38,975 nucleotides of DNA from a virus: the IMG/VR virus record IMGVR_UViG_3300009790_000029, positions 1 to 38,975 of that record; one strand, given 5' to 3'. A program made the position numbers and the translations under genes. The notes beneath the pieces are model-generated. The model saw only the letters and a program-made list of their open reading frames with translations, had not been told where the DNA came from and searched no databases. This document shows positions 1 to 38,975 of this stretch, piece after piece (the first letter of the stretch is position 1; every line of letters starts with the position of its first letter).

Positions 1-7
1 AAGAGAT

Positions 8-307
8 ATGAGTGAAGATAATAAGATTATATATTGGGCAAGGTTGTATGATACTAGGGAAGATTTCCCTGGTTCAGGAATGGATCCAGACAAACCTTAC
101 AGAGGTGAGTCAAGCCATGAGACATTAGCTTCAGCAAAGAAAGCCTTGTTAAAGATGGTGAAAGACATAGACCCTAATGAGTACGGTCGAGTAGAAAAGA
201 TAGAGTATGAGTGGGAAACAGAGTTTCATCGGTGGGACGAGGGAGACAAGCTAGATATTTATGAGCTAATGAGTGACGGTTCATGGAACCATGAAAATGT
301 TCGGTAA
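8..307 (+). CDS. Hypothetical protein, 99 aa
   Basis: I do not recognise this small acidic protein. It has no signal peptide or membrane segment and is rich in Asp, Glu, Lys and Trp, as is common for early-region phage proteins. It starts at the first ATG in the window, so an upstream in-frame start outside the window cannot be excluded. A 33-base gap with an AAAGG ribosome-binding site separates it from the next gene, which is on the same strand and probably co-transcribed. Codon use matches its neighbours, which supports a real gene. Confidence 0.6.
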   Translation: MSEDNKIIYWARLYDTREDFPGSGMDPDKPYRGESSHETLASAKKALLKMVKDIDPNEYGRVEKIEYEWETEFHRWDEGDKLDIYELMSDGSWNHENVR

Positions 308-340
308 GATAAACTAATAACCCCTAACAGAAAGGTAGAA

Positions 341-1042
341 ATGTCCAACGGAATTATCCTTTGGGAGAGCAGAACTATTGTCTGTATTGCTACTGGGTTT
401 AAGAATCCCAGCAGGAACACAAAGACAGGGAAGATGATACAAACATACATCATAAGAAAAGACATGCATCCATCTGAAGCGATCAAGACTGGAAAAGATG
501 CTGCTATCTGTGGTGATTGTGTACATCGAGGAGTAAAAGGTAAGAAGAGAAGTTGTTACGTTGAGGTTGGTAAGTCGGTGGGCCAAGTGTATCGATGTTA
601 TATTGATGGAGGCTACGAAAACAGTTGGACCTACGACATATTCAACGATACAAAGGTAAGGGCTGGGGCTTACGGTGACCCAGCATATGTTCCTTTCACT
701 ATATGGAAGAACATATATGAAACATCGTTAGGAATGACAGGCTACACTCACAGGTGGAAGAACCAGTTTGCACAAGGCTATAAGAAATACTTGATGGCAA
801 GCGTTGATACCACCACTGAGTTGGAGCAAGCATGGGAGATGGGATGGAATACATTCAGAGTCAGGCCAAAGGGAACCAAGAAGATCAAGGGAGAAGCCCA
901 GTGTCCGGCAGCTACTGAATCACCAGCAGAAACAGAGTGTGCAAGATGCCTCTTGTGTTGTGGTAGCAACAGTAAAGTGAAGGGGGTATCTCTAGATGTA
1001 CACGGTGCAGGAAGTAAACACTTTAATGTAACCTTAAATTAA
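341..1042 (+). CDS. Conserved phage protein with cysteine clusters (possibly DUF7227-like), function unknown
   Basis: The 233-residue protein has a characteristic layout: Cys57 and Cys60 (CGDC), Cys72, then the block AGAYGDPAYVP (109-119), GMTGYTHRW (131-139), ASVDT (153-157), and a late cysteine group at 188, 200, 203, 206 and 207, followed by a DVHG element near 219-222. I recognise this arrangement from uncharacterised proteins common in phages. The family name DUF7227 is from memory and should be confirmed. The cysteines suggest binding of zinc or an iron-sulfur cluster; this is inference. The start has an AAAGG ribosome-binding site seven bases upstream. The stop codon overlaps the start of the SprT-like gene by one base (TAATG), so the two are probably translated together. 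Confidence 0.72.
   Translation: MSNGIILWESRTIVCIATGFKNPSRNTKTGKMIQTYIIRKDMHPSEAIKTGKDAAICGDCVHRGVKGKKRSCYVEVGKSVGQVYRCYIDGGYENSWTYDIFNDTKVRAGAYGDPAYVPFTIWKNIYETSLGMTGYTHRWKNQFAQGYKKYLMASVDTTTELEQAWEMGWNTFRVRPKGTKKIKGEAQCPAATESPAETECARCLLCCGSNSKVKGVSLDVHGAGSKHFNVTLN
1031..1040 (+). promoter_or_regulatory. ACCTTAAATT motif before the SprT-like gene
   Basis: This is one copy of a recurrent ACCTTAWA element that lies shortly upstream of several gene starts (also near 2134, 4988, 9275 and 35977). Here it falls inside the last codons of the preceding gene, one base before the ATG at 1042. Its role is unknown. Because it is in coding sequence, this copy could be chance. Confidence 0.25.
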
Positions 1043-1584
1043 TGGAATACAATACAGAAAAAGATAAAGAAGAATTATACACGACAATAGCAAAAGGCTA
1101 CTTAAAGAAGCATGGACTTGAACATTATCAATTCAAGCTAACAAACTCTTATAGATTATTAGGGACATGCAACTCTACGAGGAAGATCATAACACTGTCC
1201 AAGCACCACATTAAATACAGCAAGGATTGTGAGATTATAGATACAATCAAACATGAGATATCTCATGCATTAGCTGACATGTTGTACGGCCAAGACGTAG
1301 GACATGATAAGCGGTGGAAACTTGTTGCAAGTATTGTTGGGGCAACTCCAAAACGAATATCAAAACAAGGGCCACCACATAAATATGAGATAATGGATAC
1401 TCGCAACGGTAAACTTTATGACAAGTATTTTAGAAAGCCTAAAGGTTGGCGAAATATTTCTACGACTTGGCATTTGAAATCAGATCCAACAAGTAAGGGT
1501 CATCTGAGATTAGTTGAGTGTGAGGTAATAGGTTTACCAACAGTAAACAAAGGTGCGTATGCAATTAAAAGGAAAGTAATATGA
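1042..1584 (+). CDS. SprT-like zinc metalloprotease
   Basis: The 180-residue protein carries HEISH (71-75) followed by GHDKRW (87-92). Together these match the HExxH...GH..W signature of SprT/Spartan-like proteases, with His71, His75 and His88 as likely zinc ligands and Glu72 as the catalytic base. In cells, Spartan relatives degrade proteins crosslinked to DNA; a phage version could clear replication blocks or host proteins, which is inference. The C-terminal zinc ribbon typical of SprT proteins is not recognisable: the region after 110 has only one cysteine, Cys159. So the DNA-binding module appears lost or replaced. The gene is coupled to both neighbours (TAATG upstream, ATGA downstream). 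Confidence 0.78.
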   Translation: MEYNTEKDKEELYTTIAKGYLKKHGLEHYQFKLTNSYRLLGTCNSTRKIITLSKHHIKYSKDCEIIDTIKHEISHALADMLYGQDVGHDKRWKLVASIVGATPKRISKQGPPHKYEIMDTRNGKLYDKYFRKPKGWRNISTTWHLKSDPTSKGHLRLVECEVIGLPTVNKGAYAIKRKVI

Positions 1585-1937
1585 AATACATAATACCAAT
1601 AATACTAGTGGCTGTTGCCTGTGTTACAGCGTCAACAGATGAAACTCAATCATCCTGGTATGGAGAAAAATATCGGGGAAACATGTGCGCCGATGGTAAG
1701 ACACGGTTCGATCCTGACAAGATGACCTGTGCCTCATGGGATTATCCTTTCGGCACTGTCCTTGAGGTTAAGTATCAGGGTAAAAAGGTTAGGGTTACGG
1801 TGACAGATCGTGGCCCAGCTATGAGATACTATAGGAAAGGCAGGCGACTTGACTTAGCGAGAGCAGCATTTGCTAAGTTGACAGACGGCAATACTGATAT
1901 AGGAATAATAACAGTAGAGATTCGCAAAGTGAAATGA
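1581..1937 (+). CDS. RlpA-like double-psi beta-barrel protein, secreted or lipoprotein
   Basis: The 118-residue protein begins with a hydrophobic signal sequence (residues 1-18) ending in VAVAC, a weak lipobox with Cys14 as the possible lipidated residue. Mature domain: SSWYG (24-28), a Cys36-Cys50 pair, DYPFGTVLEV (54-63), VTVTDRGP (72-79) and RRLDLARAAF (88-97). This is the RlpA/double-psi barrel pattern. Some RlpA proteins are lytic transglycosylases that cut peptidoglycan lacking stem peptides. The Asp of the DRGP motif (Asp76) is kept. The Glu expected in the TANGE-type motif appears as Lys40 (ADGKTRFD), so catalysis is uncertain and the protein may only bind glycan. It could help lysis or cell-wall remodelling. 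It overlaps both neighbours by ATGA. Confidence 0.82.
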   Translation: MKYIIPIILVAVACVTASTDETQSSWYGEKYRGNMCADGKTRFDPDKMTCASWDYPFGTVLEVKYQGKKVRVTVTDRGPAMRYYRKGRRLDLARAAFAKLTDGNTDIGIITVEIRKVK

Positions 1938-2128
1938 AACTAGAGAAACCTAAAGGGGCAACACATGCAAAACTTGTGACACCAAATAAGAAGAAGGCAT
2001 TAGCCCTTGTTAAGGATCTCGATGTCTTCATTGGAACTGAAGGTGTTATCACTTGGTTGAAAGAGTTAAGGGGTAATACGTTTGAGGAACTAGGATCAAT
2101 TCAGTTCGATGGTGAAATAGAAACTTGA
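1934..2128 (+). CDS. Hypothetical protein, 64 aa
   Basis: This small protein has no recognised domain. The N-terminal third is Lys-rich and the C-terminus is acidic. Its start overlaps the stop of the RlpA-like gene by ATGA, the main evidence that it is translated. It is the last gene of the coupled run that starts at 341. It is followed by a short AT-rich gap containing the ACCTTA motif, which may mark a new expression unit at the methyltransferase. Confidence 0.55.
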   Translation: MKLEKPKGATHAKLVTPNKKKALALVKDLDVFIGTEGVITWLKELRGNTFEELGSIQFDGEIET

Positions 2129-2133
2129 TTGTA

Positions 2134-2144
2134 ACCTTAATATT
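2134..2144 (+). promoter_or_regulatory. ACCTTAATATT motif before the methyltransferase gene
   Basis: This copy of the recurrent element directly abuts the ATG at 2145, in a 16-base gap with no Shine-Dalgarno sequence. It resembles the sequence before 35990 (ACCTTATAAAATT). The position suggests a role in transcript start or translation start; the mechanism is unknown. Confidence 0.35.
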
Positions 2145-3200
2145 ATGGTAAACAAATTGAGTGTGGATTGTAACTCCACGACTCACATCTCTCTATGCTC
2201 CGGCTGTGCAGGGCTTGACCTTGGACTACGAGCAGTTATCCCATCTCTTCGCACAGTACTTTATGTGGAGAACAACGCATTCAATTGCGCCAACTTGGCG
2301 CAGAAGATGCAAAACAACTGCTTGGATGAAGCACCTATTTGGTCTGACCTTACATCCGTCCCAGTGGCAGGCTTTCGAGACAAAGTATTTGCAATCTCTG
2401 GAGGTTATCCGTGTCAACCCTTCTCGTTTTGTGGGAAAAGAGAAGGTGATGAAGACAAAGCAGGCAGACACCTCTGGCCGTTTTGTCGCAGAACAGTTCG
2501 AGCTATTCGACCTGTCTTCTGTCTCTGGGAAAATGTCGAAGGACACATCTCGTTGGGATTGTCCACAGTTATCAGTGACATGGAAGAAGATGGTTACCGC
2601 ACAACGTGGGGATTATTCTCAGCGCAAGTTGATGCTGAAGCACCGCATCAAAGAAAGAGAGTCTTCATCCTTGGCTTGCGAGAGGATGTTGATGCCAACA
2701 TCTTTAAAGACATCTGCCCTGAACTGGCCGACCCCGACAACTCAAGACTGGAGGGGTGGCTCTGCGAGAAGGCAGGAGGACACACTGTCCAAGGGTGGGA
2801 GTCATGCGGTAAGCCTTCAGCACAGGGTGCAAGCGGAAGCGGAGAAGAATTGGCCGACACCAACAACGAGCGACTACAAGGGCAGCGGCCCGAAGACAGT
2901 GAGGGACGACGGACTAACAAGGATGTGTCGTCTAGACTACGCAGTCGAACAAACTGGCCAGCCAAACCAGGTGAGTTACAACAATGGTGGGAGCCGCCAA
3001 GAACAATGCCAATCGGTAAGGTTGAACCCTCGATGGGTGGAGACTCTGATGGGGCTACCGATAGGATGGGTGATGCCGAGTTGTACATCTCCTGTGATAA
3101 TCGAGTAGACGAGTTACGAACATTGGGCAACTCAGTTGTCCCGCAGTGTGTTAGTTCTGCGTTCCTTCAACTAGCAAAAAGATTAATAGAATTAAAATAG
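2145..3200 (+). CDS. DNA (cytosine-5) methyltransferase
   Basis: The 351-residue enzyme contains the ordered C5-methyltransferase motifs. Motif I is LCSGCAGLDLGL (17-28). Motif IV is GGYPCQPFS (86-94), with catalytic Cys90. Motif VI is WENVEG (128-133). Motif VIII is HQRKRVFIL (168-176). Near the end, LRTLGNSVVPQ (324-334) corresponds to motifs IX-X. It would transfer a methyl group from S-adenosylmethionine to C5 of cytosine in phage or host DNA, probably protecting against restriction; no cognate nuclease is visible. The stretch 193-315 contains two LAD repeats (ELADPDNSRLEGW, ELADTNNERLQGQ) and VEPSMGGDSDGATDRM, a usual target-recognition-side pattern in phage enzymes. The middle of the gene is more GC-rich than its surroundings. 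A long ORF in the +1 frame covers almost the whole gene; see the next entry. Confidence 0.93.
   Translation: MVNKLSVDCNSTTHISLCSGCAGLDLGLRAVIPSLRTVLYVENNAFNCANLAQKMQNNCLDEAPIWSDLTSVPVAGFRDKVFAISGGYPCQPFSFCGKREGDEDKAGRHLWPFCRRTVRAIRPVFCLWENVEGHISLGLSTVISDMEEDGYRTTWGLFSAQVDAEAPHQRKRVFILGLREDVDANIFKDICPELADPDNSRLEGWLCEKAGGHTVQGWESCGKPSAQGASGSGEELADTNNERLQGQRPEDSEGRRTNKDVSSRLRSRTNWPAKPGELQQWWEPPRTMPIGKVEPSMGGDSDGATDRMGDAELYISCDNRVDELRTLGNSVVPQCVSSAFLQLAKRLIELK
2161..3108 (+). CDS. Candidate overprinted gene inside the methyltransferase (WPTP-repeat phage protein)
   Basis: A 315-codon ORF runs in the +1 frame, entirely within the methyltransferase gene. Its second half reads like a phage protein pattern I know from separate entries: GKMSKDTSRWD (123-133), VTWKKMVTAQRGDYSQR (139-155), NWPTPTTQDWRGG (188-200), NWPTPTTSDYKG (230-241) and LNPRWVETLMGLPIGW (288-303). 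These blocks lie on the same bases as conserved methyltransferase blocks. WPTPTT matches LAD, LNPRWVE matches VEPSMGG, and GKMSKDTSRWD matches ENVEGHISLG. The listed start is GTG 2161 without a clear ribosome site. An internal ATG at 2449, right after an AGAAGG run, would give 219 residues and include every recognisable block. Function unknown. It may also be an unexpressed frame that merely mirrors methyltransferase constraints; frames on the opposite strand are also partly open here because of the higher GC content. Confidence 0.45.
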   Translation: MWIVTPRLTSLYAPAVQGLTLDYEQLSHLFAQYFMWRTTHSIAPTWRRRCKTTAWMKHLFGLTLHPSQWQAFETKYLQSLEVIRVNPSRFVGKEKVMKTKQADTSGRFVAEQFELFDLSSVSGKMSKDTSRWDCPQLSVTWKKMVTAQRGDYSQRKLMLKHRIKERESSSLACERMLMPTSLKTSALNWPTPTTQDWRGGSARRQEDTLSKGGSHAVSLQHRVQAEAEKNWPTPTTSDYKGSGPKTVRDDGLTRMCRLDYAVEQTGQPNQVSYNNGGSRQEQCQSVRLNPRWVETLMGLPIGWVMPSCTSPVIIE

Positions 3201-3201
3201 A

Positions 3202-3534
3202 ATGACAGTATACCGATGCGGTGGGGTTAAGCCTCACCAAATTAAGGAGACTGTTGATCGCATCTTGAAAGACTTCCCTGACGGGGTGGTCATCGATGGG
3301 CATTTGCCTGCCGTCAATGCGTATCAAGAGCCTATAGCATTTATGTACTTCTTAGGTTTCGATGTGTTATCATACTTTGAAAAGCCTGGTCTAATGACTG
3401 GTCCATCTGGTGTGATTACTTATCACAAACTTATCGAGCCAATTAAGAGTGCGTATTCGGCCAAGTACCTAGAGTATTTGGATAATCACTGCCGGATTTA
3501 TTCGGCGTTTACAAACTGGGGTGAACTGGAATAG
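3202..3534 (+). CDS. Hypothetical protein, 110 aa
   Basis: I do not recognise a family. The protein begins MTVYRCGG and contains a PDGVVIDGHLPAVNAY segment, followed by an alternating hydrophobic and aromatic region (AFMYFLGFDVLSYF) that looks like a folded alpha/beta core rather than a membrane span. The start lies one base after the methyltransferase stop, so it probably shares its transcript. The end lies 31 bases before the preferred start of the next gene. Confidence 0.6.
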   Translation: MTVYRCGGVKPHQIKETVDRILKDFPDGVVIDGHLPAVNAYQEPIAFMYFLGFDVLSYFEKPGLMTGPSGVITYHKLIEPIKSAYSAKYLEYLDNHCRIYSAFTNWGELE

Positions 3535-3565
3535 GTTCGGCCCATCAAGAAAGGAAATAAATAAA

Positions 3566-4318
3566 ATGAAAACAGTATACCCTACACACAATGGGGTCAC
3601 CGTACATGACTACGAAATTGAGGAGGCGGCTAATCATGCAAGTGAGTTTGCCTCATCTGAAGATCACACCCACCGTTTACCTTACGAGGTTGAAGAACCT
3701 AAACCACATTGGAGAGTATGTGCTAATGACAGTGGTGAGACTGAACATGTTTCGCAATCATTCGACCTTGATGTGAATGGTGAGCTTATCTCTCACTCTC
3801 ATAAAGATAATCGTGAGCCAGCTATGTTTGATACTGAAGATGAAGCATGGAAGTTTGCAGAGAAAGAGCAAGCCAAGGTAATTGATAAGCTAACCAAGGA
3901 AATTAAATCATACTCTGTTGATCTTCCGACTTGGGTTTGGGTTGACCAGATTGCTCATTTTAAAAATGTTAGAGGCACAACTATTCACACCGTAATTGAA
4001 ATAGAAATAGGTGATGATGTTATCAAGGCACACGCTGAGTATGGTGGGCCACAAAGAAATAGTGAAACAGGAGATAGTATATGGGCATTCGGCAGGGCGT
4101 TGAAAGAGTTTAAAAAGAAACTGGAAGCACACTTCGGCGGGTCGATACCAGAAGAGAAACCCAAAGATGGGCCATGCAAATTAGAGACAGCACGGTACGT
4201 TCTCCATCAAGTTGTCCATTATGAATCTCCTTGGGGAGATAAAAACGAGAGAGACAATTCAGTTCAGTATGCGCTTGATTTAATTAATGAGCTAGTGGAA
4301 GAGAAAGAAGAAGAATGA
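3566..4318 (+). CDS. Hypothetical acidic protein, 250 aa
   Basis: No family is recognised. The sequence is rich in Glu, Asp and His and contains the segments EDEAWKFAEKEQAKVIDKL, a likely helix, and WAFGRALKEFKKKLEAHF, another amphipathic helix. I chose the ATG at 3566 rather than the upstream GTG at 3521 because AAGGAAA at 3551-3557 is a good ribosome-binding site for it. The first 15 residues from the GTG would also overlap the previous gene. The stop overlaps the next small gene by ATGA. Confidence 0.65.
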   Translation: MKTVYPTHNGVTVHDYEIEEAANHASEFASSEDHTHRLPYEVEEPKPHWRVCANDSGETEHVSQSFDLDVNGELISHSHKDNREPAMFDTEDEAWKFAEKEQAKVIDKLTKEIKSYSVDLPTWVWVDQIAHFKNVRGTTIHTVIEIEIGDDVIKAHAEYGGPQRNSETGDSIWAFGRALKEFKKKLEAHFGGSIPEEKPKDGPCKLETARYVLHQVVHYESPWGDKNERDNSVQYALDLINELVEEKEEE

Positions 4319-4494
4319 AGATAACAAATAAAAATAAAGTACACCTTAACGATGATGAAAGTTTATACGTTCACGTTGGAGGTAAGGTCATATACATTGA
4401 CAACGGAACAGGCGAGATGATCGTGGATATGTGGGATGACGATGGTGATGATGAAGGTAAAGTAAAAATCTTACATAGAGAGGAATTAGATTGA
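4315..4494 (+). CDS. Small acidic hypothetical protein, 59 aa
   Basis: This 59-residue ORF starts MKITNKNKVHLNDDESL and ends ILHREELD. It includes a WDDDGDDEG acidic patch near residues 40-48. The start overlaps the stop of the preceding gene by ATGA, and the stop ends one base before the ATG of the following gene. It therefore fills exactly what would otherwise be a 177-base gap in a compact operon. That fit, and ordinary codon use, are the evidence for it. Function unknown. Confidence 0.62.
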   Translation: MKITNKNKVHLNDDESLYVHVGGKVIYIDNGTGEMIVDMWDDDGDDEGKVKILHREELD

Positions 4495-4495
4495 G

Positions 4496-4936
4496 ATGAA
4501 ACTTCACAAACACTTCCCGAACGGCGACAACTATGAATGGAACTTGGACATTGATGGATGTTATTTTACATTCAGCGACGATCTGGAAACCGTCTACGTT
4601 GAGTTCAGTAAATCTCCGATAATGCAAACGTATCATGCATACAAGAACGATAGTACTGATGAGATGTATTATGATTGGAGCCAAACATCAGCCAAGGTAT
4701 CTGACAATGCAGACACAAATGTTCAAGAAGATGCCTTGAGCGATGAAATGTGGACAGTTGTAAGCCAAGTTGCCAAACTGCACTTCATAGCTAAAGAGCG
4801 TTATCTCTGGGATGAGTATGTAGACCCAGACGGACATACAACTGATGAGGAATGGGAGAGTGGCACAGTCGCTGACCGGATACTGCTAATGGAAAAGTGT
4901 AGCATGTTAGAGGTTGTTGATCTTATCCCGCAGTAA
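4496..4936 (+). CDS. Hypothetical acidic protein, 146 aa
   Basis: No known domain is recognised. The protein is acidic and aromatic-rich in its first half (YEWNLDIDGCYFTF, ETVYVEF) and predicted helical in the second half (DEMWTVVSQVAKLHFIAKERYLWDEYV). It follows the 59-residue gene by one base. It is the last gene before a hairpin and a 65-base gap, so it may end the early-type operon. Confidence 0.62.
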   Translation: MKLHKHFPNGDNYEWNLDIDGCYFTFSDDLETVYVEFSKSPIMQTYHAYKNDSTDEMYYDWSQTSAKVSDNADTNVQEDALSDEMWTVVSQVAKLHFIAKERYLWDEYVDPDGHTTDEEWESGTVADRILLMEKCSMLEVVDLIPQ

Positions 4937-4941
4937 CCTAA

Positions 4942-4957
4942 TCCGCCATGCTGCGGA
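4942..4957 (+). terminator. Possible weak hairpin terminator
   Basis: An inverted repeat TCCGC/GCGGA with a six-base loop starts five bases after the stop of the 4496-4936 gene. It is followed by an AT-rich tract without a long T run. It has the same CCGC/GCGG theme as the hairpin after the scaffold gene. It could separate the accessory genes from the integrase-terminase cassette. The stem is short, so confidence is modest. Confidence 0.38.
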
Positions 4958-4987
4958 ATTTCCCTTGACCTTCTTAATAGAAGTGTC

Positions 4988-4997
4988 ACCTTAAATT
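4988..4997 (+). promoter_or_regulatory. ACCTTAAATT motif before the HTH gene
   Basis: This is an intergenic copy of the recurrent element, in the context GTCACCTTAAATT. Nearly the same bases precede the gene at 9296 (GTCACCTTAAATA). It lies five bases before a TTG start that has no Shine-Dalgarno sequence. A TTGACC hexamer at 4965-4970 lies upstream, but no well-spaced -10 box is present. Confidence 0.35.
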
Positions 4998-5001
4998 CTG
5001 T

Positions 5002-5448
5002 TTGAACAAAATCGTATATAGGTTTTGGGATCAGATTGATAGGTATCCCCCCTGCCTTGTTCGGTTGTTGGCTCGCGTACCAAGGGGTAGGCCACTAACC
5101 AATTCAGAGATAGCAGAGAAATCTGGCTTGTCCGAAGGACAGGTCGTGTCGCTGAGTCATTGCACCGATTGGGCGGGGGTGGATATCTATGCACTAAAAG
5201 CATTCAGTCAAGCATGTGGAGTTGATCTGTTTAATTCCAAGGACATGCGGAGAGTGACTGACTATATTAGGAAGCGTCCATCGTTTAGGTATCTTAAAGC
5301 ATCAGATGATTGGGACGTTTTCTATAAGCCTTTAGTATTAAAATGGGTTACACATTATGAACTTACCAGTAGAGGATCTAGAGAAAGCAGTAGCCAAGAG
5401 CAAGAGAATAGAAGCAGCAAATATAATACTAAAAGTTTTACAAGGTAA
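5002..5448 (+). CDS. HTH-domain phage protein, 148 aa
   Basis: The N-terminal part contains RYPPCLVRLLAR (14-25), then a helix-turn-helix-like unit from about 31 to 75 (LTNSEIAEKSGLSEGQVVSL, then a third helix ending at GVDLF), then DYIRKRPSFRYL (87-98). I recognise this arrangement from conserved phage proteins of unknown role. DNA binding, for example as a regulator or a factor for integration or packaging, is inference. The start is TTG 5002, the only one that keeps the RYPPCLVRLLAR block with a short leader. The last 30 residues are Ser/Arg/Glu-rich and overlap the next gene by 92 bases, so this tail may be shaped by the overlapping frame. Confidence 0.75.
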   Translation: MNKIVYRFWDQIDRYPPCLVRLLARVPRGRPLTNSEIAEKSGLSEGQVVSLSHCTDWAGVDIYALKAFSQACGVDLFNSKDMRRVTDYIRKRPSFRYLKASDDWDVFYKPLVLKWVTHYELTSRGSRESSSQEQENRSSKYNTKSFTR

Positions 5449-5725
5449 GATAGATGATGCGCTTGAAGATAAAGCTGAACATATAAATAAAATTTCTGAA
5501 TGCAACACTGACATAAGGCGATTACAAGGTGAGATAAGAAAGCTTGGAGTGTTGTGCCAAGGTATTAACAGGAGGATCGGAGTGTATCAGGGCAAGATAC
5601 AACAGAAACAAAGTGCAATTAAAAAAGAACGGAAAAGAATTGAACAAAGACTAGAAGATAAGTGGGTAGAGGTGAAGCGGCAGGAGTTTAGGAAATCCTG
5701 CTATGTAAAAAATTTAAATATATGA
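5357..5725 (+). CDS. Coiled-coil hypothetical protein, 122 aa
   Basis: The protein is almost entirely charged helix: heptad-like segments run from about residue 5 to 60 and from 75 to 115, rich in Lys, Glu, Gln and Ile. It has no catalytic motif. It starts inside the HTH gene (92-base overlap) and ends by ATGA overlap with the integrase, so it is expressed together with both. A dimeric adaptor or an integration accessory factor would fit the context but is not shown by the sequence. Confidence 0.6.
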   Translation: MNLPVEDLEKAVAKSKRIEAANIILKVLQGKIDDALEDKAEHINKISECNTDIRRLQGEIRKLGVLCQGINRRIGVYQGKIQQKQSAIKKERKRIEQRLEDKWVEVKRQEFRKSCYVKNLNI

Positions 5726-6792
5726 AACTCAAAAAGAAAAAAGGTGTGTATTATGTATCCTTCAAGACAGAAGAAGGATCCAAAGAGGTAAGCACTCGTT
5801 GTAGTAACAAGGAGGATGCTTTAAGAGTATGTAAGGAGGCAGACATTGAGAAGATGGAGGCTTTAGTTAAAGCTAACTCTCTTCGTGATGATGTGTTCCA
5901 CAAGATGAAGGGTGGTAGAAAGGTTACTAATGAGGATGCACTTGAACAGTACTCTGAATGGTCTGAAACAATTGGTAAATCAGATAGAACCATACAAGAA
6001 ACTGCCATTCATATATCAAAGTTCCTTTCAACCAAGAAGCTTTCAACCAGGAAGCCTAGTGATATTACAGAGAAGTTAATCTCTAATCATATCAATGACC
6101 CTAAGACTGGGAACAAGGCTAACACTAGGAGGATTACCTTGTCTGCAATTACTAGCTTCATTGATTATTGTAATGCTAAAGGCTGGCTTGAAGGTAACCC
6201 TGCCAAGCTGGTTAAGGTTAACATGAAGAAACTTTCTCATGCCCAGAAGGAAGTCACTGAGAAGCAAGTGTTCTCTAAGGATGAATTCAAATGGATGAAC
6301 GCTATGACTGAAGGCTTCTGGAACTTAGCAATACATCTAGCATATGAAACTGGCTTGCGTATTGGTGACATCTGTAGGCTTGAGTGTGATTCACATAACC
6401 CCAGGAAATCCACACTCACTGTATGGACAGAGAAGAGAGACAAGCGTGTCGATCTACCTATTAGTAAGAACCTGAACAGTAAGTTAAACAACTGGAAGGG
6501 TGACGGATCTGAGACAAGAACAAAGTCGTTGTTCTTTCCTCTTAATAAGGAGAAGCATGAAGACCCAAAGAAAAGAAGTTACCATTCAGTTACCTTTAAA
6601 AGATTACTTGAGACACTAGGTATTGAAGGTAAATCATTCCATAGTTTGCGAGCCACCTATGCTACCAATGCTAGTATCAATGGTAAACCTTGGTGGGAAA
6701 TTGCGAAGGACTTGGGTCACACTGATGTGGCTACGACTCAAGTATACATAAAGGATAAGAATAAATATAAGCCTGTTATTAAAGTAGCATGA
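5722..6792 (+). CDS. int: Tyrosine recombinase / phage integrase
   Basis: The 356-residue protein has the full tyrosine-recombinase catalytic set: Arg213 in YETGLRIGD, a probable Lys at 238 or 241 in the TEKRDKRVDLP beta-hairpin, His307 and Arg310 in HSLR, His333 in LGHT, and nucleophile Tyr342 in TQVYIK. An N-terminal core-binding domain spans about 65-165. It would integrate and excise the phage genome at an attachment site. I could not identify attP, and no tRNA gene or tRNA fragment is nearby. The gene is joined by ATGA overlaps to a coiled-coil gene upstream and the probable small terminase downstream. That is an unusual place for an integrase, which normally has its own control. Confidence 0.93.
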   Translation: MKLKKKKGVYYVSFKTEEGSKEVSTRCSNKEDALRVCKEADIEKMEALVKANSLRDDVFHKMKGGRKVTNEDALEQYSEWSETIGKSDRTIQETAIHISKFLSTKKLSTRKPSDITEKLISNHINDPKTGNKANTRRITLSAITSFIDYCNAKGWLEGNPAKLVKVNMKKLSHAQKEVTEKQVFSKDEFKWMNAMTEGFWNLAIHLAYETGLRIGDICRLECDSHNPRKSTLTVWTEKRDKRVDLPISKNLNSKLNNWKGDGSETRTKSLFFPLNKEKHEDPKKRSYHSVTFKRLLETLGIEGKSFHSLRATYATNASINGKPWWEIAKDLGHTDVATTQVYIKDKNKYKPVIKVA

Positions 6793-7508
6793 CATTAAGT
6801 GACGAGGTTAAGCTTGGAATACATAAGGCTCTTGAGGAAACCAAGGGTGACACAAAGCTTGCCGCTAAGTTACTTGATTCAAATGAGTCTAGGCTCAAGG
6901 CTATTATAAGAAACAATCCAGAGTTCCATGCCAGATGGGGTAAGCATGGTAAGGGTACGTTAAATGAGGCGGAAACTGTTAATAGAAAGCCTGTTACTAA
7001 AGAGAATCCAGAGGAGAAATTTGCTTTAGAACTTAGGAAGCAGGATAAACTTTTAAAAACAGGGCTGTCTGCTGTGGGTATTACTGGTAAGGCAGCAGAT
7101 GAGGCGGTGGCTTACTCAGTCTTCGCGAGACAATCCTTTGACAGCGTTCGTAACATGGTGGACGGTGGAGCTGCCAAGTTATTTGCCGACCTGATGAGTG
7201 ATGTTAGGGATGTGAGGCAAGAAATTGCTCATGGTATTGATGACCTAGAGCGTGAGAAAACACTAAGGGAAGACAGGTCTAGACTTGTTAAGCATCTATT
7301 AGAGTTGAATGACAGGGTGCAGAAGGCGGCGTTCACTCAGGCTCAGATACTGGCAAAGAAGGATGAAATAAAATCAGGAAGGAAGTCTGGTAAACCAGGG
7401 TTTACTCCTGTCCAAGCTATACAGATTAAGACGGATGCCAAGACGGTCACAATTAATGAAGGCACTACCGAAAAGAATTCGGGTGTTAAACCTGACGTTC
7501 AAGATTAA
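6789..7508 (+). CDS. terS: Probable small terminase subunit
   Basis: The 239-residue protein has an N-terminal helix-turn-helix-like region (about 13-45; DTKLAAKLLDSNESRLKAII). A long helical region follows (about 75-195; LRKQDKLLKTGLSAVGI, DDLEREKTLREDRSRLVKHLLEL), consistent with an oligomerisation domain, and then a basic, flexible tail. It is immediately upstream of a metalloprotease-like mini-gene and the large terminase. Length, DNA-binding N-terminus and position fit TerS, which recognises the packaging start. No sequence motif is diagnostic, so a different DNA-binding role remains possible. The start overlaps the integrase stop by ATGA. Confidence 0.65.
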   Translation: MTLSDEVKLGIHKALEETKGDTKLAAKLLDSNESRLKAIIRNNPEFHARWGKHGKGTLNEAETVNRKPVTKENPEEKFALELRKQDKLLKTGLSAVGITGKAADEAVAYSVFARQSFDSVRNMVDGGAAKLFADLMSDVRDVRQEIAHGIDDLEREKTLREDRSRLVKHLLELNDRVQKAAFTQAQILAKKDEIKSGRKSGKPGFTPVQAIQIKTDAKTVTINEGTTEKNSGVKPDVQD

Positions 7509-7773
7509 GTGGCTGGACGAGACTACTCACAGTGCGTCGGAAGCATATGGGTTTTGTTGTTACGACACTCAGACTATTGGTATAACAGAGAGATTGGAGA
7601 AGGATCAAATGGCTGATGTTTTTTTGCATGAGATAATTCATGCATTGTATTTTGCGATGGGATTATCTGAAGACAGTGACGAAGAGAGAGTAGCTCACGG
7701 ATTATCTGCTGGGTTATGCACTGTGTTTAAAAGTAACCCAAAGTTTTTTAAATGGTGGAGTGACTTACTTTAA
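7456..7773 (+). CDS. Small HExxH metallopeptidase-like phage protein
   Basis: From ATG 7456 the protein has 105 residues. It contains FLHEIIHAL (His58, Glu59, His62), with Glu76 or Glu77 downstream as a possible third zinc ligand (DEERVAHGLSAGL). It ends with NPKFFKWWSDLL. This compact layout is familiar from small phage proteins encoded close to terminase genes. The function is unknown and proteolysis has not been shown by sequence alone. The ATG at 7435 is also in frame; I prefer 7456 because KALPKRIRVLNLTFKIKW is a typical family beginning. It overlaps the small terminase by 53 bases and the large terminase by 14 bases (from the GTG). Confidence 0.7.
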   Translation: MKALPKRIRVLNLTFKIKWLDETTHSASEAYGFCCYDTQTIGITERLEKDQMADVFLHEIIHALYFAMGLSEDSDEERVAHGLSAGLCTVFKSNPKFFKWWSDLL

Positions 7774-9268
7774 TGAAGAAGACATTGAGGCAATGGCAAG
7801 TTCCACCCTCACAGCTAAAACTCCCGCAAAACCAAAGGGAAGCTGGACACCCGACTTAAACCCAACACAACAAAAGATTTTCGATACCCCTTCTAGATTT
7901 GTACTAGGATACGGAGAAAAAGGTTCAGGTAAAACCATAGGCTTTGGTCATAAAGTTATAAGACATGCTTATGAAAACAATAATGCTTTAGTATTAATTG
8001 TTGCGCCGTCAATCCGCACAGGTTCTGAAGGTATATGGCATGATCTAGATACTTTAATCATCCCAGCATGGGAGCAAGGTATAGGTCTTGAATCAACCAC
8101 TGCAAAGCTGGATCCGAATACCAAGGATAGGCATCGATGGATAAAGAATAGGTTTGGCGGTTGGTCTAAGCTGCTGCTTGTATCGATACCATATGCCGCA
8201 GCAGTAGAGCAAAGGGTCAAAGGCCCAGCTCCTTCGATGGTATATGTAGATGAGATAACTAACTGTGAAGGCAGAGAGTACATGACATATCCGGCGGCAC
8301 AGTTAGGAAGACGGCGCGGGATAACAGGCCCACAACAATTCTGTGCGAGCTGCAACCCTGAAGGGCCGACTCATTGGGTATACAAAGTATTCTTTGAAGA
8401 GTGTTACGACGAGGAGACTGGTGAAAAGGATCAAGACATGGAGGTTTACCATGTGCCTATCACTGAGAACCTTGACCGTTTACCTGATGGTTATGTCGAG
8501 AACTTGCACAGGATTCTACGCAGTGATCCAGTTGAAAAACGTAGGTTGATTGACGGCGAGTGGGTTGACAGGCCAACAGGTGAAGCACTGTTTAAAGATT
8601 ACTTTCAACCAGAAGCACACATACGGGGTAACGCTTTGAGTGGTGACGGACTGGTTCCAGTAAAAGGATATCCTATAATAATTGGGTATGACTTGGGCCA
8701 AGTCTTTAGCTCTGTAACATTCCTTCAACTTGTACCAACAAAGGATAAGCTTGTATGGATGGTGATCGATGAGGCGGATCACTTAGGTGAAAGGATTCTG
8801 TATAAGAGACTGGTTCAAGAGATACTACAGAAGATGGCTAAGTGGAATAGGAGGATGGATTATGAATTTAAATACCAACATATATCTGACTCTAGTAGTA
8901 TTAACCAGTGGCATCCAGGTGGTGAGGGTTCATATGACTCATGGGATATTGAACGGTTCAGTGATGGAAAGATTAAACTTCAAGGATGTCCAAAGGGCAG
9001 CGGAAGCATCGAGGCAAGAGTAAGGATCCTTCAAGGTAAACTATTTCAGGATGAATTCTATGTGTCAGCCGTATGTCAGAACACAATTGATACATTAAAC
9101 AACCTTGAAGGTGATGATAAAACAGGCATGAAACCTAAGAGATCTAAATATATCCATAAGTTTGACAGCATATCATACCCACTTTTAAAGATGGAACTAA
9201 CAGGTGGTAGAAACTACTTGCCACAGGAAAATGTACGGCCACACTTAATACATTGCGGAGTTGACTGA
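7760..9268 (+). CDS. terL: Terminase large subunit
   Basis: This 502-residue packaging motor has a Walker A motif GEKGSGKT (52-59), Walker B VYVDE (161-165) and a coupling motif around CNP (198-200). The C-terminal nuclease begins near IIIGYDLGQ (307-314), with Asp311 as a candidate metal ligand, and has further acids at Asp337 in VIDEAD and Asp377 in HISDSS. It pumps DNA through the portal using ATP and cuts the concatemer. The start is ambiguous: GTG 7760 overlaps the previous gene, while ATG 7793 would remove only 11 residues before the conserved region. Its stop is followed by a short gap with the ACCTTA motif. Confidence 0.95.
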   Translation: MTYFNEEDIEAMASSTLTAKTPAKPKGSWTPDLNPTQQKIFDTPSRFVLGYGEKGSGKTIGFGHKVIRHAYENNNALVLIVAPSIRTGSEGIWHDLDTLIIPAWEQGIGLESTTAKLDPNTKDRHRWIKNRFGGWSKLLLVSIPYAAAVEQRVKGPAPSMVYVDEITNCEGREYMTYPAAQLGRRRGITGPQQFCASCNPEGPTHWVYKVFFEECYDEETGEKDQDMEVYHVPITENLDRLPDGYVENLHRILRSDPVEKRRLIDGEWVDRPTGEALFKDYFQPEAHIRGNALSGDGLVPVKGYPIIIGYDLGQVFSSVTFLQLVPTKDKLVWMVIDEADHLGERILYKRLVQEILQKMAKWNRRMDYEFKYQHISDSSSINQWHPGGEGSYDSWDIERFSDGKIKLQGCPKGSGSIEARVRILQGKLFQDEFYVSAVCQNTIDTLNNLEGDDKTGMKPKRSKYIHKFDSISYPLLKMELTGGRNYLPQENVRPHLIHCGVD

Positions 9269-9289
9269 AGAGTCACCTTAAATATAAGG
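9261..9289 (+). promoter_or_regulatory. Possible promoter and SD-masking hairpin before the 9296 gene
   Basis: TTGACT (9261-9266) and TATAAG (9283-9288), 16 bases apart, resemble a sigma-70 promoter, although the first box overlaps the last codons of terL. The same stretch holds the ACCTTAAATA motif (9275-9284). CCTTA and TAAGG (9276-9280, 9285-9289) could pair around an AATA loop, hiding the AAGGA ribosome-binding site. Which of these is functional cannot be decided here. Confidence 0.33.
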
Positions 9290-9295
9290 ATATCT

Positions 9296-9517
9296 ATGGC
9301 ATTAAATAATATAAACGATAAAGTCATCCTCAACCTAGACGACAATCAAGGCATGGCTGATTACTTCAGCAGCAAGGAACCTGGTGAAGAATGCACAATG
9401 ACTATAACTGGTAGTCTCGATGAGCAGACTGCTGACCAAGCTGTGCTTTCAATAAACAATGTAAGCGTAGAAGGTTACGAGGGTGCTAAAAAAAACGGGA
9501 AGACGATGTTCCTGTGA
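9296..9517 (+). CDS. Small acidic virion-module protein, 73 aa (with possible -1 frameshifted longer form)
   Basis: This short acidic protein contains ECTMTITGSLDEQTADQAVLSI, which looks like a small beta-strand domain. Proteins like this between terminase and portal are common in related phages, but the role is unknown. The start has an AAGGA ribosome-binding site. Near the end, codons AAA AAA AAC form a run of eight A followed by C. A -1 slip on A AAA AAC would replace the last six residues with a 23-residue tail beginning REDDVPV and ending KAGDSY, stopping at 9567. An indel in the A run of the assembly would have the same effect. Confidence 0.65.
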   Translation: MALNNINDKVILNLDDNQGMADYFSSKEPGEECTMTITGSLDEQTADQAVLSINNVSVEGYEGAKKNGKTMFL

Positions 9518-9866
9518 TGATGATCATGGCAGGAAAGGCAAAGAAAAAAGCAGGAGATTCGTATTAAATGGAATCAAAAACCCTAGAGCTTACAGAGCCT
9601 ATAGGCACTGGAGGGAACTTGGCATCCTTGATGGGTGGTCAAGTGATAGGGTTTCAAGGTGCTGCCGATTCATTAACTTCACGCTAGAAGAGCTGGCCGC
9701 TACATGTTGTATACCATACTGGCAACTCACAAGGTGGATGAAGAACGGAAGAGTACCAAGCCATGTGGCATTGTTATTTCATTTCCAAGAAGAAGCAGTT
9801 TTAGAAGCAAAGTATTCAGACTATGATAGACTTCGACATCCTCAAAGAGGCAGGCACAACCAATGA
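9483..9866 (+). CDS. HTH-like basic phage protein, 127 aa
   Basis: The C-terminal two thirds look like a real fold: RAYRAYRHWRELGILDGWSS, then VSRCCRFINFTLEELAATC and IPYWQLTRWMKNGRVPSHVA. Together these resemble a helix-turn-helix unit with a following recognition helix (about residues 68-105). The N-terminus is very basic (KKTGRRC, RKGKEKSRR). No ATG precedes the conserved part. The only standard start is GTG 9483, which has AGAAGG at 9469-9474, eight bases upstream, a good site. The gene overlaps the previous one by 35 bases and the portal by 44 bases. Proteins with this layout occur between terL and portal in other phages; the role is unknown. Confidence 0.6.
   Translation: MLKKTGRRCSCDDDHGRKGKEKSRRFVLNGIKNPRAYRAYRHWRELGILDGWSSDRVSRCCRFINFTLEELAATCCIPYWQLTRWMKNGRVPSHVALLFHFQEEAVLEAKYSDYDRLRHPQRGRHNQ
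9488..9567 (+). other. Candidate programmed -1 frameshift site and extension
   Basis: The run at 9488-9496 is AAAAAAAAC. In the frame of the upstream gene it reads AAA AAA AAC, so the heptamer A AAA AAC is in the correct register for tandem slippage. The -1 frame is open for 23 codons from 9496 to the TAA at 9565-9567. Bases 9496-9501 can pair with 9509-9514 (one G-U) to form a six-pair hairpin directly downstream. Its spacing to the slip site is shorter than usual for stimulators. An independent 16-codon ORF from ATG 9517 (TGATG overlap) would give only the tail. Confidence 0.45.
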
Positions 9867-12117
9867 AAGGTTGAGAGAAATGTTCACAGCAAAGCTTCCT
9901 CCGAAGCCAAAGCTGGATGAACTACCTGAAGAAGAGCGTAAACAGATAGAGAAAGATGTAGAGAACAGGGAGAAGATCGAGGACATGATCAGTTCCCGTG
10001 TGTCTGAGCATATAATCTGGTCGCTAAAGAATCACCACCTCTACTCATCTGTGGATCTCGCATGGGATTCAACACCTATTACTAGGCAGATAGTTCCATT
10101 GGTTCTGTATGCACAGAAGAGAATTAATATGCAGTCTTGTGTTAAGGAGTTGGGCAAACTCAAGAACACTGATCAGTATGTTAAGAAGGATGCAAAAGGA
10201 AAACCTGTTGGTATTAATTTACCTAAGTTCTTTGAGGTAAACATTAATTTAATTAGGTCTTTTGTTACTAGAAGACTAGCTGCACAGAGTAATCGGTTTA
10301 ATAATCTGTATCCATTCTTTAAGTATGAACCTAGAACCACTGAGCCAGCAGGAAAATTAAGAGCAGATGTATTGAGTCAGCGAGTTGATGTGATGGCAGA
10401 CCAGTATAACTACCGTCACTTTCAAACTCAGTTAATCAGGGATATGTTTCTTTACGGTCATAGTGTGGCCTTTCCAAGGGCAGCATGGGAACGTGATGTG
10501 CATTGGGAGCAGACACCAGTGGCAGAAGAGTATGCGCCTGAAGGCACGATGACTAAGAAGCGCACTAAGATAGTAAGAGAAGGTGTTAGCTGGGTCGCAC
10601 CTCATCCTACTCGAACCTTCTATGATTTTAATTATCCACTAGCCAGCCTTAATACTGACACTGGCTGTGAGTATGTAGGATTCTGGGATATAGGTAGGTT
10701 TGGTGACATAGTTGAGAATCCAAATTACTTTAACAGGGAAGAGGTTGGTTTCAGCACTGGGCAGATTGGTTTGTTCAGTAAATATTCCTCATACTTTAAT
10801 CAATACTACACAACAATAACACCACCGCAAATCGATGATGATGTTACATCATTCAACGACAGGAAGAATCAGGTTGGTTACTATAGTGGAGAAGAGAAGG
10901 ATACATCTGTATTTATAACTGAATACTTTGTTAAAATTATACCAAGGGATTATGGCATTGGCACATATCCTTATCCTGTTTGGGTACACCTTAAAGTTGC
11001 AGGGGAATTTACTGTGGTATACGCAGAGATTCTGCCAAGTTCGCCAGCTTCAGTCTTCTCGTTTAATGAGAATGATTCAAGGCTCCTGAATATATCAGTG
11101 GCACATGAGTTAATGCCCTTCCAAGATCAGCTTACCAACCTGTTCTCACAATTACTTGAGACAGCAAAGGCGGATCTATTTTCTGTGGCAATTATTAACT
11201 CTGATCTTTGGCCTGATAACGACGAGGGTCACAAAGCCTTGGAGGATTTCCGTAATACTATGAAGGGTGAGAACTTCTATGCTACTACCCATGCTTTAGA
11301 TGCAAGCTTTAGTAAGCTTCAAGATCTAGGCATAGATCCTAGTGCTGATAATGTATTTAAGATTGTTAGGAGCCAGCCTAATGGGAACTTAACAAACATA
11401 TTTAATTCCATCACCCAGCTTTTAACTATGGCTGAGAGATTGATGGCACTATCACCACAAGAACAAGGTCAACCAGCACCTAGAGAGATATCAGCAACAG
11501 AGGTTCTTTCTATAAGCAACACAACTGATAGTGTTTATACGTTTATATCTGATGCAATTGATGAAGGCAGGGCATCAATGAAGCGTGTCCTTTATGAATC
11601 ATTAATGTCATGTGGTAGTAACTCAATACACTTGCCAGTACTTGGTCGGTATACCCGTAACATTATTGAACGGGCTGGGTTTGAAGTAGAGATGGCTGAT
11701 GGTGATCTTATGGATCCAAACCTTGAGCGAAGATATACTGTTATAGGCAGTAAAAGAAAACTGTTGCATGATTACATATTCACAAGTCGTGATGGCAGTG
11801 AGAGATCAAGTAACTCACAAGCTGCTAATGTGTTGGTGCAATTAATACAAGTGCTTAACCAACCACAAGTATTGGGTGCAATTGGTAAAGAGAAATACTT
11901 TGAGATTATCAATGAGATATTCCGCCTGAGTGGTGCGGGTATAGATTTAAAACTGGAGCTATCACCTGGTGATAACGATGACATGACTGCGCCTGATGAT
12001 AAGACGCAAGCTGTGATACAGCAAATAGGTCAGGCAGTACAAAAGAACAGTCAAGATATCCAGAGCATTGTGCAGGCAATTCAAGGCCCACCGCAACAGG
12101 CCCAGCCAGCACAGTAA
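9823..12117 (+). CDS. Portal protein
   Basis: This large, mostly helical 764-residue protein lies between terminase and scaffold, the standard place for a portal. Recognisable features are LIRSFVTRRLAAQ (143-155), a wing region with many aromatic residues, a long stem-like helical section (AHELMPFQDQLTNLFSQLLETAKADLF, about 427-453) and a Gln-rich C-terminal helix (QAVIQQIGQAVQKNSQDIQSIV), typical of the barrel or crown end. Portals form 12-subunit rings at one vertex, admit DNA pumped by TerL and dock the tail. The length is close to the large portals of N4-like podoviruses, but I cannot claim a family. The ATG at 9823 overlaps the preceding HTH gene by 44 bases. Confidence 0.85.
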   Translation: MIDFDILKEAGTTNERLREMFTAKLPPKPKLDELPEEERKQIEKDVENREKIEDMISSRVSEHIIWSLKNHHLYSSVDLAWDSTPITRQIVPLVLYAQKRINMQSCVKELGKLKNTDQYVKKDAKGKPVGINLPKFFEVNINLIRSFVTRRLAAQSNRFNNLYPFFKYEPRTTEPAGKLRADVLSQRVDVMADQYNYRHFQTQLIRDMFLYGHSVAFPRAAWERDVHWEQTPVAEEYAPEGTMTKKRTKIVREGVSWVAPHPTRTFYDFNYPLASLNTDTGCEYVGFWDIGRFGDIVENPNYFNREEVGFSTGQIGLFSKYSSYFNQYYTTITPPQIDDDVTSFNDRKNQVGYYSGEEKDTSVFITEYFVKIIPRDYGIGTYPYPVWVHLKVAGEFTVVYAEILPSSPASVFSFNENDSRLLNISVAHELMPFQDQLTNLFSQLLETAKADLFSVAIINSDLWPDNDEGHKALEDFRNTMKGENFYATTHALDASFSKLQDLGIDPSADNVFKIVRSQPNGNLTNIFNSITQLLTMAERLMALSPQEQGQPAPREISATEVLSISNTTDSVYTFISDAIDEGRASMKRVLYESLMSCGSNSIHLPVLGRYTRNIIERAGFEVEMADGDLMDPNLERRYTVIGSKRKLLHDYIFTSRDGSERSSNSQAANVLVQLIQVLNQPQVLGAIGKEKYFEIINEIFRLSGAGIDLKLELSPGDNDDMTAPDDKTQAVIQQIGQAVQKNSQDIQSIVQAIQGPPQQAQPAQ

Positions 12118-12120
12118 TTT

Positions 12121-13605
12121 ATGGCAGAGCAAGTAGAGACAGAAACTAATGAGTCTACAGAACAAGTAGTGGAACAACAGACTGAAGAGCAGCAGTCTGA
12201 AATCCAAGAGCAGCAACCGGAATCACAAGAACCGGAAGAACCAGGATCTATTCACGATGATCCTCTGATGAGTTCTTTATATGAAGACCTTGGCTTGATT
12301 TCAAATCCTAACAAGGATGAGAAAGAGATTGAGGTTGAACAAGTAGAGGAAGCAGCATTAGAGGATCCTGAACCAGAGCCTGAACCGGAATCTGATGTGC
12401 AACCAGAAGAGCCATCGCCGGAGCCAAAGGAGAAACCAAAACCTAGAAAAACATTTGAGGTTAAAACTCCTGTTACCCAAACAGATGTGAGGGATGCAGT
12501 GAGGGAAGAGTTTCAAAAATATAATAAGCTTCCAGATCCAGAGCCTAAACAACAACAAAATCTTGAAGAGCAGAGGGACAGTTATGAAGACAGTCTTCTC
12601 GATGAGCAGCGTGAGGAGTTAGCGTTAGCTCGTTATGCTGAGAATAAACTTCCAGAAAAATACAGAGGCATGGGGAATAAGCTTCTTGATTTTTATAAGA
12701 AGCTAGACGCCTACGCAACCAAGGCACAAGAGGATCCTGACCGATCACTTGATTCCAATGATGAAGAGTTCATGGAGTTTATCCAGAAGAACAAGCCAGA
12801 GCTATCGCAGTCTGAAAGTAAAAAGCTTGAACGAATGATGTGGAAAGAAGAGGCAGTAGCTGAAGCACGGAAAGCAACTGAAGAAGATAAACGTCAGTTG
12901 GAAAAGAAACTTCACAGTCTTGAAGCTAGGCCAAAGGTTGAGAATAGCTTGAAAGAATTTGAATCCAATTTACCTAAAATGATTCCAGATGAATTAGGTG
13001 ATTCAATAAGAGAGCATGGGTTCGACAAGGTTGAAGAAGAAAATCCTTATGAAGTATCCATAATAAAAGAAAAACTTTCATCTGCTTCAGGTCTAGCTAA
13101 AGAGTATCTTAATATCTCTAATGGTATAACAGATTATGATTCAACTAATACAAATCATTCTTGGTTACTAGGGTTTATTAATAACCAAGCTCAATACTTT
13201 CAGAAGAATGGCGGTGACGAATTGGTTAGACAGGATTCAATGGGTAACACCGCTGAGTTTGTGACTCCAACAGAGTACGCAAATCTTGTGAATCAAGGTA
13301 ATGCTTTTGGTAAATGGACGTTTACACCTGATGATGTATTGAAAATGCTTGGTGCTAATGCAGTAAAAGAAGCGCAGGATACAATTAAATCAGAGGAAGA
13401 ACGCTTAACTAAGATGGGATTTGTAAGGCAAAAGAAAACTGTCGCCGCAGAACCAAAGAAAAAAGATAAGCAATCACAAGAGACAAAGCCAATTACTCCA
13501 CCTAAATCTAAGTCTAGTGCAGGACCAGGTGCTACCAATAATGCAGCAATCGAAGAACCTGTTGCTGTTGGAGCTGACATAGTAGATATATTAAAGATGA
13601 AGTAA
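12121..13605 (+). CDS. Scaffolding / capsid assembly protein
   Basis: The 494-residue protein has an extremely acidic, Glu/Gln/Pro-rich N-terminus (1-110, including a DPEPEPEPES run). Charged helices follow at about 120-300 (EAVAEARKATEEDKRQLEKKL). The C-terminus is basic and Lys/Pro-rich, ending IVDILKMK. Low complexity, coiled-coil content and a basic C-terminal tail match scaffolds, which bind the coat N-arm or A-domain during procapsid assembly. It lies between portal and major capsid genes, three bases after the portal stop. It is followed by a hairpin, so it is probably the last gene of its transcript segment. Confidence 0.8.
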   Translation: MAEQVETETNESTEQVVEQQTEEQQSEIQEQQPESQEPEEPGSIHDDPLMSSLYEDLGLISNPNKDEKEIEVEQVEEAALEDPEPEPEPESDVQPEEPSPEPKEKPKPRKTFEVKTPVTQTDVRDAVREEFQKYNKLPDPEPKQQQNLEEQRDSYEDSLLDEQREELALARYAENKLPEKYRGMGNKLLDFYKKLDAYATKAQEDPDRSLDSNDEEFMEFIQKNKPELSQSESKKLERMMWKEEAVAEARKATEEDKRQLEKKLHSLEARPKVENSLKEFESNLPKMIPDELGDSIREHGFDKVEEENPYEVSIIKEKLSSASGLAKEYLNISNGITDYDSTNTNHSWLLGFINNQAQYFQKNGGDELVRQDSMGNTAEFVTPTEYANLVNQGNAFGKWTFTPDDVLKMLGANAVKEAQDTIKSEEERLTKMGFVRQKKTVAAEPKKKDKQSQETKPITPPKSKSSAGPGATNNAAIEEPVAVGADIVDILKMK

Positions 13606-13609
13606 ATCT

Positions 13610-13625
13610 TCCGCAGAACTGCGGA
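13610..13625 (+). terminator. Hairpin terminator after the scaffold gene
   Basis: TCCGCA and TGCGGA form a perfect six-pair stem with a GAAC loop, starting five bases after the scaffold stop. A T/G-rich tract follows (GTATTGTTGTCTGTTGTTTT). The tail is not a pure T run, so termination may be partial, letting some read-through into the capsid gene while reducing it from upstream. Confidence 0.55.
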
Positions 13626-13752
13626 GTATTGTTGTCTGTTGTTTTGTAAAGTTATTTTTACCAGTTATTTGTAAACTTTTTTGCGTGGATAATAGCCTTG
13701 TGTAATCTCAATTAGTACTTCTTTCGAGAAGAAATATAATAATTAGAACATT
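13626..13752 (+). promoter_or_regulatory. Leader region of the major capsid gene
   Basis: This is most of the longest gap in the window, about 147 bases. It holds an exact direct repeat TTTGTAAA (13643-13650 and 13668-13675, 25 bases apart) and a small CTTCT/AGAAG hairpin with a TTCG loop (about 13719-13732). A TATAAT box sits at 13735-13740, only 12 bases before the ATG. There is no Shine-Dalgarno sequence close to the start. Its size and position suggest a dedicated promoter or mRNA-stabilising leader for the most abundant virion protein. No convincing -35 box is spaced to the TATAAT. Confidence 0.4.
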
Positions 13753-15651
13753 ATGGCATTAGTAAGTTCAACAACTGGGACAAGGACGCTCCCAACAGAT
13801 AACTGTACTCCTCGCGCATTAGTGGTCGATGATTCTTGTGGTTGCACCTTAACCAAGGCCAGCTTCAGAGCAATGACCAAGGATATGTTTGAGGGTCAAG
13901 GCTTTGATGAGGTCGGTATGGCTCGCATCATAGCTCAAACAAAGGAAGCTCGCCTCGCAGGCGCACAAGAAAGAACCTTAACGGATCTTCTCCTTAGTCG
14001 GCACGTTTCATTACCAACAGCAAAAGGTGGCGGAAGTGAATCTATAATTGCACCATTCAGTTTAGTTCCTCAACGGAATACTGTTAACCCCCATTACTTC
14101 CAAGTATATGCTGGATCTGTTCCAGCGACAGGGGATGCAGCTATTGCTTCAGGTGGAACTGCAATCGATTCAACAGCAACAACTGGTGCAGGAGCTACTC
14201 TTCCAATAGAAGGAACCTCTGGCGCAGCAATTGCTAATACGTTTGCATGGACAATTAAGGTTTATCTTGGCCCAGATCCTGGGTCTGGTATTACACAGCA
14301 AAACTTTAACAAGTCTTCTATAGATAATATCGGTCGTTTCTTTTTACCAGGCATGTATGTCATGGTTGAAACAAACGGTAACGGCATTTATCAATCTCCT
14401 GGTGCTGACTCTGATAGCTATAGTGTTCAGATGAAAGTTATTGGTGCTAAGTCTTTAACCAACCAAACTGTTAATGGTGTTGCTGGTTATGAGGCTGCTG
14501 AAGTTATAGTTGAACCATCAGTAGATAAAGCTACATGGGCCACATATAACGGAACAGGCCCATTAAACTCAGGTAGTGATGCTCAGAAATTACTTAAACA
14601 AAAACATCAACCGATAGCTGGTACGCTATCTGTTATGGCTAACAGTGTAAGTGATTACGAAAGCTGGTGTCACCAAGGTCCAGCCATCAATGACTTAAAC
14701 CTTATTGAGTACTGGCAACAAACGATGCGGTGGACGCATTGCTACAACGACGAATACTTAAAAGCTCTTGAAGCTCCGTATTCATCGGACTGGTTTAAGA
14801 AGTTCCGAAGCTTACCACTTGCACAGCAACGTAAGCAGCAGGAGCAACAGCACGAACGTGCCTTTTATAACACAGTGTTTTACGGTCAGGCTATCAATGA
14901 TAAGCAGACTGTTAACGGTTACACTGATCTACCAAAGGTATACGATTCAGCAGATGCAACATGTCACCTAGAGTACAAAGCTAACACGCTTGGTATTCGG
15001 ACACAGTTGGATAAGTGCGGAAGAGTACATCCTGGTGCTAACGCTGCGTTAAACATAGACACAATCCTTGAAGCTGCATATGCACTCAAGCGTGAGCGTG
15101 AAAACACAGCCGGAACAGTTGATACAATTGACTGTATGACTGATCGATTCACTGCCGCTAAGATTCACGACATAATGATCAAGTACTACAAAGCGAAGTA
15201 CTCAAGTGACATTACGTTGTTTGTTCAAGCTGGTCAGAAATTGACTGATAGTGTTACCAACAAGGTTGCTTATACATTCAACAAGTACGACATCCCAGAT
15301 CATGGTCTTTCATTGGCTGTGTTCACAGATCCGTACTTCGATGATCGTTTATCAGCCACCACTGGTGCGCCTACATCTCTTGCTACTGGAGTTAAGACCC
15401 GTGCGCGTACATTCTGGATGATTGATTGGTCTGACATTGCTATTAATGTCATCAAGACTAACTCAGTTAAACGCCAGACTGATGTGGACAATGACATCTA
15501 TAACTGTGTCATTCAGCCAAACGTGAATCACTACATCTTGAACTCTAAGAAGTTTGAAGTTCGAGTCGGCAATCCAAACCGCCACGTTGTGATTGAAAAC
15601 TTCACGGACGGTTGTCCTAGCTTGACAGTGTCAGGCTGTGACCTGTCTTAA
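13753..15651 (+). CDS. Major capsid protein
   Basis: The 632-residue protein directly follows the scaffold gene and has its own leader and terminator, as expected for the coat protein. The first 95 residues look like an N-arm and early helices (DEVGMARIIAQTKEARLAGAQERTL). About 115-285 is a Gly/Ala/Ser/Thr-rich beta section, probably an inserted or surface domain. After about 300 come helical coat-like segments (NDLNLIEYWQQTMRWTHCY, the QQRKQQEQQHERAFYNTVFYGQ spine-type helix, TAAKIHDIMIKYYKAKY) and final beta strands. Cysteines cluster at the ends (18, 29, 31; 621, 629). The length is well above the 300-450 residues of common HK97-fold coats, which agrees with an inserted domain. Assignment rests on context and size rather than a signature motif. 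Confidence 0.78.
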   Translation: MALVSSTTGTRTLPTDNCTPRALVVDDSCGCTLTKASFRAMTKDMFEGQGFDEVGMARIIAQTKEARLAGAQERTLTDLLLSRHVSLPTAKGGGSESIIAPFSLVPQRNTVNPHYFQVYAGSVPATGDAAIASGGTAIDSTATTGAGATLPIEGTSGAAIANTFAWTIKVYLGPDPGSGITQQNFNKSSIDNIGRFFLPGMYVMVETNGNGIYQSPGADSDSYSVQMKVIGAKSLTNQTVNGVAGYEAAEVIVEPSVDKATWATYNGTGPLNSGSDAQKLLKQKHQPIAGTLSVMANSVSDYESWCHQGPAINDLNLIEYWQQTMRWTHCYNDEYLKALEAPYSSDWFKKFRSLPLAQQRKQQEQQHERAFYNTVFYGQAINDKQTVNGYTDLPKVYDSADATCHLEYKANTLGIRTQLDKCGRVHPGANAALNIDTILEAAYALKRERENTAGTVDTIDCMTDRFTAAKIHDIMIKYYKAKYSSDITLFVQAGQKLTDSVTNKVAYTFNKYDIPDHGLSLAVFTDPYFDDRLSATTGAPTSLATGVKTRARTFWMIDWSDIAINVIKTNSVKRQTDVDNDIYNCVIQPNVNHYILNSKKFEVRVGNPNRHVVIENFTDGCPSLTVSGCDLS

Positions 15652-15661
15652 AGTAATCATT

Positions 15662-15689
15662 TGGGGTGGGGGTTAACGCCCTCACCCCA
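15662..15689 (+). terminator. GC-rich hairpin after the capsid gene
   Basis: A strong stem pairs TGGGGTGGGGG with CCCTCACCCCA (11 pairs including one G-U) around a TTAACG loop, 11 bases after the capsid stop. The following tract TAGCTTTATAATATT is AT-rich but lacks a T run. The hairpin may act as a partial terminator or protect the 3' end of the capsid mRNA from decay. It is nearly the same as the hairpin at 16111. Confidence 0.6.
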
Positions 15690-15704
15690 TAGCTTTATAA
15701 TATT

Positions 15705-16064
15705 ATGGCACAGATAAAATCATACGACACGTTATCCGACGTTAAGGATCACATACAAAAAGGCAGGATTCTGTCTAAAGGTGCTGAACTAACTATACAC
15801 GCAACGACTGAGGATATTACCGTAACGGATTCATATCATATTGTTACGTCGGCTAGTAGTTCTGATGATCTTAAAACTATTAACGGAGGCACTCAGGCTG
15901 GACAAATTCTTGTGTTACAAGCTGCTACGGGTAAAACCCTAACGGTTCATAAGAATGATGGTAACATTAAGATGGCATCAGATATAACACTAGATGCTGT
16001 GACTGAGTCGCTTACCCTTATATATAACGGGGCAAATTGGAACATGTTATCTTCTGGAGCATAG
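15705..16064 (+). CDS. Small beta-rich virion protein, probable capsid decoration or head-fibre protein
   Basis: The 119-residue protein ends in a beta-stranded region: DDLKTINGGTQAGQILVLQA (54-73), GKTLTVHKNDGNIKMASDITL and TLIYNGANWNMLS. This pattern recurs in phage fibre and decoration proteins as a trimer-forming beta domain. It is the only gene between two near-identical hairpins, right after the capsid gene, so it is probably made in large amounts. This fits a decoration protein binding the shell; a head fibre is the main alternative. The leader TTTATAATATT abuts the ATG without a Shine-Dalgarno site. Confidence 0.65.
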   Translation: MAQIKSYDTLSDVKDHIQKGRILSKGAELTIHATTEDITVTDSYHIVTSASSSDDLKTINGGTQAGQILVLQAATGKTLTVHKNDGNIKMASDITLDAVTESLTLIYNGANWNMLSSGA

Positions 16065-16110
16065 TTGATACATATATAGAGCAAGCTTTCTCTGCTAACT
16101 GCTCGCCATT

Positions 16111-16143
16111 TGGGGTGGGGAGGAAACTCCCTGCCCCATTTTT
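16111..16143 (+). terminator. Strong rho-independent terminator
   Basis: TGGGGTGGGGAG pairs with CTCCCTGCCCCA (12 pairs, two of them G-U) around a GAAA tetraloop, followed at once by TTTTT (16139-16143). This is a textbook intrinsic terminator. It closes the capsid and decoration gene unit. The next gene starts 38 bases later and so needs its own promoter or read-through. Confidence 0.88.
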
Positions 16144-16180
16144 CCTTTGACCCACAATATTCACAGCTTACTTTAAGACT

Positions 16181-16567
16181 ATGGCTGAAAAGTTTTACGG
16201 CGTTGCCAACGCGAACAAACCAATAGTAGCTAACGGAGTACAAGTTACCTTTACACCATATGATCACAGCGCAGGAGCTTGGTCAGGATTTTATTCAACA
16301 AACGACAAGGATCAACAAGATGATCTAGATGCTTTGGTTAAGGAAAAAGAAATCTTTAACATGACTAAAGCAGAGGTTGAAGATATCAAAAAAAAAGTAC
16401 TAAACTTGAGAGGCTCAACCAATTCTCAGGACCAGTTACTGGACCAAATAAACCCTGTGGAAGCTGCGGTAAAGGAACCGGATAAATTACCAGAGGTTGA
16501 TGATATTCTTAATGTTGAAAAGGTGGCGAAGCCTGAGACTAAGAAACGTGGTAAGAAAAGAAAATGA
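16181..16567 (+). CDS. Hypothetical head-module protein, 128 aa
   Basis: The N-terminal part (1-45) is Gly/Ala/aromatic and probably folded. A central helix (52-82; QDDLDALVKEKEIFNMTKAEVEDIKKKVL) is followed by a Lys/Pro-rich C-terminus ending KKRGKKRK. Small proteins with a basic tail between capsid and connector genes are common in head modules, but I do not recognise a family. The stop overlaps the next gene by ATGA, so it is translated together with the connector. Confidence 0.6.
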   Translation: MAEKFYGVANANKPIVANGVQVTFTPYDHSAGAWSGFYSTNDKDQQDDLDALVKEKEIFNMTKAEVEDIKKKVLNLRGSTNSQDQLLDQINPVEAAVKEPDKLPEVDDILNVEKVAKPETKKRGKKRK

Positions 16568-17313
16568 CATGGAGTGAATTTAAAGCTGATGTTAAAACCT
16601 TACTGACTGTTGATGCCAACAGACTCGGCACAACTGACTTCACTGATAGGTTTATCATTGCAGGAACAGAGGCAGTCTTGTCTCACGTTCCATTCTATAG
16701 AGGAATAAAAACCACCAGGTATAATAACATTGCAACTGCCGGAGTTAAGCCATTGACAATTGAAGGCAACGCTTCTGCTGGTGGGTTACCTAATCAAGCT
16801 AATGTAATTCAAGCTTGGGTTATTACTGATGCTGATGAAGATGCATCGGTAACTGACAGCTCGCACAGTGAGTGTATTAGATATCCGCTTATTCCATATT
16901 CATATTCCAATAAACAAGATTTGATTTGTGATACGCCTCGAATGGAGCGGTCACAAGGTTACATGGCTATAGGTAAAGCTGGTGATTTTTATATTTATCC
17001 ATCCTTGGTGGATAAGGAGATACTAGAATTAACATGGGAAGGTGAACGTGCCGATCACCTTGACACGGATCCAGTCCCATATGATTCCCCTGTTGCTGAA
17101 TGTGTTGCCGAATATGTAAAGGCACATGTTAAGCGTGAGGTGGATCACGACCTAAAACTTTTTGAAAGTTACTTCGCTTCGTTTAGGCGCAAGCGTCGTG
17201 ACTTATATTTAAACACACGTTCCAGAACTGACATTAAAAAACAGGATGGTTCGGGTAGTTTATTCACACCAATTTGTACAACTACAGAAGTAGATACTTG
17301 TAATTCATGCTAA
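16564..17313 (+). CDS. Probable head-tail connector / tail adaptor protein
   Basis: The 249-residue protein starts with a helical region (MTWSEFKADVKTLLTVDANRL; then DRFIIAGTEAVLSHVPFY). A beta section follows (about 65-165), then a long C-terminal helix pair (AECVAEYVKAHVKREVDHDL, FESYFASFRRKRRDLYLNTR). This helix-beta-helix plan and its position after the capsid block and before the tail genes fit the gp11/gp4-type adaptor that sits below the portal in podoviruses. It is an inference from length and context. The C-terminus is unusual in having three cysteines (238, 246, 249). Confidence 0.62.
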   Translation: MTWSEFKADVKTLLTVDANRLGTTDFTDRFIIAGTEAVLSHVPFYRGIKTTRYNNIATAGVKPLTIEGNASAGGLPNQANVIQAWVITDADEDASVTDSSHSECIRYPLIPYSYSNKQDLICDTPRMERSQGYMAIGKAGDFYIYPSLVDKEILELTWEGERADHLDTDPVPYDSPVAECVAEYVKAHVKREVDHDLKLFESYFASFRRKRRDLYLNTRSRTDIKKQDGSGSLFTPICTTTEVDTCNSC

Positions 17314-17317
17314 GAGA

Positions 17318-19210
17318 ATGAGTGCCTTAATATCAACAACAGATGCTGGCGGATCACCAGATGTTCCAGATGCAGCAGCAACAACTAAATGGAAACAATA
17401 TCTTTGGATCAGACAAGCTGGTTCAGCAACTATACCAAAGATATATGCGTGGAATGATTCTGCAACAAGTGACTCCACTTATTTAAAGTGGCAGGAGAAA
17501 GCTAGTCTTGATGCGAACAGTGTATTAAACAGTCATGTTAATTCGTCGGCAGCAATTGCATACAGCAAGTTGGCTTTAACAAACAGTATAGTTAATGCTG
17601 ACATTAATGCATCGGCTGCAATAGCATCAACTAAACTGGCGACAATTCCTTACTCTAAGTTAAACCTTTCAGGTGCAATTGTTAATGCTGATATAACTGC
17701 TGGCACTATAGAGCAGGACAAACTTGAGGGTCATATACCTATTGGGAAACTTACACTTTCTTCTAGTGCTGGAATAACAAACACTCATATCAACACTGGG
17801 GCTGCTATTGATAGTGCGAAGCTGGCTACTGTACCATACTCTAAACTCAACCTGTCTAATTCAGTTGTTAATGGTGATGTTAAATCAGATGCGGCAATCG
17901 CTTACAGTAAACTCGCTGTTTCTGATGGTGACATACCATTTTCTAAACTATCTGTCTCTAATGGTGACATTAGTAATTTAACAATAGATAGGCTTTATGA
18001 GAAGAGGTTGGAAAAACAAGGGAGTTCTCAGACTAGCAGTGGAAATGTTTTAACAGTTCCAGCAGCAGGCAAACAACTTGATGGTTTATATAGGGGGATA
18101 ATGGTGTCCAGTGGTAGCCAAACAATTATACTTCCAGACCCAGCAATAGCTAATTGCCAGATTAATAACAGTAGTGGTTATGCAAATGGAGCTACCAGTT
18201 TAACGGTTGATAGTTTGCCACAGGAATTATTTTCAGGTCAGGTCATAACATTTGAAGGGCAACAAACATTTACCCTTTCAGCAAACGCTAGTGCCGGAGC
18301 AACAACTTTAAATGGAAAGTTAGTTGCTGGATCCACATTGACAGACAATCAAAAGGGCTACGTTTATGACGGCATTAGTTTCCGGTTGTCGATATACAAA
18401 GCTGGAGGTACGGGTAAGGTTGATGTTCGTGTTGCTGGGTTTGTTCCCACTGCTGGTACATATTCTGGATCGCACTTGACAATTACATTACCAACTAATC
18501 ACGGCATTACAACAAGTGACCTAGTTACAGTAACTGGTATGACTCCTGATTATTACAATGTTACTAATGCTCAAGTGACTAATGCCACCACAACTCAGAT
18601 CACATATGCTAATCAAACAGGTACAACACCCGCTGCAAATGCGACTGGTTTTGGTCTTGCTAGACGCTCAGAAAAATTGGTTAACAACGCAACTGGAATA
18701 TTGTCAGATTCAATTACAGTCCTGCCAACTTCAGCAGTTGCTGAAAATAAAAAGGTTCTTATCCATTGCATATGTGATTCAGATAGAGGAGACGGTCAGT
18801 GGTTGATTGGTGGTATCCCTTCTTACTCAAGTACAGTCCTACAAGCTGAAGCTGGTCAGACTTTCTCAAAAGAAGTTAAAAGAGATCTCCCAACTGCCAC
18901 TAGTTACTTCAAAACAAGTGCTGCTAAAACAGTAAATTCTTCTGCTCAAGTTATTAATGTTGATACCACTCATGGATTAACTGCTAAGATTGGAGATAAA
19001 ATTATGTTTGAGAATGGAGGTTTAGTTACCCTTACAGTGGCAATAACATCCGGTAGTGCTAATTCTTTTACTGGTGTTTTGTCTAAGTTCGATCTTTCTA
19101 ATGATGAAATTGGTCATTTAATTCCTAGAGATGAAGACGACAATCTCCTTGAAGGTGGTCGAATGTTTCAAACTGCTTTTGGAACCCCAATGTTTACTCC
19201 GCTTAGTTAA
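17318..19210 (+). CDS. Tail-fibre-like protein with KL/NADI repeats
   Basis: In this 630-residue protein, residues 74-218 form imperfect repeats of the type SAAIAYSKLxLxNSIVNADI, a pattern typical of trimeric phage fibre shafts. An N-terminal region (1-65) with a KWKQYLWIR block may anchor it. The C-terminal half (230-630) consists of Thr/Ser/Gly-rich beta segments. Motifs such as LPTNHGITTSDLVTVTGM and VDTTHGLTAKIGDKIMF look like repeated beta-barrel or carbohydrate-binding-like modules. It probably contributes to host attachment. Its location, between the connector and the nozzle-like gene, is less usual for a fibre. It starts four bases after the connector stop. Confidence 0.75.
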   Translation: MSALISTTDAGGSPDVPDAAATTKWKQYLWIRQAGSATIPKIYAWNDSATSDSTYLKWQEKASLDANSVLNSHVNSSAAIAYSKLALTNSIVNADINASAAIASTKLATIPYSKLNLSGAIVNADITAGTIEQDKLEGHIPIGKLTLSSSAGITNTHINTGAAIDSAKLATVPYSKLNLSNSVVNGDVKSDAAIAYSKLAVSDGDIPFSKLSVSNGDISNLTIDRLYEKRLEKQGSSQTSSGNVLTVPAAGKQLDGLYRGIMVSSGSQTIILPDPAIANCQINNSSGYANGATSLTVDSLPQELFSGQVITFEGQQTFTLSANASAGATTLNGKLVAGSTLTDNQKGYVYDGISFRLSIYKAGGTGKVDVRVAGFVPTAGTYSGSHLTITLPTNHGITTSDLVTVTGMTPDYYNVTNAQVTNATTTQITYANQTGTTPAANATGFGLARRSEKLVNNATGILSDSITVLPTSAVAENKKVLIHCICDSDRGDGQWLIGGIPSYSSTVLQAEAGQTFSKEVKRDLPTATSYFKTSAAKTVNSSAQVINVDTTHGLTAKIGDKIMFENGGLVTLTVAITSGSANSFTGVLSKFDLSNDEIGHLIPRDEDDNLLEGGRMFQTAFGTPMFTPLS

Positions 19211-19212
19211 AA

Positions 19213-21591
19213 ATGCCGCGCTTTAAAAGTGTAACTATCAAACCAAAGCAAGGCGGTAAGCTTCTTTCGAGGCTTTCCGAAGCGGAAGTTGGTATTGAGA
19301 ATTACTCTGTTAAACGTGACTGGCGTCGCGACCTTGATCGAGAAGTAAAGCGTGAAGGGTTTGACTGGTTCTGGGGAAACCAAGAGAGAGATCTTGGTAC
19401 TCAACCATATCCTGGTGGGATCAATGCTAACGAAGAAATAAATCTTCTTCACTCAGCTCGACGACCTAACGGTAAAACCGCTGTTATAGCTGGCACAAAA
19501 ACAAAACTATATAGATTTAGATCTTCTATTGCTGGATATGCTACCGACTACGCTACTGACTATACCGAAACCAGTGCTGGTGATTGGGTTGAAATCGGTA
19601 GCGGATTCAGTTCATCTGGAAACAGATGGGAAGCTGTTAATATAAACGGTTATACTGTTTTTAATAACGGTGTTGATTTGCCTCATGTGTACCGACTTGA
19701 GTGGGATTACGCTATACCAATATACGAGCTTCGTGAACAAGGTGTTTCAAGTGTAGGAACTATTGCTTCATACAATGGAATATTAATGTGTGGTGATGTG
19801 AGTGAGATTGGACAGGCAGACCTTACAACACTTATGTCGCCAATATCAGCGACAGGTATTACTGCATCACAGGAAGGATCTAAATTTAGCCAACCCACTG
19901 TGGCAAGCATGTCTGCTGGTGGCACTGATATTACTTCAACTACAGCATATTTTGATTCAAGTGATGTTGGTAAATTCGTCCGGTTCACTAATGGTTTTAA
20001 AACAAAAATCATTGGAGGAAGCGGTGCTTCTGTCCAAGTAGAGACAGCTACTCCCAGTTCGATTACTGACTTGGCATTCTTTTTAGTGGATGAAACTGAT
20101 GCGACTGGTAGTTATTCAGTGATAACCTCATCAGATTATTTCACCTCTGACATGGTAGGATTAAACTTGCTATGGGACACTGGTGAAACTAGGAAAATAA
20201 AAAGATATATCGATGCTAAAACTGTCGTAGTAGGACAAGATTCTCCTATTGCCTCTGGTAGTTTTAAGATTGAAAACTCTAGCTCATATAAAGCCTATAG
20301 TGGTGCAACAAGCAGGCGGCAATATAGATTAATATGGAGTCTTCCTGATGATCCAGAAGGCTGGGGAGTTGTGTTGTCAGGATCTGTTACTGAGGGTAGC
20401 GATGTAATCACATTACCTTGGCCTGCTAAATCTCTTAACAGTGGTGACTCTTTAACAATTACCGGAGCAGGAGAAAACGGTGGCAATCTTATAACTACAA
20501 TTAAATTAATAGAACAAGGTGGTCGCAAGATTAGAATGATTGGAAATGCGAACACTACTGTTGCAAATGCTACGATTCAGCCAACCACTTCAGTTGGCAG
20601 TATAGTTGGTTTCGATGACATTCAAGATGACGGCAGTGGTATTCTTAAAATGGCAGAGCTGCAAGGAAACCTTGTAGTCTATAGGGATACAGCCATTTAT
20701 CTTTTAGAATTTACTGGAAGCACAACATCTCCATTTAATGTTACCAAACTAAAAATACCTGGTGGTAAAAGTTTGTATTACAAACACACACTTGTTGACA
20801 TTAATGGGAGGGAGCATGTGTATGCTGGCCGTTCTTCTTTCTATGAGTTTGATTTATCTTCACGGATACCCCGTGAGATACCCATTGTTGATAGTGTTTC
20901 AAATACTTTTTTTGACACTGCAAAAATAGAAGATACAGAAAAGATTTTCTCTGTGCATAACACCCCAACTCAAGAAGTATGGGTAGTTGGCACAGGTACT
21001 ACTGATAAAGTTCTTTGTTATGATTATAAGTACCAAACTCTTAGTACTACTAACTCACAAATAACAGCGGCAGCTAGTGTTAAGAAACCTGAAGTCTCCC
21101 TTGTTACAGAAGAATCAGAAGATTGGTTTGTTATGGGCGATGTGAATGGTGTTTTGTTTACATATGGAAAAGTAGACAAGTCTCTCAAGTGGGGTGATTC
21201 ATCAACCACTGGTAAAACAATTTATTATAAACGATCAGGCTCTGATAAAACTGCATACGATAGTTTATTAAGGTTTGGTCTTACAAATTTCGGTAACGCT
21301 TTAGATGAAAAAGATTTACGAGGATACGTTTTACATCTGAGCAGTAAGACAGCAGGCAATCCAGTTGTAACAGTAAATATATATGGAGCGAGAAACGAAG
21401 CGGAAGCAACTACGTTGTTGGGAAGCAAGACGCTTAACGATGCTGAAGCGAAAAGCCTTATCCCCTGTTATTTTCGACAACATTTATTTCAAGATGAAAT
21501 TAAAGCAAGCGGCATGATTGATGTACAGTTTTCTGGACGTACATTTGATGCTGCTAGAATAGATACAGAATCAATAATTAGGACAATATAA
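19213..21591 (+). CDS. Probable tail nozzle / tail tubular protein
   Basis: The 792-residue protein is dominated by beta strands. Repeated blade-like blocks include TVFNNGVDLPHVYRLEWDYA (155-174), GTIASYNGILMCGDV (187-201) and KSLYYKHTLVDINGREHVY (519-537). This suggests a beta-propeller core like the nozzle (gp12-type) of podovirus tails. Size, position after the connector region and absence of other tail tube genes support this. It would form the hexameric lower tail through which DNA leaves. No sequence motif is diagnostic. It ends by a one-base overlap with the next gene (TAATG). Confidence 0.62.
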   Translation: MPRFKSVTIKPKQGGKLLSRLSEAEVGIENYSVKRDWRRDLDREVKREGFDWFWGNQERDLGTQPYPGGINANEEINLLHSARRPNGKTAVIAGTKTKLYRFRSSIAGYATDYATDYTETSAGDWVEIGSGFSSSGNRWEAVNINGYTVFNNGVDLPHVYRLEWDYAIPIYELREQGVSSVGTIASYNGILMCGDVSEIGQADLTTLMSPISATGITASQEGSKFSQPTVASMSAGGTDITSTTAYFDSSDVGKFVRFTNGFKTKIIGGSGASVQVETATPSSITDLAFFLVDETDATGSYSVITSSDYFTSDMVGLNLLWDTGETRKIKRYIDAKTVVVGQDSPIASGSFKIENSSSYKAYSGATSRRQYRLIWSLPDDPEGWGVVLSGSVTEGSDVITLPWPAKSLNSGDSLTITGAGENGGNLITTIKLIEQGGRKIRMIGNANTTVANATIQPTTSVGSIVGFDDIQDDGSGILKMAELQGNLVVYRDTAIYLLEFTGSTTSPFNVTKLKIPGGKSLYYKHTLVDINGREHVYAGRSSFYEFDLSSRIPREIPIVDSVSNTFFDTAKIEDTEKIFSVHNTPTQEVWVVGTGTTDKVLCYDYKYQTLSTTNSQITAAASVKKPEVSLVTEESEDWFVMGDVNGVLFTYGKVDKSLKWGDSSTTGKTIYYKRSGSDKTAYDSLLRFGLTNFGNALDEKDLRGYVLHLSSKTAGNPVVTVNIYGARNEAEATTLLGSKTLNDAEAKSLIPCYFRQHLFQDEIKASGMIDVQFSGRTFDAARIDTESIIRTI

Positions 21592-22658
21592 TGCCAGTAG
21601 GAGACTTAACATTTAGAAAAGACCTGACAGTAGCTTTAACATCTACACAGGTAGACTCAAACTTTGAAGTCATTCGTGACTTTACTAACGGTCTTGAGAC
21701 TTTATACAACACATCGTTCAATCAGGATGGCACACTTAAAAACAGTGTCACCTCAGTTAACCTTCAAGCTGGTCCTGTTTATTATACGGCAGATGAAGGC
21801 ACTACTGATGACTATGTTGTTAATCTGACTCCAGCCGTAACAGCTTACAGTGATGGATTGCATGTTGCCTTCAAGGCTAATACAGCTAATACAGCGGCGG
21901 CTTCATTAAACATTAATTCACTCGGAGCAAAACCTTTAAACAAAAGAAAGGATGTTGCACTAGAAGATGGTGATATAGTAGCTGGGCAAATAGTTGAAGC
22001 TAGATATGACAGTGCTTTAAATGTATTCCAAATAACAAGTGAACTTGCTAACCAAATAGGAACTACCCTTGGGTCAACAGGGCAACAAGTTAGAGTTAAT
22101 AGTGAGAGTAAACTTGAGTTTTATACACCAACTTTAACTTCGGCTGAATTTTTTGGACACACCACTCCTTATTGGGCAGGCATTAAAGGGGATACTTTGT
22201 ATGGAACTGATAAAGATGACTCCACTATTACTACAAGTGTAGTTTCAGGTGGTACAACTGATTACGATAATATTGAACAATTATTTCCTGATGTTACTTA
22301 TCCTTACAACAGTCAAAGTAACAAATTCACAGAGCTGACTTTTGATGATGAGAAATTAGCAACAGCAGGAGGTGCAGTGGAAGTTGCTAAGACATCTGGT
22401 CTTAATATATTAGTTCAAGGATTTGGTGGCGATAGGTATCATGGAATATTAAGTGTTTGGAATCCTAATATGACAAAATATATTCCTCTATGGGGATTTG
22501 AGGTTGGCAACTGGACTACAAGTGGCTTTGGAGTACAACAAGCTTTAGTTAATTGCCCAAGGATGGATTCTCACGAATACAAATTTAAATTAACTACATA
22601 TGCAGTGGGAACAAGTTCAACCCAATACACTGCTTTTAAGATTATTGGTCACTATTAG
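21591..22658 (+). CDS. Tail fibre / receptor-binding-like protein, 355 aa
   Basis: The N-terminal third has the phage-fibre pattern LNINSLGAKPLNKRKDVALEDGDIVAGQIVEARYDSALNVFQI (residues 105-147), a repeated virion-fibre module seen in many phages. The C-terminal third (about 260-355) is an aromatic-rich beta domain with no recognised family, and ends YTAFKIIGHY. It probably binds a host receptor or plugs the tail tip. It overlaps the nozzle-like gene by one base and is followed after two bases by the oxygenase gene, suggesting one transcript. Confidence 0.72.
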   Translation: MPVGDLTFRKDLTVALTSTQVDSNFEVIRDFTNGLETLYNTSFNQDGTLKNSVTSVNLQAGPVYYTADEGTTDDYVVNLTPAVTAYSDGLHVAFKANTANTAAASLNINSLGAKPLNKRKDVALEDGDIVAGQIVEARYDSALNVFQITSELANQIGTTLGSTGQQVRVNSESKLEFYTPTLTSAEFFGHTTPYWAGIKGDTLYGTDKDDSTITTSVVSGGTTDYDNIEQLFPDVTYPYNSQSNKFTELTFDDEKLATAGGAVEVAKTSGLNILVQGFGGDRYHGILSVWNPNMTKYIPLWGFEVGNWTTSGFGVQQALVNCPRMDSHEYKFKLTTYAVGTSSTQYTAFKIIGHY

Positions 22659-22660
22659 TT

Positions 22661-23263
22661 TTGGATATTAAATTGCGAGTTGCTGACAACTTTGCCCCCA
22701 ATGCAGAGGAATTGAGGGAGAAAGTATTGGCGGCTCAATTCCAAACCGAGGTTGGCCCTGATGGTTTTAAATACACCGGAATACAAACTGGTTATCAACC
22801 AAACCTAAATAAAGAAATAGGAAACCTAATAGGGTTTGATATTGAAGTTAAACTTTCCTGTTACAGAATTAATTATAAAGGAGAACTTCCACATAACCAT
22901 GTACACAGTGACGGGGTTTGTGCTGAACATGCTGGTATTCTTTATTTAAACCCTAACCACCAGCGCAGAGGGGGAACTGCGTTCTGGCGTCACAGAGTTG
23001 GAGGCTGGGAATCCATGCCAACTGATGATCAATTAATAGCTGCTGGTGTAGATCCATTAAATTTCAATCAAGATATGGTTGAGGAATGGAAACGCCCAGA
23101 GCCGTGGGAGATGTGCGGATTTGCAGAAATGAAATTTAATAGATTTATTACATACCCAACCAAGATATTCCACAGCAGATATCCACATGAAGCGTTTGGG
23201 GATAACAAAACAAACGGCAGATTAATTTGGACAGTATTTTATGATCGTAAGACAAGCGACTGA
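22661..23263 (+). CDS. 2-oxoglutarate-Fe(II) oxygenase-like protein
   Basis: The 200-residue protein carries the iron facial triad layout: HSD (His82, Asp84) in PHNHVHSDGV, strand AGILYLNPN (91-99), GGTAFWRH (104-111), distal His171 in IFHSRYPHEAFG and Arg187 (GRLIW), the expected 2-oxoglutarate ligand. Such enzymes hydroxylate proteins, nucleotides or small molecules. Substrate unknown; given the tail-gene setting it could modify a virion protein. The start is TTG 22661, two bases after the fibre stop. It overlaps the acetyltransferase gene by 23 bases, so both are probably made together. Confidence 0.8.
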   Translation: MDIKLRVADNFAPNAEELREKVLAAQFQTEVGPDGFKYTGIQTGYQPNLNKEIGNLIGFDIEVKLSCYRINYKGELPHNHVHSDGVCAEHAGILYLNPNHQRRGGTAFWRHRVGGWESMPTDDQLIAAGVDPLNFNQDMVEEWKRPEPWEMCGFAEMKFNRFITYPTKIFHSRYPHEAFGDNKTNGRLIWTVFYDRKTSD

Positions 23264-23678
23264 CGAGGACTACAAACAATTAGATAGTTTATGTGAGAAA
23301 TTCTTTAGCGAAGGTGGATTAAAAGGCATACCACAAAACTTTTCCGCAGGACTGAGGAAGCATGTGGATGCTGGCGTTGCCTTATGTTTAGTTCTGGTTA
23401 AACAAGATGTAGTTGTTGGGACTATAGGAGCTATGATCAGTGAGGATTTTATTACCAATGATTTAATATGCACTGAAATGTTTTGGTATGTTGAACCAGA
23501 TCACAGGCGTCAAGGAATCAAGTTACATAAGGCTTTAGAGAAGGAGGCAAAAAAATACGGGTGCGAAAGAATTTACATGGTACATTTAGCAAAGCTTAAA
23601 GCAGATAAACTTGAGCGGTATTATCGTAAATGTGGTTATGAACCATTAGAGGTTTTTTATAGTAAAGATTTAAAATGA
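23241..23678 (+). CDS. GNAT family N-acetyltransferase
   Basis: The 145-residue protein has the GNAT order of elements: beta1 MIVRQAT, a hydrophobic strand VALCLVLVKQDVVVGTIGAMI (46-66), then motif A FWYVEPDHRRQGIKLHKALEKEAKKYG (81-107) and a C-terminal RYYRKCGYE (126-134). Motif A normally reads R/QxxGxG/A. Here the last small residue is Lys94, a variant seen in phage GNATs. It would move an acetyl group from acetyl-CoA to an amine; the target is unknown. It follows the oxygenase with an overlap and precedes the internal virion proteins, so it may modify a virion or host surface component. Confidence 0.82.
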   Translation: MIVRQATDEDYKQLDSLCEKFFSEGGLKGIPQNFSAGLRKHVDAGVALCLVLVKQDVVVGTIGAMISEDFITNDLICTEMFWYVEPDHRRQGIKLHKALEKEAKKYGCERIYMVHLAKLKADKLERYYRKCGYEPLEVFYSKDLK

Positions 23679-23691
23679 GAAAGGTACAACA

Positions 23692-24762
23692 ATGGCAGCG
23701 GTAACAGCGGCAGTAGTAGGAGCAGGAGCGGCAGTTGTTTCTGGTGTTAGAGCTGGTAAAGAAGCTAAAAAAGGTAGACGAGATGCCAGAGATTCTGCTG
23801 CGGCAGATCGTGAGTTTAATTACAGAATGTTCCAAGAGGGTCGTGGATCCGAAGGGTCTGCGAAGCTTCCAGTGTATATGAAGGATTCCAGAGGTAGGCT
23901 TATAGAGCCTATTGCTGGAACTCAAGCTGCGGATATTTTCTCAATACCATTAGATCGCACACCGCAAGAAAGATTTGATGAGTATAAAGATATTTACGAA
24001 AAAGAAGAACCTCTCAGGCAGCAAGGGTTGGATACCCTTCGTGATATATATGAAGGCGTAGGTGGGATTAGTGATTATGAGAGGCGAAGGCAGGCAAATC
24101 TTGCGCCAATTACTGAGGCTGAACAAGCACAGGCCAGAACAATAGGTCAGTCAGCCGAGTTCGCTTTGGCTCAACAGTTGAATCAACAACGAGCTAAAGA
24201 TGCTATGGCTGGAATATCCGGCAGAGCTAATCTAGGTCAACAATTAGCTGGAGCAGCACTAAGGCAGAATGCTGCGAACCAACAGGCAAATGCGATTGCC
24301 GCTGCCAATCTTAGTGAGGCTCAAAGGACATCAGGTGTAGCTGAAGATGCTTATAAGATGCAGTTAGATAACCCGCAGTTAGCAGACAGTATTGCGGCTA
24401 TGCAAATAGCTTCACAGCAACAGCCATACAATCAGCTTGTCGAAGAAAGCAAACGTCAATACTCAGCATTGCAACCATTTGAAATAGCACCAGGAACATT
24501 TAGGGCAACACCGTTGCCAGCACCTGGTGTTGATACATCTGGATCTGCTTTACTTGGTGGAATTGCTGGAGCTGCAAATGCTGCTGGTCAGTATGTTCGT
24601 AACAATCAAATGATGGACTTGCTTAAACAACAACAAATGACCCAGCAAACTAATGCGTGGCAGAACCAACTTGGCAACCAATACAACACTATAAGTGATT
24701 CAGCATTAACAACCCCACAGGTTACTCCAATGCCATCATCAGTAGAAGCACCAGTAGTTTAA
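23692..24762 (+). CDS. Probable internal virion / ejection protein, 356 aa
   Basis: The protein starts with a small-residue hydrophobic segment (AAVTAAVVGAGAAVVSGV, 2-19) that could insert into or contact a membrane. A long Ala/Gln-rich helical region follows (about 140-245: EQAQARTIGQSAEFALAQQL, QQLAGAALRQNAANQQANAI). The tail is Gln/Pro-rich. This composition and its place before the giant protein match internal virion proteins of podoviruses, which leave the head with the DNA. It has a GAAAGG ribosome-binding site. No enzyme motif is present. It ends one base before the next gene starts. Confidence 0.68.
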   Translation: MAAVTAAVVGAGAAVVSGVRAGKEAKKGRRDARDSAAADREFNYRMFQEGRGSEGSAKLPVYMKDSRGRLIEPIAGTQAADIFSIPLDRTPQERFDEYKDIYEKEEPLRQQGLDTLRDIYEGVGGISDYERRRQANLAPITEAEQAQARTIGQSAEFALAQQLNQQRAKDAMAGISGRANLGQQLAGAALRQNAANQQANAIAAANLSEAQRTSGVAEDAYKMQLDNPQLADSIAAMQIASQQQPYNQLVEESKRQYSALQPFEIAPGTFRATPLPAPGVDTSGSALLGGIAGAANAAGQYVRNNQMMDLLKQQQMTQQTNAWQNQLGNQYNTISDSALTTPQVTPMPSSVEAPVV

Positions 24763-24763
24763 A

Positions 24764-25897
24764 ATGGCCAGAAGACAAAAAGGAGGTTCTAAGTTGATGC
24801 AACTGAGTAGGCGAATGCCTTCTCGCGGTGAACAAAATATTACTTATAACCCAGAGCTGGCTGCTTTAGCTGAAGGTAAGGAAGTATTTGAGGCTGGGTA
24901 TATTGATCCTTATGCACAGGAGATGGGATACCAAGCAAAGATGCCAGTGCAGGAACCTGAACCACCTAGTGTTGCACAAGAGATTGATCCTTATTTGGAT
25001 AAACTTAAAGAAGTTGATGAGGGTTTAGCATCCGCAGAAAAAAACATGGCTGCAACTATCGACAAGCAAAAGAAACGTGCTGCCAAAGATGATGCTGAGT
25101 GGGATTCTACATTAAAGAAAAGAGCTAAACTTGAAAAAGAATTAGAAAAACCTAAAGCACCAGTCGCTCCAGTTACTCCAATGCCAGAGGTTGAGAAGCA
25201 ACCACTGGTTGTTCCTAAACAAGAACCGAAAACAGAGAAACAATTTGGTATCGAACTTCCACCGGAACAAGAAAAAGATTTTCAAACATGGTGGAACACA
25301 GACCCTAATGTTCAAGAATGGCTAAAAGAATTTGAAAAAGATTATGGCTATAGGCCAGACCCAGAAGATTCGCCTGATTACGATTATAAGAAAGCGTGGT
25401 TAGGTGGAGCTAATGAACACCCTATACCAGTAAAAGAGGATGATGGAAGGATAAGGTATCATTGGGGAAGTGCAGGAAAGAGTGAAGATCATCCAACCTA
25501 TGACAGACAATTCAAAGGCGGTGGAGCAGACAGGAAAGTATGGTCAGTTGATTACCAAGAGGACTTAGGTTCTTACATACAGAATTTATTAAATGCACAA
25601 TTGCCATTACCTCGTCACCTTTATATTAAGGATATTGATCAAGAGATAGATTTGCTGGGCAGGATTAAAGATGAAGAAGGCAACCTACTTGCTGAACGAT
25701 GGTTTGCAGATGACGAGCTTTTACAGTCAGACGTTTATCAAAAGCAATTTGAAAACGCAATCACACCTGTCACTGAGGAAGAAGAAGCAGCAGCAAAAGA
25801 AACAGGTGACGGTGATAGGATCCAACAATTGTTGAAAGAATTTAAAGAGACACAAAGCAAGCTTGAGCAAAAATTAAAAGAAGCTAAAGGGAAGTAA
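24764..25897 (+). CDS. Phage structural protein with DYDYKKAWLGG / HWGS domain, 377 aa
   Basis: Three parts are visible: a basic N-terminus (1-20), a charged coiled-coil and Pro-rich linker (70-165), and a domain from about 170 to 260. The domain contains FQTWWNTDPNVQEWL, YGYRPDPEDSPDYDYKKAWLGG and HWGSAGKSEDHPTY. The pattern PD..D.YDYR.A...G followed by HW.S.....HP recurs in phage virion proteins near internal and tail genes; its function is not known to me. The C-terminus is a charged helix. It is probably packaged with its neighbours as part of the ejection apparatus. Confidence 0.65.
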   Translation: MARRQKGGSKLMQLSRRMPSRGEQNITYNPELAALAEGKEVFEAGYIDPYAQEMGYQAKMPVQEPEPPSVAQEIDPYLDKLKEVDEGLASAEKNMAATIDKQKKRAAKDDAEWDSTLKKRAKLEKELEKPKAPVAPVTPMPEVEKQPLVVPKQEPKTEKQFGIELPPEQEKDFQTWWNTDPNVQEWLKEFEKDYGYRPDPEDSPDYDYKKAWLGGANEHPIPVKEDDGRIRYHWGSAGKSEDHPTYDRQFKGGGADRKVWSVDYQEDLGSYIQNLLNAQLPLPRHLYIKDIDQEIDLLGRIKDEEGNLLAERWFADDELLQSDVYQKQFENAITPVTEEEEAAAKETGDGDRIQQLLKEFKETQSKLEQKLKEAKGK

Positions 25898-25898
25898 A

Positions 25899-27524
25899 AT
25901 GGCTACGGAACAAGAAGTATTTGAAAATACAAGAAACGCAGTAATGCAGGCGGCTGGACCTTTGTTGGGTTCAATGAAAGATCGTGCGGCTTTTCAAGCT
26001 GAAGAAATAAAGCGAAGGCAAAACCTTCTCGATGACCAACGTAAAAGAGATCAAGCAAGAGCTGATTGGATTGAACGCTTTAACATGCAGACCAACGCTG
26101 CAAAAGCAGCGGCAAAAGAATTAAGAGATTTTACTACGTCAGAACGTAAAGATCGTCAAAACTTTCAAGCTGCCGAATCAGATTGGCAATTTTTTAGAGC
26201 CAGACAAGTTCAACTTCAAGACAGGGGTTGGACTACCCAGCAAGACGAGAAGGATATGAGGCTCAAGGCTGTTCAGTTTGGGATGGCTAATGCAATGGAA
26301 GCATCTATTGAGGATGTTTATAAGCACATATACAAAACAGCACCTGAAGAAATTGAGAGAATGAAAAGAAAGCAATCAGATGCTTTCAAGAAAATAAACC
26401 CAGAAGCATATGCTGCTTACGATGAAGCTATTAATGAGCGAGCAAATATTCTAAGTCAGATGAATACTTTGATTACTGCTAATGCTGGAGGGCCGAGTGA
26501 ACAAAGAATAGTAGAAGCACTTCTTAGAAAATTAGGCCCGAAATGGGCTTTGAATAGTGAAGATATTGCAAAATTCAAGCAGGAAGGAATTCCTGGTATT
26601 TCAGCGTGGCTTGCAAAAGATGAAAACGAAAAACTTCGTCTAGAATTTGACCAAGCACTTGATGATGTTACGGAACAATTAACTACAAGAGATGATAGAA
26701 TATACCGTGATAAGTTAGCGAGGTTATTGAAGTTAGAAAAAATTTCTCAAGAAACTATTAATAGAGTTAGGCAAATGGATCCTTCAATTTTTATTAGCAA
26801 AAAAGATGAGACTGAAGAGTTAATAAATAAGGTTAAGAATAATCAGGGCAACGAAACTCTTGGCGGTGGAGAAAACAAATTCGGATTACCTCCTGTTAAC
26901 AACAACATAAATGCTGTTCTTAACACTGAAACTCCTGTTGTAGATACACCCGCTGTTACACCTACTGTTACACCTACTGTTACACCTACTGTTACTGATG
27001 ATGAAGAAACAGGAGGAACAGAAAGTTTTGATTTTTCAAATACTGCTGGTGCTTTAATGCCTACCCAAACCAGTGCTGATAAAACAATTAATCTTGATAG
27101 CTTTGGGCCAGTACCGAAAACCTCTGATAAGCTGTATCAAGAGAAAGAAACTTTGGAGGGTAATTTAATGCGTCAGGACAAACTGTTAGGAAGCATGAAA
27201 GGAAAAGGTGGGGATATCAGTAGGGTAAGGGATGCTGTGTTAAGAAATCAGGCTAGGCTCAAACAAATTGATGAAGCTATTTTTAAATTAAATAATCCAA
27301 AGCCAGTTGGCCCAACAATGCGACCAGATGAATATATTAATGAAGGTCAGGTTTTAAGAGGCATGGGGTATGGTAACCCTAATAGAAGTTTATCAAGCTT
27401 TGAGGAAATCTATAAACAAAATCAAGGTGATGCATTTATAGATCCTAGAACTTTAGGCCCAGAAGAACGCCGGATGCTTGAAGCAACTGGCAATAGACAG
27501 CCTCGAAGATTTTCTTGGGAATAA
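25899..27524 (+). CDS. Probable internal virion protein, 541 aa
   Basis: The first 290 residues are nearly all charged helix (AAFQAEEIKRRQNLLDDQRKR, AAAKELRDFTTSERKDRQNFQ), consistent with long coiled coils. A Pro/Thr/Val linker (about 350-370) made of TPTV repeats separates them from a C-terminal half with further helices (QEKETLEGNLMRQDKLLGSM). A DPRTLGPEERRMLEATG segment lies near the end. It lies directly upstream of the giant protein, overlapping it by TAATG. The ribosome-binding site is AAAGGGAAG. A role in DNA ejection or as a partner of the giant protein is inferred from position. Confidence 0.63.
   Translation: MATEQEVFENTRNAVMQAAGPLLGSMKDRAAFQAEEIKRRQNLLDDQRKRDQARADWIERFNMQTNAAKAAAKELRDFTTSERKDRQNFQAAESDWQFFRARQVQLQDRGWTTQQDEKDMRLKAVQFGMANAMEASIEDVYKHIYKTAPEEIERMKRKQSDAFKKINPEAYAAYDEAINERANILSQMNTLITANAGGPSEQRIVEALLRKLGPKWALNSEDIAKFKQEGIPGISAWLAKDENEKLRLEFDQALDDVTEQLTTRDDRIYRDKLARLLKLEKISQETINRVRQMDPSIFISKKDETEELINKVKNNQGNETLGGGENKFGLPPVNNNINAVLNTETPVVDTPAVTPTVTPTVTPTVTDDEETGGTESFDFSNTAGALMPTQTSADKTINLDSFGPVPKTSDKLYQEKETLEGNLMRQDKLLGSMKGKGGDISRVRDAVLRNQARLKQIDEAIFKLNNPKPVGPTMRPDEYINEGQVLRGMGYGNPNRSLSSFEEIYKQNQGDAFIDPRTLGPEERRMLEATGNRQPRRFSWE
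26946..26993 (+). repeat. 12-base tandem repeat, four units
   Basis: The unit ACACCTACTGTT occurs three times exactly (26958-26993), preceded by one diverged copy ACACCCGCTGTT. In frame it encodes TPTV repeats forming a flexible linker. Repeat number may vary between related phages by slippage without breaking the frame. Confidence 0.9.
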
Positions 27525-30500
27525 TGCCAAATCAATTAGTAGATTATTATCGTCAACAGCACCCTGATGATGACATCAGTGATCAAAGAATCATTGGTGG
27601 GTTTATTAAGGAGCATGGTGAAAAGAAGATTAAACAACAGTACCCTGATGCTTACGATCAATTCACAAAGCAACGCCGTAAGAATGATATAGATCGATAT
27701 AATAGATTTAATAAATCAGATGTAATTGGTGAAGGTGTAAAAGCTATTAAGCGTTCTTCAATAGGAATGCTTTCAACTGCTACTGGCGCGGCTGGGTTAG
27801 GTGCTGGATTGATTGGGTGGGAAGGTGCGAGAGATTACTTCCTTACAAAGTCGATGGGTCTTGGAGATGCAGCGTCTGATATATCATTAGCAGCAGCCGA
27901 AGGTGACTGGGAAGATGTCGATGGATTTTATGAAGGTTTATTGTACGGATCATCTGTCTTTGGCGAAGCCGCCCCATCTCTTGTCGAGTCTATTGGTGTT
28001 GCCACTGTTGGTGGCTTGGTGGGTTCTAGTGCCGCTCCTGGTCCTGGTACTGCTACTGGTTTCGTGGGTGGTTTCTTTGCCAAGAATGCTGTTAAGAAAC
28101 TTCTTAAAGAAGAAGTAAAAGATCAGGTTAAATCTAGTGTCGCTCTCCAAATGGGAGTTAAGAAGGCTTTACTTACTGACAGTAAATTAAAAGATGTTTT
28201 ATTAAAGACAGCTACCACTGGTAAAGGACCAGGTAGTGATATGCTTAAAGCTCAAATGAAGGCAACGGGCTTTAAATATGGTTCAACAATAGCAACTACT
28301 CTTAACAGTTACGGCCTTTCATCAGGTGAAATTTACAACTCACTAGCAAGTAATCCTAACGTCGATCCTGATGATGCAATAAACATTGCACTAACAGGTG
28401 GATTAGTTGCAGCTCTTCCTGACACATTCCTACCGTCATACATCATGGGTAAATCAGGAATCGTTGATGCGTTGACTGGAACTGTTAAAGGCAAGATGGC
28501 TAAAGATCATGTTAAGCGACGCTTTAATGGTTATGTAGCAAGACTTGCGAAAAGTGCGGCGATAACAATCCCTGCTGAAGGTGCGACTGAAGGATTTCAA
28601 GAACTAGTAAATATTGCTGCTGAAAAATACGGAGATAAAACCACTGATTATTATAAAGACACGGGTTCATGGTTTGCTCCTATGCAATATTATGAAGACC
28701 TGACAGAAGACGAGAAGGGTCGAATTGATAGGGCAATGGTGGTTGGCATGGCTGCTGGTACTTTAGGTGCTGGTGGTGCTGCCGCTCGTGCCGCTGCAAG
28801 AACTGAAGCTGACACCGAGAAGTCAAAGCCAGAAGTAACAGCTACCCCTGCTGTGGATGTTCTAGATGAAGTATATTCTCCAACGGAAGAACAGCAAGCG
28901 GAGATCATTGGGTTAATACAACGCGAACTTGCTGGTGATGTTGAAGCTACAAACGAACTTCATCTCTCTGGTTATCTAGCAAATAGAATCACCTCAAAAT
29001 TTTATAGAGAAGAAAGAAAGAAAGCTTTAGAGGAACAAGGCTTTCGTATTAACAAGAAGAAAGCAGATGATAAGGAGGTTGCTGTAGATCAAGACTATGT
29101 TGATTTCCTTACGGCACAAATAGAAAAAGTTAAAGCTGCTGAGTTAACACCGAAAATTAAAGATTACCTTTTAGCTCAATTAAATCAAAAAATTAAAGCA
29201 GCTAAGAAAGGAGAACAACCTGACAGTGCAACATCTTTATCAATGGCTGGCGAGGAGGTTGAGGTTCAATCAACATTAGATGAACAACTTGGATTGATTG
29301 ATATTGAACCTGAAGCAGAAGTTGTAGATGAAAATCGGGAAGTCGTTGGGCTTCTCCCTGAATCAACAGGTGCTGAAGCAATTCGTAACCAAGAAAGAGA
29401 TGCTAGGTGGCAGCGTGAAGATAACGCTAAAGAGGCTGAAGATTTAAAAGCTAAGAAAACTGAAGATGAAAAGAAACTAGCCAAATTAAATGAACGATTA
29501 GCAAAGGCTAGAGAAGCTTCGGTTAAGAAAGAAGGTGTACGGAGAGGAGCCGAGCAATCACTTGCCGCTAAATGGAAGGCTCAACAGGATGTTAACAGGG
29601 CAACTGAGCAGGCTGTAAAGAACCTTCAAAGGAAGGAGGCACAAAAGGAAGCAAGGGAAAGAAAAGCTGCTGATAAAATTGCAGCTACAATGGATGCAGA
29701 TTCACAGCCAAAAGCAGAAAAGAAAAAAACTAAGGCGAAAACAAAGAAACCGAAAGAGGTACTAAACCCAAGTCACTTAGAAGATAAAGAAATAAGTTCA
29801 AGTGATGGTCGCCTTAAAGATTCAAACATTGCCATAAAAACCGCAGGTTCTCAAAATTGGATTAATATTCCTATAGATAATGCGAAGGAAATAGTTGAAG
29901 GCAAAAAATTTGACACACTTGGTGAGCTGTTAACATTTCGATCATCAAAAAAAATAGATGGTAAAGGCGCATCAAAGAGTGATTCAAAAAGACTTACTGC
30001 ATTATTAGATCCTGACACTGGAGAAGTTTGGGTTGTTAAAACTTGGAAAGATAAAGGAAGTGTTTGGTTCGCTGGTCCTGACGGGAGTAGAGCCAGAATA
30101 GATACAGCACTGACTACTGCTGGTCGTATTCCAATAGCTAGTATTTTAATTAAGAATGATGCTAATGTTAAGGACTACAATACATATAGTAGTCGAAATG
30201 ATTTTGAATCTTCATTTGCTGAACAGATAGGAAACGCAAAACAAGATGAACGTAATGAATCAGCTAGTGATGTAGAGACTAGACAGCGTCCAGTTCAACC
30301 TGTGACTAGTAAAGAGGAAGCTCAGAATCTTTCCACTGATAAAAAAACCAAAGCTTTATTTGATACCATTGTCCGTATGGCTGTGGCTAGGGGTTTGAAT
30401 ATAGAAATATTTCAAAACGAAACAGCCAAGATGGAAGGTGAGTATGGAGTTTATGCTAACGCCTACAAGATGATAAGGCTGGCCCTTGCTGATGCAGCTA

Positions 30501-33500
30501 AACCAAGTAGCGAAACTATCAGGCTTTTATTACATGAGGTTGCTCATGCTGTGTTCGCTAATGAGGCTGTTGCTGTTCGCGAATCAATACATCGTGCAAT
30601 AAAAAACATGAGTGATAAAGCTCTTCAACTTGAAGGGTTTACTTTAGCTGTGCCTGAAGGAGTTGCAGCGGCAGAGGTTATTCAAGAGGAGCGACTTGCT
30701 GAGACGACATCAATCAATTTACAACAAGAAGGTTTTAATCCTACTGAAGCTCAAAAGATTTCTCAGAAATTTGTTAGGTTCTTTAAAGATATTTATTATA
30801 GAGCAGCTATGGGTATCCAACGCGCAACAGGATTAAACATAGCAAACGACAATCTTCCTCTTCGGTTTTTCCAAAATCGCATGAGGATGTTTCTTGCTGG
30901 CGACCCAGATGTGCTTAGTTATTTAAGTTTCATGGGTGGGCCTAAACCAAACATACAAGAGACTGTTGCCGGATCCTTAAAGGTTTATGATTCATCTGTA
31001 GATATAGATATTAATTTCAGGAACATGACCGTTGGTCATCCTGAAGTTGTGCCGGACAATAAACTTGCTGCAACATTAGGGATTCGTCTTAGACCTAGTC
31101 CAAGTCGCCGTAAGGATGCGCCTGAACCAATTGTTCAAGAGGGTGAAGATTACGATTCGGTTCAGATGAGTCGTGGAAATATTTACACTCTTAAATTAAT
31201 CGATGATGCGTACCGCAAAATGTATGAAGCATGGCGGGTAAGCGGATCCGAAGCCATGACTTACGAGCAATGGTTGGCTAGTGATTTAATGGGGCAAGAA
31301 GATCCGGCTGCGCTTATTGCTGAGATTAATATAAACCTTGCAGCTAATGGGCATGAACAAATAAATCCAGAGGAAGTAACAAGTTCTGTTCTTGATCAGA
31401 GAAAACAATTACCTCTAGCAAAAGAAGCAGCTTACAAAAAAATTACAAGTGTTCGTGCTAAGTTACAGAAGAACTTTAATGACAGCCAAGAGAACCTGGA
31501 TCCAACAAAGAACAGATCTCTAGCATACAAGATAAACAAAGCAAAAGAGAAGATTGTTGCTGTTGTACAAAAATATACTGATGCTGATATTGCACGGACA
31601 ATACTGCAAACAAACATGGTTAACGCAGTTAAGGAGCTTAACGATGATATACGGCAGATAGCTAACGCATCTCGAAAGAAAGGTGAGCTTTATCAAATCA
31701 TTAAACAGCTTGAAGGAAAAACCCCAGATGCAAAAGCACTAGCTCAAGTAGAGAAAAAATTATTAAAACTTGTAAGGGAATCAAAAGATGGAAAAGGAAA
31801 CTTCTTTGATATGCTTGAGGCTGCTGCTCAATTGTTGCAAGACCGAAGCGATGACAAATCAAGGTGGGAGACTTTAACGTCACCTGAAATTGCAGCTTTA
31901 ATTGAATCATCTGGGATTGAAGCATTACAACCACTCGTTAAAGACCGTCAAATGTTAGCAGCAATTATCGCTGTTGCTAAAAAGGATTCTCTTATAATGG
32001 ATTTACTATCTATTAGGAGGGATGACGAAAGGGGTAAAGTTGATTCTTTATTAAATGAGGTGTTAGCGAAAGGAAGAGCAGATGAGTCAACAATTAGAAA
32101 TGCTGCAAGGCGTCTTCCAAGACTTGAAAGAATAGCTAACAGGTTGCTTTTAACATTAAACGAAAAGCAATCTCAACTTGCTAAAGATGAGAGGCAACTA
32201 CAGAAGCAAGCTGATCGTGCATTGTTTTGGGATTCAGTAGCAGAGGTGGTCGATGATCAGATGGCGATAATCGAGAATGACTTGGGTATCGAAACTGCTG
32301 ATAAGAATGTTCAAGCATTTGCTTTGTACGACGGAGCTAAAATTCCTATTCCAGCAAACGAGAATACTACAATCACAGAATTGAAAGACCCTAAAAGTCT
32401 AAAGGAAGTTTCTCTTAAAGCCGGTCAAGCTAGTCAGGATACTGTTAGAAAGTATTACTATAAAATTAAAACATGGCTAATAGCTAATGAGGATAAACCA
32501 AGGTCTGCAACCTATAGGCAGATGGAACGTATTGCCGATGAGTTAGCAATTGCAGGATCTAACCTTTTGGAGAAAGGTGTTAAAAGAGTTGTTGGTCAAA
32601 AGATCATGGATAGTTTTTCCAAATCTTTATTCTCTTTAGACTCAGGCATTGCTCGCTTTTTAGGTTCAAAGATAGAGAGGTTTCAGGATGAGTGGCAAAG
32701 AATGGAAAGTGAAGCTGATGTTCTAGGATCCAAATGGACAATAGCTGAAAAGGATTTAATGAATGAGTTAATGAAGGGTAAACTATTCAAGATTGATGAC
32801 AGAGAAGCCTTTCGGATTAATTGGTATCAAGCAGCTTTACAGTTCTTTGAGAAACGACCTGACCTGTTAGCTTTTAGTAAAGAGACTGATAAGATAAGAA
32901 AAAATGCTTACGCAAAATATTTAGCTAAACTTTCAGAATCAGAGTCTATTGCTAAAAACCCTAAAGTTAAAGAGCTGTTCTCGAAGTATATGGATGCAAC
33001 TGCAAATTCTTCAGGGTGGTTTGATAAACAAGGCAAACGACTTGGAGTAAGATTATCTGATAAACAAGGTGGTTATCTTCGCGAATCAATTGGTGAACCT
33101 ATATTTACAGTAATGCGGCGCATGTCTGGTCAAGCAGCTTTGGTGTACGAGAACATGAGAAGTAAATGGTCTGAGGTTAAATCAGATGAACCATTTGATG
33201 ATTCTAGAAAACTGTTTGATCAAACAATTTGGAGAGATTTTGTTAAGCCAATTGTGCATAGGGAAGGCAGGACAATGCTTGGTTCTGTTCCGCGAGGTGA
33301 TGGTATAGAAAGACTGGCTAGGCGATCTAATATTTTATCAGCATACGAAGCTATGGAAAAGGAAGGGCCAGAGGTCGATGGTTACTATTCTATTCAGAAA
33401 TTTGCTGAAATACTTTATTCATTAGAACAAGGGGATCCAACTGACATGGATGCTAGGCAGCAATTTATTGAGCAAACATTTGGATCTTTTAATGATGTGT

Positions 33501-35956
33501 TCCAACTATTGCATTCTCAAAAACAAGAGTTAGCCCAAACAAATAACGACGGCGACATGGGTGTTCCAATGAGAACATTAATGGATACCCGAAAAGCTGA
33601 AGAACTTCCTGCTGAATTCATGGAGCATGTAACATTTGACTCTAGAACAATGAGGCAAATGGCGAAGGTAATGGCAATGGAATCTCAGTATGGCCGGAAC
33701 ATGTCAAACATGAAAAAAGGATTCACTCAGTTACTTGAAGATTTACAAAACAAAAAAAGAAAATACGAAGCAATTTCAGATGAAGTTAACAGGAAGCACT
33801 CGACACTAAGCCGTGGAAAAAGAATTAAAATTATTAAAAAAGAAGTTGAAGCTGCTGGTGAAAATTACATCGTATTATCTCAAGCTGATGACAATCTTAA
33901 ATATGCACAAAATCTTGAGAGTAGTTGGTTAGCTTATTCTTCCGCTGAAGGTCATGTGTCTACAGAAAACAGGATGGCTCAAGAAGTGGCAGGCACAATG
34001 GCAGGAGCCACAGTTCAAGGTTACAGTACTTTGGTTCTCGATTTATCTGCGCCTTTAATACAAGGGCAAACTAAAATGACAGGAATTGGGGGAACAAAGT
34101 TTGCACTTGGTATATACAAGAAAGCATTCGGTGAAGTGTTGGGTAGCTTTTGGCAAATGTTTGGTAAAACTCTTGATCTGAAGGCTGACAATGCTAGGCG
34201 AAGAGCTAGAAACGGATACATCTTTGCTGACGCCCACATACGTTTGCAGGATTCTTTTAGGTCTGCGTTAAACGAGGTTAATGAAAACGATTCATTACTT
34301 GTTAAACAAGGTGACACAACAGGACAAGTATTCCTTAAAAGAACAAAGAGAATTGCCCTTAATTTTAGCAGGATTTTAAGAACACTAATCGGATCTGGTG
34401 TTGGTAAGTCTAAGAAAGGAATGGATGAAGCTGCTTTTTCAACTGTTAAACCTCAAGCCCCTTACACTTGGGGTTCAGAAATAATTCATGCGGCTGCTGT
34501 TGATAATTATGTAGAGAAGTTTGAAAGCTTATTATCAAGAGCAGTTGAGTACTTACAGAATCCAGTTAACCAACCAGACCTTAATGATCCAACATTTTCT
34601 TTTAATACAAAAGATCACGGAAAAGATTTAGGTTTTGGTAAAAGATTGTTTCTGTTCGATAGTGATCAAGATTTAAACTATTTCTTAAATGCTCTAAATG
34701 AAAAAGGGCTATCACTGGAGCAGTTGGCTAAAGAATATATTGAACGTGCTGCTTCAGATCCAGAGGCAACACTTATTACTGATAACAATTTTCACCATCT
34801 TGCTTCACTTGCTAATAAAGATATCATGTTAGCAAACAACGTAACCACTCAGTCAAAATTTTTAATCAGCGGTAAAATAGCACCTGTTTTACAAAACCTT
34901 ATAGGTTGGTCTATTCGTAGGACTGGTGATTTGTTTAGGATGTTTAGAAACCCTGATGGGTCACGGGATTTTAAACAGTTCACAAAAGCTTTAATGCGAT
35001 TCTCTTTTGTTACAGTTCCAACATCTTTAGGTTGGGCAGTACTAAGGGATTACTGGGATGAAGAGATATACGGTAAGCAGGCAAATGTTTTGAAATTTAG
35101 ACAAGCACAGGATACTGGAGATGTATTAATGACAATCCTTGATAGAACCGCAAGGGTTGGTGTTGCTGGTATTGGAGGTGACATGGCTAATTCATTTCTT
35201 AATGTTCAGACTGGTAGGGATTTTAGTTTGGATTCCCGTATATACATTGTGAATTCATTGTTCTCATTATCCGGTGCTTTAGCTACAGCAGGACAACAGG
35301 GAGGTGCTAACTATGAGACTGTATACAGAAGAATAATTCAGAGCCTTGGTGGATCTGGATTCTTGCAGAACTTTGTTACTTACAAAAACTTCTTAGAAAC
35401 AGTCAGTGGAGCTGATCTGGAAACCCAAGAAGATCGAATAGTTGCACGAATCAATATTGAAAACATTTTACGAGGTGCTGGTAGGTCGTTGAAAGGGATG
35501 GATATGAGGACAACAAGCTACAGTGGAAAGTTTTTATCCAACCCAATACGTCCACATATTAAAGATATGGTTACAGCAGCTTACGCAAATGATGCAGCCG
35601 ACTTTCAAAAGGCATATAGGCAGGCTTTGATGGCAGCAAGGGAAGAGGGTAAAGCGGATCCGGTTGACTCCATAGCTAGAAGTTTTGGGGCTTACAATCC
35701 ACTGAAGAAGGTATTTAAAACTGACCCCTCTGAGGCTGAATACGCACAGCTAATACAGAACATGGATCTAGATGCTGGAAGGACTGTGAGGGAGGGGTTG
35801 AATCTGTTTAATCGGTACGGCGATCAGATAGGAACCAAGCCATTCTTTGGAAAGGTGGAGAAAACAAAGAAGAAAAAATATGTTGATCCTTTTAACCAGA
35901 AATTACCGACATTAAACGACTATAGGCTCAACGCCCTAAACTCTAATTTACGTTGA
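27524..35956 (+). CDS. Giant internal virion / ejection protein with zinc-metallopeptidase signature, about 2,810 aa
   Basis: The ATG at 27524 shares a base with the previous stop; a TTG nine bases upstream is also in frame. In order: a short N-terminal domain (1-50); Gly/Ala-rich hydrophobic stretches around 78-105, 152-189 and 404-426 that could enter membranes; a Lys/Glu-rich coiled coil (about 620-745); and a globular part (about 755-900). A gluzincin-like site follows, with LLLHEVAHAV (His1004, Glu1005, His1008) and EERLAE (1055-1060). Then come about 1,300 residues of mostly helix, and a C-terminal part (about 2440-2810) with SLGWAVLRDYW and GGSGFLQNF segments that I recognise from giant proteins of other podovirus-like phages. 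It probably leaves the capsid with the DNA and forms or opens a channel through the envelope. Substrate of the peptidase is unknown. It takes up over a fifth of the window. Confidence 0.82.
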   Translation: MPNQLVDYYRQQHPDDDISDQRIIGGFIKEHGEKKIKQQYPDAYDQFTKQRRKNDIDRYNRFNKSDVIGEGVKAIKRSSIGMLSTATGAAGLGAGLIGWEGARDYFLTKSMGLGDAASDISLAAAEGDWEDVDGFYEGLLYGSSVFGEAAPSLVESIGVATVGGLVGSSAAPGPGTATGFVGGFFAKNAVKKLLKEEVKDQVKSSVALQMGVKKALLTDSKLKDVLLKTATTGKGPGSDMLKAQMKATGFKYGSTIATTLNSYGLSSGEIYNSLASNPNVDPDDAINIALTGGLVAALPDTFLPSYIMGKSGIVDALTGTVKGKMAKDHVKRRFNGYVARLAKSAAITIPAEGATEGFQELVNIAAEKYGDKTTDYYKDTGSWFAPMQYYEDLTEDEKGRIDRAMVVGMAAGTLGAGGAAARAAARTEADTEKSKPEVTATPAVDVLDEVYSPTEEQQAEIIGLIQRELAGDVEATNELHLSGYLANRITSKFYREERKKALEEQGFRINKKKADDKEVAVDQDYVDFLTAQIEKVKAAELTPKIKDYLLAQLNQKIKAAKKGEQPDSATSLSMAGEEVEVQSTLDEQLGLIDIEPEAEVVDENREVVGLLPESTGAEAIRNQERDARWQREDNAKEAEDLKAKKTEDEKKLAKLNERLAKAREASVKKEGVRRGAEQSLAAKWKAQQDVNRATEQAVKNLQRKEAQKEARERKAADKIAATMDADSQPKAEKKKTKAKTKKPKEVLNPSHLEDKEISSSDGRLKDSNIAIKTAGSQNWINIPIDNAKEIVEGKKFDTLGELLTFRSSKKIDGKGASKSDSKRLTALLDPDTGEVWVVKTWKDKGSVWFAGPDGSRARIDTALTTAGRIPIASILIKNDANVKDYNTYSSRNDFESSFAEQIGNAKQDERNESASDVETRQRPVQPVTSKEEAQNLSTDKKTKALFDTIVRMAVARGLNIEIFQNETAKMEGEYGVYANAYKMIRLALADAAKPSSETIRLLLHEVAHAVFANEAVAVRESIHRAIKNMSDKALQLEGFTLAVPEGVAAAEVIQEERLAETTSINLQQEGFNPTEAQKISQKFVRFFKDIYYRAAMGIQRATGLNIANDNLPLRFFQNRMRMFLAGDPDVLSYLSFMGGPKPNIQETVAGSLKVYDSSVDIDINFRNMTVGHPEVVPDNKLAATLGIRLRPSPSRRKDAPEPIVQEGEDYDSVQMSRGNIYTLKLIDDAYRKMYEAWRVSGSEAMTYEQWLASDLMGQEDPAALIAEININLAANGHEQINPEEVTSSVLDQRKQLPLAKEAAYKKITSVRAKLQKNFNDSQENLDPTKNRSLAYKINKAKEKIVAVVQKYTDADIARTILQTNMVNAVKELNDDIRQIANASRKKGELYQIIKQLEGKTPDAKALAQVEKKLLKLVRESKDGKGNFFDMLEAAAQLLQDRSDDKSRWETLTSPEIAALIESSGIEALQPLVKDRQMLAAIIAVAKKDSLIMDLLSIRRDDERGKVDSLLNEVLAKGRADESTIRNAARRLPRLERIANRLLLTLNEKQSQLAKDERQLQKQADRALFWDSVAEVVDDQMAIIENDLGIETADKNVQAFALYDGAKIPIPANENTTITELKDPKSLKEVSLKAGQASQDTVRKYYYKIKTWLIANEDKPRSATYRQMERIADELAIAGSNLLEKGVKRVVGQKIMDSFSKSLFSLDSGIARFLGSKIERFQDEWQRMESEADVLGSKWTIAEKDLMNELMKGKLFKIDDREAFRINWYQAALQFFEKRPDLLAFSKETDKIRKNAYAKYLAKLSESESIAKNPKVKELFSKYMDATANSSGWFDKQGKRLGVRLSDKQGGYLRESIGEPIFTVMRRMSGQAALVYENMRSKWSEVKSDEPFDDSRKLFDQTIWRDFVKPIVHREGRTMLGSVPRGDGIERLARRSNILSAYEAMEKEGPEVDGYYSIQKFAEILYSLEQGDPTDMDARQQFIEQTFGSFNDVFQLLHSQKQELAQTNNDGDMGVPMRTLMDTRKAEELPAEFMEHVTFDSRTMRQMAKVMAMESQYGRNMSNMKKGFTQLLEDLQNKKRKYEAISDEVNRKHSTLSRGKRIKIIKKEVEAAGENYIVLSQADDNLKYAQNLESSWLAYSSAEGHVSTENRMAQEVAGTMAGATVQGYSTLVLDLSAPLIQGQTKMTGIGGTKFALGIYKKAFGEVLGSFWQMFGKTLDLKADNARRRARNGYIFADAHIRLQDSFRSALNEVNENDSLLVKQGDTTGQVFLKRTKRIALNFSRILRTLIGSGVGKSKKGMDEAAFSTVKPQAPYTWGSEIIHAAAVDNYVEKFESLLSRAVEYLQNPVNQPDLNDPTFSFNTKDHGKDLGFGKRLFLFDSDQDLNYFLNALNEKGLSLEQLAKEYIERAASDPEATLITDNNFHHLASLANKDIMLANNVTTQSKFLISGKIAPVLQNLIGWSIRRTGDLFRMFRNPDGSRDFKQFTKALMRFSFVTVPTSLGWAVLRDYWDEEIYGKQANVLKFRQAQDTGDVLMTILDRTARVGVAGIGGDMANSFLNVQTGRDFSLDSRIYIVNSLFSLSGALATAGQQGGANYETVYRRIIQSLGGSGFLQNFVTYKNFLETVSGADLETQEDRIVARINIENILRGAGRSLKGMDMRTTSYSGKFLSNPIRPHIKDMVTAAYANDAADFQKAYRQALMAAREEGKADPVDSIARSFGAYNPLKKVFKTDPSEAEYAQLIQNMDLDAGRTVREGLNLFNRYGDQIGTKPFFGKVEKTKKKKYVDPFNQKLPTLNDYRLNALNSNLR

Positions 35957-35976
35957 CCCAGCCCGAAACGAATTTA

Positions 35977-35989
35977 ACCTTATAAAATT
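35977..35989 (+). promoter_or_regulatory. ACCTTATAAAATT motif before the 35990 gene
   Basis: This intergenic copy of the recurrent element abuts the ATG at 35990 in a 33-base gap without a Shine-Dalgarno sequence or hairpin. It is the first gap after the coupled run that begins at 23692, so it may mark a new expression unit for the fibre genes. Confidence 0.35.
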
Positions 35990-36280
35990 ATGAGTGATTT
36001 AATTAAAAAACTCCCAGCGGTACACAGCAGTGTGTACCTAGCATCAGCATCAGCCACCCCCAGTGCTGTAGCAGCAGGACAGACTGTGGTGATAACCAAT
36101 GTCTTAAATGCAAACACAACATTAGCCACACTTAAAGAGGATGATAACACAGGTGCTGTTATTATGAAAATACCAGCATCAAGTTCTGTTACATTTGATG
36201 TGCCTCATAGAGTTACTTCTGCAAAGAAAGTATTTAGTGATAAAGCAGATGTGACAATTGGCTACTACGTTGAAGGCTGA
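35990..36280 (+). CDS. Small beta-rich structural protein, 96 aa
   Basis: The sequence is Ser/Ala/Thr/Val-rich with alternating hydrophobic residues (QTVVITNVLNANTTLATL; AVIMKIPASSSVTFDVP), which points to a small beta-sandwich. It has few charges and no cysteine. Proteins of this type next to fibre genes are often minor head or tail decorations, but I do not recognise a family. It overlaps the next gene start by one base (TGATGG). Confidence 0.58.
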   Translation: MSDLIKKLPAVHSSVYLASASATPSAVAAGQTVVITNVLNANTTLATLKEDDNTGAVIMKIPASSSVTFDVPHRVTSAKKVFSDKADVTIGYYVEG

Positions 36281-36642
36281 TGGAACGTAAGTCGTCCACT
36301 CTTAAAATACGGACGACAGGTGATCTTCCCAATATTCCTGGGGATATCGCCAAGGACTACCCGTCTCTTGAAAACTGGTGGGACGATAGTGTAGCTGTCA
36401 TTGACAGGATAAGAGGAAGCTCTGGAGGTTCCACTGGAACCGTTGTTGGTTCAACCTCAAGCTCCACATCTGTTCCCAGCACCACTCACACATTGACCAA
36501 CAAACCAATGTCTGTGGTAAATCCAGTTGTTAAAATGACAGCAGAAGAAATTAAAAACACTTTAGGTATTTTAGGCGAAGCAGTCGGCACAGAAAACGAA
36601 CAACAACTTGAAAGTAAATCAATAGGCGGAGGATCATTTTAA
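36280..36642 (+). CDS. Fibre-module protein with truncated anchor-like N-terminus, 120 aa
   Basis: The first 35 residues (STLKIRTTGDLPNIPGDIAK) resemble the N-terminal motif of the next two fibre genes (LKIKSRTTGAAGAPGSL; IQIKRNTSGAPSSLDAGELA). The middle is a Ser/Thr/Gly linker (47-75), and the end is a short helix (TAEEIKNTLGILGEAV) with a GGGSF tail. It may be an adaptor for a fibre, or a shortened paralog of the fibre anchor. It lies directly between the 96-residue gene and the 421-residue fibre gene with no gap. Confidence 0.55.
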   Translation: MERKSSTLKIRTTGDLPNIPGDIAKDYPSLENWWDDSVAVIDRIRGSSGGSTGTVVGSTSSSTSVPSTTHTLTNKPMSVVNPVVKMTAEEIKNTLGILGEAVGTENEQQLESKSIGGGSF

Positions 36643-37908
36643 ATGAGTAATGTATTAAAAATTAAATCTAGAACAACTGGAGCCGCAGGCGCACCAGGAT
36701 CATTAGCTCAAGCAGAGCTGGCATTCAACGAACAGGACAACACACTTTACATAGGATACAGCGGGTCGGGCGTAACTGACGCAACTCGCGTTAAAAATGC
36801 AATTGCTGGTAAAGGTGCATTTGTAGACTTAGGTAGTACACAAACTGTAACTGGGGCTAAAACAATGAACAGCTCTAGTAACGTGTTCACTGGTAACGGT
36901 GCTGCATTAACCAACCTAACTGCATCTAACCTAACAAGCGGGGTTGTACCTAATGCTCAACTTCCTGAAGCCGACACATCAACTGCGGGTATCATTGAGA
37001 CTGCAACATCAGCCGAAATAAATGCTGGGTCTGCTACTGACAGGGCTATAACTCCTGCTGGCTTGGCGGGTTCTACCGTTGTAACAGGTAAACGGTTAGA
37101 TGAGTTAGCTGCTCCTACTTCTTCGGTTAGCATGGGTGGCCAAAAGCTGACGAATGGAGCAACACCCACTGCCTCAACTGATTTCGTAATTAAGTCGTAT
37201 GTGGACGCAGTTCAAACAGGTCTTGATGTTAAGGCATCTGTTCGGGTAGCCAGTACAGCCGCAATACAAAATTTTCCAGACCCAAGCAGCGCACCAACTA
37301 TTGATGGGGTGACGTTACAAGATCAGGATAGAGTTCTGGTCAAAAACGAATCCGGTACACTTGCGAAAAATAACGGTATTTGGGTGTGGAATAACTCTGG
37401 TTCAATTTTCAGTAGAGCCACTGATGCTGACAACTCTCCCGCTGGTGAGGTTACATCAGGTATGTTCACGTTTGTTGAAGAGGGTACTGTTAATGCCAAT
37501 TCTGGATTTGTTCTTTCAACAACTGGTTCAATCACATTAGGGACAACAAGTTTAGCATTTTCTCAATTCTCTGGAGCAGGGCAAATAACTGCTGGTAATG
37601 GTCTTCAAAAAACTGGGGATACTCTTAGTTTAGATCTGAAGTTGCAGGGTGGACTGGAAATAGATTCTGGTGAACTGAGAATAGATCTATCGGATGCTGG
37701 CATTGGTGCTAGTGGTGATCTTGCCGTGGCAAATGGTGGAACAGGGGTTTCAACATTGACCGCTGATGGAGTGTTGTATGGGAATGGAACTTCGGCAATA
37801 CAAGCCACAGCGGAAGGTGCTAACAATGCTATACTATATTCAAACAATGGTACTCCAGCTTTCACGACAGCCCCAACAGGATTAACAATAGATTGTGGAA
37901 ATTTTTAG
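36643..37908 (+). CDS. Tail fibre protein, 421 aa
   Basis: The N-terminus has the phage-fibre attachment pattern LKIKSRTTGAAGAPGSLAQAELAFNEQDNTLYIG (5-38). This is followed by a Ser/Thr/Ala-rich shaft region (62-150) and a conserved fibre block with VKSYVDAVQTGLDVKASVRVA-like sequence (183-204; here IKSYVDAVQTGLDVKASV). Then comes LQDQDRVLVKNESG...NNGIWVW (225-251), found in many fibre and baseplate-associated proteins. The C-terminal part has GNGLQKTGDTLSLDLK and LAVANGGTGVSTLTADGVLYGNGT modules. It is complete and ends CGNF. A GGAGG ribosome-binding site lies about a dozen bases before the start, inside the previous gene. It is a likely receptor-binding or fibre-shaft subunit. Confidence 0.82.
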   Translation: MSNVLKIKSRTTGAAGAPGSLAQAELAFNEQDNTLYIGYSGSGVTDATRVKNAIAGKGAFVDLGSTQTVTGAKTMNSSSNVFTGNGAALTNLTASNLTSGVVPNAQLPEADTSTAGIIETATSAEINAGSATDRAITPAGLAGSTVVTGKRLDELAAPTSSVSMGGQKLTNGATPTASTDFVIKSYVDAVQTGLDVKASVRVASTAAIQNFPDPSSAPTIDGVTLQDQDRVLVKNESGTLAKNNGIWVWNNSGSIFSRATDADNSPAGEVTSGMFTFVEEGTVNANSGFVLSTTGSITLGTTSLAFSQFSGAGQITAGNGLQKTGDTLSLDLKLQGGLEIDSGELRIDLSDAGIGASGDLAVANGGTGVSTLTADGVLYGNGTSAIQATAEGANNAILYSNNGTPAFTTAPTGLTIDCGNF

Positions 37909-37911
37909 TAC

Positions 37912-38975
37912 ATGGCTAACACAATTCAGATTAAGCGTAACACCAGCGGCGCACCTAGTAGCTTAGACGCTGGCGAGTTAGCAGTTAATCTCACAGATAA
38001 AAAGTTATGGGTCGGCAATAATGCTGGCGATGGTGTTATACATTTAAACAATCATCTTCCTCTAGCTGGCGGCATACTTAGTGGAGAACTGACATCCCGC
38101 AAAGTCGCACCTTCAGCTAACAATACATATTCTAGTGGTGGAGCTAACTATAGGTGGAGCAATGTTTATTCCGCAGCAGTAAATGTTGAAGACGATAATT
38201 CGCTGACTCAACACTTGTTACATCTGAAGGGAGGAGGTTCCAGCGGGGCTTTTGGGATGCTTGTTGAAGCAGCAAATGGAACTGACCTATTTAAAATTGA
38301 TACGCTAAGTTATAAAGTAACATTTCCAAGCGGGTATCCTGTGGGTATTGGAGTTGCAGATCCCAAAGCTAACCTTCATGTTAAAGCGTCTGGCACAAAC
38401 TGGGAGAACAGTCTTTTACTAGAAAGGTCTAGCGGCAATACGGGTTGGAATTTGTTACCCGGAAACTCTGGCAATGGTGATTTTTGGCTAGGATATAATG
38501 CCGCCACTGATAACAGTTTAACTGGCCAAGCAGCGACTGCTCATTTGGTTGTGACCACAGCGGGTAATCTAGGGCTGGGAGATTCAAGCCCGTCTGAGAA
38601 GCTTTGCGTAAATGATTCGGCCAACGACCTGCAAATGCGTATTGGATCGTTAACTGCTGGCCGAGACGCAAGGATTAGACTTCAAGGTAAGAATGCTGCA
38701 AACAGTGCAAACCGTTTTGTCGATATTGGGCTAGACGCAGAAAATGGTATACTGCAATTCTGGACACCAAAGACATCTACACCAACATCAGTTGCCGCAA
38801 CAATATCTGCTGCTGGAACATTCACTGTAAACAATAATTTAACGGTAGCTGGAAGTTGCACACTTGCTGGCTTGTCTGGAACCACTGCTACATTTAGTAG
38901 TGACCTGACAGTTCAAGGCGATACCTATGTTCACAACAATAAAAAACTCTATGTATTAGACGCAAACGGTCATAA
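37912..38975 (+). CDS. Tail fibre protein, partial (runs off the window end)
   Basis: I read an open frame from ATG 37912 to the window edge, 354 codons without a stop. It starts MANTIQIKRNTSGAPSSL and contains AGELAVNLTDKKLWVG, the same anchor pattern as the upstream fibre. Later parts include RWSNVYSAAVNVEDD, VGIGVADPKANLHVKASG and LTVQGDTYVHNNKKLYV. These resemble the region before a C-terminal intramolecular chaperone (peptidase S74-type) in other fibres; that domain is not in the window, so this is a prediction. It starts three bases after the previous stop. Confidence 0.8.
   Translation, partial: MANTIQIKRNTSGAPSSLDAGELAVNLTDKKLWVGNNAGDGVIHLNNHLPLAGGILSGELTSRKVAPSANNTYSSGGANYRWSNVYSAAVNVEDDNSLTQHLLHLKGGGSSGAFGMLVEAANGTDLFKIDTLSYKVTFPSGYPVGIGVADPKANLHVKASGTNWENSLLLERSSGNTGWNLLPGNSGNGDFWLGYNAATDNSLTGQAATAHLVVTTAGNLGLGDSSPSEKLCVNDSANDLQMRIGSLTAGRDARIRLQGKNAANSANRFVDIGLDAENGILQFWTPKTSTPTSVAATISAAGTFTVNNNLTVAGSCTLAGLSGTTATFSSDLTVQGDTYVHNNKKLYVLDANGH

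Follow-up and report, generated by a model that had tools for sequence, protein, structure and literature searches.

A conserved A-run between terL and the presumed portal gene as a probable −1 recoding site in two clades of uncultivated phages

Uncultivated phages related to IMG/VR virus record IMGVR_UViG_3300009790_000029, of which the whole 38,975-nucleotide stretch was analysed and is referred to here as the window, appear to carry between terL and the portal gene a pair of overlapping genes: gene A, encoding about 90 amino acids, and gene B, encoding a putative helix–turn–helix (HTH) protein. A heptamer, A AAA AAC or A AAA AAG, located within gene A is probably a conserved −1 recoding site in two phage clades, as suggested by its preservation in the aligned contigs. 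Most ribosomes, in the lineage of the window as in a sister clade, would read gene A to its own stop, and a fraction of them would slip back one base on the heptamer, within codons 65–73, and enter gene B, giving rise to a fusion product that comprises the folded core of A, a linker rich in lysine and arginine, and the HTH domain. Such a fusion would be a minor, DNA-bound form of A, tethering the function of this protein to DNA for packaging or for the regulation of head genes. We infer the occurrence, the rate and the ribosomal nature of the slippage. Taken as a whole, the proposal that a −1 slip on the conserved A-run makes the A–linker–HTH fusion, and that the reading frames of the window have been displaced by a missing base, is considered highly likely.

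In the window, the codons AAA AAA AAC (9488–9496) place the heptamer A AAA AAC in register with the frame of gene A. An earlier, sequence-only reading had pointed out this heptamer, together with an open −1 tail of 23 codons closing at 9567, and both are indeed present: the −1 frame entered from the heptamer remains open for 23 codons, ends in GKAKKKAGDSY and is closed by a TAA at 9565–9567. Among the 11,225 codons of the larger open reading frames (ORFs) of the window there are only four in-frame heptamers A AAA AAN, which makes the motif rare. That reading missed a 127-codon ORF in the third frame (9483–9866), which is the real partner gene of the heptamer, designated here as gene B. The features to which the text refers are the following.

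7760–9268, plus strand: gene for the terminase large subunit (terL), the upstream neighbour; matches phrog_2 (1.7e-24), with PF04466 and PF03237 above the cut-off
9296–9517, plus strand: gene A of the window, its start frame comprising 73 codons; truncated against the 90-amino-acid protein of relatives
9483–9866, plus strand: ORF of gene B, with the conserved HTH-encoding region from about 9570
9490–9496, plus strand: slippery heptamer A AAA AAC, inside the eight-A run at 9488–9495
9496–9567, plus strand: the −1 tail of the earlier reading, an ordinary gene A C-terminus that is out of frame in this contig only
9497–9498, plus strand: site of the missing base, one base fewer than in all six closest relatives by DNA alignment; position accurate to within about one base
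9509–9535, plus strand: candidate stimulatory hairpin, pairing 9509–9515 with 9529–9535 and, in its inner part, 9517–9520 with 9524–9527
9823–12117, plus strand: presumed portal gene, the downstream neighbour, named by position and size, with no family match; overlaps the end of gene B

A search of IMG/VR with the N-terminal 65 residues of gene A as the query retrieved seven loci, and more were obtained in later searches; clade II, whose terL is 70–75% identical to that of the window, was found by a terL search with a broad alignment. The slip-bearing set comprises 18 IMG/VR contigs, six in clade I and 12 in clade II (L114–L125), all of which combine A AAA AAC/G in the frame of gene A with gene B in the −1 frame (18/18), the heptamer being A AAA AAG in each of the 12 clade II contigs. 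The A-run is eight residues long except in L119, L121 and L122, where it has nine and the heptamer is still in register. The B frame is open from the A-run in all 18 contigs, and none of them (0/18) contains an ATG, GTG or TTG between the A-run and the conserved start of B, which corresponds to the NPRAYRAYR region in clade I and to the LGSP segment in clade II. A −1 stop lies right at the A-run in 15 contigs, the frame being open for some codons further upstream in L119, L121 and L122; in clade I the −1 frame starts with a TAA at the A-run and passes the stop of gene A into gene B. In these relatives gene B has about 100 codons and is conserved at the protein level. Since they reach the B frame from the A-run, without ATG, GTG or TTG before the conserved sequence, gene B probably does not start at the GTG at 9483. 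A GTG or TTG does occur a few codons inside the LGSP segment in seven clade II contigs (L116–L119, L121, L122 and L125).

The C-terminal tail of A is unrelated between clades I and II, and the A-run is kept in both. Synonymous variation was assessed in clade II over 11 distinct sequences and 64 usable codon columns, with a mean pairwise synonymous difference of 0.47. Five of the 64 columns display no synonymous variation, and three of these are the consecutive AAA AAA AAG codons; the hypergeometric probability of finding the three slip codons among the invariant columns is 2.4e-4, a value that ignores relatedness. From codon usage in a single lineage, an eight-A run has a probability of 0.10–0.21; for such a run combined with an open −1 frame the figure is 0.6–3%. 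On the terL tree (54 rows) the slip label is accounted for by a single change, the union of clades I and II having a support of 69/81. Synonymous suppression across the whole A/B overlap is weak in clade I.

Most of clade I displays a hairpin downstream of the heptamer. The pairing of 9496–9501 with 9509–9514 envisaged in the earlier reading is possible, but a stronger hairpin takes the same 9509–9515 strand. The z-scores for folding of the 90-nucleotide region are −2.7 for the window, −2.7 for L002, −2.3 for L010 and −0.5 for L003. Downstream hairpins with z-scores of −2.8 to −3.3 are found in L110 and L113, which have A AAA AAC, and a weaker one in L112, which has A AAA AAG; in clade II, where all contigs have A AAA AAG, no unusual downstream structure was found (z-scores of −0.9 to +1.5). 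Covariation of the hairpin in clade I is not above that of shuffles and not significant, and a Shine–Dalgarno-like motif upstream is not universal among the slip-bearing contigs. In bacteria (E. coli), A_AAA_AAG is among the most shift-prone heptamers and A_AAA_AAC is weaker (PMC5009743; PMC4066793). The presence of a hairpin with AAC and its absence with the AAG of clade II fit the higher slipperiness of AAG, as a correlation over few lineages.

The same fusion could be produced by slippage of RNA polymerase on the run of eight or nine A residues, yielding transcripts with one extra A. The length of the run and the lack of obvious ribosomal stimulators in clade II are compatible with such an origin, and slippage is reported at an insertion-sequence frameshift site (PMC6211511). 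On the other hand, polymerase slippage would not need ribosomal register, and A AAA AAG/C is always found in that register. Eight A residues are, moreover, a short run for strong transcriptional slippage. The constant register of the heptamer leads us to favour a ribosomal shift over a transcriptional one, which we regard as an unlikely source of the fusion.

The identity of the −1 tail becomes apparent upon comparison with the six closest relatives (L002–L005, L010 and L011), in which gene A is a single 90-codon ORF that includes the KAGDSY-type end. A C-terminus of the type PVMMIMAGKAKKKAGDSY is read in the gene-start frame in all six, the tail of L013 being likewise in that frame, and the gene A product of L002 is MALNNINDKVILNLDDNEGLAGYFSSKEPGEECTMTITGSLDEQTSDQAVLSINKVSVEGYEDGKKNEEDGVPVMMIMAGKAKQKPGDSY. 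The alignment of homologues that had been suggested as a check on frame fusion thus reveals the two frames of the window joined as one 90-amino-acid ORF. DNA alignment shows the window to be one base shorter than these six relatives directly 3′ of the A-run. Comparison by tblastn of the ORFs of three related contigs with the window located a frame switch at 9490–9496 and identified gene A as the sole frame break among the 29 window ORFs (10,877 residues) with relatives at 55% identity or more; the contig therefore looks accurate apart from this break. Since close relatives read the tail in the gene-start frame, it is the normal end of gene A, and it lies out of frame in the window because this contig is without one base after the A-run. 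The missing base places the end of gene A in the −1 frame and gene B in the third frame.

The missing base reflects either a deletion peculiar to this contig or an error of sequencing. An exact-match scan of the flanking sequence detected no near-identical contig that would confirm it, the nearest terL being 92% identical. Were the deletion real, the slip site would now rescue full-length A, and the tail would, for this genome alone, be a genuine −1 product. Such a role would agree with the otherwise unbroken frames of the 29 ORFs and with the in-register heptamer, which would restore A; against it, the difference is found in one contig only and adjoins a homopolymer, confirmation by a near-identical contig is lacking, and access to gene B would then require a shift of +1 or −2. 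We consider this reading doubtful.

A different view of gene B is offered by two sister groups (groups 2 and 3), which have A and B without the A-run. In group 2 a TTG overlaps the stop of A (TATTGAG), and in group 3, which is devoid of ATG, GTG or TTG, an ATT, ATC or ATA is located at a constant position near the stop of A, seven codons upstream of the Phe conserved in the FLL segment. Gene B in these lineages seems to start at TTG or at AUU, AUC or AUA near the stop of A. The frame relation between A and B varies in group 3, and a −1 shift therefore cannot be a general device there; since B of the sister lineages is not made by a −1 shift, the family as a whole does not depend on the fusion. 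Some distant relatives (L026, L092, L095 and L099) have an ordinary ATG for gene B.

The lysine run could accordingly be incidental also in the slip-bearing contigs, with B translated from a near-cognate start codon of its own or through reinitiation close to the stop of A. Besides the apparent starts of groups 2 and 3, the ATC or ATT found near the stop of A in the window, L010 and L003, all in clade I, would speak for this alternative; L002, however, has GTT at that position, clade II is without a canonical start before the LGSP segment and its slip codons are without synonymous variation, and the B frame is open from the A-run in every slip-bearing contig. An independent start is thus judged improbable. 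A start of B at the ATG right after the stop of A, followed by a slip, was also considered and rejected, the AAAAA at that place not being conserved (L010 and L003 differ).

The idea of the earlier reading that a programmed shift evolved to extend a shorter protein by the basic KAGDSY tail, for which the window does present the heptamer, the open −1 tail and a hairpin, is contradicted by every close relative, where the tail is read in the gene-start frame, and by the C-terminus of most of the A family, which is PVM-VM...SY, and we consider it most improbable. What stands of the frameshift proposed between terL and portal is therefore the conserved and very probably functional recoding site, and not the tail as its product. 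The label of a short-tailed phage is likewise unproven: no family of portal, capsid or tail proteins that would show it was recognized.

Returning to the A–B fusion by a −1 ribosomal shift, structural prediction provides a view of its parts. The AlphaFold model of gene B from a relative has five helices (pLDDT of 94) and is closest to HTH proteins of the XRE/Cro, Aca1, Aca2 and Aca10 types, with middling scores (Z up to 7.5). The family phrog_4779, annotated as transcriptional regulator, is matched by 13 of 25 B members (best E of 1e-4), and Pfam HTH_3 scored below the cut-off against gene B. Gene B is thus predicted to encode a Cro/XRE-like helix–turn–helix protein able to bind DNA; assignment to an Aca family was not made, the Z-score of the fold match being below 8. 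In the AlphaFold model of gene A, a helix and a two-stranded hairpin make up the folded part, approximately residues 14 to 60, and confidence is low beyond; no family was recognized by sequence, and the fold search gave no convincing match. The shift, at codons 65–73, lies just beyond the core of A, in its predicted disordered part, and would therefore keep this core, drop the tail, and add the basic linker and the HTH domain. No DNA match to sequenced phages was found, and at the protein level there was no match to gene A or to the presumed portal and a single weak match to gene B. Relatives of gene B were not found in bacterial genomes; with terL, two MAG contigs were obtained.

Several known systems resemble the gene pair in part. 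The frameshift of E. coli dnaX shortens its product, whereas the A/B shift would extend into a second gene, with the upstream Shine–Dalgarno motif and downstream hairpin only partly seen here. The heptamer of dnaX, A AAA AAG, is the same (PMC5009743). In IS911 and other orfA/orfB elements of the IS3 family, as here, a shift on A AAA AAG into an overlapping −1 ORF gives a fusion; titles cited in PMC4066793 also indicate AUU initiation in IS911, which resembles the apparent starts of the sister lineages. IS911, with both −1 shift and AUU initiation, may be viewed as a close mechanistic parallel. In contrast to IS911, the shift and the weak start are found here in different lineages, and were not seen together in one; unlike the IS3-family pair, A/B is no transposase, carries its HTH in the downstream part and is located in a phage head/packaging block. 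In the tail assembly chaperone G/GT of lambda-like phages, too, a −1 shift close to the end of a small gene fuses it to an overlapping ORF (PMC5009743), but A/B lies between terL and the presumed portal gene instead of beside the tape measure gene and its extension is a predicted HTH; no sequence relation of A/B to G/GT was found. Gene 10 of T7/T3 and the capsid gene of Lactobacillus phage A2 likewise yield a minor frameshift-extended form of a virion-region protein (PMC5009743), although A is no capsid protein and its extension is predicted to bind DNA and is not an Ig-like domain. In the literature, no published frameshift case was found for such a pair or between terL and portal.

With the proposed site, the few frameshifted genes of phages would be joined by a pair whose extension is predicted to bind DNA. 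Automated annotation would miss gene B or misplace its start. More generally, the HTH partner may rarely use AUG, its output being kept low by the −1 frameshift in some lineages and by weak AUU, AUC, AUA or UUG starts at the stop of A in others, interchangeable recoding devices that would keep a low ratio of a DNA-tethered minor form of a packaging-region protein; we put this forward tentatively, at somewhat less than even likelihood. Frameshift, UUG and AUU/AUC/AUA form a natural series for gene B that allows testing whether evolution keeps the protein ratio or the decoding trick.

Other junctions deviate from these arrangements. L030, L032, L033, L035, L036, L038, L040 and L045 have neither an A-run nor an ATG, GTG or TTG before the B domain, and carry an ATT, ATC or ATA near the stop of A at a fixed distance from the domain, which suggests conserved AUU-type starts for gene B in this set. 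L086 and L175 are also without an A-run and a canonical B start, with ATT, ATC or ATA near the stop of A; the two genes of L175 (MAG contig JAERSQ010000200.1; from position 1426) share one frame, with the stop of A between them, and ATT is the only start available to B. In L157, A ends in VGKKKKGGAY and B is in the −1 frame without a canonical start, making it a further shift candidate outside clades I and II. Gene A of L018 (3004–3189) is interrupted by an in-frame TAA following codon 62, with the usual C-terminus continuing in the same frame beyond it. L058 and L062 have about 330 extra bases between terL and A, each with a different small lysine-rich ORF, which are absent from the window, L002 and L010. 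Elsewhere in the window, 27515–35956 is a single ORF of 2813 amino acids with no PHROG match, and an integrase is encoded at 5722–6792 (phrog_1, 1.1e-39), from which the phage may be temperate.
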